Shown here piece after piece: positions 1 through 47,831 of a DNA stretch of 47,831 nucleotides (within the stretch, counting starts at the first letter, position 1; every line of letters starts with the position of its first letter). The DNA comes from an uncultured Pelagibacteraceae bacterium. Its GTDB lineage: Bacteria; Pseudomonadota; Alphaproteobacteria; Pelagibacterales; Pelagibacteraceae. The stretch covers positions 1 through 47,831 of the forward strand of contig CACLIZ010000006.1 of assembly GCA_902607115.1 (NCBI GenBank), in the 5' to 3' direction. Both the position numbers and the translations under genes were made by a program. Below the pieces are notes generated by a model. That model searched no databases. It was not told the DNA's origin and saw only the letters and a program-made list of their open reading frames with translations.

Positions 1-617
1 GGATTTTTTTCAAATATTTTTATACAGTGAAGTATTAAATCATTAAAATCACAAGCGTTTAGATCAAGAAGTTTTGATTGATAGACTTTATAAATCTTAA
101 GAAATGATGCTTCTAGCCTCTCACTTTTTTTCAAAACTACTTCATCGGGATACCAACCTTTGTTTTTCCATTTTTCAATTACATTAAGAATATAATTTGG
201 TGAAATTTTTTTAGTGTCAATATTTTCTGATTTACAAATATTTTTTATCAATTTTTTTTGATCATCTTGATCTACTATGGTAAAATTATAATTTAAGTCT
301 GCCGCTCTTGCATGTTTTCTCAAAATCTTTACACATATAGAATGAAAAGTTCCAACCCAAGGCATGCCAAATTTTTTCTTTTTTAAATTCGAAAGAACTC
401 TACCGAGCATTTCACTGGCTGCTTTATTTGTAAATGTAACAGCTAAAATTTCATTTGGAGTAGCTTTACCAGATAGAATTATATGACAAATTCTTGATGT
501 TAATACTTTTGTTTTTCCAGATCCTGCACCAGCGACAATTAATAGTGGTCCATTTAAATATGTTACAGCCTCTTTTTGCTTTTCATTTAAATCTTTTAGA
601 TAATCAAAATTTAACAT
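1..617 (-). CDS. uvrD: UvrD/PcrA-type superfamily 1 DNA helicase (partial, N-terminal part)
   Basis: Read leftwards from an ATG at 617, the frame stays open for about 205 codons to the window edge, so the C-terminal two thirds are missing. The N-terminus has the Q motif (LNEKQKEAV), a Walker A loop AGAGSGKT near residues 28-35, motif Ia TNKAASEM and GTFHS. These are the early motifs of SF1A 3'-5' helicases of nucleotide-excision and mismatch repair. UvrD and PcrA cannot be told apart from this part; Rep is less likely. The start lies 35 bases from the divergent AsmA-like gene. I see no LexA-type box in that gap. Confidence 0.9.
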   Translation of the reverse strand, partial: MLNFDYLKDLNEKQKEAVTYLNGPLLIVAGAGSGKTKVLTSRICHIILSGKATPNEILAVTFTNKAASEMLGRVLSNLKKKKFGMPWVGTFHSICVKILRKHARAADLNYNFTIVDQDDQKKLIKNICKSENIDTKKISPNYILNVIEKWKNKGWYPDEVVLKKSERLEASFLKIYKVYQSKLLDLNACDFNDLILHCIKIFEKN

Positions 618-652
618 TTATAATTTAAGTTGTATAAGTATTTTTTAATATA

Positions 653-2053
653 ATGAAAAAAAAAATATTTACACTACCTTTTAAAAGTGATTTTTTTAAA
701 GAACAAGATCCTTTTCATCTAGTAATTGTTTTTTTTATAATTTTTTTTGGAACTGCTATTTTTTTTTCAGTACCTACATTTTATGATTATCAAAATTATA
801 AGCAAAAAATTGAAAAGACGATTAATAAGGAATTTAAAATTAAAATTTACAATTTAGAAGATATAAGTTTTCGATTTATACCATCTCCACACTTGGTGAT
901 TAAAAAGGCAGATTTTAAAATTAAAGAAAGTGAAACTTATTCAATTTCAAAGCTAGAAAATATTAAAATTTTTATATCAATATCAGAATTTTATAAATCT
1001 AAAAATTTTAAAATTAAAAAAATTGTAGTTAGCAAGTCAAATCTTTATCTTAATAAGCAATCATTAATAAATTTTATACAAAACTTAAAAAAAAATATTG
1101 TAAATCATTTTATAATTAAAAGGAGTAAAATTTTTTTCAAAAATGATAAAAATGAAATAATATTAATTTCTACAATTAACAATTTTGATTACAAAATTGA
1201 TTTCGTTAATAATAAAAAAATTTTAAAAATCATTGGAAATATTTTTGACCTAGATTATGAATTTAAATATATTATTGATTATAATGAACACAATATTCAA
1301 AATACAAATTTAAAATTTAAGAATCCAAATTTAATAATTGAAAACAAATTAATTGATAATCATTCTGAAGATTTTAATCAGCAAGGAAATTTTAAAATTG
1401 ATTTTTTGAATCACAATAACCATGTAAAATACAATATCAAAAATAATAAAATAAGCTTTTTAAATAAAAATACAAAAAATTCTAATTTTGATTTAAATGG
1501 TTTAATAAACTTTAATCCTTTTCATTTTGACCTAAATTTAGATTTAAAAAAAATTAGTTTAATAGAAATTGAAAAATGGCTCTACTTTATTCACAGGAAT
1601 CAAATAACTAAATATGAAAACTTATCAGGAAATGTAAAATTAAATTTCATAAATGTGAAAGACAAAGCAATTAAGAAAGGAAATTTTTCTTTAATTTTTG
1701 AAAATTCAAAAATGTTCTTAGGAGATAATAAATTTTATTTAGGTGATTATGCTTCAGTTGAAATCAGTGAATATGAATATCTTGATAATGAAGATCAAAT
1801 TCTTCAAATTAAAGCAAAAGTAAATATTTTTAATAATGAAAAGTTTAACAGGTTTTTATTTAATTATAATAAAGATAAAATATTAAATAAAAATTTATAT
1901 TTTACTTATCAATATAATGCTAATTCTTTAACTAGCTTTATATCAAAAGTATCTGATAAGGGATTTGAGAATGCTGTTGAATTATACAAATTCACTAACT
2001 TGCAACAATTAAAAAACTTACTAAAAGATGATAGTGTGCTTAAGCTGGAGTAA
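653..2053 (+). CDS. AsmA-like inner-membrane/periplasmic protein
   Basis: A 466-residue protein with one strong N-terminal membrane segment (about residues 22-44, rich in Phe/Ile/Val) followed by a long, Lys/Asn/Ile-rich region predicted to lie in the periplasm. The layout and the alternating hydrophobic pattern resemble AsmA-family proteins, which are linked to outer-membrane assembly and lipid transport in Gram-negative bacteria. This is a family-level guess: there is no catalytic motif, and composition bias weakens similarity by eye. It overlaps the end of convergent fumC by 14 bases. A generic membrane-anchored protein of unknown function is the alternative. Confidence 0.6.
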
Positions 2054-3428
2054 TCATTTTTTTTGGATTAACTATATTTAAATATTCTTTTTCAGTAACT
2101 AGTCCACTTTTTATTGCTTCAAGCTTTAATGTTGTTCCATTTTTAAGCGCAGTTTTTGCAATTTTAGCAGCATTGTCATAACCAACTTTTGGCGCCAAAG
2201 CTGTAACCAACATTAGTGAACTCTCTAAATCCTTTTTAATTTTTTTAATATCTGCCTTTATTCCTTTAACACAAAACCTTGCGAAATTATTTGAACTGTC
2301 AGCTAGAAGATCAATTGACTGAAGAATATTATGTGCAATTAAAGGTTTGAACACGTTTAATTCAAATTGACCTTGAGAACCTGCAATAGTAATACCATTG
2401 TGATTTCCTATTACTTTCACGCAAACCATAGTTACAGCCTCCGACTGAGTTGGGTTAACCTTTCCAGGCATCATTGAAGATCCGGGTTCATTCGCTGGGA
2501 GAATTAATTCACCATATCCAGCTCTTGGACCTGAACCAAGAAATCTTATATCGTTAGCTATTTTCATTAAACAAACTGCAGCAGTGTTTAATGTTCCTGA
2601 AAAATTAACAATTGCATCATGTGCAGCCAAAGCAGCAAATTTATTTTTTGCTGGTTTAAAATTTATTTTTGTAATTTTACTTATTTCCTTACAAATTTTT
2701 TTATCAAAATTTTTTCTAGTATTCATGCCTGTACCAATCGCTGTTCCACCTTGGGCTAAGAAATATATTTCATTTAGTGCGTTTTTTACTCTATTAATTG
2801 TTTCTTCTAGTTGTGACTGATATCCAGAAAATTCTTGTCCCAATGTTAATGGAGTGGCATCCTGAAGATGCGTTCTTCCAACTTTAATAATATTTTTGAA
2901 TTTAGAAACTTTTTTTTTCAACTCTTTATTAAGTAAATTAAGCGAAGGTAATAATTTATTTCTCGTTTCGAGAGCTATGGCGATATGCATTGCACTTGGA
3001 AAAACATCATTAGTTGATTGCGATTTATTAACATGATCATTAGGGTGAACGGGTTTTTTCGTACCTAGTTTTCCACCTAAAATTTGAATAGCTCTATTTG
3101 CAATAACTTCGTTAACATTCATATTAGTTTGAGTTCCAGATCCAGTTTGCCATACTTTCAAAGGAAAATGTTCATCTAACTTTCCTTTTATTACTTCATT
3201 CGAAGCTTTGATTATTGCATTTGCAATTTTTGAATCAATTTGTTTTTCATTTTTATGAACTGAAGCCGCTGATTTTTTGATTATTGCAATTGATTTAATT
3301 AATGTTGGTCTAACTTGAAACTCGCCTATATCAAAATATTTTTTTGATCTCTGTGTAGAAGCTCCCCAGTACTTATCCACAGGTACATTAATTCCGCCTA
3401 TGCTATCGTATTCTTTTCTATTTTTCAT
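2040..3428 (-). CDS. fumC: Fumarate hydratase class II
   Basis: A full-length 462-residue class II fumarase, which interconverts fumarate and malate in the TCA cycle and needs no iron-sulfur cluster. The family signature [11 protein letters not shown] is at residues 316-326, with the catalytic Ser at 318. GRTHLQD at 184-190 supplies the partner His187, and GSGTQTNMN at 96-104 is part of the substrate site. Length matches the family. An aspartase or argininosuccinate lyase is unlikely given the close match to the fumarase pattern. It is transcribed divergently from the MazG-like gene across a 76-base gap. Confidence 0.97.
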
Positions 3429-3504
3429 AATATAATTAAAGGTATTAAAATGTTATACATTAAAACAATTAAAAATCCTAGCAGTTGAAAAACAAGGAGA
3501 AAAA

Positions 3505-3882
3505 ATGACAAATTTTGAAAAAGTAGGTTTATTTATGAGCACCTTCGGGCAAGAAGTTAAAAAAAAATCTGGGCTTTCTAGTGAAAAAATTAATTCATTA
3601 AGAATAAGTTTGATTCACGAGGAACTAGATGAATTAACAAAAGCCATAAAAGAAAATGATGTTTTAGAAGTAGCAGATGCTTTAACAGATATATTGTATG
3701 TTACTTATGGTGCGGGACATGCTTTTGGTATTAATCTTGATAAATGTTTTGAAGAAGTTCAAAAATCTAATATGAGCAAACTCGGAAAAGATGGAAAGCC
3801 AATTTATAATGAGAGCGGAAAAGTAATGAAGGGTCCAGATTATTTTAAACCTGATCTATCTAAATTTTTAATTAAGAACTAG
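3505..3882 (+). CDS. MazG/HisE-like nucleoside triphosphate pyrophosphohydrolase
   Basis: A 125-residue all-alpha NTP pyrophosphohydrolase-type protein. The metal-binding pattern EExxE...ExxD is visible: Glu39, Glu40 and Glu43, then Glu55 and Asp58, as in the MazG/PRA-PH fold that hydrolyses NTPs or phosphoribosyl-ATP. The tail (about 85-125) with GKDGKPIYNESGKVMKGPDY is typical of a phage- and bacteria-borne phosphoribosyl-ATP pyrophosphohydrolase-like subgroup, whose substrate is not fixed by sequence. A clear ribosome site (AAGGAG) precedes the ATG. Four bases overlap the convergent YgfZ-like gene. No his genes are nearby, so a house-cleaning role fits better than histidine synthesis. Confidence 0.8.
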   Translation: MTNFEKVGLFMSTFGQEVKKKSGLSSEKINSLRISLIHEELDELTKAIKENDVLEVADALTDILYVTYGAGHAFGINLDKCFEEVQKSNMSKLGKDGKPIYNESGKVMKGPDYFKPDLSKFLIKN

Positions 3883-4763
3883 ATCCAAAAAGGTTTTTTA
3901 ATTTTTATTTTTGCCCTATTAGTTATTAAAATTTCTTCAATTTTAAAATTTGGATCTTTAAATTTAAAAAGTCCAAAAGCAAACTTGGAGTTATTAATTA
4001 TTTTTCCTACTTCGTTGTCGTTTATTTTAATTATTTCGTCCAAATCAATATTTCCTTCAATTATTTCTACTGGGTATACCTTTTTACTAATTTTTTCTTT
4101 CAATTTCATTCTGGCAGTATTCTCTTGGCCAACATAACAACCTTTTTTAAAATCAATAGCATTTAATTCCTCTGAGTTTGTTTCTAGTCCAAATATTCTA
4201 TTTTGAAAATTTTTTGTATCAGAATTTGGAATTCCAAGAGAGTGACTTAGCTGATAATATTCATTCACGTCCGAAATTTTAAGATTTAGTTTCTTTGCAG
4301 ATAAATAAAGTTTTTCAAGATTAATAACAATTCTTGCGCCTAAATCTACACATCTTGGATCTAAAATTACCGGGTCTTCTCTAAATTTTATTGTCATTCC
4401 AATTTTATTATTGTTCTTTTCGAACTCAGAAAATTTATCTTTCGATAGTGCCGCAACAACGAATTCATTTGAAAGATTGGTAATTTCTACTTTTGATCTT
4501 AATTTATATAAACTTAACTGCTTATAAAGACTTTCAATTTGATATTTTGGACAATCTAAAAAAAATCCACCTTTATGCTTAACAACTATAAATTCAAATA
4601 AATATTTTCCTTGAGGAGTTAATAGATATGAAAAACAACTTTGATTATCTGTTACTTTATTTAAGTCGTTACTAATTATATTTTGCAAATAATCAAATGT
4701 ATCATTTCCATTAATATAAATTATTCCCCTATCTTCTAATATATAAATACTTTCTTTATTCAT
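3879..4763 (-). CDS. ygfZ: YgfZ/GcvT-domain folate-binding protein (IBA57-like)
   Basis: A 294-residue protein with the family-defining motif KGCYVGQE at residues 207-214 followed by NTARMK. YgfZ/IBA57 proteins are folate-dependent helpers in maturation or repair of certain iron-sulfur enzymes. The fold is related to GcvT, but the KGCYxGQE motif separates them, and true gcvT is present at 38883. It is transcribed divergently from dihydroorotase with a 43-base gap. The function is inferred from the family; nothing in the neighbourhood is specific to iron-sulfur assembly. Confidence 0.88.
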   Translation of the reverse strand: MNKESIYILEDRGIIYINGNDTFDYLQNIISNDLNKVTDNQSCFSYLLTPQGKYLFEFIVVKHKGGFFLDCPKYQIESLYKQLSLYKLRSKVEITNLSNEFVVAALSKDKFSEFEKNNNKIGMTIKFREDPVILDPRCVDLGARIVINLEKLYLSAKKLNLKISDVNEYYQLSHSLGIPNSDTKNFQNRIFGLETNSEELNAIDFKKGCYVGQENTARMKLKEKISKKVYPVEIIEGNIDLDEIIKINDNEVGKIINNSKFAFGLFKFKDPNFKIEEILITNRAKIKIKKPFWI

Positions 4764-4806
4764 AATTGATTATCAATTAAATATAATATAGTAACTTTTT
4801 TACCAA

Positions 4807-6114
4807 ATGTTAGATCTTATAATTAAAAATGGACAGTGCTATATTGATGGCGAGTTAAAAAATGTAGATGTTTCCATTAAAGATGGAAAAATTCAAGACA
4901 TTGGTCAAATTTCTGAAGAATCCAAAGATATTATAGATGCCAAAGGATTAACAGTTCTACCTGGATGTATAGATACTCAAACTCATTTTAGAGAACCGGG
5001 ATCTACAGATACGGAAGATCTTCATTCTGGAAGTAGAGCAGCAATTGTGGGTGGAATTACAGCAGTATTTGAAATGCCCAATACTAATCCACCAACATCA
5101 AATAAAAAAGAATTTCAAAAAAAATTAGATTTAGCTAAAAATAGAATGTATTGCAATTATGCTTTTTATTTTGGGGCAACAGCTGATAACGCAGATGAGT
5201 TATCAGATTTAAAGAATTTAGAGGGTTGTTGTGGAATTAAACTTTTTGCAGGCTCTTCAACTGGCAACCTTTTAGTTGCTGAAGAAAAAGATATTGAAAC
5301 AGTATTTAAAAATAGTTCCAAAGTAGTTGCAGTTCATTCTGAGGATGAAGAAATTTTAAATATTAATAAAAAATTAATTAAAAGAGGAGATGTACATTCC
5401 CATCCAATTTGGAGAAGTGATGAATGTGCAATTTCTTCTACCAGAAGAATAGTTAGAATCGCAGAGCGTTATAATAAAAAAGCTCATGTTCTTCATATAA
5501 CAACTAAGCAAGAGATTGATTTTTTATCACAACACAAGGGAAATATTACTTTTGAGATTACCCCGCAACATCTAACAATTTATGCACCAGATTGTTATGA
5601 CAAACTTGGCACGTATGCGCAGATGAATCCTCCCTTAAGAGATAAATCTCATTACGATAGATTGTGGTATGCAGTTAAAAATAATCTAAATGATACTATA
5701 GGGTCAGACCACGCTCCTCATTTAAAAATAAACAAAGATAAAGAATATCCCAATTCACCTTCAGGCATGCCGGGAGTTCAAACTTTAATGCCAGTTATGT
5801 TAAACCATATTAATGATGGAAAACTTTCACTTACTCAATTAATAAATCTTGTTTGTGAAAATCCAGTTAAGATTTTTGGAATAAAAAATAAAGGATTTAT
5901 TAAAGAAGGATTTGATGCTGACTTCACAATAGTTGATATGAATAAAAAAATTGTAATTAAAAATGAAAATATTGAGAGTAAATGTGGATGGTCTCCTTTC
6001 AATGGTTATGAGTTCAAAGGAACACCTGTTTCAACAATTATTGCTGGAAAAATAAAAATGCAAGATGGTAGGATAATTGGCGATCCTGATGGCAAACCAA
6101 TGAAATTTAAATAA
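4807..6114 (+). CDS. pyrC: Dihydroorotase, class I
   Basis: A 435-residue amidohydrolase catalysing ring closure of carbamoyl-aspartate to dihydroorotate in pyrimidine synthesis. The first metal motif is DTQTHFREPG at 56-65: Gln58 sits where most amidohydrolases have the first His of HxH, and His60 and Arg62 are kept. Lys145 in KLFAGSSTG is the expected carbamylated bridge, and GSDHAPH at 299-305 carries the catalytic Asp301. I recall the DTQ-x-HFREPG variant from other alphaproteobacterial dihydroorotases. Allantoinase or hydantoinase are alternatives, but the FREPG and SDHAPH motifs favour dihydroorotase. Its 3' end overlaps the convergent SMR gene by 8 bases. Confidence 0.9.
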   Translation: MLDLIIKNGQCYIDGELKNVDVSIKDGKIQDIGQISEESKDIIDAKGLTVLPGCIDTQTHFREPGSTDTEDLHSGSRAAIVGGITAVFEMPNTNPPTSNKKEFQKKLDLAKNRMYCNYAFYFGATADNADELSDLKNLEGCCGIKLFAGSSTGNLLVAEEKDIETVFKNSSKVVAVHSEDEEILNINKKLIKRGDVHSHPIWRSDECAISSTRRIVRIAERYNKKAHVLHITTKQEIDFLSQHKGNITFEITPQHLTIYAPDCYDKLGTYAQMNPPLRDKSHYDRLWYAVKNNLNDTIGSDHAPHLKINKDKEYPNSPSGMPGVQTLMPVMLNHINDGKLSLTQLINLVCENPVKIFGIKNKGFIKEGFDADFTIVDMNKKIVIKNENIESKCGWSPFNGYEFKGTPVSTIIAGKIKMQDGRIIGDPDGKPMKFK

Positions 6115-6439
6115 CTTTTGAAGAAAAGCTATTAACCAAAACAACGCCAACTACTATAAGAAATAATCCTAAAACTGCTTGCCAACTTAAAGTTTGTTTA
6201 AAAAAGAAATACCCAAAAATTGCAATTGTAAATATTCCTAATCCACTCCAAGTTGCATAAACAATAGCAATGGGAATTTTGTGTAATACGTGAGTAAGAC
6301 AATATAAAGCTGATAAATAACAAGTAGCAGCTACAGCTGTTGGAATTATTTTTGTAAAATTTTGCGTAGAAGGAAGAAGCAATGTTCCTGTCACTTCAAA
6401 GAAAATTGCCACAAACATAAAAATATATGCTTTTGTCAT
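6107..6439 (-). CDS. Small multidrug resistance (SMR/EmrE-type) transporter
   Basis: A 110-residue, four-helix membrane protein. Glu15 in FEVTGTLLL matches the essential membrane-embedded glutamate of helix 1 in EmrE-like proton antiporters. Helices lie near 4-22, 32-50, 57-77 and 84-103. Family members export cationic drugs, quaternary amines or guanidinium compounds; the substrate cannot be read here. The start ATG overlaps the prpE stop codon (TAATG), so it is very likely translationally coupled to prpE. Confidence 0.88.
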   Translation of the reverse strand: MTKAYIFMFVAIFFEVTGTLLLPSTQNFTKIIPTAVAATCYLSALYCLTHVLHKIPIAIVYATWSGLGIFTIAIFGYFFFKQTLSWQAVLGLFLIVVGVVLVNSFSSKVI

Positions 6440-8334
6440 TATTTCAAAATTTTACTATTTATTAAATCTTGTTTTATTTCATCTAAAATTGCAGGATCAT
6501 CAATAGTTGCTGGCATTTTGTATTCTTCTTTATCAGCAATTTTTCTTACCGTACCTCTTAAAATTTTACCTGACCTTGTTTTTGGTAATCTTTTTACAAC
6601 TATTGCTATTTTAAATGCTGCAACAGGACCAACTTTATCTCTAACCATTTGAATACATTCTTTTGAGATAGTCTCATTATCTTTTGTAACGCCAGCTTTT
6701 AAAGCAATAAGACCGATAGGAAGCTGACCTTTTAACTGATCTTTAATTCCTATAACCGCACATTCAGCTACAGATTGATGTTCTGAAAGAACTTCTTCTA
6801 TTGCACCTGTGGACAATCTATGACCTGCAACATTAATTATGTCATCTGTTCTAGACATTATCCAAACATAACCATCTTCATCTATATGTCCCGCATCATA
6901 TGTTTGATAATATCCATCATAGTTGGTCATATAATTTTCTTTATACCTTTGATCTGCATTCCAAAGAGTTGGAAATGTGCCTGGAGGTAATGGAAGTTTA
7001 ACAACTATATCTCCCATCTCATTAGTTTTTGCCAAAGAATTATCTGGTTTAATTACTTTTACATCATATCCTGGCACTGGTTTACACGCAGAACCATATT
7101 TTGTTTTTTGCATTTCGATACCTGTACAGTTTCCACTAATTGACCAACTTGTTTCTGTTTGCCACCAGTGATCGATTACAGGAACTTTTAATAAATTTTC
7201 AGCCCATTTAATTGTATCTGGGTCAGCTCTTTCTCCGGCCAAGAATAAAGATTTAAATGAACTTAAATCATATTTAGAAAAGAATTTTCCATCTGGGTCT
7301 TCTTTTTTAATAGCTCTAAAAGCGGTTGGCGCAGTAAACAAAGATTTAATTTTATAATCTGAAATAATTTTCCAGAAAACACCGGCATCTGGTGTTCCAA
7401 CAGGCTTACCTTCGAATAATACTGTTGTACATCCTTTAAATAACGGAGCGTAAACGATGTAAGAATGTCCAACTATCCATCCAATATCGCTCGCAGACCA
7501 CCAAACATCATCTTCATCAATATTATAAATATTTTTCATTGTCCATTTAAGAGCTACAATGTGTCCACCTATATCTCTTACTATTCCCTTAGGTATTCCA
7601 GTTGTTCCCGATGTATATAAAATATAAGCAAAGTCATTAGATCCCATTTCAACACAATCTTTATTTTTTGCATTAGATAAAGATTCATCCCAACTAATTT
7701 CTTTAGGAGCATTTAATTTTACCTCATGATTTTTTCTTTGAAAAAATATTACTTTTTCTAATTTATGCTTTGCAAGCTTTAATGCTCCATCTACCAAAGG
7801 TCTGTATTCAACTGTTTTTCCTGGTTCAAACCCACATGAAGCAGTAATTAAAATTTTTGCCTTGCTGTCGTCTATCCTACTAGCAAGTTCATTTGATGCA
7901 AATCCACCAAAGACGACAGAGTGTATGGCTCCAATTCTACCACAGGCAAGCATTGCAATTACTGCCTCAGGTATCATCGGCATGTATATAACAACTCGGT
8001 CTCCTTTTTTAATTCCAAGGTTGTCCAAAGCTCCTGAAAATTTAGAAACTTTTTCTTTTAATTGATCAAACGTGAATTGAGCTTTGTTTCCAGTTATCGG
8101 ACTATCATAAATTAAAGCAATTTTATCACCTTTACCTTTTTCAATATGATGATCTAGAGCATTGTAACAGGTGTTAGTTACCCCATCCTCAAACCATTTA
8201 TAGAAAGGGGGGTTAGATTTATTTAAAATTTTATTTGGTTTTTTAAACCAAAAAATATCTTCAGAAATATTTTTCCAAAAATCCTCAGGATTTTTTATTG
8301 AATTTTCATAAATTTGATTAAATTTTTGACCCAT
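6439..8334 (-). CDS. prpE: Propionyl-CoA synthetase (acyl-CoA synthetase of the AMP-forming ACS family)
   Basis: A 631-residue AMP-forming acyl-CoA synthetase. The adenylation P-loop YTSGTTGIPKG is at 240-250, and the C-terminal TRSGKILRG places the acetylation-sensitive catalytic lysine at 590. The N-terminal half (the SNPPFYKWFEDG region and the long VVFGGFASNELASRIDD block) resembles E. coli PrpE more than Acs, so propionate is the likelier substrate; acetate activity is possible. Propionyl-CoA would feed the methylcitrate or methylmalonyl routes, whose genes are not in this window. It heads a two-gene operon with the SMR transporter and faces away from proteorhodopsin. Confidence 0.88.
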   Translation of the reverse strand: MGQKFNQIYENSIKNPEDFWKNISEDIFWFKKPNKILNKSNPPFYKWFEDGVTNTCYNALDHHIEKGKGDKIALIYDSPITGNKAQFTFDQLKEKVSKFSGALDNLGIKKGDRVVIYMPMIPEAVIAMLACGRIGAIHSVVFGGFASNELASRIDDSKAKILITASCGFEPGKTVEYRPLVDGALKLAKHKLEKVIFFQRKNHEVKLNAPKEISWDESLSNAKNKDCVEMGSNDFAYILYTSGTTGIPKGIVRDIGGHIVALKWTMKNIYNIDEDDVWWSASDIGWIVGHSYIVYAPLFKGCTTVLFEGKPVGTPDAGVFWKIISDYKIKSLFTAPTAFRAIKKEDPDGKFFSKYDLSSFKSLFLAGERADPDTIKWAENLLKVPVIDHWWQTETSWSISGNCTGIEMQKTKYGSACKPVPGYDVKVIKPDNSLAKTNEMGDIVVKLPLPPGTFPTLWNADQRYKENYMTNYDGYYQTYDAGHIDEDGYVWIMSRTDDIINVAGHRLSTGAIEEVLSEHQSVAECAVIGIKDQLKGQLPIGLIALKAGVTKDNETISKECIQMVRDKVGPVAAFKIAIVVKRLPKTRSGKILRGTVRKIADKEEYKMPATIDDPAILDEIKQDLINSKILK

Positions 8335-8469
8335 TATGATTTGTTATTAAGAAGCATTTCAATATAGATTTTATGTTACAGGTTGTATTTAATTTTAAAA
8401 AGGTAATAAAATCAATACTTTTTAATGCCCAAAAAAACTTTTAATACACAATTATATTTGATATTAAGC

Positions 8470-8520
8470 CCTAACTTAGGAATGACCATAATGGTTATTC
8501 TGTAGTTTAAATTTAAACTA
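8470..8520 (+). promoter_or_regulatory. Three adjacent inverted repeats in the proteorhodopsin leader
   Basis: Between prpE and the opsin lie three back-to-back dyads: 8470-8480 (5-base arms, perfect), 8481-8499 (9-base arms round one base, one G-T mismatch) and 8503-8520 (an 18-base perfect palindrome, TAGTTTAAATTTAAACTA). They end 28 bases before the opsin ATG, ahead of the ribosome site AGAGGGAG at 8533-8540. They could be operators or 5'-leader hairpins. A TATATT at 8453-8458 could be a -10 box, but no convincing -35 is placed with it. Confidence 0.5.
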
Positions 8521-8548
8521 TAAATAAACAAAAGAGGGAGTTTTTAAT

Positions 8549-9319
8549 ATGAAAAAACTTAAACTTTTTGCGCTAGCAACTGTTGCCCTATTGGGTTTTT
8601 CAGGTGCTGCAAACGCAGAAACTGTTCTCTTGGCTTCTGACGACTTTGTTGGAATTTCCTTTTGGGTAATTTCAATGGGTATGTTGGCTGCTACTGCATT
8701 CTTTTTCATGGAAAGAGGATCAGTTGCATCTGGATGGAGAACTTCAGTAACAGTTGCAGGACTTGTAACTGGTATTGCATTTATCCACTATATGTACATG
8801 AGAGGCGTATGGGTACAAACTGGAGAATCACCAACTGTATACAGATATATTGATTGGTTAATTACAGTACCTTTACAGATGATTGAATTCTATTTAATTC
8901 TTGCAGCTGTAAGAAAAGTACCAGGCGGAATTTTCTGGAGATTGTTAATTGGATCTTTAGTAATGCTAGTTGGTGGATACATGGGAGAAGCAGGTTACAT
9001 CAATGCTCTTCTTGGTTTCATAATTGGTATGGCTGGATGGTTATACATTCTTTATGAAGTATTCTCAGGTGAAGCTGGTAAAGCAGCGGCTAAAAGTGGT
9101 AACAAAGGTCTTGTAACTGCATTTAGTGCAATGAGAATGATCGTAACAATAGGTTGGGCTATTTACCCATTAGGTTATGTATTTGGTTACCTAACAGGTG
9201 GAGTAGACGCAAATTCACTTAACGTGATTTACAACCTTGCAGACTTTATTAACAAAATCGCATTCGGTTTAGTTATTTGGGCTGCAGCGATGCAAAATAC
9301 ATCAGCTAGATCTAGATAA
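8549..9319 (+). CDS. Proteorhodopsin, blue-absorbing type light-driven proton pump
   Basis: A 256-residue seven-helix microbial rhodopsin with a cleavable signal peptide (likely cut after ANA, residue 23). Key residues: Asp102 (Schiff-base proton acceptor, in RYIDW), Glu113 (donor), Lys236 (retinal Schiff base, in NLADFINKI) and His80 paired with the acceptor. Gln110, at the place of residue 105 of the reference green pigment, predicts a blue-absorbing pump typical of open-ocean SAR11. Retinal would need a carotenoid cleavage pathway not seen here. A strong ribosome site (AGAGGGAG, 8 bases from ATG) and a strong terminator directly downstream point to high, largely single-gene expression. Confidence 0.98.
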   Translation: MKKLKLFALATVALLGFSGAANAETVLLASDDFVGISFWVISMGMLAATAFFFMERGSVASGWRTSVTVAGLVTGIAFIHYMYMRGVWVQTGESPTVYRYIDWLITVPLQMIEFYLILAAVRKVPGGIFWRLLIGSLVMLVGGYMGEAGYINALLGFIIGMAGWLYILYEVFSGEAGKAAAKSGNKGLVTAFSAMRMIVTIGWAIYPLGYVFGYLTGGVDANSLNVIYNLADFINKIAFGLVIWAAAMQNTSARSR

Positions 9320-9347
9320 TAATTATTACTAGACTAGACTATAATTA

Positions 9348-9388
9348 ATAGGGCGAGCATGTTTTACATGCTTGCCCTATTTTTTTTA
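9348..9388 (+). terminator. Rho-independent terminator after proteorhodopsin
   Basis: A 14-base-pair stem (9348-9361 with 9367-9380, one G-U pair) closes a five-base loop and is followed by a run of T. It is one of the most GC-rich stems in the window. It lies between the opsin stop and the ferredoxin start, so it should end most opsin transcripts before the electron-transfer genes. Confidence 0.93.
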
Positions 9389-9405
9389 GTGATTATATAA
9401 GATGA

Positions 9406-9726
9406 ATGGCTAAAATTACTTATATAGAACATAACGGTAAATCTCACACAATTGATGTAGAAAATGGTTTAACCGTTATGGAGGGTGCTGTTCAAAACGA
9501 TATATCAGGAATTGATGCTGACTGTGGTGGCTCAATGGCATGTGCTACCTGCCATGTTTACGTCAAAGAAGATTGGTTTAATAAAGTTCCCTCTAAAACA
9601 GAAGGAGAGGATGATATGTTAGATCAAGCTTATGAACCTAAAAAAAATAGTAGACTAAGTTGCCAACTCATAGTCTCAGATGAATTGAACGGATTAATAG
9701 TTAATTTACCAGAGAAACAAATTTAA
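9406..9726 (+). CDS. Adrenodoxin-type [2Fe-2S] ferredoxin
   Basis: A 106-residue vertebrate/ISC-type ferredoxin. Cluster ligands are Cys40, Cys46 and Cys49 (C-x5-C-x2-C in [11 protein letters not shown]) and Cys86. It carries single electrons to a partner enzyme. The next gene, a ferredoxin reductase-like flavoprotein, begins inside its stop codon (TAATG), so the pair is likely one electron-transfer unit. An ATG four bases upstream (9402) is in another frame; 9406 gives the conserved start. The PR-ferredoxin-reductase order is, as I recall, a standing SAR11 arrangement, but the physiological acceptor is not known to me. Confidence 0.93.
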
Positions 9727-10736
9727 TGATTAAAACAGATGTAGTAATTATTGGAGCTGGTCCAACAGGATTATTTTGCGCACATCAGTTGGGTGTAATT
9801 GGATTGAAGTGCGAAATAATTGATAACCTAGATAAAGCTGGAGGACAATGTATTGAACTTTATCCTGATAAACCAATTTATGATATTCCTGCAATTCCAG
9901 AATGTACGGGTGAAGAATTAACAAAAAATTTACTTAAACAAATTAAACCATTTAATTTTAAAATTCATGTAAGCCAAAGAGTAGAAAAAGTATCTAAAGA
10001 AGGAATTAATTGGAAATTAACAACAAGTAGCAAAATAGAGTTTTTATCTCCCAATATCGTTATTGCCGGTGGAGTCGGATCATTCGAACCTAGAAAATTT
10101 TCTGTTAAAGAATGTGAAAAATTTGAGAATAATTCAATTTTTTATTCTATTAAAGATAAATCTATATTTAATGGCAAAATAGTATCTATTTTTGGCGGTG
10201 GAGACAGTGCTTTGGATTGGGCTATAGAATTATCAAAAAATTCAAAAGTAATATTAGTTCATAGAAGAGATGAATTTAGAGGAGCATCATCAAGTGTAGA
10301 TAAAGTTAAACAATTAAAAAAAGAAAATAAAATTGAATTATTTACAATGTATCAGTTATCCAAAGTATCTGGAGATAACAACCTAGAAAGCATGGAAATA
10401 AAACATGATGATGGTACAACAAAATCATTTAAAACAGATTATCTTTTAGGTTTTTTTGGTTTAATTATGCAACTTGGTCCTATTTTAGATTGGGGCCTGA
10501 ACTTTGACAAAAAAACAATAAAAGTAAATACTGAGAATTTTGAAACCAATCAAAAAGGAATTTTTGCAATAGGTGATATTTGTTTATATCCAGGAAAATT
10601 AAAGCTTATCTTATCAGGTTTTCATGAAGGCGCTTTGGCAGCAAGAGGATGTTTTAAGTATGCTAGACCAGATGAAAAATTAAGATTTGAATTTACAACT
10701 ACTTCAAAAGCTATTCGCGAAAGACTAGGTAAATAA
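9726..10736 (+). CDS. Ferredoxin/flavodoxin-NADP+ reductase, TrxR-like type
   Basis: A 336-residue two-dinucleotide-domain flavoprotein. The FAD motif GAGPTG is at 10-15 and the NADPH motif GGGDSALDW at 157-165; a second FAD contact GD is in FAIGDICLYPGK near 280. The CxxC redox pair of true thioredoxin reductases is absent, which fits the bacterial TrxR-like ferredoxin-NADP reductases although such genes are often labelled thioredoxin reductase. It is coupled to the ferredoxin gene by a TAATG overlap and would shuttle electrons between NADPH and that ferredoxin. Confidence 0.88.
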   Translation: MIKTDVVIIGAGPTGLFCAHQLGVIGLKCEIIDNLDKAGGQCIELYPDKPIYDIPAIPECTGEELTKNLLKQIKPFNFKIHVSQRVEKVSKEGINWKLTTSSKIEFLSPNIVIAGGVGSFEPRKFSVKECEKFENNSIFYSIKDKSIFNGKIVSIFGGGDSALDWAIELSKNSKVILVHRRDEFRGASSSVDKVKQLKKENKIELFTMYQLSKVSGDNNLESMEIKHDDGTTKSFKTDYLLGFFGLIMQLGPILDWGLNFDKKTIKVNTENFETNQKGIFAIGDICLYPGKLKLILSGFHEGALAARGCFKYARPDEKLRFEFTTTSKAIRERLGK

Positions 10737-10738
10737 AA

Positions 10739-11368
10739 TTGATAGAACTTTTTTCAGCTGATACTCCCAATGGAAAAAAGATTAGTATAATGCTTGAGGA
10801 GATTTGTTTTGAATATAAAGTCACAAAATTAAATTTAAATGATGGCGATCAGTTTAAGTCAGAATTTAGAAAGATAAGTCCTTTTAGTAAAATTCCTGTA
10901 ATCATAGATCATAAAAATAATGGAGAAGCAATTTTTGAATCTGGAGCCATCCTTATATATCTTGGTGAAAAAAGTGGAAAATTTTATGATATCAAAGAGA
11001 GATTAAAAATTAATCAATGGTTAATGGCTCAAATGGGTTATGTAGGACCTATTATTGGACAACATCATCAATTTCATCATTACAATCCTGGTAAGAGCGA
11101 ATTTGGAGAAGAACGATATTTTAAGATTGTTCGCTCAATCTACAATGATTTAGATGAAAGACTTGGTAGTTCAAAGTTTCTAGCAGGTCCAAACTATACA
11201 ATAGCAGATATTGCAACCTGGCCATGGATTGCTAGGCACGAGTGGCATGATATTGGGCTAAAAAAATTCAAGAACTTAACTCGGTGGTATTTAGAAATAT
11301 CAAATAGAGAAGCCGTTATAAAAGGATATGATTTTATGAAAAGAGGAGAAGTTATCCCAAAACCTTAG
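10739..11368 (+). CDS. Glutathione S-transferase family protein (YfcG/YghU-like)
   Basis: A 209-residue protein with an N-terminal thioredoxin-like domain (IELFSADTPNGKKISIMLEE) and a helical C-terminal domain containing GPNYTIADIATWPW, a conserved GST feature. The DTPNGKK segment resembles the nucleophile loop of YfcG/YghU/Ure2-like disulfide-bond oxidoreductases. The start is a TTG two bases after the reductase stop, so it belongs to the same operon. The likely role is glutathione-dependent redox or detoxification next to electron-transfer genes; the substrate is unknown. Confidence 0.87.
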   Translation: MIELFSADTPNGKKISIMLEEICFEYKVTKLNLNDGDQFKSEFRKISPFSKIPVIIDHKNNGEAIFESGAILIYLGEKSGKFYDIKERLKINQWLMAQMGYVGPIIGQHHQFHHYNPGKSEFGEERYFKIVRSIYNDLDERLGSSKFLAGPNYTIADIATWPWIARHEWHDIGLKKFKNLTRWYLEISNREAVIKGYDFMKRGEVIPKP

Positions 11369-11781
11369 TCGTCAGCGTAAACTTTTTCTTCTTTTTCATG
11401 TTTTTCTTGAGCAGCAATACACAAAGTTGCAACTGGTCTTGCCATTAACCTTTTTAAACCAATTGGTTCTCCAGTGTCTTCGCAAAAACCATAAGTGCCA
11501 TCTTGAATTCTTTTTAAAGCGGAGTCTATTTTAGAAATTAACTTTATTTGTCTATTAATTGCTCTTAGCTCTACATTTTTTTCTGTATAAGAGCTTGCCT
11601 GATCTACAATATCGGCGGATGTGCTGTTGTCGTCCATAGAACTATTATAGATAGCTTGATTACTTGTTCTTTTTAATTCAGTCTTCCAATCTTGTAATTT
11701 TTTTTTAAAAAATGCCAAATGTTTTGGGCACATATATTTTTCATTTTCTTTTGGGGTATATGTCTTAGAAATTTTTACCAT
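11365..11781 (-). CDS. dksA: DksA/TraR-family transcription factor with reduced zinc ligands
   Basis: A 138-residue DksA: a coiled coil with the tip motif DxxDxA (Asp57, Asp60, Ala62) that reaches into the RNA polymerase secondary channel, then the globular zinc-finger region. Instead of four cysteines it reads Cys100-x2-Thr103-x17-Cys121-x2-Ala124, so classical zinc binding is unlikely. This resembles the zinc-independent DksA2 pattern. With ppGpp, DksA retunes rRNA and amino-acid promoters. It converges on the GST gene with a 4-base overlap. Confidence 0.93.
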   Translation of the reverse strand: MVKISKTYTPKENEKYMCPKHLAFFKKKLQDWKTELKRTSNQAIYNSSMDDNSTSADIVDQASSYTEKNVELRAINRQIKLISKIDSALKRIQDGTYGFCEDTGEPIGLKRLMARPVATLCIAAQEKHEKEEKVYADD

Positions 11782-11841
11782 TTCAATATTAAAAACTTGG
11801 TGAATATATTCATCAATTAATTACTGTCAAGGAAGCATTAA

Positions 11842-13189
11842 TTGTATAAATTGTTGAAAATGGCTGAAAATAAAAAAAAAATATTAAATTTATTTTATAT
11901 TTTTATCATTACACATTTAGTTCTATGGACAGTTGTGCCCACAATAGTGAATCAAAATTTGCCATTAGACACAATAGAGGCTTTAGCATGGGGTAGTAAT
12001 TTAGACTGGGGATTTAACAAACATCCTCCATTAAGCGCTTTTTTTTCAGAAATTTTTTATAGAGTATTTGGACCGCAAGACTGGGCATATTATTTACTAA
12101 GTCAAATATTTGTAATAATTTCCTTTTATTTTGTTTTTAAATTATCAAATGAGTTGTTAAATAATTTAAAACTAAGTTTTATTTCAGTATTGTTATTAGA
12201 AGCAATTTATTTCTATAATTTTACTTCACCAGAATTTAATGTGAATGTTAGTCAACTACCTTTTTGGACCCTTACAGTTTTTTTTACATGGAAAATATTT
12301 AAGAAAAAAGAGCCAAATATTTTTGATTTAATATTTTTAGGAATTTTTGCTGCAGCAGGATTTTTATCTAAATATTTATTTTTATATTTGTTAATTTCTA
12401 TTGATTTATTATTTGTTTATTTAATATTAGTATTAAAAGATAGAAAATTTCAATTTACTTACTTAATATCTTTGGAAGTTTTTATATTGTTATTAATTCC
12501 TCATTTAGTTTGGCTAGCAAATAACGATTATGTAACAGTCACCTATGGACTTGCTAGAACTGGCCTTGAGTCTAGTCAAATAATTAATAATATAATAAAT
12601 CCTGCTTTATTTGTTTCAAAGCAAATTGGTATTTTAATACCTTTTTTTGCTTTATCTTTCATATTGTTAAAAAAAATTAAAATTAAACTAAATACAAAAG
12701 ATAAAAAAATTAATTTTTCTAATTTTTATCAATATAGCTCCTATTCTTTTAATGGCTGTTACTTCATTAATTTCTGGTTCAAAAATTAGAACTATGTGGA
12801 TGACACCATTTTATTTGTTTATGGGTTTATTAATAATTTATTTATTCAAAAATCAGATAAATTTAAAAAAATTAAATAATTTTATTATAAGTTTTGTGTT
12901 TTTATTTTTACTTTCGCCATTCGTTTATGCTTATGTTTCTTTAACCAAAGATGATAAGCGAACAGATTATTCAGGAAGAGAGATTGCTGAAAAAGTTCAG
13001 ATTGAATGGGATAATAATTTTGATGAACCAATAGAGTTTGTAATCGGAGATGAATGGGAAGCTGGAAACCTTTCATATCATTTAAAATCTAGACCTAAAT
13101 GGGAAGGTTTCTTAAGTAATAATAAAATCCTTAACGAAGCCAATGAATATATTTGCATAGATAATATTTGTGTGGGAACATACAAATAA
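11842..13189 (+). pseudogene. GT39/ArnT-like membrane glycosyltransferase, frame broken in a poly-A run
   Basis: Two overlapping frames together make one multi-spanning glycosyltransferase of about 450 residues. The first (to 12789) has the ArnT/PMT-type opening loop with DTIEALAWG and NKHPP and many membrane helices; the second picks up with PILLMAVTSLISGSKIRT and a soluble C-terminal tail. Seven A residues at 12703-12709 mark the break: removing one A joins the frames without a stop. It may be a sequencing error, a real mutation or slippage-rescued. Start is either TTG 11842, with AAGGAAG just upstream, or ATG 11860. Such enzymes move sugars from polyprenyl-phosphate donors onto lipids or proteins; the acceptor is unknown. 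Confidence 0.75.
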
Positions 13190-13192
13190 AAT

Positions 13193-14194
13193 ATGAAAAA
13201 TATTGATAATATAATTAGTTTTATCAATAAAACTCCAAAGTCAGAATTGCATCTGCATATTGAAGGTAGTTTGGAGCCTGAATTAATGTTTAAACTATCA
13301 AAAAGAAATAAAATTGAAATTCCTTTTAAATCTGTAGATGAAATAAGATCTGCATATAATTTTACAAATTTAGATTCATTTTTAAAAATTTATTATGAAG
13401 GATCAAATGTATTAATTACAGAGGAAGATTTTTTTGAGCTAACATGGGAATATATTTTAAGATGTAAGAATGATAATATTGTTCATACAGAAATTTTTTT
13501 TGACCCACAATCACACACTTCAAGAGGAATAAGTTTCAGTGTTATAATTAATGGTATTAATAAAGCATTAACCAAGGCAAATAATGAATTTGGAATAACA
13601 TCAAAAGTTATTATGTGTTTTTTGAGACATCTAGATGAAGAGTCTTGTTTTGCAGTATTAAAGGAGGCAGTTAACCATAAAGATAAGATAATTGGAGTTG
13701 GTTTAGACTCCTCAGAAAAAGGAAATCCACCTAAAAAATTTAAAAGATTATTTGAAGAGGCAATTAAAGAGGGTTTTTTAACTGTTGCACATGCTGGCGA
13801 AGAAGGACCACCAGAATATATTTGGGATAGTTTAAATTTGCTGAAAGTAAAAAGAATAGATCATGGAGTTCAATGCTTAAAAGATGATAAACTTGTTAAT
13901 AATCTTAAAAAAAATAATATACCTTTAACTGTATGTCCGCTATCCAATATAAAATTATGTGTTTTTGACAAACTTGAAAACCATAATTTAAAAAAAATGT
14001 TGGATAAGGGTCTCAGAGTAATGGTGAACTCTGACGATCCAGCATACTTTGGAGGTTACTTAAATACAAATTTAATTGAAACCTATAAAGCTTTAAATTT
14101 AAGTTTAGATGAAGTAAAAATTTTGATTCAAAATTCATTTAAATCCTCATTCTTGGATGAAAAAAGTAAAAATAATTGGTTGAATAAGATATAA
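13193..14194 (+). CDS. Adenine deaminase of the adenosine-deaminase superfamily
   Basis: A 333-residue amidohydrolase with metal ligands His20 and His22 (ELHLHIEG), catalytic HAGEEGPPEYIW, and NSDDPAYFGG near the C-terminus. The stretches GLDSSEKGNPP, HAGEEGPPEYIW and LTVCPLSNIKLCVF match what I know of the adenine deaminase subgroup (Pseudomonas PA0148, yeast Aah1) rather than true adenosine deaminase. The expected reaction is adenine to hypoxanthine plus ammonia, a purine-salvage step that also yields nitrogen. It lies 3 bases behind the frameshifted glycosyltransferase. Confidence 0.88.
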   Translation: MKNIDNIISFINKTPKSELHLHIEGSLEPELMFKLSKRNKIEIPFKSVDEIRSAYNFTNLDSFLKIYYEGSNVLITEEDFFELTWEYILRCKNDNIVHTEIFFDPQSHTSRGISFSVIINGINKALTKANNEFGITSKVIMCFLRHLDEESCFAVLKEAVNHKDKIIGVGLDSSEKGNPPKKFKRLFEEAIKEGFLTVAHAGEEGPPEYIWDSLNLLKVKRIDHGVQCLKDDKLVNNLKKNNIPLTVCPLSNIKLCVFDKLENHNLKKMLDKGLRVMVNSDDPAYFGGYLNTNLIETYKALNLSLDEVKILIQNSFKSSFLDEKSKNNWLNKI

Positions 14195-14212
14195 TTTAGA
14201 TAAAATTAGCTC

Positions 14213-15082
14213 ATGAAAATTAAGATATTAATTCCTGTTTATAATGATTTTGAGTCAGCGTCAAAATTAATTGAAGAAATTAATTCAAAAATAACAAATC
14301 TTATCCATGAATTTTCAATTATTTTAGTAAATGATGCATCCACAGACAAAGTTGAATTAGATATTTCAAAAATTGACAAAATTAATTCTATAAAAATTAT
14401 AAATATGAAAGAAAATATAGGACACGCAAGATGTATCGCCACAGGATTAAAGTATATTTTTGAAAATGAGGAATTTGATTATGTGATTCCAATGGATGGA
14501 GATGGAGAAGATAGACCAGAAGAAATATTAAAGTTTTTAGAATTTATAAAATATGATGATTCAAAACCTATCGTTGGAGAAAGAATTAAAAGATCTGAAG
14601 GTTTATTTTTCGAGTTATCTTATGCTGCTCATAAATTAATAACTTATGTTTTTACAGGATATTCAATTAAGTTTGGAAATTATACTTGTTTACCAAAATC
14701 AACAGTAAAAAAAATGATTAATGACAAGGCTACTTGGAGCAGTTTTTCTGGATCATTAACTAAAGTAGAAAAGAATAGGTCAACCATTCCATCAATAAGA
14801 GGAACTAGATATTTTGGTCCATCAAAAATGAGTTTTTATAATCTAATAAAACACTCTTTATCAATTATTGCAGTATTTAAAGCTAATGTAATTATAAGAT
14901 CAATTTTATTTTATTTAATTTATTTATTTTTAATTTCAAAAAATATAACTTACATAACTTCAATTCCATTAATATTAGTTATTATTTTTGCTGTTTCAGT
15001 ACAAGGAATATCAAAAAGAGAAAATTTAGAGAAATTAAATAACTCACTATTAAATATTTTAAATATAGATAATTTAAAATAA
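14213..15082 (+). CDS. Family 2 glycosyltransferase with C-terminal membrane segment
   Basis: A 289-residue GT2 protein. The GT-A fold opens with KIKILIPVYNDFESA, continues with VNDASTD and has PMDGDGEDRPEE near residue 95 as the DxD-type metal/nucleotide site. The C-terminus has two hydrophobic segments (about 220-262), as in dolichyl-phosphate-mannose-synthase-like and ArnC-like transferases that load sugars on polyprenyl phosphate. That would suit the upstream GT39-type gene, which uses such donors, but the adenine deaminase gene lies between them. Its stop overlaps the next start (TAATG). Confidence 0.87.
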   Translation: MKIKILIPVYNDFESASKLIEEINSKITNLIHEFSIILVNDASTDKVELDISKIDKINSIKIINMKENIGHARCIATGLKYIFENEEFDYVIPMDGDGEDRPEEILKFLEFIKYDDSKPIVGERIKRSEGLFFELSYAAHKLITYVFTGYSIKFGNYTCLPKSTVKKMINDKATWSSFSGSLTKVEKNRSTIPSIRGTRYFGPSKMSFYNLIKHSLSIIAVFKANVIIRSILFYLIYLFLISKNITYITSIPLILVIIFAVSVQGISKRENLEKLNNSLLNILNIDNLK

Positions 15083-15873
15083 TGATTTTAACTTCTGAAC
15101 AAGTTGACAAATACAAAGAAGATGGAGCAATAATAATAAAAGGTATATTTGAGCCTTGGATAAATTTATTAAGAAAAGGTTTTCAGAAAGTTTTAAATAA
15201 TCCAGGTCCTCATGCGAGAGAAAATACAGGCATAAATGAAAATGGTCGTTTTTTTGAAGACTATTGTAATTGGAGTCGAATTAAAGAGTTTAAGAAATTT
15301 GCAAAAGAATCTCCAGCAGCTCAAATTGTTGCAGAAGCTACAAATTCAAAATCAATTCAAGTATTTCATGATCATATTTTCGTAAAAGAGCCAAGCACAA
15401 ACAAACCAACTCCATGGCACCAAGATATGCCATATTATTGCGTAGATGGTGAAGATACAGGCAGTTATTGGATACCTCTTGATGAAGTCAATAAAGAAAA
15501 CACCTTAAAATTAATATTAGGTTCACATAAATGGCCTAAACTAATTCAACCTACAAAATGGTCAAATGATAAGCCCTGGTATAAAAATAATATTGATTTT
15601 ATGGAAATGCCTAATATTGAAAAATTAAGTAATGAAATAATGATACCTGAACTTAACATAGGTGATGCGATTTTATTTAACTTCAAGATTGTTCATGGAG
15701 CATCTGGCAATAATTCCACAGATCGACGTCGTGCTTTTTCGATGCGATTTATAGGTGATGATGTAAGATATGTAGATCGTGGTGGCGATACCTCACCTCC
15801 ATTTAAAGGAATTAATTTAAAGATTGGAGACAAATTAAGGATAGATTGGTTTCCGGTAGTATGGAATAGATAA
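15082..15873 (+). CDS. Phytanoyl-CoA dioxygenase (PhyH) family Fe(II)/2-oxoglutarate oxygenase
   Basis: A 263-residue PhyH-family oxygenase. The iron-binding facial triad is visible as His113 and Asp115 (TPWHQDMPYY) and His205 (IVHGASGNN), with the Arg cluster at 215-217 available for 2-oxoglutarate. Family members hydroxylate diverse small molecules or peptides, so the substrate cannot be set. It is coupled to the GT2 gene by a one-base stop/start overlap and abuts msrA with no gap, which suggests co-transcription. Confidence 0.88.
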   Translation: MILTSEQVDKYKEDGAIIIKGIFEPWINLLRKGFQKVLNNPGPHARENTGINENGRFFEDYCNWSRIKEFKKFAKESPAAQIVAEATNSKSIQVFHDHIFVKEPSTNKPTPWHQDMPYYCVDGEDTGSYWIPLDEVNKENTLKLILGSHKWPKLIQPTKWSNDKPWYKNNIDFMEMPNIEKLSNEIMIPELNIGDAILFNFKIVHGASGNNSTDRRRAFSMRFIGDDVRYVDRGGDTSPPFKGINLKIGDKLRIDWFPVVWNR

Positions 15874-16440
15874 ATGAAAAAAATTTTATTTTTTTTTCTA
15901 TTTTTTTGCACAACAGCATTCAGTCAAGAGATTGGAAAAGCATATTTCGCAGGAGGTTGTTTTTGGTGCATGGAAGAATCATTTGAAAAAAAAGAAGGCG
16001 TACTAGAAGTAATTTCGGGATATTCAGGAGGAACCACAGAAGACCCAAACTATGAAGAAGTAACATACGGAAACACCGGACACTTTGAAGTAGTAGAAAT
16101 TCTATTTGACAAAAGTAAAACTAATTTTGAAGAATTGCTAAATCATTTTTGGAAAAATATTGATCCTTTTGATGAATATGGACAATTTTGTGACAAAGGT
16201 TATAGCTATAGATCTGTTGCCTTTTATAAGAATAACAAAGAAAAAGATTTAATTGAAAAAAGTATTATTAAATTAGAAAATAGATTTAAAAGAAAAATTG
16301 TTACTTATGTAAGAAAATTTGAAAAATTCTATATAGCAGAAGAAAAACATCAAAATTTCTACATTGAAAAATTTGCAAGTTACTTAAGATACAAAAAAGC
16401 ATGTGGAAGAGAAAGAATTTTAGATAAAATATGGAATTAA
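15874..16440 (+). CDS. msrA: Peptide-methionine (S)-S-oxide reductase MsrA, probably exported
   Basis: A 188-residue MsrA. The catalytic GCFWC motif has the nucleophilic Cys at 29, followed by MEESFEKKEGV and the conserved GYSGG and GNTGHFE blocks. The first 17 residues form a typical signal peptide (MKKILFFFLFFCTTAFS), so repair of oxidised methionine is likely in the periplasm. The start codon directly follows the PhyH stop, and the end overlaps the next secreted protein by 10 bases. Confidence 0.95.
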   Translation: MKKILFFFLFFCTTAFSQEIGKAYFAGGCFWCMEESFEKKEGVLEVISGYSGGTTEDPNYEEVTYGNTGHFEVVEILFDKSKTNFEELLNHFWKNIDPFDEYGQFCDKGYSYRSVAFYKNNKEKDLIEKSIIKLENRFKRKIVTYVRKFEKFYIAEEKHQNFYIEKFASYLRYKKACGRERILDKIWN

Positions 16441-17279
16441 TAAAAAAATTTATATCAATAATTATTATTTCCCTGATTTTTTTTAGTTCAAATGCTATTG
16501 CAAAAAAATTTAAATCTAAAGACATTAAAGGTTTTAAAAAAGTAAATATTTCAATGCCAAATAAAAAAGTAAATAGAATAAAAGAGGTAAAAAAATCAGA
16601 TGGATTTCCTGTTTACGAAGGAAATACGAGTATTCAATTTACTGTAAATAGAGAAGATGCTGGTTGTGGAGATGGAACATCCAAAGATCTGGAATGTGAT
16701 GGTAAAGGAAATAGAAGCAGGCAAGAACTTACCTTTGATCGTGAAAAAAAACTTAATAACAAAGAACACATATATGAATTTGCAATTTATTTTGATGAAA
16801 GTTACGAATCTTTAGAAAAACGTGCAGTAGTAGTACTTGTTCAACATCATACTCAAAAATATAAACAAAAAGGCTGTCATAGCTGTTGTAATTTTTGGTT
16901 TGCAGATTCTAAATATAAAGGTGAACACCAGTATACATGGCAAAGCAGATCAGCAAATGGTGTTGATCCTGTTGTTATTGATAAAATAAAAGATCTTAAA
17001 GGAAAATGGACACATCTTAAACTTCATATTTTATGGAAAAAAGACGACACTGGAAGATTTGTTATTTACAAAAATAATAAAGTAATCGCCGACCTTAAAA
17101 ACATTAAAACTCTAGCTGACACATGTAATTCTGGATATTTAAAAGTTGGAATTTACAGACATAGAACCATTGGATACTGGAACTCTGATTGGGAGAGTTT
17201 ACCTGATCAAACGGTCTATTATGATAGCATTGTATCTAGAAAACCTAAAAAAAGTGAGAGGTTTAAAAAATTAAATTAA
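16431..17279 (+). CDS. Secreted polysaccharide-lyase-like (heparin lyase I fold) protein
   Basis: A 282-residue protein with an N-terminal signal peptide (cut near residue 24) and a jelly-roll-like body. The pattern IQFTVNREDAGC...RSRQEL, then GKWTHLKLHILW, GRFVIYKNNKVI and GYLKVGIYRHR resembles the polysaccharide lyase family PF14099 (heparin-lyase-I-like). Extra Cys pairs occur near 82/92 and in GCHSCCNFWF. It overlaps msrA by 10 bases, so it sits in the same exported-protein unit, and ends 4 bases into convergent umuC. Activity on a glycan is an inference; a glycan-binding role is equally possible. Confidence 0.65.
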   Translation: MELIKKFISIIIISLIFFSSNAIAKKFKSKDIKGFKKVNISMPNKKVNRIKEVKKSDGFPVYEGNTSIQFTVNREDAGCGDGTSKDLECDGKGNRSRQELTFDREKKLNNKEHIYEFAIYFDESYESLEKRAVVVLVQHHTQKYKQKGCHSCCNFWFADSKYKGEHQYTWQSRSANGVDPVVIDKIKDLKGKWTHLKLHILWKKDDTGRFVIYKNNKVIADLKNIKTLADTCNSGYLKVGIYRHRTIGYWNSDWESLPDQTVYYDSIVSRKPKKSERFKKLN

Positions 17280-18553
17280 GTCCTTATCGTTGGTAAACAA
17301 TGAAAATCAGCAGTATCTATTCTTGAATAGTGCTGTCTTTTTGAGCTCCATCTTTTTTGAACTCCAGCACTTGCAAGACTTAAAGTTGATCTGCCGTATC
17401 TATAATTAGTATTATCAATAGACTTCATTAAGTTGCTTATTTTATTGTCTTTTTCAGAAGAGAATAAATTTTTATTATTAGTAGATTCTGATAGGCCAGA
17501 TAACAGTACTCCTGCTTTTTGATAACGATAACCATTTTTAAAAATATTTTCTAAAGCAGCTAAGGCAGTTTTAACAATTTCAATACTGTCATTTGTTTTA
17601 ATTGGAAAATCAATTGTCTTTGAATTTGAATAATATCCAAAACTACTCTGAAAAGGACTGGTTCTTATAAAAACAGTAATTGATTTTGCAACTAAAGACT
17701 CTGATCTAATTTTTTCAGAAGCATTTAAACAATAACCTGCAACCGCTTCTTTTAATTCTTGATATTTTTCAATTCTTTCACCAAATGAACGTGAAACTAC
17801 ACAACTTTTCCTTTTTGATTTTGTTTTTTCTATATCAATACAAGAAATACCCCTAAGCTCCATAGCTGTTCTTGATCCTAAAACATTCGAGCTTTTTTTA
17901 ATCCAAGTGTTTGATTTATTTTTTAATTGCTTAGCATTATAAATTCCATTTTTATGATAGAACTTAGTTAGTTGTTTACCAACTCCCCAAACATCGTTGA
18001 TGTCAACTTTTTCTAATAATGGATCTATATTTTCAATACCAATAAAATTTGTAACACCAGATTTTTTTTTCTTTGCAATATAATTTGCGACTTTGCTTAA
18101 AGTTTTTGTTTTAGCAATTCCAATACTAGTTGGAATTCCTGTCCACTGTAATACAGTTTTTCTAATTTCTTGCGCCACTCTTTCAACTTCATTATCAGGA
18201 AAATTTGATAAGTCTATAAAAGCTTCATCAATTGAATAAATTTCTATATCAGAATTAAATCTTCTAAGCGTTCGCATTACCCTTCTAGATAGATCTCCAT
18301 ATAAAGAATAGTTTGATGAGAAAACATGAACGTTATTTTTGAGAATTATATCTTTTGCTTTAAAATAAGGTTCTCCCATTTTAATTCCTAAAGTTTTTGC
18401 CTCATTAGATCTTGAAACAATACAGCCATCATTGTTAGACAATACAACGACAGGTTTTTTTCTTATTTTAGGATTAAATAACCTCTCACAAGAAACGTAA
18501 AAAGAATTACAATCAACTAATGCTATTTTCTTAGTATACTGAATGGATGACAT
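17276..18553 (-). CDS. umuC: DNA polymerase V catalytic subunit UmuC (Y-family)
   Basis: A 425-residue Y-family translesion polymerase. Catalytic acidic residues are in LVDCNSFYVSCERLF (near 12-26) and YSIDEAFIDLS (near 105-115), with little-finger and C-terminal sequence as in UmuC rather than DinB. The ATG lies 23 bases inside the end of umuD, so translation is coupled. Together with cleaved UmuD it would form Pol V for mutagenic lesion bypass. Expression should follow the LexA-type box upstream of umuD. Confidence 0.96.
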   Translation of the reverse strand: MSSIQYTKKIALVDCNSFYVSCERLFNPKIRKKPVVVLSNNDGCIVSRSNEAKTLGIKMGEPYFKAKDIILKNNVHVFSSNYSLYGDLSRRVMRTLRRFNSDIEIYSIDEAFIDLSNFPDNEVERVAQEIRKTVLQWTGIPTSIGIAKTKTLSKVANYIAKKKKSGVTNFIGIENIDPLLEKVDINDVWGVGKQLTKFYHKNGIYNAKQLKNKSNTWIKKSSNVLGSRTAMELRGISCIDIEKTKSKRKSCVVSRSFGERIEKYQELKEAVAGYCLNASEKIRSESLVAKSITVFIRTSPFQSSFGYYSNSKTIDFPIKTNDSIEIVKTALAALENIFKNGYRYQKAGVLLSGLSESTNNKNLFSSEKDNKISNLMKSIDNTNYRYGRSTLSLASAGVQKRWSSKRQHYSRIDTADFHCLPTIRT

Positions 18554-18926
18554 AAGTTACAACTCCCCAAATAAAAATATCTTCTTCTTCATTAATTAAA
18601 ATTCGATCTTCAAAATTTTTAGAGCCTGATGTTAAAAACTTTTTATCTCTTTCTTGAACAAAACTTTTAACCACAAGCTCATCATGAACATTTGCAATAA
18701 CTGTTGAAAAGTTTTTTGGCGTTAAGCTTTTATCAATGACTAATAGATCGCCATCATTAATGCCAACATTAACCATTGATTTTCCTTGAACTCTTATGAT
18801 GAAAGTTGCCGGAACATTTTTTATTAAATGAACATTTAGATCTATATCTTCCTCTATGTAATCTGTTGCAGGAGAAGGAAAGCCTGCTCCAGCTTTATGT
18901 AAATAATAGGGTACCGTCAGTTTCAT
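18531..18926 (-). CDS. umuD: UmuD, S24-family self-cleaving subunit of Pol V
   Basis: From the ATG at 18926 the protein has 131 residues. AGFPSPATDY gives the self-cleavage bond at Ala14-Gly15; Ser50 (QGKSM) and Lys87 (VVKSF) are the catalytic dyad, offset by ten from E. coli Ser60/Lys97. A longer reading from a TTG at 18977 is possible on paper, but that TTG is part of a perfect -35 hexamer (TTGACA) and the extra codons would read through the promoter and LexA-type box. I therefore choose 18926. The arm before the cleavage site is about ten residues shorter than in E. coli. Confidence 0.93.
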   Translation of the reverse strand: MKLTVPYYLHKAGAGFPSPATDYIEEDIDLNVHLIKNVPATFIIRVQGKSMVNVGINDGDLLVIDKSLTPKNFSTVIANVHDELVVKSFVQERDKKFLTSGSKNFEDRILINEEEDIFIWGVVTYVIHSVY

Positions 18927-18930
18927 AAAT

Positions 18931-18945
18931 GTTCTTATTTTGTTC
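18931..18945 (-). promoter_or_regulatory. Alphaproteobacterial LexA (SOS) box of umuDC
   Basis: The + strand reads GTTC, seven bases, GTTC; the minus strand reads GAACAAAATAAGAAC. This is an exact match to the GTTC-N7-GTTC / GAAC-N7-GAAC operator known for alphaproteobacterial LexA. It ends 4 bases before the umuD ATG and overlaps the likely transcription start, a position that would block initiation. Confidence 0.88.
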
Positions 18946-18948
18946 TCA

Positions 18949-18977
18949 TTAGTACACAAATTATTCAATAGTGTCAA
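18949..18977 (-). promoter_or_regulatory. umuDC promoter
   Basis: On the minus strand a perfect -35 hexamer TTGACA (18977-18972) is followed by a 17-base spacer and TACTAA (18954-18949) as a weak -10; ACTAAT one base on is an alternative. The predicted start falls in the LexA-type box, leaving a leader of about 16 bases without a clear Shine-Dalgarno site. Confidence 0.7.
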
Positions 18978-19000
18978 TTAGGTTGTATTTTGAGTCTGTA

Positions 19001-19022
19001 AGTGAATCAAAAGTGAATCAAA
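19001..19022 (+). repeat. Tandem 11-base direct repeat upstream of umuD
   Basis: AGTGAATCAAA occurs twice head to tail, followed by a degenerate third copy beginning at 19023 (ACGTGAAC). It lies in the 170-base umuD-SOUL gap, 24 bases upstream of the umuD -35 hexamer. Repeats of this size often bind a regulator, but none is identified. Confidence 0.5.
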
Positions 19023-19096
19023 ACGTGAACATTAAAACTACATTTTGTGCTCTTGTGGATAACTTTAACCAAGGATAGTTTAAAATTCATATTAAA

Positions 19097-19660
19097 ATGA
19101 AAAAAATTATATCGATAGCAGTTCTAGGTTTAATTATAATTTCAAATGCTATGGCTGTTGAAGAAGTAGAATACGAGACAATAAAAGTAAATGAAGTTTA
19201 TGAAGTTAGGAAATATTCTGATCGTTTAGCTATTGAAACTTTAAGCACAAATCAAAATAGCGGCTTTAGAAAATTGTTTAATTACATTTCAGGCAACAAT
19301 CAAAAAAATGAAGAAATTAAAATGACAGCTCCCGTCACTCAGGTAAAAAAAAATGGAAAAATGACAATGCAATTTTATTTACCTGCAAAATTTAACAAAG
19401 AAAATACACCAAGCCCATCCAACTCAGATGTAAAATTATTAGATATCAAAGGAGGTTATTATGCCGTTATCAAATATTCAGGAAGAGCTTCAGATGGTAA
19501 TTTTATTAAACACAAGGATATTTTGGAAGAGGAACTAAAAAAAAATAATATATTAATTTTAGGTCCACCTATCAAAGCAACATACAATGGTCCTTTTACT
19601 TTACCTATGCTTAGAAGAAATGAGGCAATGTTTGAGATTGATATAAAAACTGCAACTTAA
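19097..19660 (+). CDS. SOUL-family heme-binding-like protein, exported
   Basis: A 187-residue protein with a signal peptide (about 20 residues, MKKIISIAVLGLIIISNAMA) and a SOUL/HBP domain: VEYETIKVNEVYEVRKYSDR, then IKMTAPVTQ and the late GPFTLPMLRRNEAMFEI, all standard SOUL blocks. Animal SOUL proteins bind heme or tetrapyrroles; bacterial members are poorly studied. It is transcribed away from umuD and is 12 bases ahead of the GFA-family gene, probably in one operon. Confidence 0.88.
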   Translation: MKKIISIAVLGLIIISNAMAVEEVEYETIKVNEVYEVRKYSDRLAIETLSTNQNSGFRKLFNYISGNNQKNEEIKMTAPVTQVKKNGKMTMQFYLPAKFNKENTPSPSNSDVKLLDIKGGYYAVIKYSGRASDGNFIKHKDILEEELKKNNILILGPPIKATYNGPFTLPMLRRNEAMFEIDIKTAT

Positions 19661-19672
19661 GGAGAAATATAA

Positions 19673-20041
19673 ATGAAAAAACTAACATGCCATTGTGGAG
19701 GAGTAGAGGCAGAAATCACTGTTCCCGAAAAAGGATTTGAAAAGATTATGCGTTGTAATTGTTCCATCTGCAAAAGAAAAGGATACATCATAGGAGTTAT
19801 TGGACCAGATGATTTTAAACTAGTTAAAGGAGAAGATTTTTTAACGCTTTATCAATTTAAAACAAAAACTGCTCAACATTATTTTTGTAAAGTTTGTGGT
19901 ATTCATACTCATAATAGACCAAGAAGTAATCCAAAAATATATGGTGTAAATATTGCTTGTGTTGAAGGTATTAAGCCATTTGAGATAGAAAATGTTCCAG
20001 TAAATGATGGAGAAAACCATCCGTTAGATCAAAAAAAATAA
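19673..20041 (+). CDS. GFA/CENP-V family zinc protein
   Basis: A 122-residue protein of the glutathione-dependent formaldehyde-activating enzyme (GFA) family. Zinc-ligand cysteines are in CHCGG (residues 6-10), RCNCSICKRKG (near 27-37) and FCKVCGIHTH (near 70-79). Despite the family name, many members show no activity with formaldehyde-glutathione adducts, so the function is open. An AAGGAG ribosome site precedes the ATG. SAR11 oxidises C1 compounds, which makes a formaldehyde-related role attractive but unproven. Confidence 0.87.
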   Translation: MKKLTCHCGGVEAEITVPEKGFEKIMRCNCSICKRKGYIIGVIGPDDFKLVKGEDFLTLYQFKTKTAQHYFCKVCGIHTHNRPRSNPKIYGVNIACVEGIKPFEIENVPVNDGENHPLDQKK

Positions 20042-20049
20042 TTTAAATT

Positions 20050-20979
20050 ATGAAATCTGTTAGCGATTGTTTTACAAAAGTAAAAAAAAACTGTTTTCAG
20101 TTTATTAAATCTCAAGAAACATCAGCCAATAAATTTAAGAATAAAGATAGGATGTTAAAATCCTATTTAATACCTTTGTGTTTCTGGATTTCAAAAAAAA
20201 TAAATAGAAAAAAACCATTAATTATTGGTGTAGCCGGCGGACAAGGAACAGGCAAAACAACAATTACTTCAATAATATCCTTAATATTGAGAAAATATTT
20301 TAAGTTAAATGTTTTTAAAATATCAATCGATGATTTTTATAAAACAAGAAATGAAAGAAAGAAATTATCTTTATCTAAACATCCATTATTAATGACAAGA
20401 GGTGTGCCAGGAACACATGATCATAAAATAATTTCAAATTTTTTTAAAAAAGTTAAAAGCAAGAATTTTAAAAGTATTAAATTGCCAAAGTTTGATAAAT
20501 CTATAGATGACAGATGCAAAAGTAAATTATGGTATAAAGTTAAATTTAAGCCTGATGTTGTTATACTTGAAGGATGGTGTGTTGGAGCAAAAGCGCAAAA
20601 TAGTTCAAAAATGAAGAAACCAATAAATTCTCTAGAAAAAATTAAAGATCCCAATTTAATTTGGAGAAAATATGTTAATACTCAATTAAAAACAAACTAT
20701 AAAAAACTTTTTAATCATTTAGATGAAATTATTTATCTTAAATCAAGTAGCTTTAAATTGCTTCAAAAATGGAGAATAAAACAAGAAAAAAGGTTATTGT
20801 TGAATTCGAAAAAGAAAAATAATTTAAAAATTATGAAAAAAAGTGAAGTGATTAATTTTATGCAAACATACCAAAGAATTACTCAAAACATGCTTAAAGA
20901 TGTGCCAAAATATGCCTCGATTATCTTTAAGTTAGATAGTAAACACCAAGTTAATTCAGCTATTTATAAAAAAAAATGA
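20050..20979 (+). CDS. D-glycerate 3-kinase (GLYK type, P-loop)
   Basis: A 309-residue P-loop kinase. Walker A is GGQGTGKTT at 63-71; SIDDFYKTRNER and PLLMTRGVPGTHD are hallmark blocks of the plant/yeast-type glycerate kinase, and VVILEGWCVGA is the Walker-B-like strand. It would make 3-phosphoglycerate from glycerate, the last step of routes from glycolate or glyoxylate to central carbon. This complements the glycine cleavage operon in the same window. The stop overlaps the TolC-like start (ATGA). Confidence 0.88.
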   Translation: MKSVSDCFTKVKKNCFQFIKSQETSANKFKNKDRMLKSYLIPLCFWISKKINRKKPLIIGVAGGQGTGKTTITSIISLILRKYFKLNVFKISIDDFYKTRNERKKLSLSKHPLLMTRGVPGTHDHKIISNFFKKVKSKNFKSIKLPKFDKSIDDRCKSKLWYKVKFKPDVVILEGWCVGAKAQNSSKMKKPINSLEKIKDPNLIWRKYVNTQLKTNYKKLFNHLDEIIYLKSSSFKLLQKWRIKQEKRLLLNSKKKNNLKIMKKSEVINFMQTYQRITQNMLKDVPKYASIIFKLDSKHQVNSAIYKKK

Positions 20980-22274
20980 AAAATATATTTTTAGCTTTAA
21001 TACTAATTTTTTCTTTTAAAAGTGTTTCTTTTGCAGAAACTCTTTTTCAAGCATTAAATGAAGCATTTAATAATAATGTTGAATTAAATGCAGAAAGAGA
21101 AAATTTAAATGTATCTGAGCAAAATTTAAAAATTACAAAGAGTGAATATCTTCCAAGTGCCTCTATAACAACTTCTAAAAGCCAAGAAGATACAAATAAA
21201 TTAACCAATCAATCAGGTGTAGATGCAACTATTAATGATGTTGACCCTTTAACAACATCAATAAAAATTGAACAAACACTTGTAGATTTTGGAAGAGGCG
21301 CTGATTATAAAAAGAAAAAAATTGGAATTGATTTAGCTAGTAAAAAATTATTAAAAAAAGAACAAGAAATTATTTTTAAAGCAATAGAAGCTTATTCAGG
21401 TCTAGTTTTAGCAATTGAAAAAGAAAATATAAACAAACAAAACTTAGATTTAAAAAGATCTCAAGTACAAACTGATAAAATTAGATTAGAAAGAGGACAA
21501 ATTAAAGTGTCAGACTTTGCTCAATCCGAGTCCTCTCTTGCTGGGGCGGAAGCTCAGTACATTCAGGCACAGAATGAAGTTATTACAAGCAAATTAAATT
21601 ATGAAAATGTAATTGGAAGTATAAAAGATGAAAGTAGTTTGCAAAAATCAACTAAATCAATTGTAAATATCCCTTTAAGTCTAGAAAATGCAATCGAATT
21701 ATCTAAAAAAAATAATCAAGATATTAAAATTGCAGAATTAGAGCTTGAGCAAGCAGAAAAAGATATAATGATTGCAAAATCTGATTTAGCACCAACAGCT
21801 AGTTTATCTCTGGAAAGATCTTATACAGAAGATCTAAGCACAACTTATGATGAAAGAGAAAAAGATATTCTAAAAGCAACTGTTAGTTGGCCATTTTTCT
21901 CTGGTGGAAAAAAATTTGCAACTATAGATAAAAATGAAAGTATAAAAGCCAGACAAAGATTACTTTTAGACAGTGCGGTTAAAAATAATTTAACCGCCGT
22001 AGCCAGCGCTTGGGCAAATCTTCAATCTTCAGACAGCTTTTTAAATTCAGTAATGGCACAAGTTAAAGCTGCAGAAATTGCAAATGAAGGAATTACTGCT
22101 GAGTATCAAAGTGGAGCAGGCTCAAGATCAACTTTAGATGTTATTCAATCAAACGCATTATTGTTAAATGCTCAAATTTCTCTTGCTAATTCGGAAAGAA
22201 ATTATTTGCTTGCTCAATACAATCTTTTAAAGTCAGTTGGTCTATTAACTAGCAGCTATCTAAATCTCAAGTAA
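20976..22274 (+). CDS. tolC: TolC-family outer-membrane channel protein
   Basis: A 432-residue outer-membrane efflux protein with a signal peptide (about 20 residues, ending VSFA) and two homologous halves rich in long heptad helices. Repeated features are a proline-containing LPSASITTSKS turn in the first half and LAPTASLSLERS in the second. The C-terminal SGAGSRSTLDVIQSNALLLNAQ is the conserved TolC end block. It forms the exit duct for type I secretion or tripartite efflux. No inner-membrane partner is adjacent, as is usual for a shared TolC. It overlaps the glycerate kinase by 4 bases. Confidence 0.92.
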   Translation: MKNIFLALILIFSFKSVSFAETLFQALNEAFNNNVELNAERENLNVSEQNLKITKSEYLPSASITTSKSQEDTNKLTNQSGVDATINDVDPLTTSIKIEQTLVDFGRGADYKKKKIGIDLASKKLLKKEQEIIFKAIEAYSGLVLAIEKENINKQNLDLKRSQVQTDKIRLERGQIKVSDFAQSESSLAGAEAQYIQAQNEVITSKLNYENVIGSIKDESSLQKSTKSIVNIPLSLENAIELSKKNNQDIKIAELELEQAEKDIMIAKSDLAPTASLSLERSYTEDLSTTYDEREKDILKATVSWPFFSGGKKFATIDKNESIKARQRLLLDSAVKNNLTAVASAWANLQSSDSFLNSVMAQVKAAEIANEGITAEYQSGAGSRSTLDVIQSNALLLNAQISLANSERNYLLAQYNLLKSVGLLTSSYLNLK

Positions 22275-22317
22275 ATCAGACCTTTTTTTAGGAAATAAAT
22301 TTTTATATTGCAAAAGA

Positions 22318-22332
22318 GAACAAAAGTAGTAC
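22318..22332 (+). promoter_or_regulatory. Candidate LexA (SOS) box of recA
   Basis: GAACAAAAGTAGTAC matches GAAC-N7-GAAC with one mismatch and agrees with the umuD box at 12 of 15 positions. It lies 50 bases before the recA ATG and just after a TATATT (22304-22309) that could be the -10 hexamer, so like the umuD box it would cover the transcription start. Confidence 0.68.
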
Positions 22333-22382
22333 ATAATAAGTTATGATTCGACTGTTAAAAAATGTAAAAAAAGAGGCAAAAA

Positions 22383-23498
22383 ATGACGAAAAATAACTTA
22401 AAAGTGGTGAAATCCACAAAAGATAAAGAATTGGAAAGTAAAGAAAAAAACAAGGCTTTAGACGCTGCAATAAGCCAAATTACAGATAACTTTGGAAAAG
22501 GTTCTGTAATGAAACTTGGTGAGCAAAAAGCTATGGACATAGAGTCTGTTTCTACAGGATCTCTAAGTTTAGATTTGGCACTTGGAATTGGTGGGTTGCC
22601 AAAAGGAAGAATTATCGAAATTTATGGCCCAGAATCTTCTGGAAAAACAACTTTGGCATTGCAAGTAGTAGCAGAAGCACAAAAAGCAGGTGGAATTTGT
22701 GGATTTGTTGATGCGGAGCATGCGCTAGATCCAGTTTATGCAAAAAAATTAGGCGTTGATACTGAAGAGTTATTAATTTCTCAGCCAGATACTGGCGAAC
22801 AAGCTTTAGAAATAACTGATACTTTAATCAAATCTGGCTCGATGTCGGTTATTGTAATTGACTCAGTAGCAGCATTAACTCCACGAGCAGAAATCGAAGG
22901 CGATATGGGCGACCATCACGTTGGTCTTCAAGCAAGATTAATGAGTCAGGCATTAAGAAAACTAACTGGCTCAGTTTCTAGAACAAACACAATGGTTATT
23001 TTCATTAACCAAATCAGAATGAAAATAGGAGTTATGTTTGGTAGTCCTGAAACAACTTCAGGAGGAAATTCACTTAAATTTTATTCATCTGTAAGAATGG
23101 ACATTAGAAGAACTGGCGCAATAAAAGATAAAGAAGAGATAATTGGTAATACTACCAGAGTAAAAGTTGTGAAAAATAAAGTTGCACCACCATTTAAAGT
23201 TGTTGAGTTTGATTTAATGTATGGAAAAGGAATTAGTAAAACAGGTGAACTTATTGATTTAGGCGCTAAAGCTGAAATCGTTGAGAAATCAGGAGCGTGG
23301 TACGCTTATAAAGGTGAAAAAATTGGCCAAGGAAAAGAAAATGCAAAACTTTATCTTGAACAAAATCCTAAAGCAGCAGCAGAAATTGAAATGGCCATAA
23401 GAGAAAAAGCTGGATTAATTTCTAAGAAGATCGAAGGAAATCCTATCGAAAAGGAAAAAGTAGCCCCTACAGAGGAAGCACCTTCAAAAAAGAATTAG
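22383..23498 (+). CDS. recA: Recombinase RecA
   Basis: A 371-residue RecA: Walker [10 protein letters not shown] at 82-90, the family signature [14 protein letters not shown], the L1 loop and L2 region ([14 protein letters not shown]), and an acidic/lysine-rich C-tail. It forms filaments on single-stranded DNA, drives strand exchange and activates LexA/UmuD self-cleavage, linking it to umuDC 3.5 kb away. The ribosome site is AGAGG. The N-terminus is slightly long and Lys-rich, as in many AT-rich genomes. A terminator follows at once. Confidence 0.98.
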
Positions 23499-23519
23499 CA
23501 GATAACTTTTAGTTGCTTA

Positions 23520-23546
23520 AAAGGGCGTTCGAAAGGACGCCTTTTT
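23520..23546 (+). terminator. Rho-independent terminator after recA
   Basis: An 11-base-pair stem (23520-23530 with 23535-23545, two G-U pairs) closes a GAAA tetraloop and runs into T residues. It separates recA from alaS. Confidence 0.9.
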
Positions 23547-23596
23547 CCCGTTTAGATATGTAGACATAGAAAAAAAATGCTGTATTTTTATAGAAT

Positions 23597-26259
23597 ATGG
23601 CAAAAACTCTTAATGAAATAAGAACTACTTTTCTAAAATATTTTGAGAAGAATGGTCACACTATAGTAGAGTCTAGTAATTTGGTTCCCAATAATGATCC
23701 AACGTTGATGTTTGCTAATTCAGGAATGGTTCAATTTAAAAATGTGTTTACTGGACTTGAAAAAAGAGATTATGTAAGAGCAACAACTTCACAAAAATGT
23801 GTAAGAGCAGGTGGAAAGCATAACGATTTAGAAAATGTAGGTTACACACCTAGGCACCATACATTTTTTGAGATGCTTGGTAATTTTTCGTTTGGAGATT
23901 ATTTTAAAGACAGAGCAATAGAACTTGCTTGGAATTTGGTTACCAAAGATTTTGGCATACATAAAAACAGACTATATGTAACAGTTTTTAACGAAGATGA
24001 CGAAGCATTTAATTTTTGGAAAAAAATAACAGGTTTAAGTGATGATAGAATAATTAGAATACCAACATCAGATAATTTTTGGTCTATGGGAGAAACAGGT
24101 CCATGTGGTCCTTGTTCTGAAATATTTTTTGATCATGGTGATAAGTTAAAAGGTGGTCTGCCTGGTACAAAAGATCAAGATGGAGATCGTTATATAGAAA
24201 TTTGGAATCTTGTATTTATGCAATTTGAACAAATTTCTAAAGATAAAAGAATTGATTTACCTAAACCATCTGTTGATACAGGTATGGGACTCGAAAGAAT
24301 AGCTGCTTTATTACAAGGCACTCATGATAATTATAAAACTGATCATTTCCAAAAGATTATTAATGCAACAGCCGAAGCTGTAAAAAAAAACCAGATCAAA
24401 ATAATATTTCAAGTTTTAGAGTAATAGCTGATCACTTAAGGGCCAGCTCATTTTTAATTGCAGAAGGTGTTTTGCCGTCCAATGAAGGAAGAGGATATGT
24501 TCTTAGAAGAATTATGAGAAGAGGAATGAGACATTCTCATTTATTGGGATCTAAGGAACCAATCTTTTACAATATATTTAAAACTTTAATGGAAGAAATG
24601 TCTGGTAATTATCCTGAAATTAAAAGAGCGGAAGCATTGATTAAAGAAACTTTAAAAATGGAAGAAGAAAAATTTTTAGTTCTTCTTGATAGGGGAATGA
24701 AAATACTAGATGAGGAAATTTCCAAGATAGATAAAATTCTACCAGGCGAAGTTGGTTTCAAACTTTATGATACATATGGTTTTCCTTTAGATTTGACTCA
24801 AGATATTTTAAAAAATAAATCACTACAAATTGATAATCAAAAATTTGATGAATTGATGAAACAAAGCAGAGAGCTTGCTAAGAAAAATTGGAAAGGATCA
24901 GGAGATAGTGCCATAGATGATATATGGTTTGCAATTAAAGATAAATTGGGACCAACAGAATTTCTTGGTTACGAAACAGGTCAGGCTGAAGGAGTAATTA
25001 AAACTCTACTAAAAAACAATGAACAAGTTAGATCATTAAAGACTGGCGATGAAGGAATGATTATTGTTAATCAAACACCTTTTTATGGAGAGTCAGGAGG
25101 TCAAGTTGGTGACTCTGGAGAAATAGTTTCTAACAATTTTAAATTTAAAGTTTCAGATGTCCAGAAAAAGCTAGGAGATCTTTTTGTTCATTATGGAAAG
25201 GTAATCTCAGGTGAAATTAAAATAAATGAAAGTGTTGAGTTAAAAATTGATATTGAAAGAAGAGAAGATATAAGAGCTTACCACTCAGCAACACATTTGC
25301 TACACGAGTCACTTAGAAGGGTTTTAGGGACACATGTCACTCAAAAAGGTTCATTGGTCGAGGCTGATAGATTAAGATTTGATTTCAGTCACATGAAACC
25401 AATAACATCAGAGGAAATAAATAAGATAGAGAGTTATGTTAATTCAATGGTTGATACACAATCTGAAGTAAAAACTAGACTTATGACGCCAAAAGAAGCA
25501 GTAGACAATGGAGCTTTAGCTCTTTTTGGTGAAAAATATGGTGATGAAGTAAGAGTATTATCTATGGGAAATGAAAAAAGTAAATATTTCTCAACTGAAT
25601 TATGTGGAGGAACTCATGTCAGAAATACTGGAGATATTGGTAAATTTAAAATCATAAATCAATCTTCAATTGCAGCGGGAGTTAGAAGAGTTGAAGCTTT
25701 AAGAGAAAAACAACTAGAACAATACTTGAAAGATAAAGAAAAACTTTCAGATATTTCTGCACAAAAAAATGAAGAAGTTATAAAAATACTTTCTGAAAAA
25801 ATAATTAAATTTGGAGCAAAACCAAATTTAGATAAGAAAAATCCAAACGAAATAATTAAAGAACTAACAAAACAACTAGATCAATTGACTGTTCAATTAA
25901 TTCTACAAGACAAAACTAAAAATGTTATTTCTGATGAAACAATAAAAAATAATAAAGTTAGACTTCAAAAAATAGAAGGTCTACCAACCAAAGAATTAAG
26001 AAAATTAGTTGATAAAGGGAAAAAAGATTTAGGAGAAGGAATTGTAATTGTATTTGCAACTAATGAAGATAAAATTGGTCTAGCTATTGGAGTGACAGGC
26101 AGTTTAACTTCAAAATATAACGCCGTTGATTTTGCTACAAAAGGATCAGAAATTATAGGTGGAAAAGGTGGTGGTGGCAGACCAGATTTTGCTCAAGCTG
26201 GCGGTACAGAAATTAATAAAATTGATGAAGCAATTACGAAATTGAAATCATTAATTTAA
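23597..26259 (+). CDS. alaS: Alanyl-tRNA synthetase, frame broken at a nine-A run
   Basis: Two frames together encode a full-length AlaS (about 887 residues). The first (to 24424) carries the class II catalytic core ([47 protein letters not shown]). The second picks up at [20 protein letters not shown] and has the editing-domain zinc motif (HSATHLLHE and ELCGGTHV) and the C-terminal domain with [13 protein letters not shown]. The break is in A9 at 24382-24390: ten A would restore one frame. AlaS is essential, so this is a sequencing error or is rescued by slippage. The 3' end overlaps convergent icd by 9 bases. Confidence 0.93.
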
Positions 26260-27465
26260 TTTTTTTTTCAAATTTATTTCGATAGCATCTAGGAATTGAT
26301 TGGTATTTAAGTATTTTGCATTTGCACTTACAAGAATTGCTAAATCTTTGGTCATTGATCCGTTTTCAACAGTCTCAATACAAACTTTTTCTAAGGTTTT
26401 TATAAACTTTTTTAAATCTTCATTTCCATCAATTTTTCCTCTATGGTATAAACCTCTAGCCCAAGCAAAAATTGATGCTATTGGATTGGTTGACGTTTCT
26501 TTACCTTGTTGGTGCAGTCTATAATGTCTTGTTACTGTTCCATGAGCAGCTTCTGCTTCAATGGTTTTACCATCAGGTGTCATTAGAACGCTAGTCATTA
26601 ATCCTAAAGATCCAAAACCTTGTGCAACAGTGTCGGACTGAACATCTCCGTCATAGTTTTTGCATGCCCAAATATAATTTCCATTCCATTTTAATGCACA
26701 TGCTACCATATCGTCTATAAGTCTATGTTCGTAAGTTATTTTTCTTTCTTTAAACTTTTCTATAAATTCTTTTTCATAAACTTCTTGAAACAAATCTTTA
26801 AATCTACCATCATATTTTTTTAAAATTGTATTTTTAGTAGAAAGATAAACAGGCCATCTTCTGTTTAATCCATAGTTCATACAGGATCTTGCAAAATCTC
26901 TTATTGATTGATCTAAATTGTACATTGATAAAGCTACTCCTGGACCAGGGAAATTAAATACTTCATATTCTTTTTTTTCTTTTCCATCTTCAGAGGTCCA
27001 TTTAATTTCTAGTTTACCTTTTCCTGGAACCTGAAAGTCGGTTGCTCTATATTGATCTCCAAATGCATGTCTACCTATACAAATCGGATTTTTCCAACTT
27101 GGAATTAATTTTGGAATATTTTTACAAAGTATTGGCTCCCTAAAAACCGTTCCTCCTAAGATATTTCTTATAGTACCATTTGGAGACCTCCACATTTTTT
27201 TTAGATTAAATTCTTTGACTCTTTGCTCGTCTGGAGTAATTGTTGCACACTTAATTCCAACCCCATATTTTTTTATTGCGTTTGCACAATCAATAGTTAT
27301 TTTGTCTGAAGTTTTATCTCTATTTTTAATACCGAGGTCATAGTATTTTATATCTACATCTAAATAAGGAAGTATTAGTTTATTTTTTATAAAACTCCAT
27401 ATCACCCTTGTCATTTCGTCACCATCTAGCTCAACAATTGGGTTTTTGACCTTAATTTTACTCAT
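26251..27465 (-). CDS. icd: Isocitrate dehydrogenase (NADP+), homodimeric type
   Basis: A 404-residue NADP-dependent isocitrate dehydrogenase of the eukaryote/alphaproteobacterial homodimer type. Visible blocks are [13 protein letters not shown] at the start, [19 protein letters not shown] (isocitrate-binding), [18 protein letters not shown] with metal-binding Asp residues, and [12 protein letters not shown] plus [10 protein letters not shown] (NADP site). It makes 2-oxoglutarate and NADPH in the TCA cycle. The gap to psd is 74-80 bases, with divergent transcription. Confidence 0.97.
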
Positions 27466-27545
27466 ATTTAATTATATATCTTATTAATTGAATTTTGGAG
27501 TTTTATATACATATTAAAGGCAAATTATCAAATTAATGATTGATT

Positions 27546-28193
27546 ATGATAGATAGAGTTTTTCCAAAAATCCACGCAGAAGGATATAAATTTATAGTTA
27601 TATTCGGAGTAGCAACATTAGTATTATATTTCATTAGTTCACTTTTGGGATTAGTAGGATTTTTGCTAACTATCTGGTGCTACTATTTTTTTAGAGATCC
27701 AGAAAGAAAGTCAATAAATAGTGATGACTACCTTGTTAGTCCCGCAGATGGTGAAATTGTAAAAGTGGAAGAAGTAAACGGACCTAAAGAACTAGAACTT
27801 GAGGAAAAAAAATTCACCAAGGTTAGCGTTTTTATGAACGTATTTGATTGTCATGTAAATAGATCTCCATGTTCAGGAAAAATTTCAGAAATTATTTATA
27901 AACCTGGTAAATTTATTAATGCGTCTTTAGATAAAGCAAGCGAGGACAACGAAAGGTGTTATTATAAAATTAAAAATTCATTTGGAGAAGATATTATTGT
28001 AGTGCAAATAGCAGGATTAATAGCAAGAAGGATTGTAACAGAATGTTCAAAGGATGATAATATTCAACAAGGATCAAGAATTGGAATGATTAGGTTTGGA
28101 AGCAGAGCAGATATATATTTTGAAAACTATAAACCATTAGTAAAATTAGAACAAAAATCATTAGCAGGGGAAACTTTGTTAGCAAAGAGATAA
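27546..28193 (+). CDS. psd: Phosphatidylserine decarboxylase proenzyme, short type
   Basis: A 215-residue short Psd that decarboxylates phosphatidylserine to phosphatidylethanolamine. VFDCHVNRSP is the conserved His block, and FGSRADIYF near the C-terminus contains the Gly-Ser bond where self-cleavage makes the pyruvoyl group. N-terminal hydrophobic helices (about 15-45) anchor it to the membrane. A TTG at 27540 would add two residues; I prefer ATG 27546. The stop is directly followed by the pssA ATG, so the two PE-synthesis steps are coupled. Confidence 0.94.
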   Translation: MIDRVFPKIHAEGYKFIVIFGVATLVLYFISSLLGLVGFLLTIWCYYFFRDPERKSINSDDYLVSPADGEIVKVEEVNGPKELELEEKKFTKVSVFMNVFDCHVNRSPCSGKISEIIYKPGKFINASLDKASEDNERCYYKIKNSFGEDIIVVQIAGLIARRIVTECSKDDNIQQGSRIGMIRFGSRADIYFENYKPLVKLEQKSLAGETLLAKR

Positions 28194-28987
28194 ATGGAAC
28201 CAAAAAAAACTTTAAAGTTATACCCCCAAGAAATCCAAGGGTCTTATTGCCAAACATATTTACTTTGGTCGGAGTTTGTATAGGATTAACATCAATTAAA
28301 TTTGCTTTTGATGGCAGATTTGAAATGGCTGTTATTGCGATCATCATTGCAGGAATAATAGATGGATTAGATGGAAGAATTGCTAGATTAATAGGTGGAG
28401 CATCTAAGGTTGGAAAAGAATTAGACTCACTTACAGATGTCATTAGTTTTGGAGTAGCTCCTGCTTTCATAATGTATTTTTTTATTATGAAAGACTTAGG
28501 TAGAGTAGGATGGTTAATTTCATTAATTTATGTTTTATGTGTAACTTTAAGATTAGCAAGATTCAACATTACCTCAAATGAAGATTCATCATGGAGAGAT
28601 CATTTTTTTGAAGGGATACCATCTCCTGCCGGAGGTATCCTAGTTCTAATGCCATTAATATATAGATTTAGTGAAATTCAATTTGTTAATGTAAATTACA
28701 ATTTAGTAGTGCCGTCATTGTTCTTAATAATTTCTGCTCTTTTGATAAGTAAAATCCCAACTTACTCTTTAAAAAAAATTGTAGTTAGAAGAAGCACAAC
28801 AATATTTCTACTTTTTAGCATTATATTATTTTTTGGTTTATTGTTAATTTATACTTTTAATACTATCTTTATAGCAAGCTTAATATATCTTTTAGTTATA
28901 CCAATAAGTTCAATACATTATTTATCATTGAAGAAAAAATTTTTGACACAATTTGATGATAAAGATGATCATGAAGATATACTTTAA
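28194..28987 (+). CDS. pssA: CDP-diacylglycerol-serine O-phosphatidyltransferase, frame broken near the start
   Basis: A CDP-alcohol phosphotransferase with the complete motif DG-x2-AR-x8-G-x3-D-x3-D (DGRIAR...G...D...D) and about eight membrane helices, making phosphatidylserine for Psd. The natural start is the ATG at 28194, which abuts the psd stop. An A8 run at 28202-28209 then shifts the frame; nine A would read MEPKKNFKVIPPRNPRVL straight into the body. Without repair the only in-frame start is a TTG at 28247, losing about 19 residues. See the finding on poly-A breaks. Confidence 0.9.
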
Positions 28988-29898
28988 TGAAAGAAAACAC
29001 CATTGTTTCACTTGCTGACTCAAATTATTTTGAGCTCCTCAACGAACTAATTGATTCAATCCAAAAATTTGAACAATCAAAAACTGTATCGATATGTATA
29101 TTGGATGCAGGACTAACGGATGAACAAAAAAATATTCTTTTAAGTAAAGTGGATGAAATAAAGAATGCAGAATGGGATATTGAAGTTCCTGGATTTAAAG
29201 TTAGAGAAAAAGAATGGTTAAAAAGTCAAGTATCAAGAGCATTTATTCCAAATTACTTTCCTAACTACAAAAAGTACCTTTGGATAGATTGTGATGCGTG
29301 GGTTCAAGAATGGTCTACAATAGAACTATATTTTAAAGCCTGTGAAGAGGGTAAACTTGGCATCACTCAAACTATGGCACCAGGCTATAGAATAATGTCC
29401 AAAGTTAAATGGTTATTTGGGAAATTAGCAGTTATTAAATCTCAAAATTTTAAACATGCGATTAGCTCCAAGATTGGGATCGAAAAAGCTAGAAAATTAG
29501 CATTTGCTCCACATATTAATATTGGAGTTTTTTCATTAGAAAAAAATTCAAAATGTTGGGAAATATGGCAAGCAAACTTAAAACAAACATTGAGCGCTGG
29601 TCAAATTTTTGGATCAGAAGGTTTAGCAATTAATATGAGTGTTTATATTGATAATGTTAAAACAGAATTTTTACCTATAAATTGCAATTGGATTGCAAGT
29701 AATTTACTCCCAAAGTTTGATGAAAGTAAAAATAAATTTGTAGAACCTTTTCTACCAAACATTTCGATAGGCATCATGCACCTTGCAGCAGGAATTTGGA
29801 AAGATGGCAAAGATATGAGAATAGATAAATCAATTAAAATAGATCTTGAGACTTTAAAAAAAAATAAAGTTTCCAAAAGCCTTAGGTATTCAAGTTAA
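28987..29898 (+). CDS. Glycosyltransferase family 8-like protein
   Basis: A 303-residue soluble protein. The N-terminal block (NTIVSLADSNYFELLNELIDSI) and the site YLWIDCDAWVQ near residue 100, where DCD would be the metal-binding DxD, resemble GT8/GT-A sugar transferases. PHINIGVFSL and late GIMHLAAGIW are also GT8-like positions. Its ATG overlaps the pssA stop and rlmE follows with no gap, so it may act on lipid or a surface glycan, but the acceptor is unknown. Confidence 0.65.
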   Translation: MKENTIVSLADSNYFELLNELIDSIQKFEQSKTVSICILDAGLTDEQKNILLSKVDEIKNAEWDIEVPGFKVREKEWLKSQVSRAFIPNYFPNYKKYLWIDCDAWVQEWSTIELYFKACEEGKLGITQTMAPGYRIMSKVKWLFGKLAVIKSQNFKHAISSKIGIEKARKLAFAPHINIGVFSLEKNSKCWEIWQANLKQTLSAGQIFGSEGLAINMSVYIDNVKTEFLPINCNWIASNLLPKFDESKNKFVEPFLPNISIGIMHLAAGIWKDGKDMRIDKSIKIDLETLKKNKVSKSLRYSS

Positions 29899-30510
29899 TT
29901 GAAAAAAAATAAAATATCAAAAGAGTGGATTAAGAGACAACGTAGAGATATTTACGTTAGAAAATCTAAACAAGATGGGTTTAGGTCTAGAGCAGTATAC
30001 AAACTTCAAGAAATAAATGAAAAACATAAAATACTTAAAAATGGTTATTTAGTAATTGATTTAGGAGCAGCTCCAGGAGGTTGGTCGCAATATGTAATTG
30101 AAAAATTTAGAAATTGTAAACTTCTTTCTATAGATTTGAAAGAGATGGAACCAATTGGTAATTCATATCAAATCTTAGGTGATTTTAATGAAATCAGTTC
30201 TAAAGAAAAAATAAATAATTATTTTAAAGAAAAAGTAGATTTAGTTATGTCAGATATGGCTGTAAATACAACTGGAAATAAAAATTTAGACTCAGTTGTT
30301 ACAGGGGAATTATCTTTAGAAGCCTTGAGATTTGCAAAAAACGAACTTAAACCAAACGGATCTTTTATCTCAAAGATTTTTATGGGATCAACATTTAATG
30401 AAATTATAAGTGAGGCAAAATCGACATTTAAAGAGACTAGTATATTTAAGCCACCCTCAAGCAGAAAAGAATCAAAAGAAAGTTTCATAATCTGTAAAAG
30501 ATTAAAATAG
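29899..30510 (+). CDS. rlmE: 23S rRNA (uridine-2'-O) methyltransferase RlmE/FtsJ
   Basis: A 203-residue RrmJ-type methyltransferase. The SAM motif is DLGAAPGGW (54-62); the catalytic tetrad K-D-K-E is visible as Lys35 (SRAVYK), Asp in VMSDMAV, Lys in FISKIF and Glu in SKESFI. It methylates the ribose of the A-loop uridine in the large subunit. The start is a TTG directly after the stop of the preceding gene; no nearby ATG gives the conserved N-terminus. Confidence 0.95.
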   Translation: MKKNKISKEWIKRQRRDIYVRKSKQDGFRSRAVYKLQEINEKHKILKNGYLVIDLGAAPGGWSQYVIEKFRNCKLLSIDLKEMEPIGNSYQILGDFNEISSKEKINNYFKEKVDLVMSDMAVNTTGNKNLDSVVTGELSLEALRFAKNELKPNGSFISKIFMGSTFNEIISEAKSTFKETSIFKPPSSRKESKESFIICKRLK

Positions 30511-30556
30511 ATTACTTTTAATTCTAAAAGTATCGTATAAGTAAACTTATAATAAT

Positions 30557-30988
30557 ATGATAAAAAAAATTTTGTTAAATTTTTTAATAGGTTTATTTTT
30601 AATTAGCCCTTTACATTCAAAAGAAAATTTTTTTGACAAAGCAAAAAAACTATTTGAGGAAGAAAAATATGAAGAGTCAAAATTTTTGTTTCAGAGAAAT
30701 ATAGTTTTCAATCCTAAAAAACCAGATTCATATTTATATTTAGCAAAAATTTTCAAAATAGAAAAAAATATTAAAAAACAAGAAAAAAATCTTAATACCA
30801 CACTCTTGCTTGATCCAAAAAATGAAGAAGCCATTTATTTGTTAATGAATATAGAAATTGAAAGATCAAATTTTGATAAAGTTGAAAAATTAAAAAAAGA
30901 TTTTGAATTAGTATGTTCTAGTTTGTGTACAAAAATATCCTCAATTAATGAAAAGTTAAAAAATTTTGATATAAAGGAAGATTCTTAG
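30557..30988 (+). CDS. Exported TPR-repeat-like protein
   Basis: A 143-residue protein with a signal peptide (about 21 residues ending LHS) followed by two to three degenerate tetratricopeptide units (KAKKLFEEEKYEESKFLFQRNI, PDSYLYLAKIFKIEKN, EEAIYLLMNIEIERSNFDK). Such proteins usually scaffold periplasmic or envelope complexes. No specific partner is suggested. A stem (30513-30520 with 30525-30532) lies between rlmE and this gene but lacks a T tract. Confidence 0.65.
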   Translation: MIKKILLNFLIGLFLISPLHSKENFFDKAKKLFEEEKYEESKFLFQRNIVFNPKKPDSYLYLAKIFKIEKNIKKQEKNLNTTLLLDPKNEEAIYLLMNIEIERSNFDKVEKLKKDFELVCSSLCTKISSINEKLKNFDIKEDS

Positions 30989-31011
30989 AAAAAATCAAAA
31001 AACTATCTGAA

Positions 31012-31623
31012 CTAAAAAAAACTTTCAAAGTTTTCATTAATCGAAATTACTCCAAGATCATGCAATCCACCAATTATCAATTGTAATGCAACAATTAAAA
31101 TAACAAATAAACCCAAATAACCAAACCACATGTGTTTTTTAATTTGTTCTGCAAAAAATTTTGCTAGCGTTACCACTAGTAGTACTGACAGTACTAGTCC
31201 AAAAATCATCAAATTAAAATTATCTTTAGCAGCTCCGACTACTGCAATAACATTATCAAAGCTTAAAGTGATATCTGCCAAAAGAACTTTATATACACTT
31301 TGAGCAAAAGAAGGCTCTTTGGATACTTTAGTTGGTGATTTAATTTTTTTTAAATTAAATAAGTCTCTTCTAAGATCGTTAACTATCCAAATTAATAACA
31401 ATCCTCCAATTATTTTTACGTATGCAAAACCAAACAAATATGATGCAAAAAAAGCAAATATAATTCTAAATACTAATGCCCCTAAAACACCATATAAAAT
31501 AATTTTATTTCTATTTTTTGGCGCAAAGCTTGCGGCAATCATTCCAATAATGATTGCGTTATCAGCAGCCATTATGACATCAATAAATATTATCTGAGTA
31601 AGTACTAAGAATTCTTCTAACAA
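31012..31623 (-). CDS. TerC-family integral membrane protein (YjbE-like)
   Basis: A 203-residue membrane protein with about six helices. The family's paired acidic motifs MAADNAIIIG (near 18-27) and LSFDNVIAVVGA (near 120-131) are present. TerC-family proteins are linked to tellurite resistance and, in newer work, to metal (manganese) export supporting exported proteins. Here a metal-export role is an inference. It is divergent from the TRAP transporter genes. Confidence 0.87.
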   Translation of the reverse strand: MLEEFLVLTQIIFIDVIMAADNAIIIGMIAASFAPKNRNKIILYGVLGALVFRIIFAFFASYLFGFAYVKIIGGLLLIWIVNDLRRDLFNLKKIKSPTKVSKEPSFAQSVYKVLLADITLSFDNVIAVVGAAKDNFNLMIFGLVLSVLLVVTLAKFFAEQIKKHMWFGYLGLFVILIVALQLIIGGLHDLGVISINENFESFF

Positions 31624-31683
31624 AGCACCCTAATAGTATTATATTTTTTAAATAATTCAAATTAAACCAGTGTTAAATTTATA

Positions 31684-31712
31684 TTGATTTAGGCTTTTAT
31701 AGATTATTAAAT
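31684..31712 (+). promoter_or_regulatory. Candidate promoter of the TRAP operon
   Basis: TTGATT (31684-31689), a 17-base spacer and TTAAAT (31707-31712) give a plausible sigma-70 promoter 23 bases before the start of dctP. A very strong ribosome site AAGGAGGG (31725-31732) follows, unusual in this window and in keeping with an abundant binding protein. Confidence 0.5.
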
Positions 31713-31735
31713 ATCATTTTTAAAAAGGAGGGTAG

Positions 31736-32707
31736 ATGAAATTATTTAAAATATTAGTATCTACAATTACGTCAGTATTATTATTTGCAAACGTTGCTTT
31801 AGCAGAAAAATGGGATATGGCCCTTGCATATGGAGCCGGCAACTTTCATTCAGCTAATGCTGCAGAATTTGCAAAAAATGTAACTGAAAAAAGTGGAGGA
31901 AAACTCACAATTGTAACTCACCCCGGAGGTTCATTATTTAAGGGTGGTGAGATTTTTAGAGCAGTAAGAACAGGCCAGGCGCAAATTGGTGAAAGGTTTA
32001 TGTCAGCTTTAGGTAAAGAAGATCCATTACTTGAAGTGGACTCACAGCCATTCTTAGCAACATCATACGATGATGCTATGAAACTTTACAAAGCATCGAA
32101 ACCGGAAATTGTTAAAGGCTTAGATGCAAAAGGTTTGGTATTTTTATATGCAGTTCCATGGCCCGCACAAGGTTTGTATAGTAAAAAAGCTATAAACAGT
32201 GTTGCAGATCTTAAAGGTCTTAAATTTAGAGCATATAACTCGGCAACTATAAGAATAGCAGAGCTAACAGGAATGGCTCCTACAAAAATAGAAGCTGCAG
32301 AAATTAGCCAAGCTTTTTCTACTGGTGCTGTAGAAAGTATGATTACCTCACCAACAACTGGTAAAAATAGTAAAATTTGGGAAAATGGTGTTGGATATTT
32401 TTATGATATTGCAGCATGGTTTCCAAAAAATATGGTGATTGTAAATAAAGAAGCATGGAATAAATTAGACTCAGCAACTCAAAAGTTAATCATGAAAGAA
32501 GCAGAAATAGCTGAGAGAAAAGGTTGGGACTTATCTAAAAAAGGCAATGTAGCTGACAAAAAAGCTTTATCAGATGCTGGAATGAAAGTTGGAAAAGTAA
32601 ATTCAGCGTTAGAAAAACATTTTCAAAAAGTTGGAGCTACTATGGCAGATGAATGGAAAGCAAAAGCAGGAGCTAGAGGAGCTAGTGTTCTTGCTGCTTA
32701 TAAGTAA
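31736..32707 (+). CDS. dctP: TRAP transporter periplasmic substrate-binding protein (DctP type)
   Basis: A 323-residue exported binding protein: signal peptide of about 23 residues (ending ALA), then a DctP fold with FRAVRTGQAQIGERF, LKGLKFRAYNSATIR (the conserved Arg that salt-bridges a ligand carboxylate), ISQAFSTGAVESMITSP and AAWFPKNMVIVNK. TRAP systems use a sodium gradient to import carboxylates. The ligand is not readable; pyroglutamate, lactate-like or other organic acids are possible. A hairpin separates it from its membrane subunits. Confidence 0.93.
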   Translation: MKLFKILVSTITSVLLFANVALAEKWDMALAYGAGNFHSANAAEFAKNVTEKSGGKLTIVTHPGGSLFKGGEIFRAVRTGQAQIGERFMSALGKEDPLLEVDSQPFLATSYDDAMKLYKASKPEIVKGLDAKGLVFLYAVPWPAQGLYSKKAINSVADLKGLKFRAYNSATIRIAELTGMAPTKIEAAEISQAFSTGAVESMITSPTTGKNSKIWENGVGYFYDIAAWFPKNMVIVNKEAWNKLDSATQKLIMKEAEIAERKGWDLSKKGNVADKKALSDAGMKVGKVNSALEKHFQKVGATMADEWKAKAGARGASVLAAYK

Positions 32708-32720
32708 AAATAATATAATT

Positions 32721-32750
32721 AAAAAGGCCGTATAAAAAACGGCCTTTTTA
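32721..32750 (+). terminator. Terminator-like hairpin between dctP and dctQ
   Basis: A perfect 11-base-pair stem (32721-32731 with 32739-32749) around a seven-base loop, ending in T residues. It is only three bases ahead of the dctQ start codon (32753), so it acts inside the operon: partial termination or 3'-end protection would raise binding-protein levels over permease. Confidence 0.88.
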
Positions 32751-32752
32751 TT

Positions 32753-33241
32753 ATGTCTGAATTAAACAATTATCTTAATAAAATTTATAAATATTCTGGT
32801 TACATAGCTGCTTTTTTTTTAATTTTAGTTGCAGTTTTTATTTTAATAGGAATATCTTCTAGAATATTTGGTTTTTATATTAGAGGACTAGCAGAGTATT
32901 CAGGATATTGCATGGCCGCATCTTCTTTTTTTGCATTAGCTTTTACTTTTGTTGAAGGTGGCCATATAAGAATTACTCTTTTCCTAGAAAAAATATCAGG
33001 TAACAAAAAAAAGTATTTAGAAAATTGGTGCTTGATAATAGCAAGTTTTTTTTCAGGCTATCTAGCATTTTATTTTATTAAAATGTTAATTATATCATAC
33101 AAATTTCAAGAAAGAAGCGAAGGAGCTGATGAAATATTAATTTGGATACCGCAAACAAGTGTGGCTATTGGTTCATCAGTTTTTTTTATATGTATTTTTC
33201 ATAAATTAATTTTAACAACTCTAAATAAATCTAATGGCTGA
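32753..33241 (+). CDS. dctQ: TRAP transporter small permease subunit (DctQ type)
   Basis: A 162-residue four-helix membrane protein (helices near 15-37, 45-65, 85-107 and 130-152) of the DctQ family, the small subunit that pairs with DctM. It overlaps dctM by 8 bases. There is no Shine-Dalgarno site before its ATG; instead the descending arm of the preceding hairpin occupies that place, which should keep expression low. Confidence 0.9.
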   Translation: MSELNNYLNKIYKYSGYIAAFFLILVAVFILIGISSRIFGFYIRGLAEYSGYCMAASSFFALAFTFVEGGHIRITLFLEKISGNKKKYLENWCLIIASFFSGYLAFYFIKMLIISYKFQERSEGADEILIWIPQTSVAIGSSVFFICIFHKLILTTLNKSNG

Positions 33242-34544
33242 AATATTATTAACAATATTTTTTATTAGCGTACTTTTGTTCTTTTTGGGAACAGGCATTT
33301 GGGTAGCAATTAGTATGATAGGTGTTTCAGCAATTGGTATGATGCTGTTTACAACAAGACCAGTTGGTGACGCGATGGCCACTACTATATGGGGAACATC
33401 ATCGTCTTGGACGCTCACAGCTCTCCCTCTTTTTGTATGGATGGGAGAAATATTGTTTAGAACAAAACTTTCAGAAAATTTGTTTAAAGGCTTGTCTCCT
33501 TGGATGCAAAAATTACCAGGAGGATTAATACATGTAAATATAGTTGGCTGTGCACTTTTTGCAGCAATTTCAGGCTCTTCAGCAGCAACAGTTGCTACAG
33601 TTGGTAAAATGTCAATTCCTGAACTGAGAAAAAGAAAATATCCAGAAAAAATTTTACTTGGTAGTTTGGCTGGATCTGGAACTTTAGGTTTATTAATACC
33701 ACCTTCAATTATCTTAATTATTTATGGTGTTACTGTTCAGGAGTCTATAGCAAAACTTTTCATAGCAGGAATAATTCCCGGAATAATGATTGCCCTGATC
33801 TTTATGTCTTATGTAATTATTTGGTCATTAATAAATAAAAGTAAAATGCCTAAAGTACAGGAAACTTATTCTTTTTTTGAAAAAATAAAGGGATCAAAAC
33901 AATTAATGCCTGTAATCCTTTTAATTTTAGGAGTAATTGGATCAATTTATACCGGAGTTGCAACAGCAACAGAAGCAGCTTCATTAGGAGTTGTTGGAGC
34001 TTTAATACTTTCTTACTTTCAAAGTAGTTTGAGTTTAAAAACTTTTAAAGATTCTTTATTAGGAGCAACAAAAACTTCCTGCATGATTGCATTTATTTTA
34101 GCAGGATCTACCTTTTTATCTCTTGCCATGGGCTTTACAGGTCTGCCAAGAAATCTAGCGATATGGATACAAAACATGGATCTTTCTCCATATATTTTAA
34201 TTTTTGTATTAATGATGTTTTATATAATTTTAGGAATGTTTCTTGATGGAATATCTGCAGTTGTTCTCACAATGGCAATCATTGAACCAATGATAAGACA
34301 AGCAGGCTTTGACATGATTTGGTTTGGAATATTTTTAGTCATTGTTGTAGAAATGGCCCAAATTACTCCACCAGTCGGATTTAATTTATTTGTTTTACAA
34401 GGCATGGCAAATAAAGATATGGGTTTTATAGCAAAAAGTGCATTTCCACTTTTTCTATTAATGATATTAGCTGTAATTTTAGTAGTTATTTTTCCAGAAA
34501 TAGCTCTGTGGATGCCTGAACAAATGGTTCAAAATATTAATTAG
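33234..34544 (+). CDS. dctM: TRAP transporter large permease subunit (DctM type)
   Basis: A 436-residue polytopic permease with about 11-12 helices and the DctM blocks GGLIHVNIVGCALFAAISGSSAAT, AGSGTLGLLIPPSIILIIYG, TEAASLGVVGAL, ILGMFLDGISAVVLT and AQITPPVGFNLFVLQGM. It carries the sodium-coupled translocation path. The gene is complete and forms a full TRAP system with dctP and dctQ. It converges on the doxX-like gene with an 8-base overlap. Confidence 0.95.
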   Translation: MAEILLTIFFISVLLFFLGTGIWVAISMIGVSAIGMMLFTTRPVGDAMATTIWGTSSSWTLTALPLFVWMGEILFRTKLSENLFKGLSPWMQKLPGGLIHVNIVGCALFAAISGSSAATVATVGKMSIPELRKRKYPEKILLGSLAGSGTLGLLIPPSIILIIYGVTVQESIAKLFIAGIIPGIMIALIFMSYVIIWSLINKSKMPKVQETYSFFEKIKGSKQLMPVILLILGVIGSIYTGVATATEAASLGVVGALILSYFQSSLSLKTFKDSLLGATKTSCMIAFILAGSTFLSLAMGFTGLPRNLAIWIQNMDLSPYILIFVLMMFYIILGMFLDGISAVVLTMAIIEPMIRQAGFDMIWFGIFLVIVVEMAQITPPVGFNLFVLQGMANKDMGFIAKSAFPLFLLMILAVILVVIFPEIALWMPEQMVQNIN

Positions 34545-34926
34545 AAGTTTTTTTGTATTTTAAATAATAATCAACAGTGCACATCTTTGCTTCATAAGAT
34601 GCGATTATTAAAAATCCACCAGCTATAGAAAAATTTTTTAAAAAAGCGATAATTTGCATATGGTTACTAAAATCAGTATGAAAAATTATAGATACAGTTA
34701 TAGTAAATAGAAACATTAATAGTGAAACAATTCTTGTTTTAAAACCAATTATTAATAATGTAGGAATTGCAATTTCAAAAAATACAGATGGATAAAAAAA
34801 AAATTCTGGCACACCAAAACTCTCCATATATTCAATAGTTTCATCTTGGTAAAAGAATTTTTTTACTCCTTCAAATAAAAATAAAGTAGATAAAAATATT
34901 CTACCGAATGCTTCAACGATGTGCAT
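34537..34926 (-). CDS. DoxX-family membrane protein
   Basis: A 129-residue four-helix membrane protein with the DoxX opening GRIFLSTLFLFEGVKKF and central FFEIAIPTLLIIGFKTRIVSLLMFLFT. DoxX proteins are diverse; some belong to quinol oxidases, others to redox or stress complexes. It is the last gene of the apparent operon pxpA - TPR gene - doxX-like on the minus strand, with gaps of 3-5 bases. Function unknown here. Confidence 0.82.
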   Translation of the reverse strand: MHIVEAFGRIFLSTLFLFEGVKKFFYQDETIEYMESFGVPEFFFYPSVFFEIAIPTLLIIGFKTRIVSLLMFLFTITVSIIFHTDFSNHMQIIAFLKNFSIAGGFLIIASYEAKMCTVDYYLKYKKTSN

Positions 34927-34931
34927 AAAAA

Positions 34932-35414
34932 TTAGTACTTAGATTTTTTGTTTCCATCAATAATATCTTTTAATTCTTCATATTCTTCACAATTACAGTT
35001 TTTTAGAACATTCAATCTTTGTTTTGCAAGTTCAATTCGATTAGTTACAACATATAATTCACCAAGATATTCATTAATTCCTTTATGATTTGGTTCTATT
35101 TTTAATCCTAGCAAATAATATTTTTCACCTTCTTCATAATTTCCTAACTTTCTTGTAGCGAATCCAAGATAATTTAGAGTATCAGCTTGATTTGGTTTTT
35201 CTTTATTTGATTTAATTAATAATTTTAGAGCTCTTTCATATCTTTTTTTAGCTTTTTCATTTTTACCTTTGGACTCATATTTCTTTGCAGCTTTAATTAA
35301 ATTTGCAGCTTTGTCATAATTTGATTTTGAGCCTCCATCAGAAGAAGTAGATGCAGAATAAGAGTAATTTGTTAATGAAAATAATATGAGTAATGAGAAA
35401 ATAATTCTTAACAT
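34932..35414 (-). CDS. Exported TPR-repeat protein
   Basis: A 160-residue protein with a signal peptide (about 20 residues) and two clear tetratricopeptide repeats (ADTLNYLGFATRKLGNYEEGEKYYLLGLKIEPNH and the following HKGINEYLGELYVVTNRIELAK... unit), preceded by a Lys/Glu-rich helix pair. CNCEEYEEL near 142-150 has a Cys pair. Likely a periplasmic protein-protein adaptor. It is sandwiched between pxpA and doxX-like, 3-5 bases from each, so it is co-transcribed. Confidence 0.75.
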   Translation of the reverse strand: MLRIIFSLLILFSLTNYSYSASTSSDGGSKSNYDKAANLIKAAKKYESKGKNEKAKKRYERALKLLIKSNKEKPNQADTLNYLGFATRKLGNYEEGEKYYLLGLKIEPNHKGINEYLGELYVVTNRIELAKQRLNVLKNCNCEEYEELKDIIDGNKKSKY

Positions 35415-35417
35415 AAT

Positions 35418-36191
35418 TTAAATAAATTTTTTCATTTTGTTTAATGGCTTTAATTCCAATCCATTTTCCAACAAATTATTTTTAATTGATTTGGCTGTAG
35501 CTAATGAACTCGAATTATCTCCGTGTATGCAAATAGAGTCGATTTCACAAGGTATCTGCTTGCCACTGTGGCAATTTATTGCCTGATTTTTTACCATACT
35601 AAGTACATGTTTTTTTGCTTGTTCTGGATCGGTAATTAAAGCATTAGGTTTAGATCTTGATACTAGATTTCCATCATCCTCGTAGTTTCTATCAGCAAAA
35701 ATTTCACATGCTATTTTCATTCCTAGTTTTTTTGCTGCGATTTCCATTTTTGAACCTGTCGGAACTAGATAGATCATATCTTTATCAATCTCATTTACAG
35801 CTTTTGCTATAGTTGTTGCAAGTTCTAAGTCTTCACAAGCCATGTTATTTAAGGCTCCGTGCGGTTTAATATGAGTTACATTTTCATTGTGATTAAAAGC
35901 AATTCTTTGAAGAATTTCATATTGATCAATTATGATTTTTTTAATCTCTGATGAAGATAAATTCATTCTTTTACGTCCAAAATTTTCAGGATCATTAAAT
36001 GATGGATGGGCACCAACACTAACATTGTTATCTTTGGATATTTTAATCACCTGATCCATAGTTTCCTCATCTCCTGCGTGGTAGCCACAGGCAACATTAG
36101 CTGAATTTACAATTCCTAAAAGGAAAGGATCATTTTCATTATTGTGGAGTTTAGATTTTTCTCCTAAATCACAGTTGATATTAATTTCCAT
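35418..36191 (-). CDS. pxpA: 5-oxoprolinase subunit A (LamB/YcsF family)
   Basis: A 257-residue LamB/YcsF protein: INCDLGE at 4-10, ANVACGYHAGD near 33-43, GAHPSFNDPENFGR near 57-70, HIKPHGALNN near 105-114 and CIHGD near 220. With PxpB and PxpC it hydrolyses ATP to open 5-oxoproline (pyroglutamate) to glutamate. Here pxpA is on the opposite strand, its start only 27 bases from that of pxpB, so the set is split into divergent arms rather than one operon. Confidence 0.93.
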   Translation of the reverse strand: MEININCDLGEKSKLHNNENDPFLLGIVNSANVACGYHAGDEETMDQVIKISKDNNVSVGAHPSFNDPENFGRKRMNLSSSEIKKIIIDQYEILQRIAFNHNENVTHIKPHGALNNMACEDLELATTIAKAVNEIDKDMIYLVPTGSKMEIAAKKLGMKIACEIFADRNYEDDGNLVSRSKPNALITDPEQAKKHVLSMVKNQAINCHSGKQIPCEIDSICIHGDNSSSLATAKSIKNNLLENGLELKPLNKMKKFI

Positions 36192-36218
36192 AGTTTTAAA
36201 ACTTGATTATAACATAGG

Positions 36219-36893
36219 ATGATTAAAAATATATTAAATCTTGGAGATGCGGCTGTTTATTGTGACTTCGGCAAAGATGTCAATCAAGAAATTAATACTA
36301 ACGTAATCAAATATTTTAAAAATATTAAGGATAAAAATATTGAAGGAATTACAAATATTACACCCTCATATAATAAATTAATTGTGTCATTTGATTTAAT
36401 GGTAACAAATTATTCTAAAATAAAAAAAATAATCGAAAACATAGAAATAAATGAGAAAAGTGAAAAAGCAAAAAAATTTCTCGAAATACCAGTCTGCTGT
36501 GAGAAAAATCTAAAACTAGATAATGATAGAATTGAGAAAATACTTAAAATTAAATTTGATAAAATATTAGAAAATTTTTTTAATAAAGAATACTTCTGTT
36601 ATATGACTGGTTTTATTGCTGGTATGCCTTTTTTAGGAGATATAAATGAAAAATTAAGAGTAAAAAGATTAGAAACACCTAGAGTAAAAGTTCCCAAAGG
36701 ATCTGTAGGATTAACTGAACAATTTTGTAATATTTATACTTATGAAAGTCCAGGTGGATGGAATATAATTGGTAATACACCTTTAGAAATTTTTAATAAA
36801 GATAATCAAGATGATCCAGCATTAATAAATCCAGGAGATAAAGTTAAATTTAAGCAAATAACCAAAGATGAGTATGACAAAATCAAAAGTTAA
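36219..36893 (+). CDS. pxpB: 5-oxoprolinase subunit B (KipI-like)
   Basis: A 224-residue protein of the PxpB/KipI family: ILNLGDAAVYCDFG at the start, IPVCCE, and the conserved FIAGMPFLGDI... RLETPRVKVPKGSVGL and SPGGWNIIGNTPL blocks. It forms the ATP-using complex with PxpA and PxpC. It overlaps pxpC by 26 bases. The Bacillus sporulation-inhibitor name KipI is a side role of the same family. Confidence 0.92.
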   Translation: MIKNILNLGDAAVYCDFGKDVNQEINTNVIKYFKNIKDKNIEGITNITPSYNKLIVSFDLMVTNYSKIKKIIENIEINEKSEKAKKFLEIPVCCEKNLKLDNDRIEKILKIKFDKILENFFNKEYFCYMTGFIAGMPFLGDINEKLRVKRLETPRVKVPKGSVGLTEQFCNIYTYESPGGWNIIGNTPLEIFNKDNQDDPALINPGDKVKFKQITKDEYDKIKS

Positions 36894-37833
36894 TTTTTTC
36901 GAAGTTGAAAGGGCAGGAATAAATACAACTTTTCAAGATAGCGGAAGAAAAAATTTTAATCATATTGGAATTCCAATAAGTGGAGTTATGGATAGAAGAA
37001 ACTATATACTTGCAAATGCAATACTAAAAAAAGATTTAAATTCTCCAGTAATAGAGTTTGCTTACCAAGGTCCTTTATTAAAATATAATGGAGAAAAAAT
37101 ATTTTTTGTAATTACAGGAGATGTAAAATTTCAAATTATAAAAAATAATAAAGAAATAATTATTGGAGAGCCATACAGGGTTTTTCAAATTAAAAACAAC
37201 GATATAATTGATATTCTATCTACTAATAAATCTGTTTATGGGTACTTGTCTATAAGTGAAGATTTATTTCTTGATAAAACTTGGGGAAGCATCTCAACTA
37301 ATACAAAAGCAAGAATCGGATCTAATAATGGTGAAAAACTATCTAATAATCAAAAAATAAATATAGATCACAAAAATAACAATACATCTTTTACAAAATT
37401 AAATTATATCAATTCAAAGATTGAATACATTAGAGTAATAAAATCAACTAACTTTGATTATTTTACAGAAAAAGCAAAAAATTATTTTTTTAATAGTGAA
37501 TTTAAAGTTACTAAGTTATCTGACAGAATGGGTATGAGATTAGAGGGCAAAAATTTAGAAAATAAAGTAAGCACAAACATCAAATCAGAAGGATTAGTGA
37601 AAGGGGTAGTTCAAGTTACTAGCGACGGCAATCCAATAATTATGTTAGCTGACCATGGAACAATAGGTGGATATCCTAAAATTGCAAACGTAATAAGTGC
37701 AGATTTTGATAAACTTGTTCAAATGACACCTGGCTCTATTATAAAATTTAAACAAGTTACATTAGAAGAAGCTGAGAAATTATTTAAATTTTATAATTTA
37801 GAAACAAATAATTTAATAAACCAAATTTCGTGA
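36868..37833 (+). CDS. pxpC: 5-oxoprolinase subunit C (KipA / biotin-dependent carboxyltransferase-like)
   Basis: A 321-residue PxpC/KipA-family protein related to the urea-amidolyase central region: FQDSGRKNFNHIGIPISGVMDRR near the N-terminus, SDRMGMRLEG near the middle and VQVTSDGNPIIMLADHGTIGGYPKIANV in the C-terminal third. Starts at ATG 36868 or 36874. With pxpB it is in a tight operon that continues into the permease (GTGA overlap). Confidence 0.92.
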   Translation: MSMTKSKVNFFEVERAGINTTFQDSGRKNFNHIGIPISGVMDRRNYILANAILKKDLNSPVIEFAYQGPLLKYNGEKIFFVITGDVKFQIIKNNKEIIIGEPYRVFQIKNNDIIDILSTNKSVYGYLSISEDLFLDKTWGSISTNTKARIGSNNGEKLSNNQKINIDHKNNNTSFTKLNYINSKIEYIRVIKSTNFDYFTEKAKNYFFNSEFKVTKLSDRMGMRLEGKNLENKVSTNIKSEGLVKGVVQVTSDGNPIIMLADHGTIGGYPKIANVISADFDKLVQMTPGSIIKFKQVTLEEAEKLFKFYNLETNNLINQIS

Positions 37834-38702
37834 GCATATTATTTAAGATACCCGGTTATGTTTTAGTATTCTTAGGCGCAGTTACATTAAGTTTTGGTGG
37901 GTTAATTGTTAAATCATTTGAAGGTGCAACTTTATGGCAAATTTTGTTTTGGAGGTCTGTTTTTTTTTGTTTTGTTATAATTATTTTTTTATCAATTACC
38001 TATAAAAGACAATTTTTTAAGTCTTTGATTGACTCTGGCGTACCGGGCTTAATTGGTGGAATAATTTTAGGATGTGGATTTTTTGGATATGTATTTGCAA
38101 TGTATAATACTACTGTTGCAAATGCTAATTTTATAATTCAAACTCAAACTTTATTTTTAGCAATCTTTGGATATATTTTTCTAAAAGAAACTATTTCTAA
38201 AATTACACTAGCTTCAATAATTTTAGCTATATCAGGCATTATGCTAATGCTTGGCGACTCGCTAAGCTCAGGGCAAATTCTTGGTAACTTGATTGCATTT
38301 ATTATGCCAATTTCATTTGCAGTTCTTATTATAATTGTAAGAAAATATCCAAGTGTTGACATGGTTCCTTTACAATTGGTTGCCGGCATTGTGGCAATGA
38401 TTATTGGTTATCTATTTGCCGGCAGGGTAGATATTTCTTTACATGATATATTTTTAGGATTTTTGGCAGGATTTTTTCAAGTTGGTCTTGGATTTATTTT
38501 TATAACCATAGGTGCAAGAACTACGCCTTCTGCGGTTGTAGGAATTATCATGATGTCAGAAGCAATATTTGGACCTCTTTGGGCTTGGATTTTTATAAAT
38601 GAACAGCCACCATTTATTGTTCTTATTGGTGGTTCGATTGTTTTATTTGCAGTTTTGCTTCAATTTTTAAATAAATTTTTTTCAAAAAAAGGAGCAAATT
38701 AA
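37830..38702 (+). CDS. EamA/DMT-family permease
   Basis: A 290-residue, ten-helix drug/metabolite transporter with two EamA repeats (second repeat from about residue 150). The start is a GTG whose last two bases begin the pxpC stop (GTGA), so it is coupled to the oxoprolinase genes. EamA proteins mostly move amino acids and other metabolites, in or out. A link to glutamate or 5-oxoproline movement follows only from the operon. Confidence 0.85.
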   Translation: MSILFKIPGYVLVFLGAVTLSFGGLIVKSFEGATLWQILFWRSVFFCFVIIIFLSITYKRQFFKSLIDSGVPGLIGGIILGCGFFGYVFAMYNTTVANANFIIQTQTLFLAIFGYIFLKETISKITLASIILAISGIMLMLGDSLSSGQILGNLIAFIMPISFAVLIIIVRKYPSVDMVPLQLVAGIVAMIIGYLFAGRVDISLHDIFLGFLAGFFQVGLGFIFITIGARTTPSAVVGIIMMSEAIFGPLWAWIFINEQPPFIVLIGGSIVLFAVLLQFLNKFFSKKGAN

Positions 38703-38725
38703 AAAATTTGTGATATATTAAATCC

Positions 38726-38882
38726 GCGGAAGAGACTACTTAAATGTAGAGCCGAAGGAGCAACCACCCCGGAATCTCTCAGGCAAAAGGACCGCACATA
38801 TTAACTCTGGAAAAAGAACCACAGTTCTTGCCGAAGGAGCAAAACTCTCAGGCCAATAGACAGAGGGGGCAAGAGAGTTAAT
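38726..38882 (+). ncRNA. Tandem glycine riboswitch upstream of gcvT
   Basis: Two aptamers in tandem: the first from 38726 (P1 GCGG/CCGC closing at 38795) with GCCGAAGGAGCAA and CTCTCAGGCAAAAGGAC, the second from 38805 with GCCGAAGGAGCAA and CTCTCAGGC..., P1 CTCTG (38805-38809) with CAGAG (38861-38865). These are the invariant core segments of glycine riboswitches. Bases 38801-38808 can instead pair perfectly with 38874-38881, one base before the ATG, giving an off state. Glycine binding would favour P1 and expose the start, so the switch is predicted to turn gcvTHP on. Confidence 0.95.
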
Positions 38883-39986
38883 ATGATTAAAAAAACAACT
38901 TTATATAACCTTCACCAAAAAAATGGAGCTAAGCTTGTAGAATTTGCAGGTTATGAAATGCCGATTCAATACAAAGACGGGATTATCCAAGAACATAAAT
39001 TTACTAGATCAAATTGTGGAATATTTGATGTTTCTCATATGGGTCAATTATTTATATATGGTGATGAAAATTTAACTAATGACTTAGAAAATATTTTTCC
39101 ACTAGATTTAAAAAAATTGAATATTAACCAAAGCAAATATTCTTTTTTAATGAATGACAACGCAGGAATACATGATGATTTAATTATTACAAAAGTTACT
39201 GGGGGATATTTAATTATTCTAAATGCAGCATGTAAAGAAAATGATTTTAGAATAATAAAAGAAAAGTTGAATGATAAATATGATTTACAATTAAGTGACA
39301 AGCATTCATTAATTGCTATTCAAGGTCCAGAGGCAAAAAATATTTTAGAGAAAAATATCAATGGAGTGGATAAATTAAAATTTATGAATGGTGGAAACTT
39401 TAAATTTCAAAATTCAGACGCATACGTTACAAGATCAGGATATACAGGAGAAGATGGTTTTGAAGTTTCAATTGGAAATAATTATGCCGAAAGTTTTGTA
39501 GAAGAAATGCTTAAAATTGGAGCAAAATTAGCAGGACTTGGAGCAAGAGATACATTAAGACTTGAAGCAGGCCTATGTCTTTATGGCAATGATATTGGTA
39601 TGAATACTACACCAATAGAAGCAAATCTAAAATGGGCAATTTCCAAAAATAGAATAGATACTGAATACCCTGGATCAAAAATTATTAAAAACCAAATTAA
39701 ATCTGGTGTAGATAAAATTAGAGTAGGAATTAAACCTGAAAACAGAGTTATAGCTAGGGGAAATACAAAAATATTTAATAACGAAAAGAAAGAGATAGGA
39801 AAGATTACAAGCGGTACATTTGGTCCAAGCGTAGAACACTCAATTGCAATGGGATATGTTGAAAACAAATATGCAATTTTAAATACAAAGTTATTTTTAG
39901 AAGTGAGAGGAAAAAAAATTCCCGCAAATGTTTGTAATTTACCATTTTATAAAAAAAACTATGTTAAAGGAGAAATAAATGTCTGA
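38883..39986 (+). CDS. gcvT: Glycine cleavage system T protein (aminomethyltransferase)
   Basis: A 367-residue aminomethyltransferase that moves the methylene group from lipoyl-H protein to tetrahydrofolate and releases ammonia. Conserved blocks: [41 protein letters not shown]-like [13 protein letters not shown] and [18 protein letters not shown]. Its start is controlled by the glycine riboswitch. The stop overlaps gcvH by 8 bases. Confidence 0.97.
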
Positions 39987-40359
39987 TGTAAAATATTCTA
40001 AAGAGCATGAATGGTTAAAGTTAGATGGAGATATAGCAACTATCGGCATTACTAAACATGCAACAGAAATGTTGGGAGATATTGTATTTGCTGAATTGCC
40101 CGAAAAAGGCTCAAGTGTAGAAAAAGATGGCACAGCAGGTGTTGTTGAATCTACAAAAGCAGCGAGTGATGTTTATACTCCAATAAGTGGAGAGGTTGTT
40201 GATGCCAATCAATCGATAGTTGATGATCCTTCGAAAATTAATGCGGATCCAGAAGGAGATGCATGGTTTTTTAAATTAAAAATAAAAGATAAGAATGAAT
40301 TAGATACTTTAATGAATAAAGAAGAATATGATAAATTTGCCAAAGAAAGTGCTCAGTAA
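39979..40359 (+). CDS. gcvH: Glycine cleavage system H protein
   Basis: A 126-residue lipoyl carrier: [21 protein letters not shown] at the start and the lipoylation Lys60 in [17 protein letters not shown]. It shuttles the aminomethyl arm between P, T and L proteins. GGAGAAATAA before the ATG is the ribosome site. One-base overlap with gcvP (TAATG). The lpd (L protein) gene is not in the window, as is usual. Confidence 0.97.
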
Positions 40360-43223
40360 TGTTAGAAAATAATAGAAGTTTTTTTAGAAGACACATTGGA
40401 AATTCGGCTCAAGAACAAAAAAAAATGCTCAATGAATTGGGGTATAAAGATATTAAAGAGTTAATTTCAAAAACTGTACCAGAAAATATTTATTTTAAAG
40501 ATAATTTGACCATCGGTGAACCAAATTCAGAGTATGAGGCTTTACGAAAACTTAAAAATATTTCTAAACAAAATAAAATTTACTCAAACTTTTTAGGAAT
40601 GGGTTATTATGGAACTTATATACCCAATGTAATTTTAAGAAATATTTTAGAAAATCCAGGATGGTATACGTCCTATACACCTTATCAGCCTGAGGTAGCT
40701 CAGGGTAGATTAGAAATGTTGCTTAATTTTCAACAAATGATCACTGATTTTACTGGTATGGATATTGCAAATGCTTCACTGTTAGATGAAGGAACTGCAG
40801 CAGCAGAGGCAATGGGAATGAGTCACAGATTAAATAAAAAAGACAGTAAAATAGTATTTTTATCTGATAACTGCCACCCACAAACTATTGATGTAATTAA
40901 AACAAGAGCAGAGCCTCTTGGTTTAAAAATAATAATTGGAAATAATGAAAAAGATTTAGAAAATATAGCTGGAGATATAGTGTGCGGTATAATTCAGTAT
41001 CCAGGAAGTTTAGGAGAAATTAAAGATCCAAGCGAAATGATTAGCAAGATCCATAAAAAAAATGGAAAAGCAATTTTAATATGTGATCTTTTATCATTAG
41101 CCTTAATTAAAACACCAGCGGAATTAGGTGCAGATATTGCTGTCGGAAGTTCACAAAGGTTTGGCATCCCTATGGGTTATGGTGGCCCTCATGCAGCATT
41201 TTTTGCAACAAAAGATGAATTTAAAAGATCTATGCCAGGAAGAATAGTTGGAGTTTCTGTTGATAGACATGGCAACAAAGCTTACAGATTAGCATTACAA
41301 ACAAGAGAGCAACACATTAGAAGAGATAAAGCTACAAGCAATATTTGTACTGCTCAAGCTTTATTAGCAATAGTTTCAGCTGCCTTTGCAATTTACAATG
41401 GTCCAGAAGGAATAAAAAACATAGCAGAAAGAGTTTCACAATTAACAAATAATTTTGCAAATAAGCTAAAACAGTCAGGATATGAATTATACTCACAAAG
41501 CTTTTTTGATACTGTAACAATTAAAACAGGCGAAAAAACAGAAAAGATTTTTCAAAATGCTTTAAGTCAAAAAGTAAATATCAGAAAAGTGAACTCTGAA
41601 ATGTTAGCAGTTTCATTTGATCAGAAAAAAAATGTATATAGAGCTAATCAATTATTAAAAATATTTAATTCAGCAGAATCTATTAAAGATAATCCAACAG
41701 AAAGTTTACCAAACTTGCCAAAAAAACTTCTAAGATCCTCAAGTTATCTAGATCATCCTGTGTTTAACAATTATCATTCAGAAACGGAAATGCTTAGATA
41801 TCTTAAAAAATTGGAAGATAAAGATATAGCATTAAATAGATCTATGATTGCCCTAGGATCTTGTACAATGAAACTAAATGCTGTAGCTGAAATGATACCA
41901 GTCTCATGGAGAGAGTTTTCAGAACCTCATCCTTTTACTCCCGTTGAACAAATGGATGGATATAGAAATTTGTTTACGGATTTAAAAAATTGGCTGAGAT
42001 CTATCACAGGTTTTTCAGGAGTATCGTTACAACCAAATGCCGGTGCACAAGGAGAATATGCGGGTTTGATGGTAATTAAAAAATTTCATTTTGAGAAAGG
42101 CAATCAGAACAGAGATGTATGTTTAATACCAAGCTCTGCTCATGGAACAAACCCAGCTAGTGCTCAAATGGTAGGAATGAAAGTAGTAGTAGTTAATTGT
42201 GATAAAGAAGGCAACGTAGACATAAATGATTTAAAAAATAAAGCAGAAAAATATTCTGAAAATTTAGCTGCTCTAATGGTAACTTATCCTTCTACACATG
42301 GAGTTTTTGAAGAAAAAATTACAGAAATATGTGATTTAATTCACAAGCATGGAGGTCAAGTTTACATGGATGGAGCAAATTTAAATGCTTTAGTTGGTAT
42401 CGCAAGACCTGGAAATTTTGGTCCAGACGTATGTCATATAAATTTACATAAAACTTTTTGTATTCCACATGGTGGCGGCGGGCCTGGAATGGGACCTATA
42501 GCGTGTAAAAGACATTTAGAACCTTTTCTTCCTAATCATCCTGTAATTAAAGATTGTGGTCCCGCTTCTGGAATTGGATCTATTTCAGCAGCACCTTGGG
42601 GTAGCGCAAGTATTTTAGCTATTTCATGGATGTATATAAAAATGATGGGATCCGAAGGATTGAGAATTGCGACTGAAAATGCAATACTTAATGCAAATTA
42701 TGTAGCTTATAAACTGAAAGACTTTTTTCCAATTTTATACAAAGGAAAAAACGGAAACGTTGCCCATGAGTGTATAATTGATATTAGACCAATAAAAAAT
42801 GACACAGGCATAACTGAAGAAGATATAGCCAAACGTCTTATTGATTTTGGTTTTCATGCACCAACAATGTCTTGGCCAGTAGCGGGAACAATGATGATTG
42901 AACCAACAGAAAGTGAAAGTCTAAGAGAATTAGATAGATTTTGTAATGCACTAATAACTATCAAGAGTGAAATAGATAAAATTAAGTCGGGTGAATATGA
43001 CAAAACTGATAATCCAATTAAAAATGCGCCTCATACAGATGTTGAATTAGTATCTAATGAATGGAAACATAAATATTCAAGAGAAGATGCTGCTTACCCC
43101 GCTGTGTATTTAAAAGAAAATAAATTTTGGCCTCCAGTTGCAAGGGTTGACAATGTTTATGGAGATAAAAATTTATTTTGTTCTTGTCCTAGCATGGATG
43201 AGTTCAAAGAAGATGCTGCATAA
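40359..43223 (+). CDS. gcvP: Glycine dehydrogenase (decarboxylating), P protein, single chain
   Basis: A 954-residue full-length P protein, so not split into two subunits. The PLP lysine is Lys698 in NLHKTFCIPHGGGGPGMGP; the N-terminal half has the matching inactive-half features (GMGYYGTYIPNVILRN, DEGTAAAEAM). It decarboxylates glycine and loads the H protein. Together with T and H it yields methylene-THF, NADH and ammonia from glycine, matching the glycine/serine and C1 economy of SAR11. Confidence 0.98.
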   Translation: MLENNRSFFRRHIGNSAQEQKKMLNELGYKDIKELISKTVPENIYFKDNLTIGEPNSEYEALRKLKNISKQNKIYSNFLGMGYYGTYIPNVILRNILENPGWYTSYTPYQPEVAQGRLEMLLNFQQMITDFTGMDIANASLLDEGTAAAEAMGMSHRLNKKDSKIVFLSDNCHPQTIDVIKTRAEPLGLKIIIGNNEKDLENIAGDIVCGIIQYPGSLGEIKDPSEMISKIHKKNGKAILICDLLSLALIKTPAELGADIAVGSSQRFGIPMGYGGPHAAFFATKDEFKRSMPGRIVGVSVDRHGNKAYRLALQTREQHIRRDKATSNICTAQALLAIVSAAFAIYNGPEGIKNIAERVSQLTNNFANKLKQSGYELYSQSFFDTVTIKTGEKTEKIFQNALSQKVNIRKVNSEMLAVSFDQKKNVYRANQLLKIFNSAESIKDNPTESLPNLPKKLLRSSSYLDHPVFNNYHSETEMLRYLKKLEDKDIALNRSMIALGSCTMKLNAVAEMIPVSWREFSEPHPFTPVEQMDGYRNLFTDLKNWLRSITGFSGVSLQPNAGAQGEYAGLMVIKKFHFEKGNQNRDVCLIPSSAHGTNPASAQMVGMKVVVVNCDKEGNVDINDLKNKAEKYSENLAALMVTYPSTHGVFEEKITEICDLIHKHGGQVYMDGANLNALVGIARPGNFGPDVCHINLHKTFCIPHGGGGPGMGPIACKRHLEPFLPNHPVIKDCGPASGIGSISAAPWGSASILAISWMYIKMMGSEGLRIATENAILNANYVAYKLKDFFPILYKGKNGNVAHECIIDIRPIKNDTGITEEDIAKRLIDFGFHAPTMSWPVAGTMMIEPTESESLRELDRFCNALITIKSEIDKIKSGEYDKTDNPIKNAPHTDVELVSNEWKHKYSREDAAYPAVYLKENKFWPPVARVDNVYGDKNLFCSCPSMDEFKEDAA

Positions 43224-43229
43224 TTCTTA

Positions 43230-44468
43230 ATGAAAATAGCAGTAGTTGGATCAGGAATATCTGGATTAAGTGCAGCTTACCACTTATCAAAAAAACATAA
43301 AGTAGATCTTTTCGAAAAAGACGATCATTTTGGAGGTCATTCTTATACATTAGACCTTAATGTAAATAATAAAAAAATATCAGCAGACATTGGTTTCATA
43401 GTTTTTAATTATAAAACTTATCCTAATCTTATTAATTTTTTCAAAGACAATTCAATCGAGATAGAAAAAAGCAATATGTCTTTTTCAGTATCAGTAAAAG
43501 ATACAAATTTTGAATATTGTGGCAATGGTATTTCAGGTATGTTTTGTAATAAATCAAACATATTTAACTTAAAATTTTTAAAAATGTTTTTTGATGTAAT
43601 AAAATTTTATAAAAAAAACGAAAACCTAAAGTTAGCTGACAATAAATTAACTCTTGGAGAGTATTTAAATAAAGAAAAATTATCTAAAGAGTTTATTGAT
43701 TATCACATTATCCCAATGGTCGCAGCTATTTGGTCTATGCCACCCTATGAAGCTAGTCAAATGCCATTAAGTTTTTTTTTAAAATTTTTCCAAAATCATG
43801 GTTTATTTAAATTAAAAAATAGACCTCAATGGTACACAGTTTCAAACAGAAGCAGAACATATGTAAATAAAATTCTTAATAAAATAAGTGGAGAGCATTA
43901 TAAAAATTATAAAATTAATTTAATTAAAAGACACAAGGAAAATATTGAAATATTTTATGGAGAAAAAAATGAATTCTTTTCATATGATAAAGTAGTAATA
44001 GCAACACATGCAGATGAGGCATTATCAATACTAGAAAATCCAACAGAAGACGAAAAAAATTTGCTTTCAAATTTTAAATATAAAAGCAATTTAGCTGTAA
44101 TCCATACAGATAAAAACCAAATGCCTACAAATAAAAAAGCGTGGAGTGCATGGAATGCGAAATTAAATAAAAACGTTAGAGAAAATTCATCTGTAACTTA
44201 TTGGTTAAACTTGTTGCAAAATTTAAAAATTGATGAAGATATTTTTTTATCTCTCAATCCTTTTGATAGAATTGATGAACAAAAAATACTCAACAAAGTA
44301 AGTTTCATGCACCCATATTATGATAAATTAGCACTTGAAAATCAGACTGAATTGAAAAAACTTCAAAATGTAAATAATACCTTATTTTGTGGGAGTTATT
44401 TTGGATCTGGATTCCATGAAGATGGAATAACTTCTTCAATAGATATGTTAAAATCAATTAATGATTAA
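43230..44468 (+). CDS. FAD-dependent amine-oxidase-like oxidoreductase
   Basis: A 412-residue NAD(P)/FAD-binding protein: GSGISG at 7-12 with AAYHLS and FEKDDHFGGHSYT, the standard opening of the flavin amine-oxidase/phytoene-desaturase superfamily. SADIGFIVFNYKTYPNL and the late CGSYFGSGFHEDGITSS fit the subgroup found next to DUF1365 and CFA-type genes. It likely oxidises or desaturates a lipid-linked substrate. It overlaps the DUF1365 gene by 8 bases. Confidence 0.88.
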   Translation: MKIAVVGSGISGLSAAYHLSKKHKVDLFEKDDHFGGHSYTLDLNVNNKKISADIGFIVFNYKTYPNLINFFKDNSIEIEKSNMSFSVSVKDTNFEYCGNGISGMFCNKSNIFNLKFLKMFFDVIKFYKKNENLKLADNKLTLGEYLNKEKLSKEFIDYHIIPMVAAIWSMPPYEASQMPLSFFLKFFQNHGLFKLKNRPQWYTVSNRSRTYVNKILNKISGEHYKNYKINLIKRHKENIEIFYGEKNEFFSYDKVVIATHADEALSILENPTEDEKNLLSNFKYKSNLAVIHTDKNQMPTNKKAWSAWNAKLNKNVRENSSVTYWLNLLQNLKIDEDIFLSLNPFDRIDEQKILNKVSFMHPYYDKLALENQTELKKLQNVNNTLFCGSYFGSGFHEDGITSSIDMLKSIND

Positions 44469-45237
44469 GTATTCTAAGATTTACTCAGGTCAAGTAATAC
44501 ACACAAGATTTAAACCTAAAAAACATCATTTTAAATATAAAGTATTCAGTTTGTTAATTGATTTAGATGAAATCAGTGAAATAAATAATAATTTAAATTT
44601 TTTTTCATATAATAAATTTAATTTAATTAGTTTTTTTGACATAGATCATGGAAATAGAGACGGCAAAAATGTTAAAGAATGGGTAAAAGAAAACCTAATT
44701 AAAAAGAATATTAAATTTCAAAATATTAGAGTAGAAATTCTATGTTATCCAAGAATATTTGGTTACGTATTCAATCCACTTTCAATTTTATATATTTATA
44801 ATGAGAATAATGAATTAATCTCAATTTTTTATGAAGTTAAAAATACATTTGGAGAGCAACATACTTATATTTTTGAAACTAAAGATCAAACCTTAATAAA
44901 AAATAAATGTAATAAAAAGTTTCATGTATCACCTTTTATTGATATGGAATGTGAATACAATTTTAGTGTGACAAAGCCCGGAGACTCTATATCTGTTATA
45001 ATTAATCAATATGATAAAGAAGGTAAGCTTTTATTCGCCTCACAAGATGGAAAAAGCCAAGATTTTACTGCTAAAAATCTAATACTTAATTATTTAAAAC
45101 ATCCACTAATGACTTTTAAAGTAATAGTTGCAATACATTATGAAGCATTCAAACTTTGGCTTAAAAAAGTAAAATTGGTAAAAAAGAAAATTAAAATTTT
45201 AAATAAAGTAACATTTGAGACCAATGAGCATAAATAA
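44461..45237 (+). CDS. DUF1365 family protein
   Basis: A 258-residue DUF1365 protein. The family hallmark is CYPRIFGYVFNPLSILYIY near residues 97-115, preceded by HTRFKPKKHHFKYKVFSLLIDL. No catalytic role is established to my knowledge, but the family regularly neighbours CFA-type methyltransferases, and its Rhodobacter relative lies in the singlet-oxygen regulon. It overlaps the CFA gene by 14 bases. Confidence 0.88.
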   Translation: MIKYSKIYSGQVIHTRFKPKKHHFKYKVFSLLIDLDEISEINNNLNFFSYNKFNLISFFDIDHGNRDGKNVKEWVKENLIKKNIKFQNIRVEILCYPRIFGYVFNPLSILYIYNENNELISIFYEVKNTFGEQHTYIFETKDQTLIKNKCNKKFHVSPFIDMECEYNFSVTKPGDSISVIINQYDKEGKLLFASQDGKSQDFTAKNLILNYLKHPLMTFKVIVAIHYEAFKLWLKKVKLVKKKIKILNKVTFETNEHK

Positions 45238-46402
45238 TATATCAGACAAAATAGTATTCAGCATGTTAAAGCATATTAAACATGGTGTGCTAGAACTTAC
45301 AAATCATGATAGCAAAAAATATGTTTTTGGAAAAGACTCAAGCGGATTAGATGTTAGTTTAAAAATAAATAAGCCAGACTTCACTTATAAAATAATTAAA
45401 AGTGGAAGCGTAGGATTAGCAGAAGCTTATATGAGAGGTGATTTTGAAACAAATAATCTTTCAAGTTTAATAGAATTAACAGCAAAAAATATAAATATAA
45501 TTTATAAATTTTCAGGAATATTTGATTTATCATTAATTAATATAATTAAAAATTTCCTCGTAAAGAATACAAAAAATCAAAGTAAAGAGAATATTGCTAA
45601 ACATTATGATCTTGGGAATAATTTTTTCTCTTTGTGGTTAGATAAATCTTTAACTTATTCAAGCGCAATATTTGATAGTGATAAAAAAGATTTAGAATCT
45701 GCCCAGTATAATAAATATTTAAAATTAATTAATTTAATCAAACCAAAGTCAGGCGATAAAATTTTAGAAATAGGATGTGGCTGGGGAGGATTTGCTGAAT
45801 ATGTGGGAAAAAATTTAGATGTCAAGTTAGACTGCATAACAATTTCAAAAAAACAATATGAATTTGCAAAGGAGAGAATATATAAAAATCATTTAAATCA
45901 TAAAATAAATATTGAATTAAAAGATTACAGAGATGTTAATCATAAATATAATTCAATAGCATCTATCGAAATGATTGAAGCGGTAGGGCAAAATTATTTA
46001 GATGGTTATTTTAAAACGATTAAAAATAATTTAAATGTTAATGGTACTGCCGCCATCCAAGCAATTGTAATCGATGATAAGTTATATAAAAGATATAAAA
46101 CAAAAGAAGATTTCATTCAAAAATATATATTTCCAGGGGGCTTTTTGCCTTCTAAGAATAGTTTAGAAAAACTTTCAATAAAAAATGGTTTGAAACTTGA
46201 TTTGATGAATTCATATGGTGAACATTACTCTGATACATTAAGAATTTGGCGAGATGAATTTTTAAAAAAGTGGGATTTAATATCAAGGCAAGGATTTGAT
46301 TTAACTTTTAAAAAAATGTGGGATTTTTATTTGTCGTATTGTGAAGCTGGCTTTAAATCAAAAAATATTGATTTGATACAATTTTCACTACAAAATAAAT
46401 AA
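45224..46402 (+). CDS. Cyclopropane-fatty-acyl-phospholipid synthase-type SAM methyltransferase
   Basis: A 392-residue CFA-synthase-family enzyme. The SAM site is ILEIGCGWGGFAEY; KHYDLGNNFFSLWLDKSLTYSSA is the family block before it, and SIEMIEAVGQNYLDGYF follows. The N-terminal domain (YAFGKDSSG... GSVGLAEAYMRGDFE-like) binds lipid. It may cyclopropanate or methylate unsaturated acyl chains. A TTG at 45215 would add three residues; the ATG at 45224 is preferred. Confidence 0.9.
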   Translation: MSINNISDKIVFSMLKHIKHGVLELTNHDSKKYVFGKDSSGLDVSLKINKPDFTYKIIKSGSVGLAEAYMRGDFETNNLSSLIELTAKNINIIYKFSGIFDLSLINIIKNFLVKNTKNQSKENIAKHYDLGNNFFSLWLDKSLTYSSAIFDSDKKDLESAQYNKYLKLINLIKPKSGDKILEIGCGWGGFAEYVGKNLDVKLDCITISKKQYEFAKERIYKNHLNHKINIELKDYRDVNHKYNSIASIEMIEAVGQNYLDGYFKTIKNNLNVNGTAAIQAIVIDDKLYKRYKTKEDFIQKYIFPGGFLPSKNSLEKLSIKNGLKLDLMNSYGEHYSDTLRIWRDEFLKKWDLISRQGFDLTFKKMWDFYLSYCEAGFKSKNIDLIQFSLQNK

Positions 46403-46408
46403 ATATAT

Positions 46409-46957
46409 ATGAAAGTTTTTAAATTTCTTAATTTAATTTTATTGATAATTTTTGCTCAATTTATTACAAGCTGTTCATCAAATAGCTCTATGAAACCTGA
46501 AGATTTTAAAGATAAGAAACCAAGATTGATAATCGAGGAGTATTTAGCAGGCGAAGTAAAAGCTTGGGGAATTTTGCAAAATAGATCAGGCAAAGTCACA
46601 AGGCAATTTTCTGCAACCCTAAATGGCAAATGGAATGGAACGCAATTGATATTAGATGAAACATTTAATTGGGATGATGGAGAAATTCAAAATAGACAGT
46701 GGAAAATTAATAAAATTGATGAACATAATTATGAAGGTACGGCGGGCGATGTAGTTGGAAAAGCAAAAGGATTTTCATATGGACCAGCATTCAAATTTGA
46801 ATATGTTTTATTAGTTCCAGTGAAAGGCAAAGAAATGAAAATCACCTTTGATGATTGGATTTTCATGCAAGATGAAAAAGTTGCAATTAACAGAGCAAAG
46901 ATGACAAAATTTGGAATTAGAGTTGCAGATCTAACTGTAGTCTTTGTAAAAAATTAG
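46409..46957 (+). CDS. DUF3833 family lipoprotein
   Basis: A 182-residue protein with a lipoprotein signal (hydrophobic stretch then ITSC at 19-22), followed by a beta-rich domain with GVLQ-like WGILQNRSGKVTRQF and ETFNWDDGEIQNRQW, as in DUF3833. Members sit in the same CFA/DUF1365 clusters of Rhodobacter, Vibrio and Shewanella. The gene is 6 bases behind the CFA gene and is likely in its operon. It may carry or sense a modified lipid, which is a guess. Confidence 0.85.
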   Translation: MKVFKFLNLILLIIFAQFITSCSSNSSMKPEDFKDKKPRLIIEEYLAGEVKAWGILQNRSGKVTRQFSATLNGKWNGTQLILDETFNWDDGEIQNRQWKINKIDEHNYEGTAGDVVGKAKGFSYGPAFKFEYVLLVPVKGKEMKITFDDWIFMQDEKVAINRAKMTKFGIRVADLTVVFVKN

Positions 46958-47715
46958 TTCTTTTTTTGAAGCTTTGTTCCTTTTTTTAACAAATAAAAAT
47001 ATACTTTACTTGGTAACAGTTTAAAAAATTTAAGTGTTAAAGTAAGTTCTTTAGGAAAATGTATTTCAAAGATATTTTTCTTAGTTAATCCATCATAGAT
47101 TTTATCTGCTGCAAATTCTGGAGTTTTTAAAAACGGCATTTTAAAATCATTTTTATCTGTCATTGGGGTTTTAATAAAACCTGGTGATACTAAACATACT
47201 CTTACATTGTATCTTTCGAAATCAAAGTACAAACTTTCAGCCAGACTAATTAATGCTGATTTTGATGGTCCATATCCAGTTGTATTTGGCAAACCTCTAT
47301 AGCCAGCAATTGAAGATACTATGGTTATTATTCCATCCTTCTTATTTTTGAAATATTCTTCAACAGCTTTTATACAATTTAAAGTTCCAAAAAAATTTAC
47401 TTTAAAAACATTTTCAATTTGTTCAACATCTATATCCTTTTCTTTTTTTGGACTCCAAGTTCCTGTAGAAAAAAAACAAATATCTATATTTCCAAATTGA
47501 TCTTTAATTTTATTGAATACTTCTTTACATTTAATTTTATCAGTAACATCTAATGGAAAAGACTTTATATTTTCGTTAGATTCGGAAATCTCATTTAATA
47601 AATTTTCTCTTCTAGCTGAGATTGCGACATTCCAACCTTCTTTAGCAAATTTTAAAGCTAACGATTTACCAATACCGCTACTTGCACCAGTTATCCACAC
47701 TACTTTTTTATTCAT
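46954..47715 (-). CDS. Short-chain dehydrogenase/reductase
   Basis: A 253-residue classical SDR: TGASSGIGKS near 9-18 for NAD(P) binding, IVSSIAGY with the catalytic Ser, and YGPSKSAL with the Tyr-x3-Lys pair. LVSPGFIKTPMTDK is the usual C-terminal block. It converges on the DUF3833 gene with a 4-base overlap. An SDR belongs to related clusters in other proteobacteria, so it probably acts on the same lipid intermediate, though general SDR roles cannot be excluded. Confidence 0.92.
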   Translation of the reverse strand: MNKKVVWITGASSGIGKSLALKFAKEGWNVAISARRENLLNEISESNENIKSFPLDVTDKIKCKEVFNKIKDQFGNIDICFFSTGTWSPKKEKDIDVEQIENVFKVNFFGTLNCIKAVEEYFKNKKDGIITIVSSIAGYRGLPNTTGYGPSKSALISLAESLYFDFERYNVRVCLVSPGFIKTPMTDKNDFKMPFLKTPEFAADKIYDGLTKKNIFEIHFPKELTLTLKFFKLLPSKVYFYLLKKGTKLQKKN

Positions 47716-47768
47716 AATTTAATATTGTATTTAATTATTAATTTAATTTATGCTAGTAATTAATTCTT

Positions 47769-47831
47769 ATGGATGATGTTGTAGTTATAGGTGGCGGTAT
47801 TATAGGCGTTTCAGCAGCTTATTTTCTATCA
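47769..47831 (+). CDS. FAD-dependent oxidoreductase, N-terminal fragment
   Basis: The last 63 bases open a frame MDDVVVIGGGIIGVSAAYFLS, cut by the window edge. GGGIIG with VSAAYFLS is the FAD-binding start typical of D-amino-acid dehydrogenase, glycine oxidase or sarcosine-dehydrogenase-like enzymes (DAO family). The exact enzyme cannot be known from 21 residues. Confidence 0.72.
   Translation, partial: MDDVVVIGGGIIGVSAAYFLS

Follow-up and report, generated by a model that had tools for sequence, protein, structure and literature searches.

Positions 43230-46957 of the window, the whole 47,831-nucleotide stretch of an uncultured Pelagibacteraceae bacterium analysed here, probably hold a furan-fatty-acid (FuFA) cassette that in most of the type-I SAR11 genomes examined forms the tail of a gcvTHP gene run, so that FuFA synthesis would be tied to glycine and one-carbon status. 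The pathway itself is known, and the regulatory setting is new. The case is built from homology, gene order, the active-site motif and clade of the methyltransferase, a glycine riboswitch, and the spacing between these elements. The features are:

38713..38867, + strand: glycine riboswitch leader (tandem), upstream of gcvT; RF00504 and RF03166
38883..39986, + strand: gcvT, glycine cleavage T protein; PF01571, E 7.8e-79
39979..40359, + strand: gcvH, glycine cleavage H protein, overlapping gcvT by 8 nt; PF01597, E 5.3e-43
40359..43223, + strand: gcvP, glycine dehydrogenase, ending 6 nt before ufaD; PF02347, E 5.5e-191
43230..44468, + strand: ufaD-like FAD enzyme, putative fatty-acyl desaturase, 412 aa; Pfam NAD_binding_8/Amino_oxidase
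44461..45237, + strand: ufaO-like DUF1365 protein, putative furan-forming monooxygenase, 258 aa; PF07103, E 5e-76
45224..46402, + strand: ufaM-like fatty-acyl methyltransferase of the CMAS family, by motif and clade, 392 aa; PF02353, E 1.8e-78
46409..46957, + strand: DUF3833 lipoprotein-like protein, predicted beta-barrel, in the RSP1088 position, 182 aa; PF12915, E 4e-60
46954..47715, - strand: converging short-chain dehydrogenase (SDR), in the RSP1087 position, 253 aa; PF00106, E 4.9e-46

Open reading frames and Pfam matches confirm the overlapping operon of FAD enzyme, DUF1365, CMAS, and DUF3833 genes, with an SDR gene converging on it, that the original prediction described. By ORF coordinates, the FAD enzyme and DUF1365 genes overlap by 8 nt and the DUF1365 and CMAS genes by 14 nt, the CMAS start having been set at ATG 45224 in the present analysis; the DUF3833 gene follows after a further 6 nt and its end is overlapped by that of the SDR gene by 4 nt. 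The gene order is identical, SDR included, in all fifteen type-I SAR11 loci laid out and recurs, with variations, in other alphaproteobacteria, so the arrangement goes beyond chance. The ufaD, ufaO, and ufaM genes are kept together in all 20 SAR11 loci laid out, and the full set is present in a genome whose coordinates agree with those published for the model strain HTCC1062. A search for viral copies gave 11 pattern matches, none of which is a relative.

The published account of the FuFA pathway in Rhodobacter sphaeroides names UfaM (RSP2144), UfaD (RSP1091), and UfaO (RSP1090), and describes single deletions of RSP1088 and RSP1087 as leaving the fatty-acid profile unchanged (PMC7380195). The operon families are, as predicted, those which that account ties to furan fatty acids, and the proteins are homologous: each of the three enzymes has a SAR11 homologue, and, as in R. 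sphaeroides, ufaO comes after ufaD and DUF3833 and SDR genes accompany them. Cereibacter johrii served as a stand-in for R. sphaeroides (ChrR 96%); a genome of R. sphaeroides itself was not found, the best ChrR identity among 394 family genomes (E <= 1e-80) being 71%; the genus of that match (one genome) gave no closer one, and R. sphaeroides was absent from the 80 loci retained out of 142. In the C. johrii locus (ECF, ChrR / UfaD, UfaO, MFS, DUF3833, SDR) an MFS gene takes the place that ufaM occupies in SAR11, C. johrii carrying its ufaM elsewhere; the SDR gene is on the operon strand and rpoE-chrR adjoin the operon, whereas in SAR11 the SDR gene converges, no ChrR scores over the cut-off, and the cassette lies behind gcvTHP. 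As in SAR11, the three genes are described as neighbours in Rhodopseudomonas palustris, where RPA2571-2570-2569 are proven as ufaD-ufaO-ufaM (PMC7380195), and in Halomonas, where they are consecutive and ufaM expressed in E. coli gives the methylated intermediate (PMC12089945); compared by these descriptions, SAR11 differs in having DUF3833 directly after ufaM and the cassette behind gcvTHP. By analogy, the UfaM-type enzyme would use SAM to methylate cis-vaccenoyl phospholipid chains to 11-methyl-12-trans-18:1, the UfaD-type flavoenzyme would desaturate the methylated chain to a conjugated diene, and the UfaO-type DUF1365 protein would insert one atom of O2 and close the furan ring, after which the furan chain would protect the membrane by scavenging singlet oxygen. 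The DUF3833 protein and the SDR are conserved companions.

Furan-fatty-acid genes have been described as part of the core singlet-oxygen regulon of sigma-E/ChrR (ECF11) (PMC6852236). SAR11 shares the genes but differs in the regulator: a search for ChrR elsewhere in the genome found it over the cut-off in none of 18 SAR11 genomes (three had weak short matches) and in 15 of 22 other alphaproteobacteria. The window's own genome, 69% complete, also gave no ChrR match. The cassette is flanked by gcvP and the SDR gene and not by rpoE-chrR, in agreement with the original prediction, and neither ECF nor ChrR occurs in the 20 SAR11 loci; ChrR is present in 23 of 40 other alphaproteobacterial stretches, each about 12 kb and author-chosen from 126 non-SAR11 genomes of the class with a DUF1365 match.

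The operon does not start at 43230; its upstream extension through gcvP, gcvH, and gcvT to the riboswitch was missed when the sequence was first read. RF00504 matches at 38717-38804 with 63.8 bits, over its gathering score of 32, the tandem model RF03166 matches at 38713-38867 with 69.5 bits, below its gathering score of 110, and the gene run from there to the cassette is unbroken. No terminator-like site was found on the plus strand in 38600-47831; a promoter scan gave fewer matches than shuffled sequence (36 against a mean of 56.2) and was not used. Among the matches listed, the riboswitch lies 5758-5789 bp before ufaO in 98 of 128 type-I SAR11 rows, types I and II being split by score in this count and the riboswitches of relatives being scored with Infernal's stricter filters. 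Because the cassette lacks sigma-E/ChrR and sits at the tail of the gcvTHP run, its mRNA would be expected under riboswitch control: it would be co-transcribed whenever the riboswitch lets gcvT be expressed, and synthesis would thus follow glycine and one-carbon status, not singlet oxygen. A glycine riboswitch before gcvT has been described in SAR11 (SAR11_0666 in HTCC1062), and transcripts reaching gcvT have been detected in the Red Sea (PMC2704228, PMC5069720). The riboswitch and its position are the same here; unlike the present analysis, the riboswitch passages of these papers do not mention lipid genes behind gcvP (PMC2704228, PMC5069720), and none of the papers searched contains the locus tags SAR11_0668 to 0672. 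One published transcript method enriches 5' ends and, in its authors' description, misses genes inside operons, so those data neither show nor exclude read-through from gcvP to ufaD.

In genomes as tightly packed as those of SAR11, being neighbours is by itself weak evidence. An alternative that concerns regulation only, and is compatible with the pathway, is that the gcvTHP link reflects this packing, the cassette having its own promoter inside gcvP or being driven with gcv without physiological meaning; this has a substantial chance of being correct, although it is less likely than not. Glycine control is dispensable, since in five SAR11 genomes that gave no gcvP match the cassette persists at this position, preceded by an EamA gene. 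In type-II SAR11 the cassette lies behind a photolyase gene, and none of 21 low-scoring rows (among them a fragment, G148, whose genus is type I) has a riboswitch in range, among the matches listed. Against packing alone, the riboswitch spacing is constant and the gap between gcvP and ufaD is near zero (-1 to 14 nt in 42 of 45 loci) across several genera, and five of the seven loci of the sister family f137 are preceded by genes for sarcosine oxidase, which also supplies one-carbon units.

The description of the genes as a photo-oxidative-stress cassette finds no support as a regulatory statement, since in most of the type-I rows examined they follow gcvTHP behind a glycine riboswitch. The genome does encode proteorhodopsin, as claimed (8549-9319; PF01036, E 1.8e-51). 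The further suggestion, that a light-exposed cell keeps the full set, is weakened by counts from f137, in which proteorhodopsin occurs in 8 of the 9 genomes whose ufaO scores over the cut-off and in 28 of the 39 others; there is no useful association, proteorhodopsin does not predict ufaO, and a light link through co-occurrence was rejected. What counts for the light reading is a photolyase gene, which adjoins the cassette in all five type-II SAR11 loci and is present in 17 of the 40 other alphaproteobacterial stretches.

The UfaD-like protein is 33.1% identical over 414 aa to the C. johrii protein in the RSP1091 position (E 6e-94) and keeps the conserved residues in an alignment of 135 rows, window included. 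The UfaO-like protein is 30.4% identical over 247 aa to C. johrii UfaO (E 6e-41), and at 24 positions the window residue is shared by at least 95% of the 134 aligned rows, window included; short rows were left out of both alignments. The DUF3833 protein is 25.4% identical to its C. johrii counterpart, and its structural model (pLDDT 92) is similar to barrels, among them BFA1 (E 3e-5) and CpeS. The AlphaFold2 model of UfaO (pLDDT 84) had no Foldseek match at E <= 0.001, and no solved relative was found by sequence up to E 5. A cofactor for UfaO was sought from the fold, but the best VIA Z of 6.9 (OlmO, nitrobindin-type barrels) is below the level of more than a common arrangement, and none is claimed.

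The identities of the cassette proteins to their C. johrii counterparts, 25-39%, count against the FuFA reading. With UfaO only 30% and UfaM 39% identical, and UfaM alone described as yielding methylated 18:1 (PMC7380195), the enzymes may act on acyl chains but halt at or diverge to another product, such as a methyl-branched, conjugated methyl-diene, or other-length furan chain. This is unlikely, as none of the 20 SAR11 loci laid out separates the three genes, conserved UfaD and UfaO residues are kept, and a lineage in which only the first product counted should have lost ufaO. Among the matches listed, no literature report of furan or methylated acyl chains made by SAR11 was found; the predicted unstudied membrane lipid of SAR11 is to that extent upheld, although the pathway is a known one.

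The operon methyltransferase is, from its sequence, better called UfaM-like than a cyclopropane synthase, and UfaM-type is preferable to the earlier label of CFA-type. At the positions of what we take to be the active-site residues of E. coli Cfa (C139, E239, H240, H266, and Y317), it has S, E, A, Q, and Y, with both Cfa histidines replaced (H240 by A, H266 by Q). The same S-E-A-Q-Y is found in the only CMAS of C. johrii (E <= 1e-25), to which it is 39.0% identical; identity to E. coli Cfa is 31.2%. C-E-H-H-Y occurs in E. coli Cfa and in a second SAR11 CMAS, which is on contig C1 of the window genome; 13 of 13 type-I SAR11 genomes examined have a second CMAS. Against the UfaM-type reading, 6 of 16 type-I SAR11 rows of the operon enzyme retain C139, the remaining one of the three CFA residues. 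The motif classes are defined by these same residues, so that the split itself is by definition, and the tree is the independent point: with the five motif columns omitted, the UfaM-motif rows and L103 form one 73-row clade (support 99) that includes the only CMAS of C. johrii, and the CFA class forms one group (support 99). Comparisons used matches at E <= 1e-20, and the tree set, without rows shorter than 330 aa and exact duplicates, was then 100 rows, in which the C1 CMAS of the window genome is counted twice (WINc1, L001). Phaeobacter italicus has two genes of the UfaM-motif clade. The clade, which shares the motif throughout, may include other non-CFA methylases besides UfaM. A rival reading, with an ordinary cyclopropane fatty acid synthase in a cluster that produces or alters cyclopropane chains, is suggested by the best Pfam and NCBIfam names (CMAS, cyclopropane synthase; all NCBIfam matches below cut-offs) and by the cyclic chains described in E. 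coli hosts with Halomonas ufaM and with cfa alike (PMC12089945). This is very improbable and was set aside on the active-site residues, the clade, and the separate Cfa-like enzyme encoded elsewhere in the genome. Least probable is a non-lipid substrate (amine or carotenoid), for which the Amino_oxidase label and weak phytoene-desaturase-like NCBIfam matches speak. Against it, a likeness to phytoene dehydrogenases has been described for UfaD too, although UfaD is proven to desaturate acyl chains (PMC7380195), and neighbours and gene order match the proven pathway.

A broader and more doubtful proposal is that the SAR11 lineage makes FuFA as a standing or nutrition-gated antioxidant: the singlet-oxygen alarm would have been lost and glycine/one-carbon control gained, SAM-methylated chains would be built when glycine is plentiful, and SAR11, given its abundance, might be a main FuFA source of the surface-ocean food web. 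The marine origin of furan fatty acids, which are antioxidant lipids, is to our knowledge poorly known, and SAR11, if it makes them, would be a candidate marine source. FuFA control would then have passed from a stress sigma factor to an RNA that senses a metabolite. The operon methyltransferase is a warning against annotation as a cyclopropane synthase, and a concrete function is proposed for the DUF1365 cassette of streamlined cells. As the genome matching HTCC1062 has the full set, the question is directly testable in cultured SAR11.

The original prediction described four plus-strand genes with an SDR converging on them, and this arrangement is borne out by ORFs and Pfam, with the methyltransferase start placed here at ATG 45224. 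The gene run begins upstream of 43230, with the glycine-cleavage genes gcvT (from 38883), gcvH and gcvP leading into the cassette, and from gcvT through the cassette neighbors overlap or are separated by at most 6 nt. The window is an entire contig, C6; the genome to which it belongs comprises 892,538 bases on 42 contigs and is 69% complete. The features of interest are as follows.

8549-9319, proteorhodopsin
18981-19070, plus strand, SAR11_0636 sRNA (RF01827, 110.9 bits)
before gcvT, glycine riboswitch (RF00504, 63.8 bits, above gathering score)
38713-38867, tandem glycine riboswitch model (RF03166, 69.5 bits, short of the model's 110-bit gathering score)
43230-46957, plus strand, ufaD-like FAD enzyme, ufaO-like DUF1365, ufaM-like CMAS methyltransferase, DUF3833
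46954-47715, minus strand, SDR
47768-47831, plus strand, apparent start of a FAD-dependent oxidoreductase gene (by eye), cut by the contig end

SAR11 genomes fall into two types, split by ufaO score and neighborhood. The type-I order is gcvP, ufaD, ufaO, ufaM, DUF3833 and inverted SDR (15/15 loci), and the type-II order is photolyase, ufaD, ufaO, ufaM (5/5 loci, L076-L080; photolyase assigned by Pfam in one). Among the matches listed, 149 ufaO rows were compared, 128 type-I and 21 low-scoring (type-II, including one fragment whose genus is type I): a same-strand riboswitch precedes the ufaO match by 5758-5789 bp in 98 of the 128 and in none of the 21. The 30 unlinked type-I rows have a riboswitch elsewhere (12) or none (18) among the matches listed; in one of the 12, G035, the tandem element is nonetheless found at the expected position (RF03166, 54.6 bits, a score below gathering). 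In 42 of 45 loci, representing 37 of 40 distinct genomes, gcvP and ufaD are separated by -1 to 14 nt. Genome G026 is HTCC1062, because its riboswitch matches, at 649787-649876 (plus) and 498528-498615 (minus), fall in intergenic regions listed in PMC2704228; its ufaO match is at 655564-656277. The tables of that paper give SAR11_0666 as gcvT, so SAR11_0668 to 0672 should cover gcvP and the cassette; no mention of these tags was found in open-licence literature. A cited method bearing on the glycine link enriches 5' ends and is said by its authors to miss operon-internal genes. From the gene layout, the cassette is likely co-transcribed with gcv.

The proposal that the cassette acts on lipids largely holds up, and a furan-fatty-acid pathway is its best reading, and a probable one, based on homology, residues, clade and gene order. 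As shown by Lemke et al. 2020 (PMC7380195), UfaM methylates cis-vaccenate, UfaD (RSP1091) carries out the desaturation step, and the DUF1365 protein UfaO (RSP1090) brings in O2 for furan formation; single deletions of RSP1087, 1088 and 1089 had no detectable effect on the fatty-acid profile, and the Rhodopseudomonas palustris furan genes are RPA2571-2570-2569. Cereibacter johrii, whose ChrR is 96% identical to the PDB sequence, is used here in place of Rhodobacter sphaeroides. Its locus has ECF and ChrR, then divergently UfaD, UfaO, MFS, DUF3833 and SDR, and its UfaO (249 aa) and DUF3833 (186 aa) agree with the published RSP1090 (750 bp) and RSP1088 (561 bp). Judged from this locus, RSP1089 most likely encodes an MFS transporter rather than a methyltransferase, so its null deletion would have no bearing on the SAR11 methyltransferase; a similar locus (L102) also has PF13347. 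Identities of the window proteins to those of C. johrii are 33.1% (UfaD), 30.4% (UfaO) and 25.4% (DUF3833). Chains of 16:0 and 18:1 are named for marine bacteria in passages of PMC4796936 and PMC8231724; this matches the chain length needed, and neither passage gives the double-bond position. No report of furan chains made by SAR11 was found among the open-licence papers listed.

The methyltransferase had been called CFA-type; the CMAS family assignment stands, but a canonical CFA synthase is not supported by motif or clade. At E. coli Cfa positions 139/239/240/266/317, which have a role in bicarbonate binding, the operon enzyme has S-E-A-Q-Y, while the second SAR11 CMAS has C-E-H-H-Y, as in E. 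coli; position 139 is variable (C in 6/16 type-I SAR11 rows). Two CMAS genes (METHYLTRANSFERASE) are present at E <= 1e-25 in all 13 type-I genomes examined (G000, G002, G003, G015, G017, G018, G026, G035, G036, G043, G063, G078, G116), and one in 5/5 type-II genomes at the same cut-off. By positions 240 and 266, 72 of 100 tree rows are A/Q, 27 are H/H (one gene counted twice) and one, from L103, is neither. In a quick tree built without the motif columns, the A/Q class and L103 form one clade (73 rows, support 99), with the H/H class on the opposite side. The single CMAS of C. johrii is A/Q, as are genes in three further named Rhodobacterales (G827, G828, G829) and in G326, and the window enzyme is 39.0% identical to C. 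johrii UfaM versus 31.2% to E. coli Cfa. Since Phaeobacter italicus has two clade genes, the clade may hold activities besides UfaM, so the motif is stronger evidence against a canonical CFA synthase than for UfaM. The L103 CMAS (4561-5706, between UfaO and DUF3833, from the same family as G326) is diverged, with A-E-R-Q-Y and 27% identity to the window enzyme. A second, Cfa-like CMAS gene is seen at L005:7764-8954 (in the window's own genome, contig C1:83823-84617), adjoining a gene that is DapA-like by eye. The HTCC1062 gene named cyclopropane synthase in an early survey, SAR11_1144 (PMC2217521), is probably this C1-type gene.

DUF1365 is present in 152/197 SAR11-family genomes (67/77 good ones) and in 129/241 genomes of the class. 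A search for a chrR-like regulator elsewhere, as had been suggested, gave ChrR over cut-off in 0/18 SAR11 genomes (three with weak matches) versus 15/22 non-SAR11 genomes. Of 40 other alphaproteobacterial loci (our choice out of 126), 23 carry ChrR within the stretch, 17 carry photolyase and none carries gcvP; gcvP is also absent from all 80 named loci, which were selected by ChrR. One locus titled Exiguobacterium profundum (L198, CP059262.1) is a Rhodobacterales-type ECF-ChrR-UfaD-UfaO locus, and the title is probably a mislabel.

In f137, a sister family within the same order, the cassette is rarer (ufaO over cut-off in 9/48 genomes, one more below), though proteorhodopsin is common (36/48). 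The suggestion that a light-exposed cell keeps the set is unsupported as a strict link, proteorhodopsin occurring in 8/9 genomes with ufaO versus 28/39 without. Of the seven f137 loci retrieved, five (L251, L253, L254, L255, L256; ufaD-ufaO-ufaM) have the cassette 380-400 nt downstream of sarcosine-oxidase-type genes (alpha and gamma), called by Pfam on one locus and by likeness of translations on four; one of the other two is cut at ufaD. This neighborhood is again a one-carbon source, although seven loci are few and it may be chance.

The cassette also occurs without gcv. No gcvP match was found in whole genomes G105, G152 and G166, the three exceptions to the short gcvP-ufaD gap, or in G083 and G190, added to them (completeness 94-98%), nor any riboswitch match under stricter filters; Rfam gave no match in four of these five loci. 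EamA directly precedes ufaD in all five genomes. The five loci, L260, L261, L262 (a short contig ending inside the methyltransferase), L263 and L264, have no gcvTHP or glycine riboswitch between EamA and ufaD, and retain the cassette. Neither gcvP nor DUF1365 was found in G127 and G160. Mapped on a 51-row UfaD+UfaO tree, in which some genomes occur twice, the gcv state requires four changes, three forced by starred branches. As all other genera on this tree have gcv, the simplest reading, with direction deduced, is that gcv was lost repeatedly and the cassette retained. Because gcvP-less SAR11 genomes keep it, the cassette is retained with or without glycine control.
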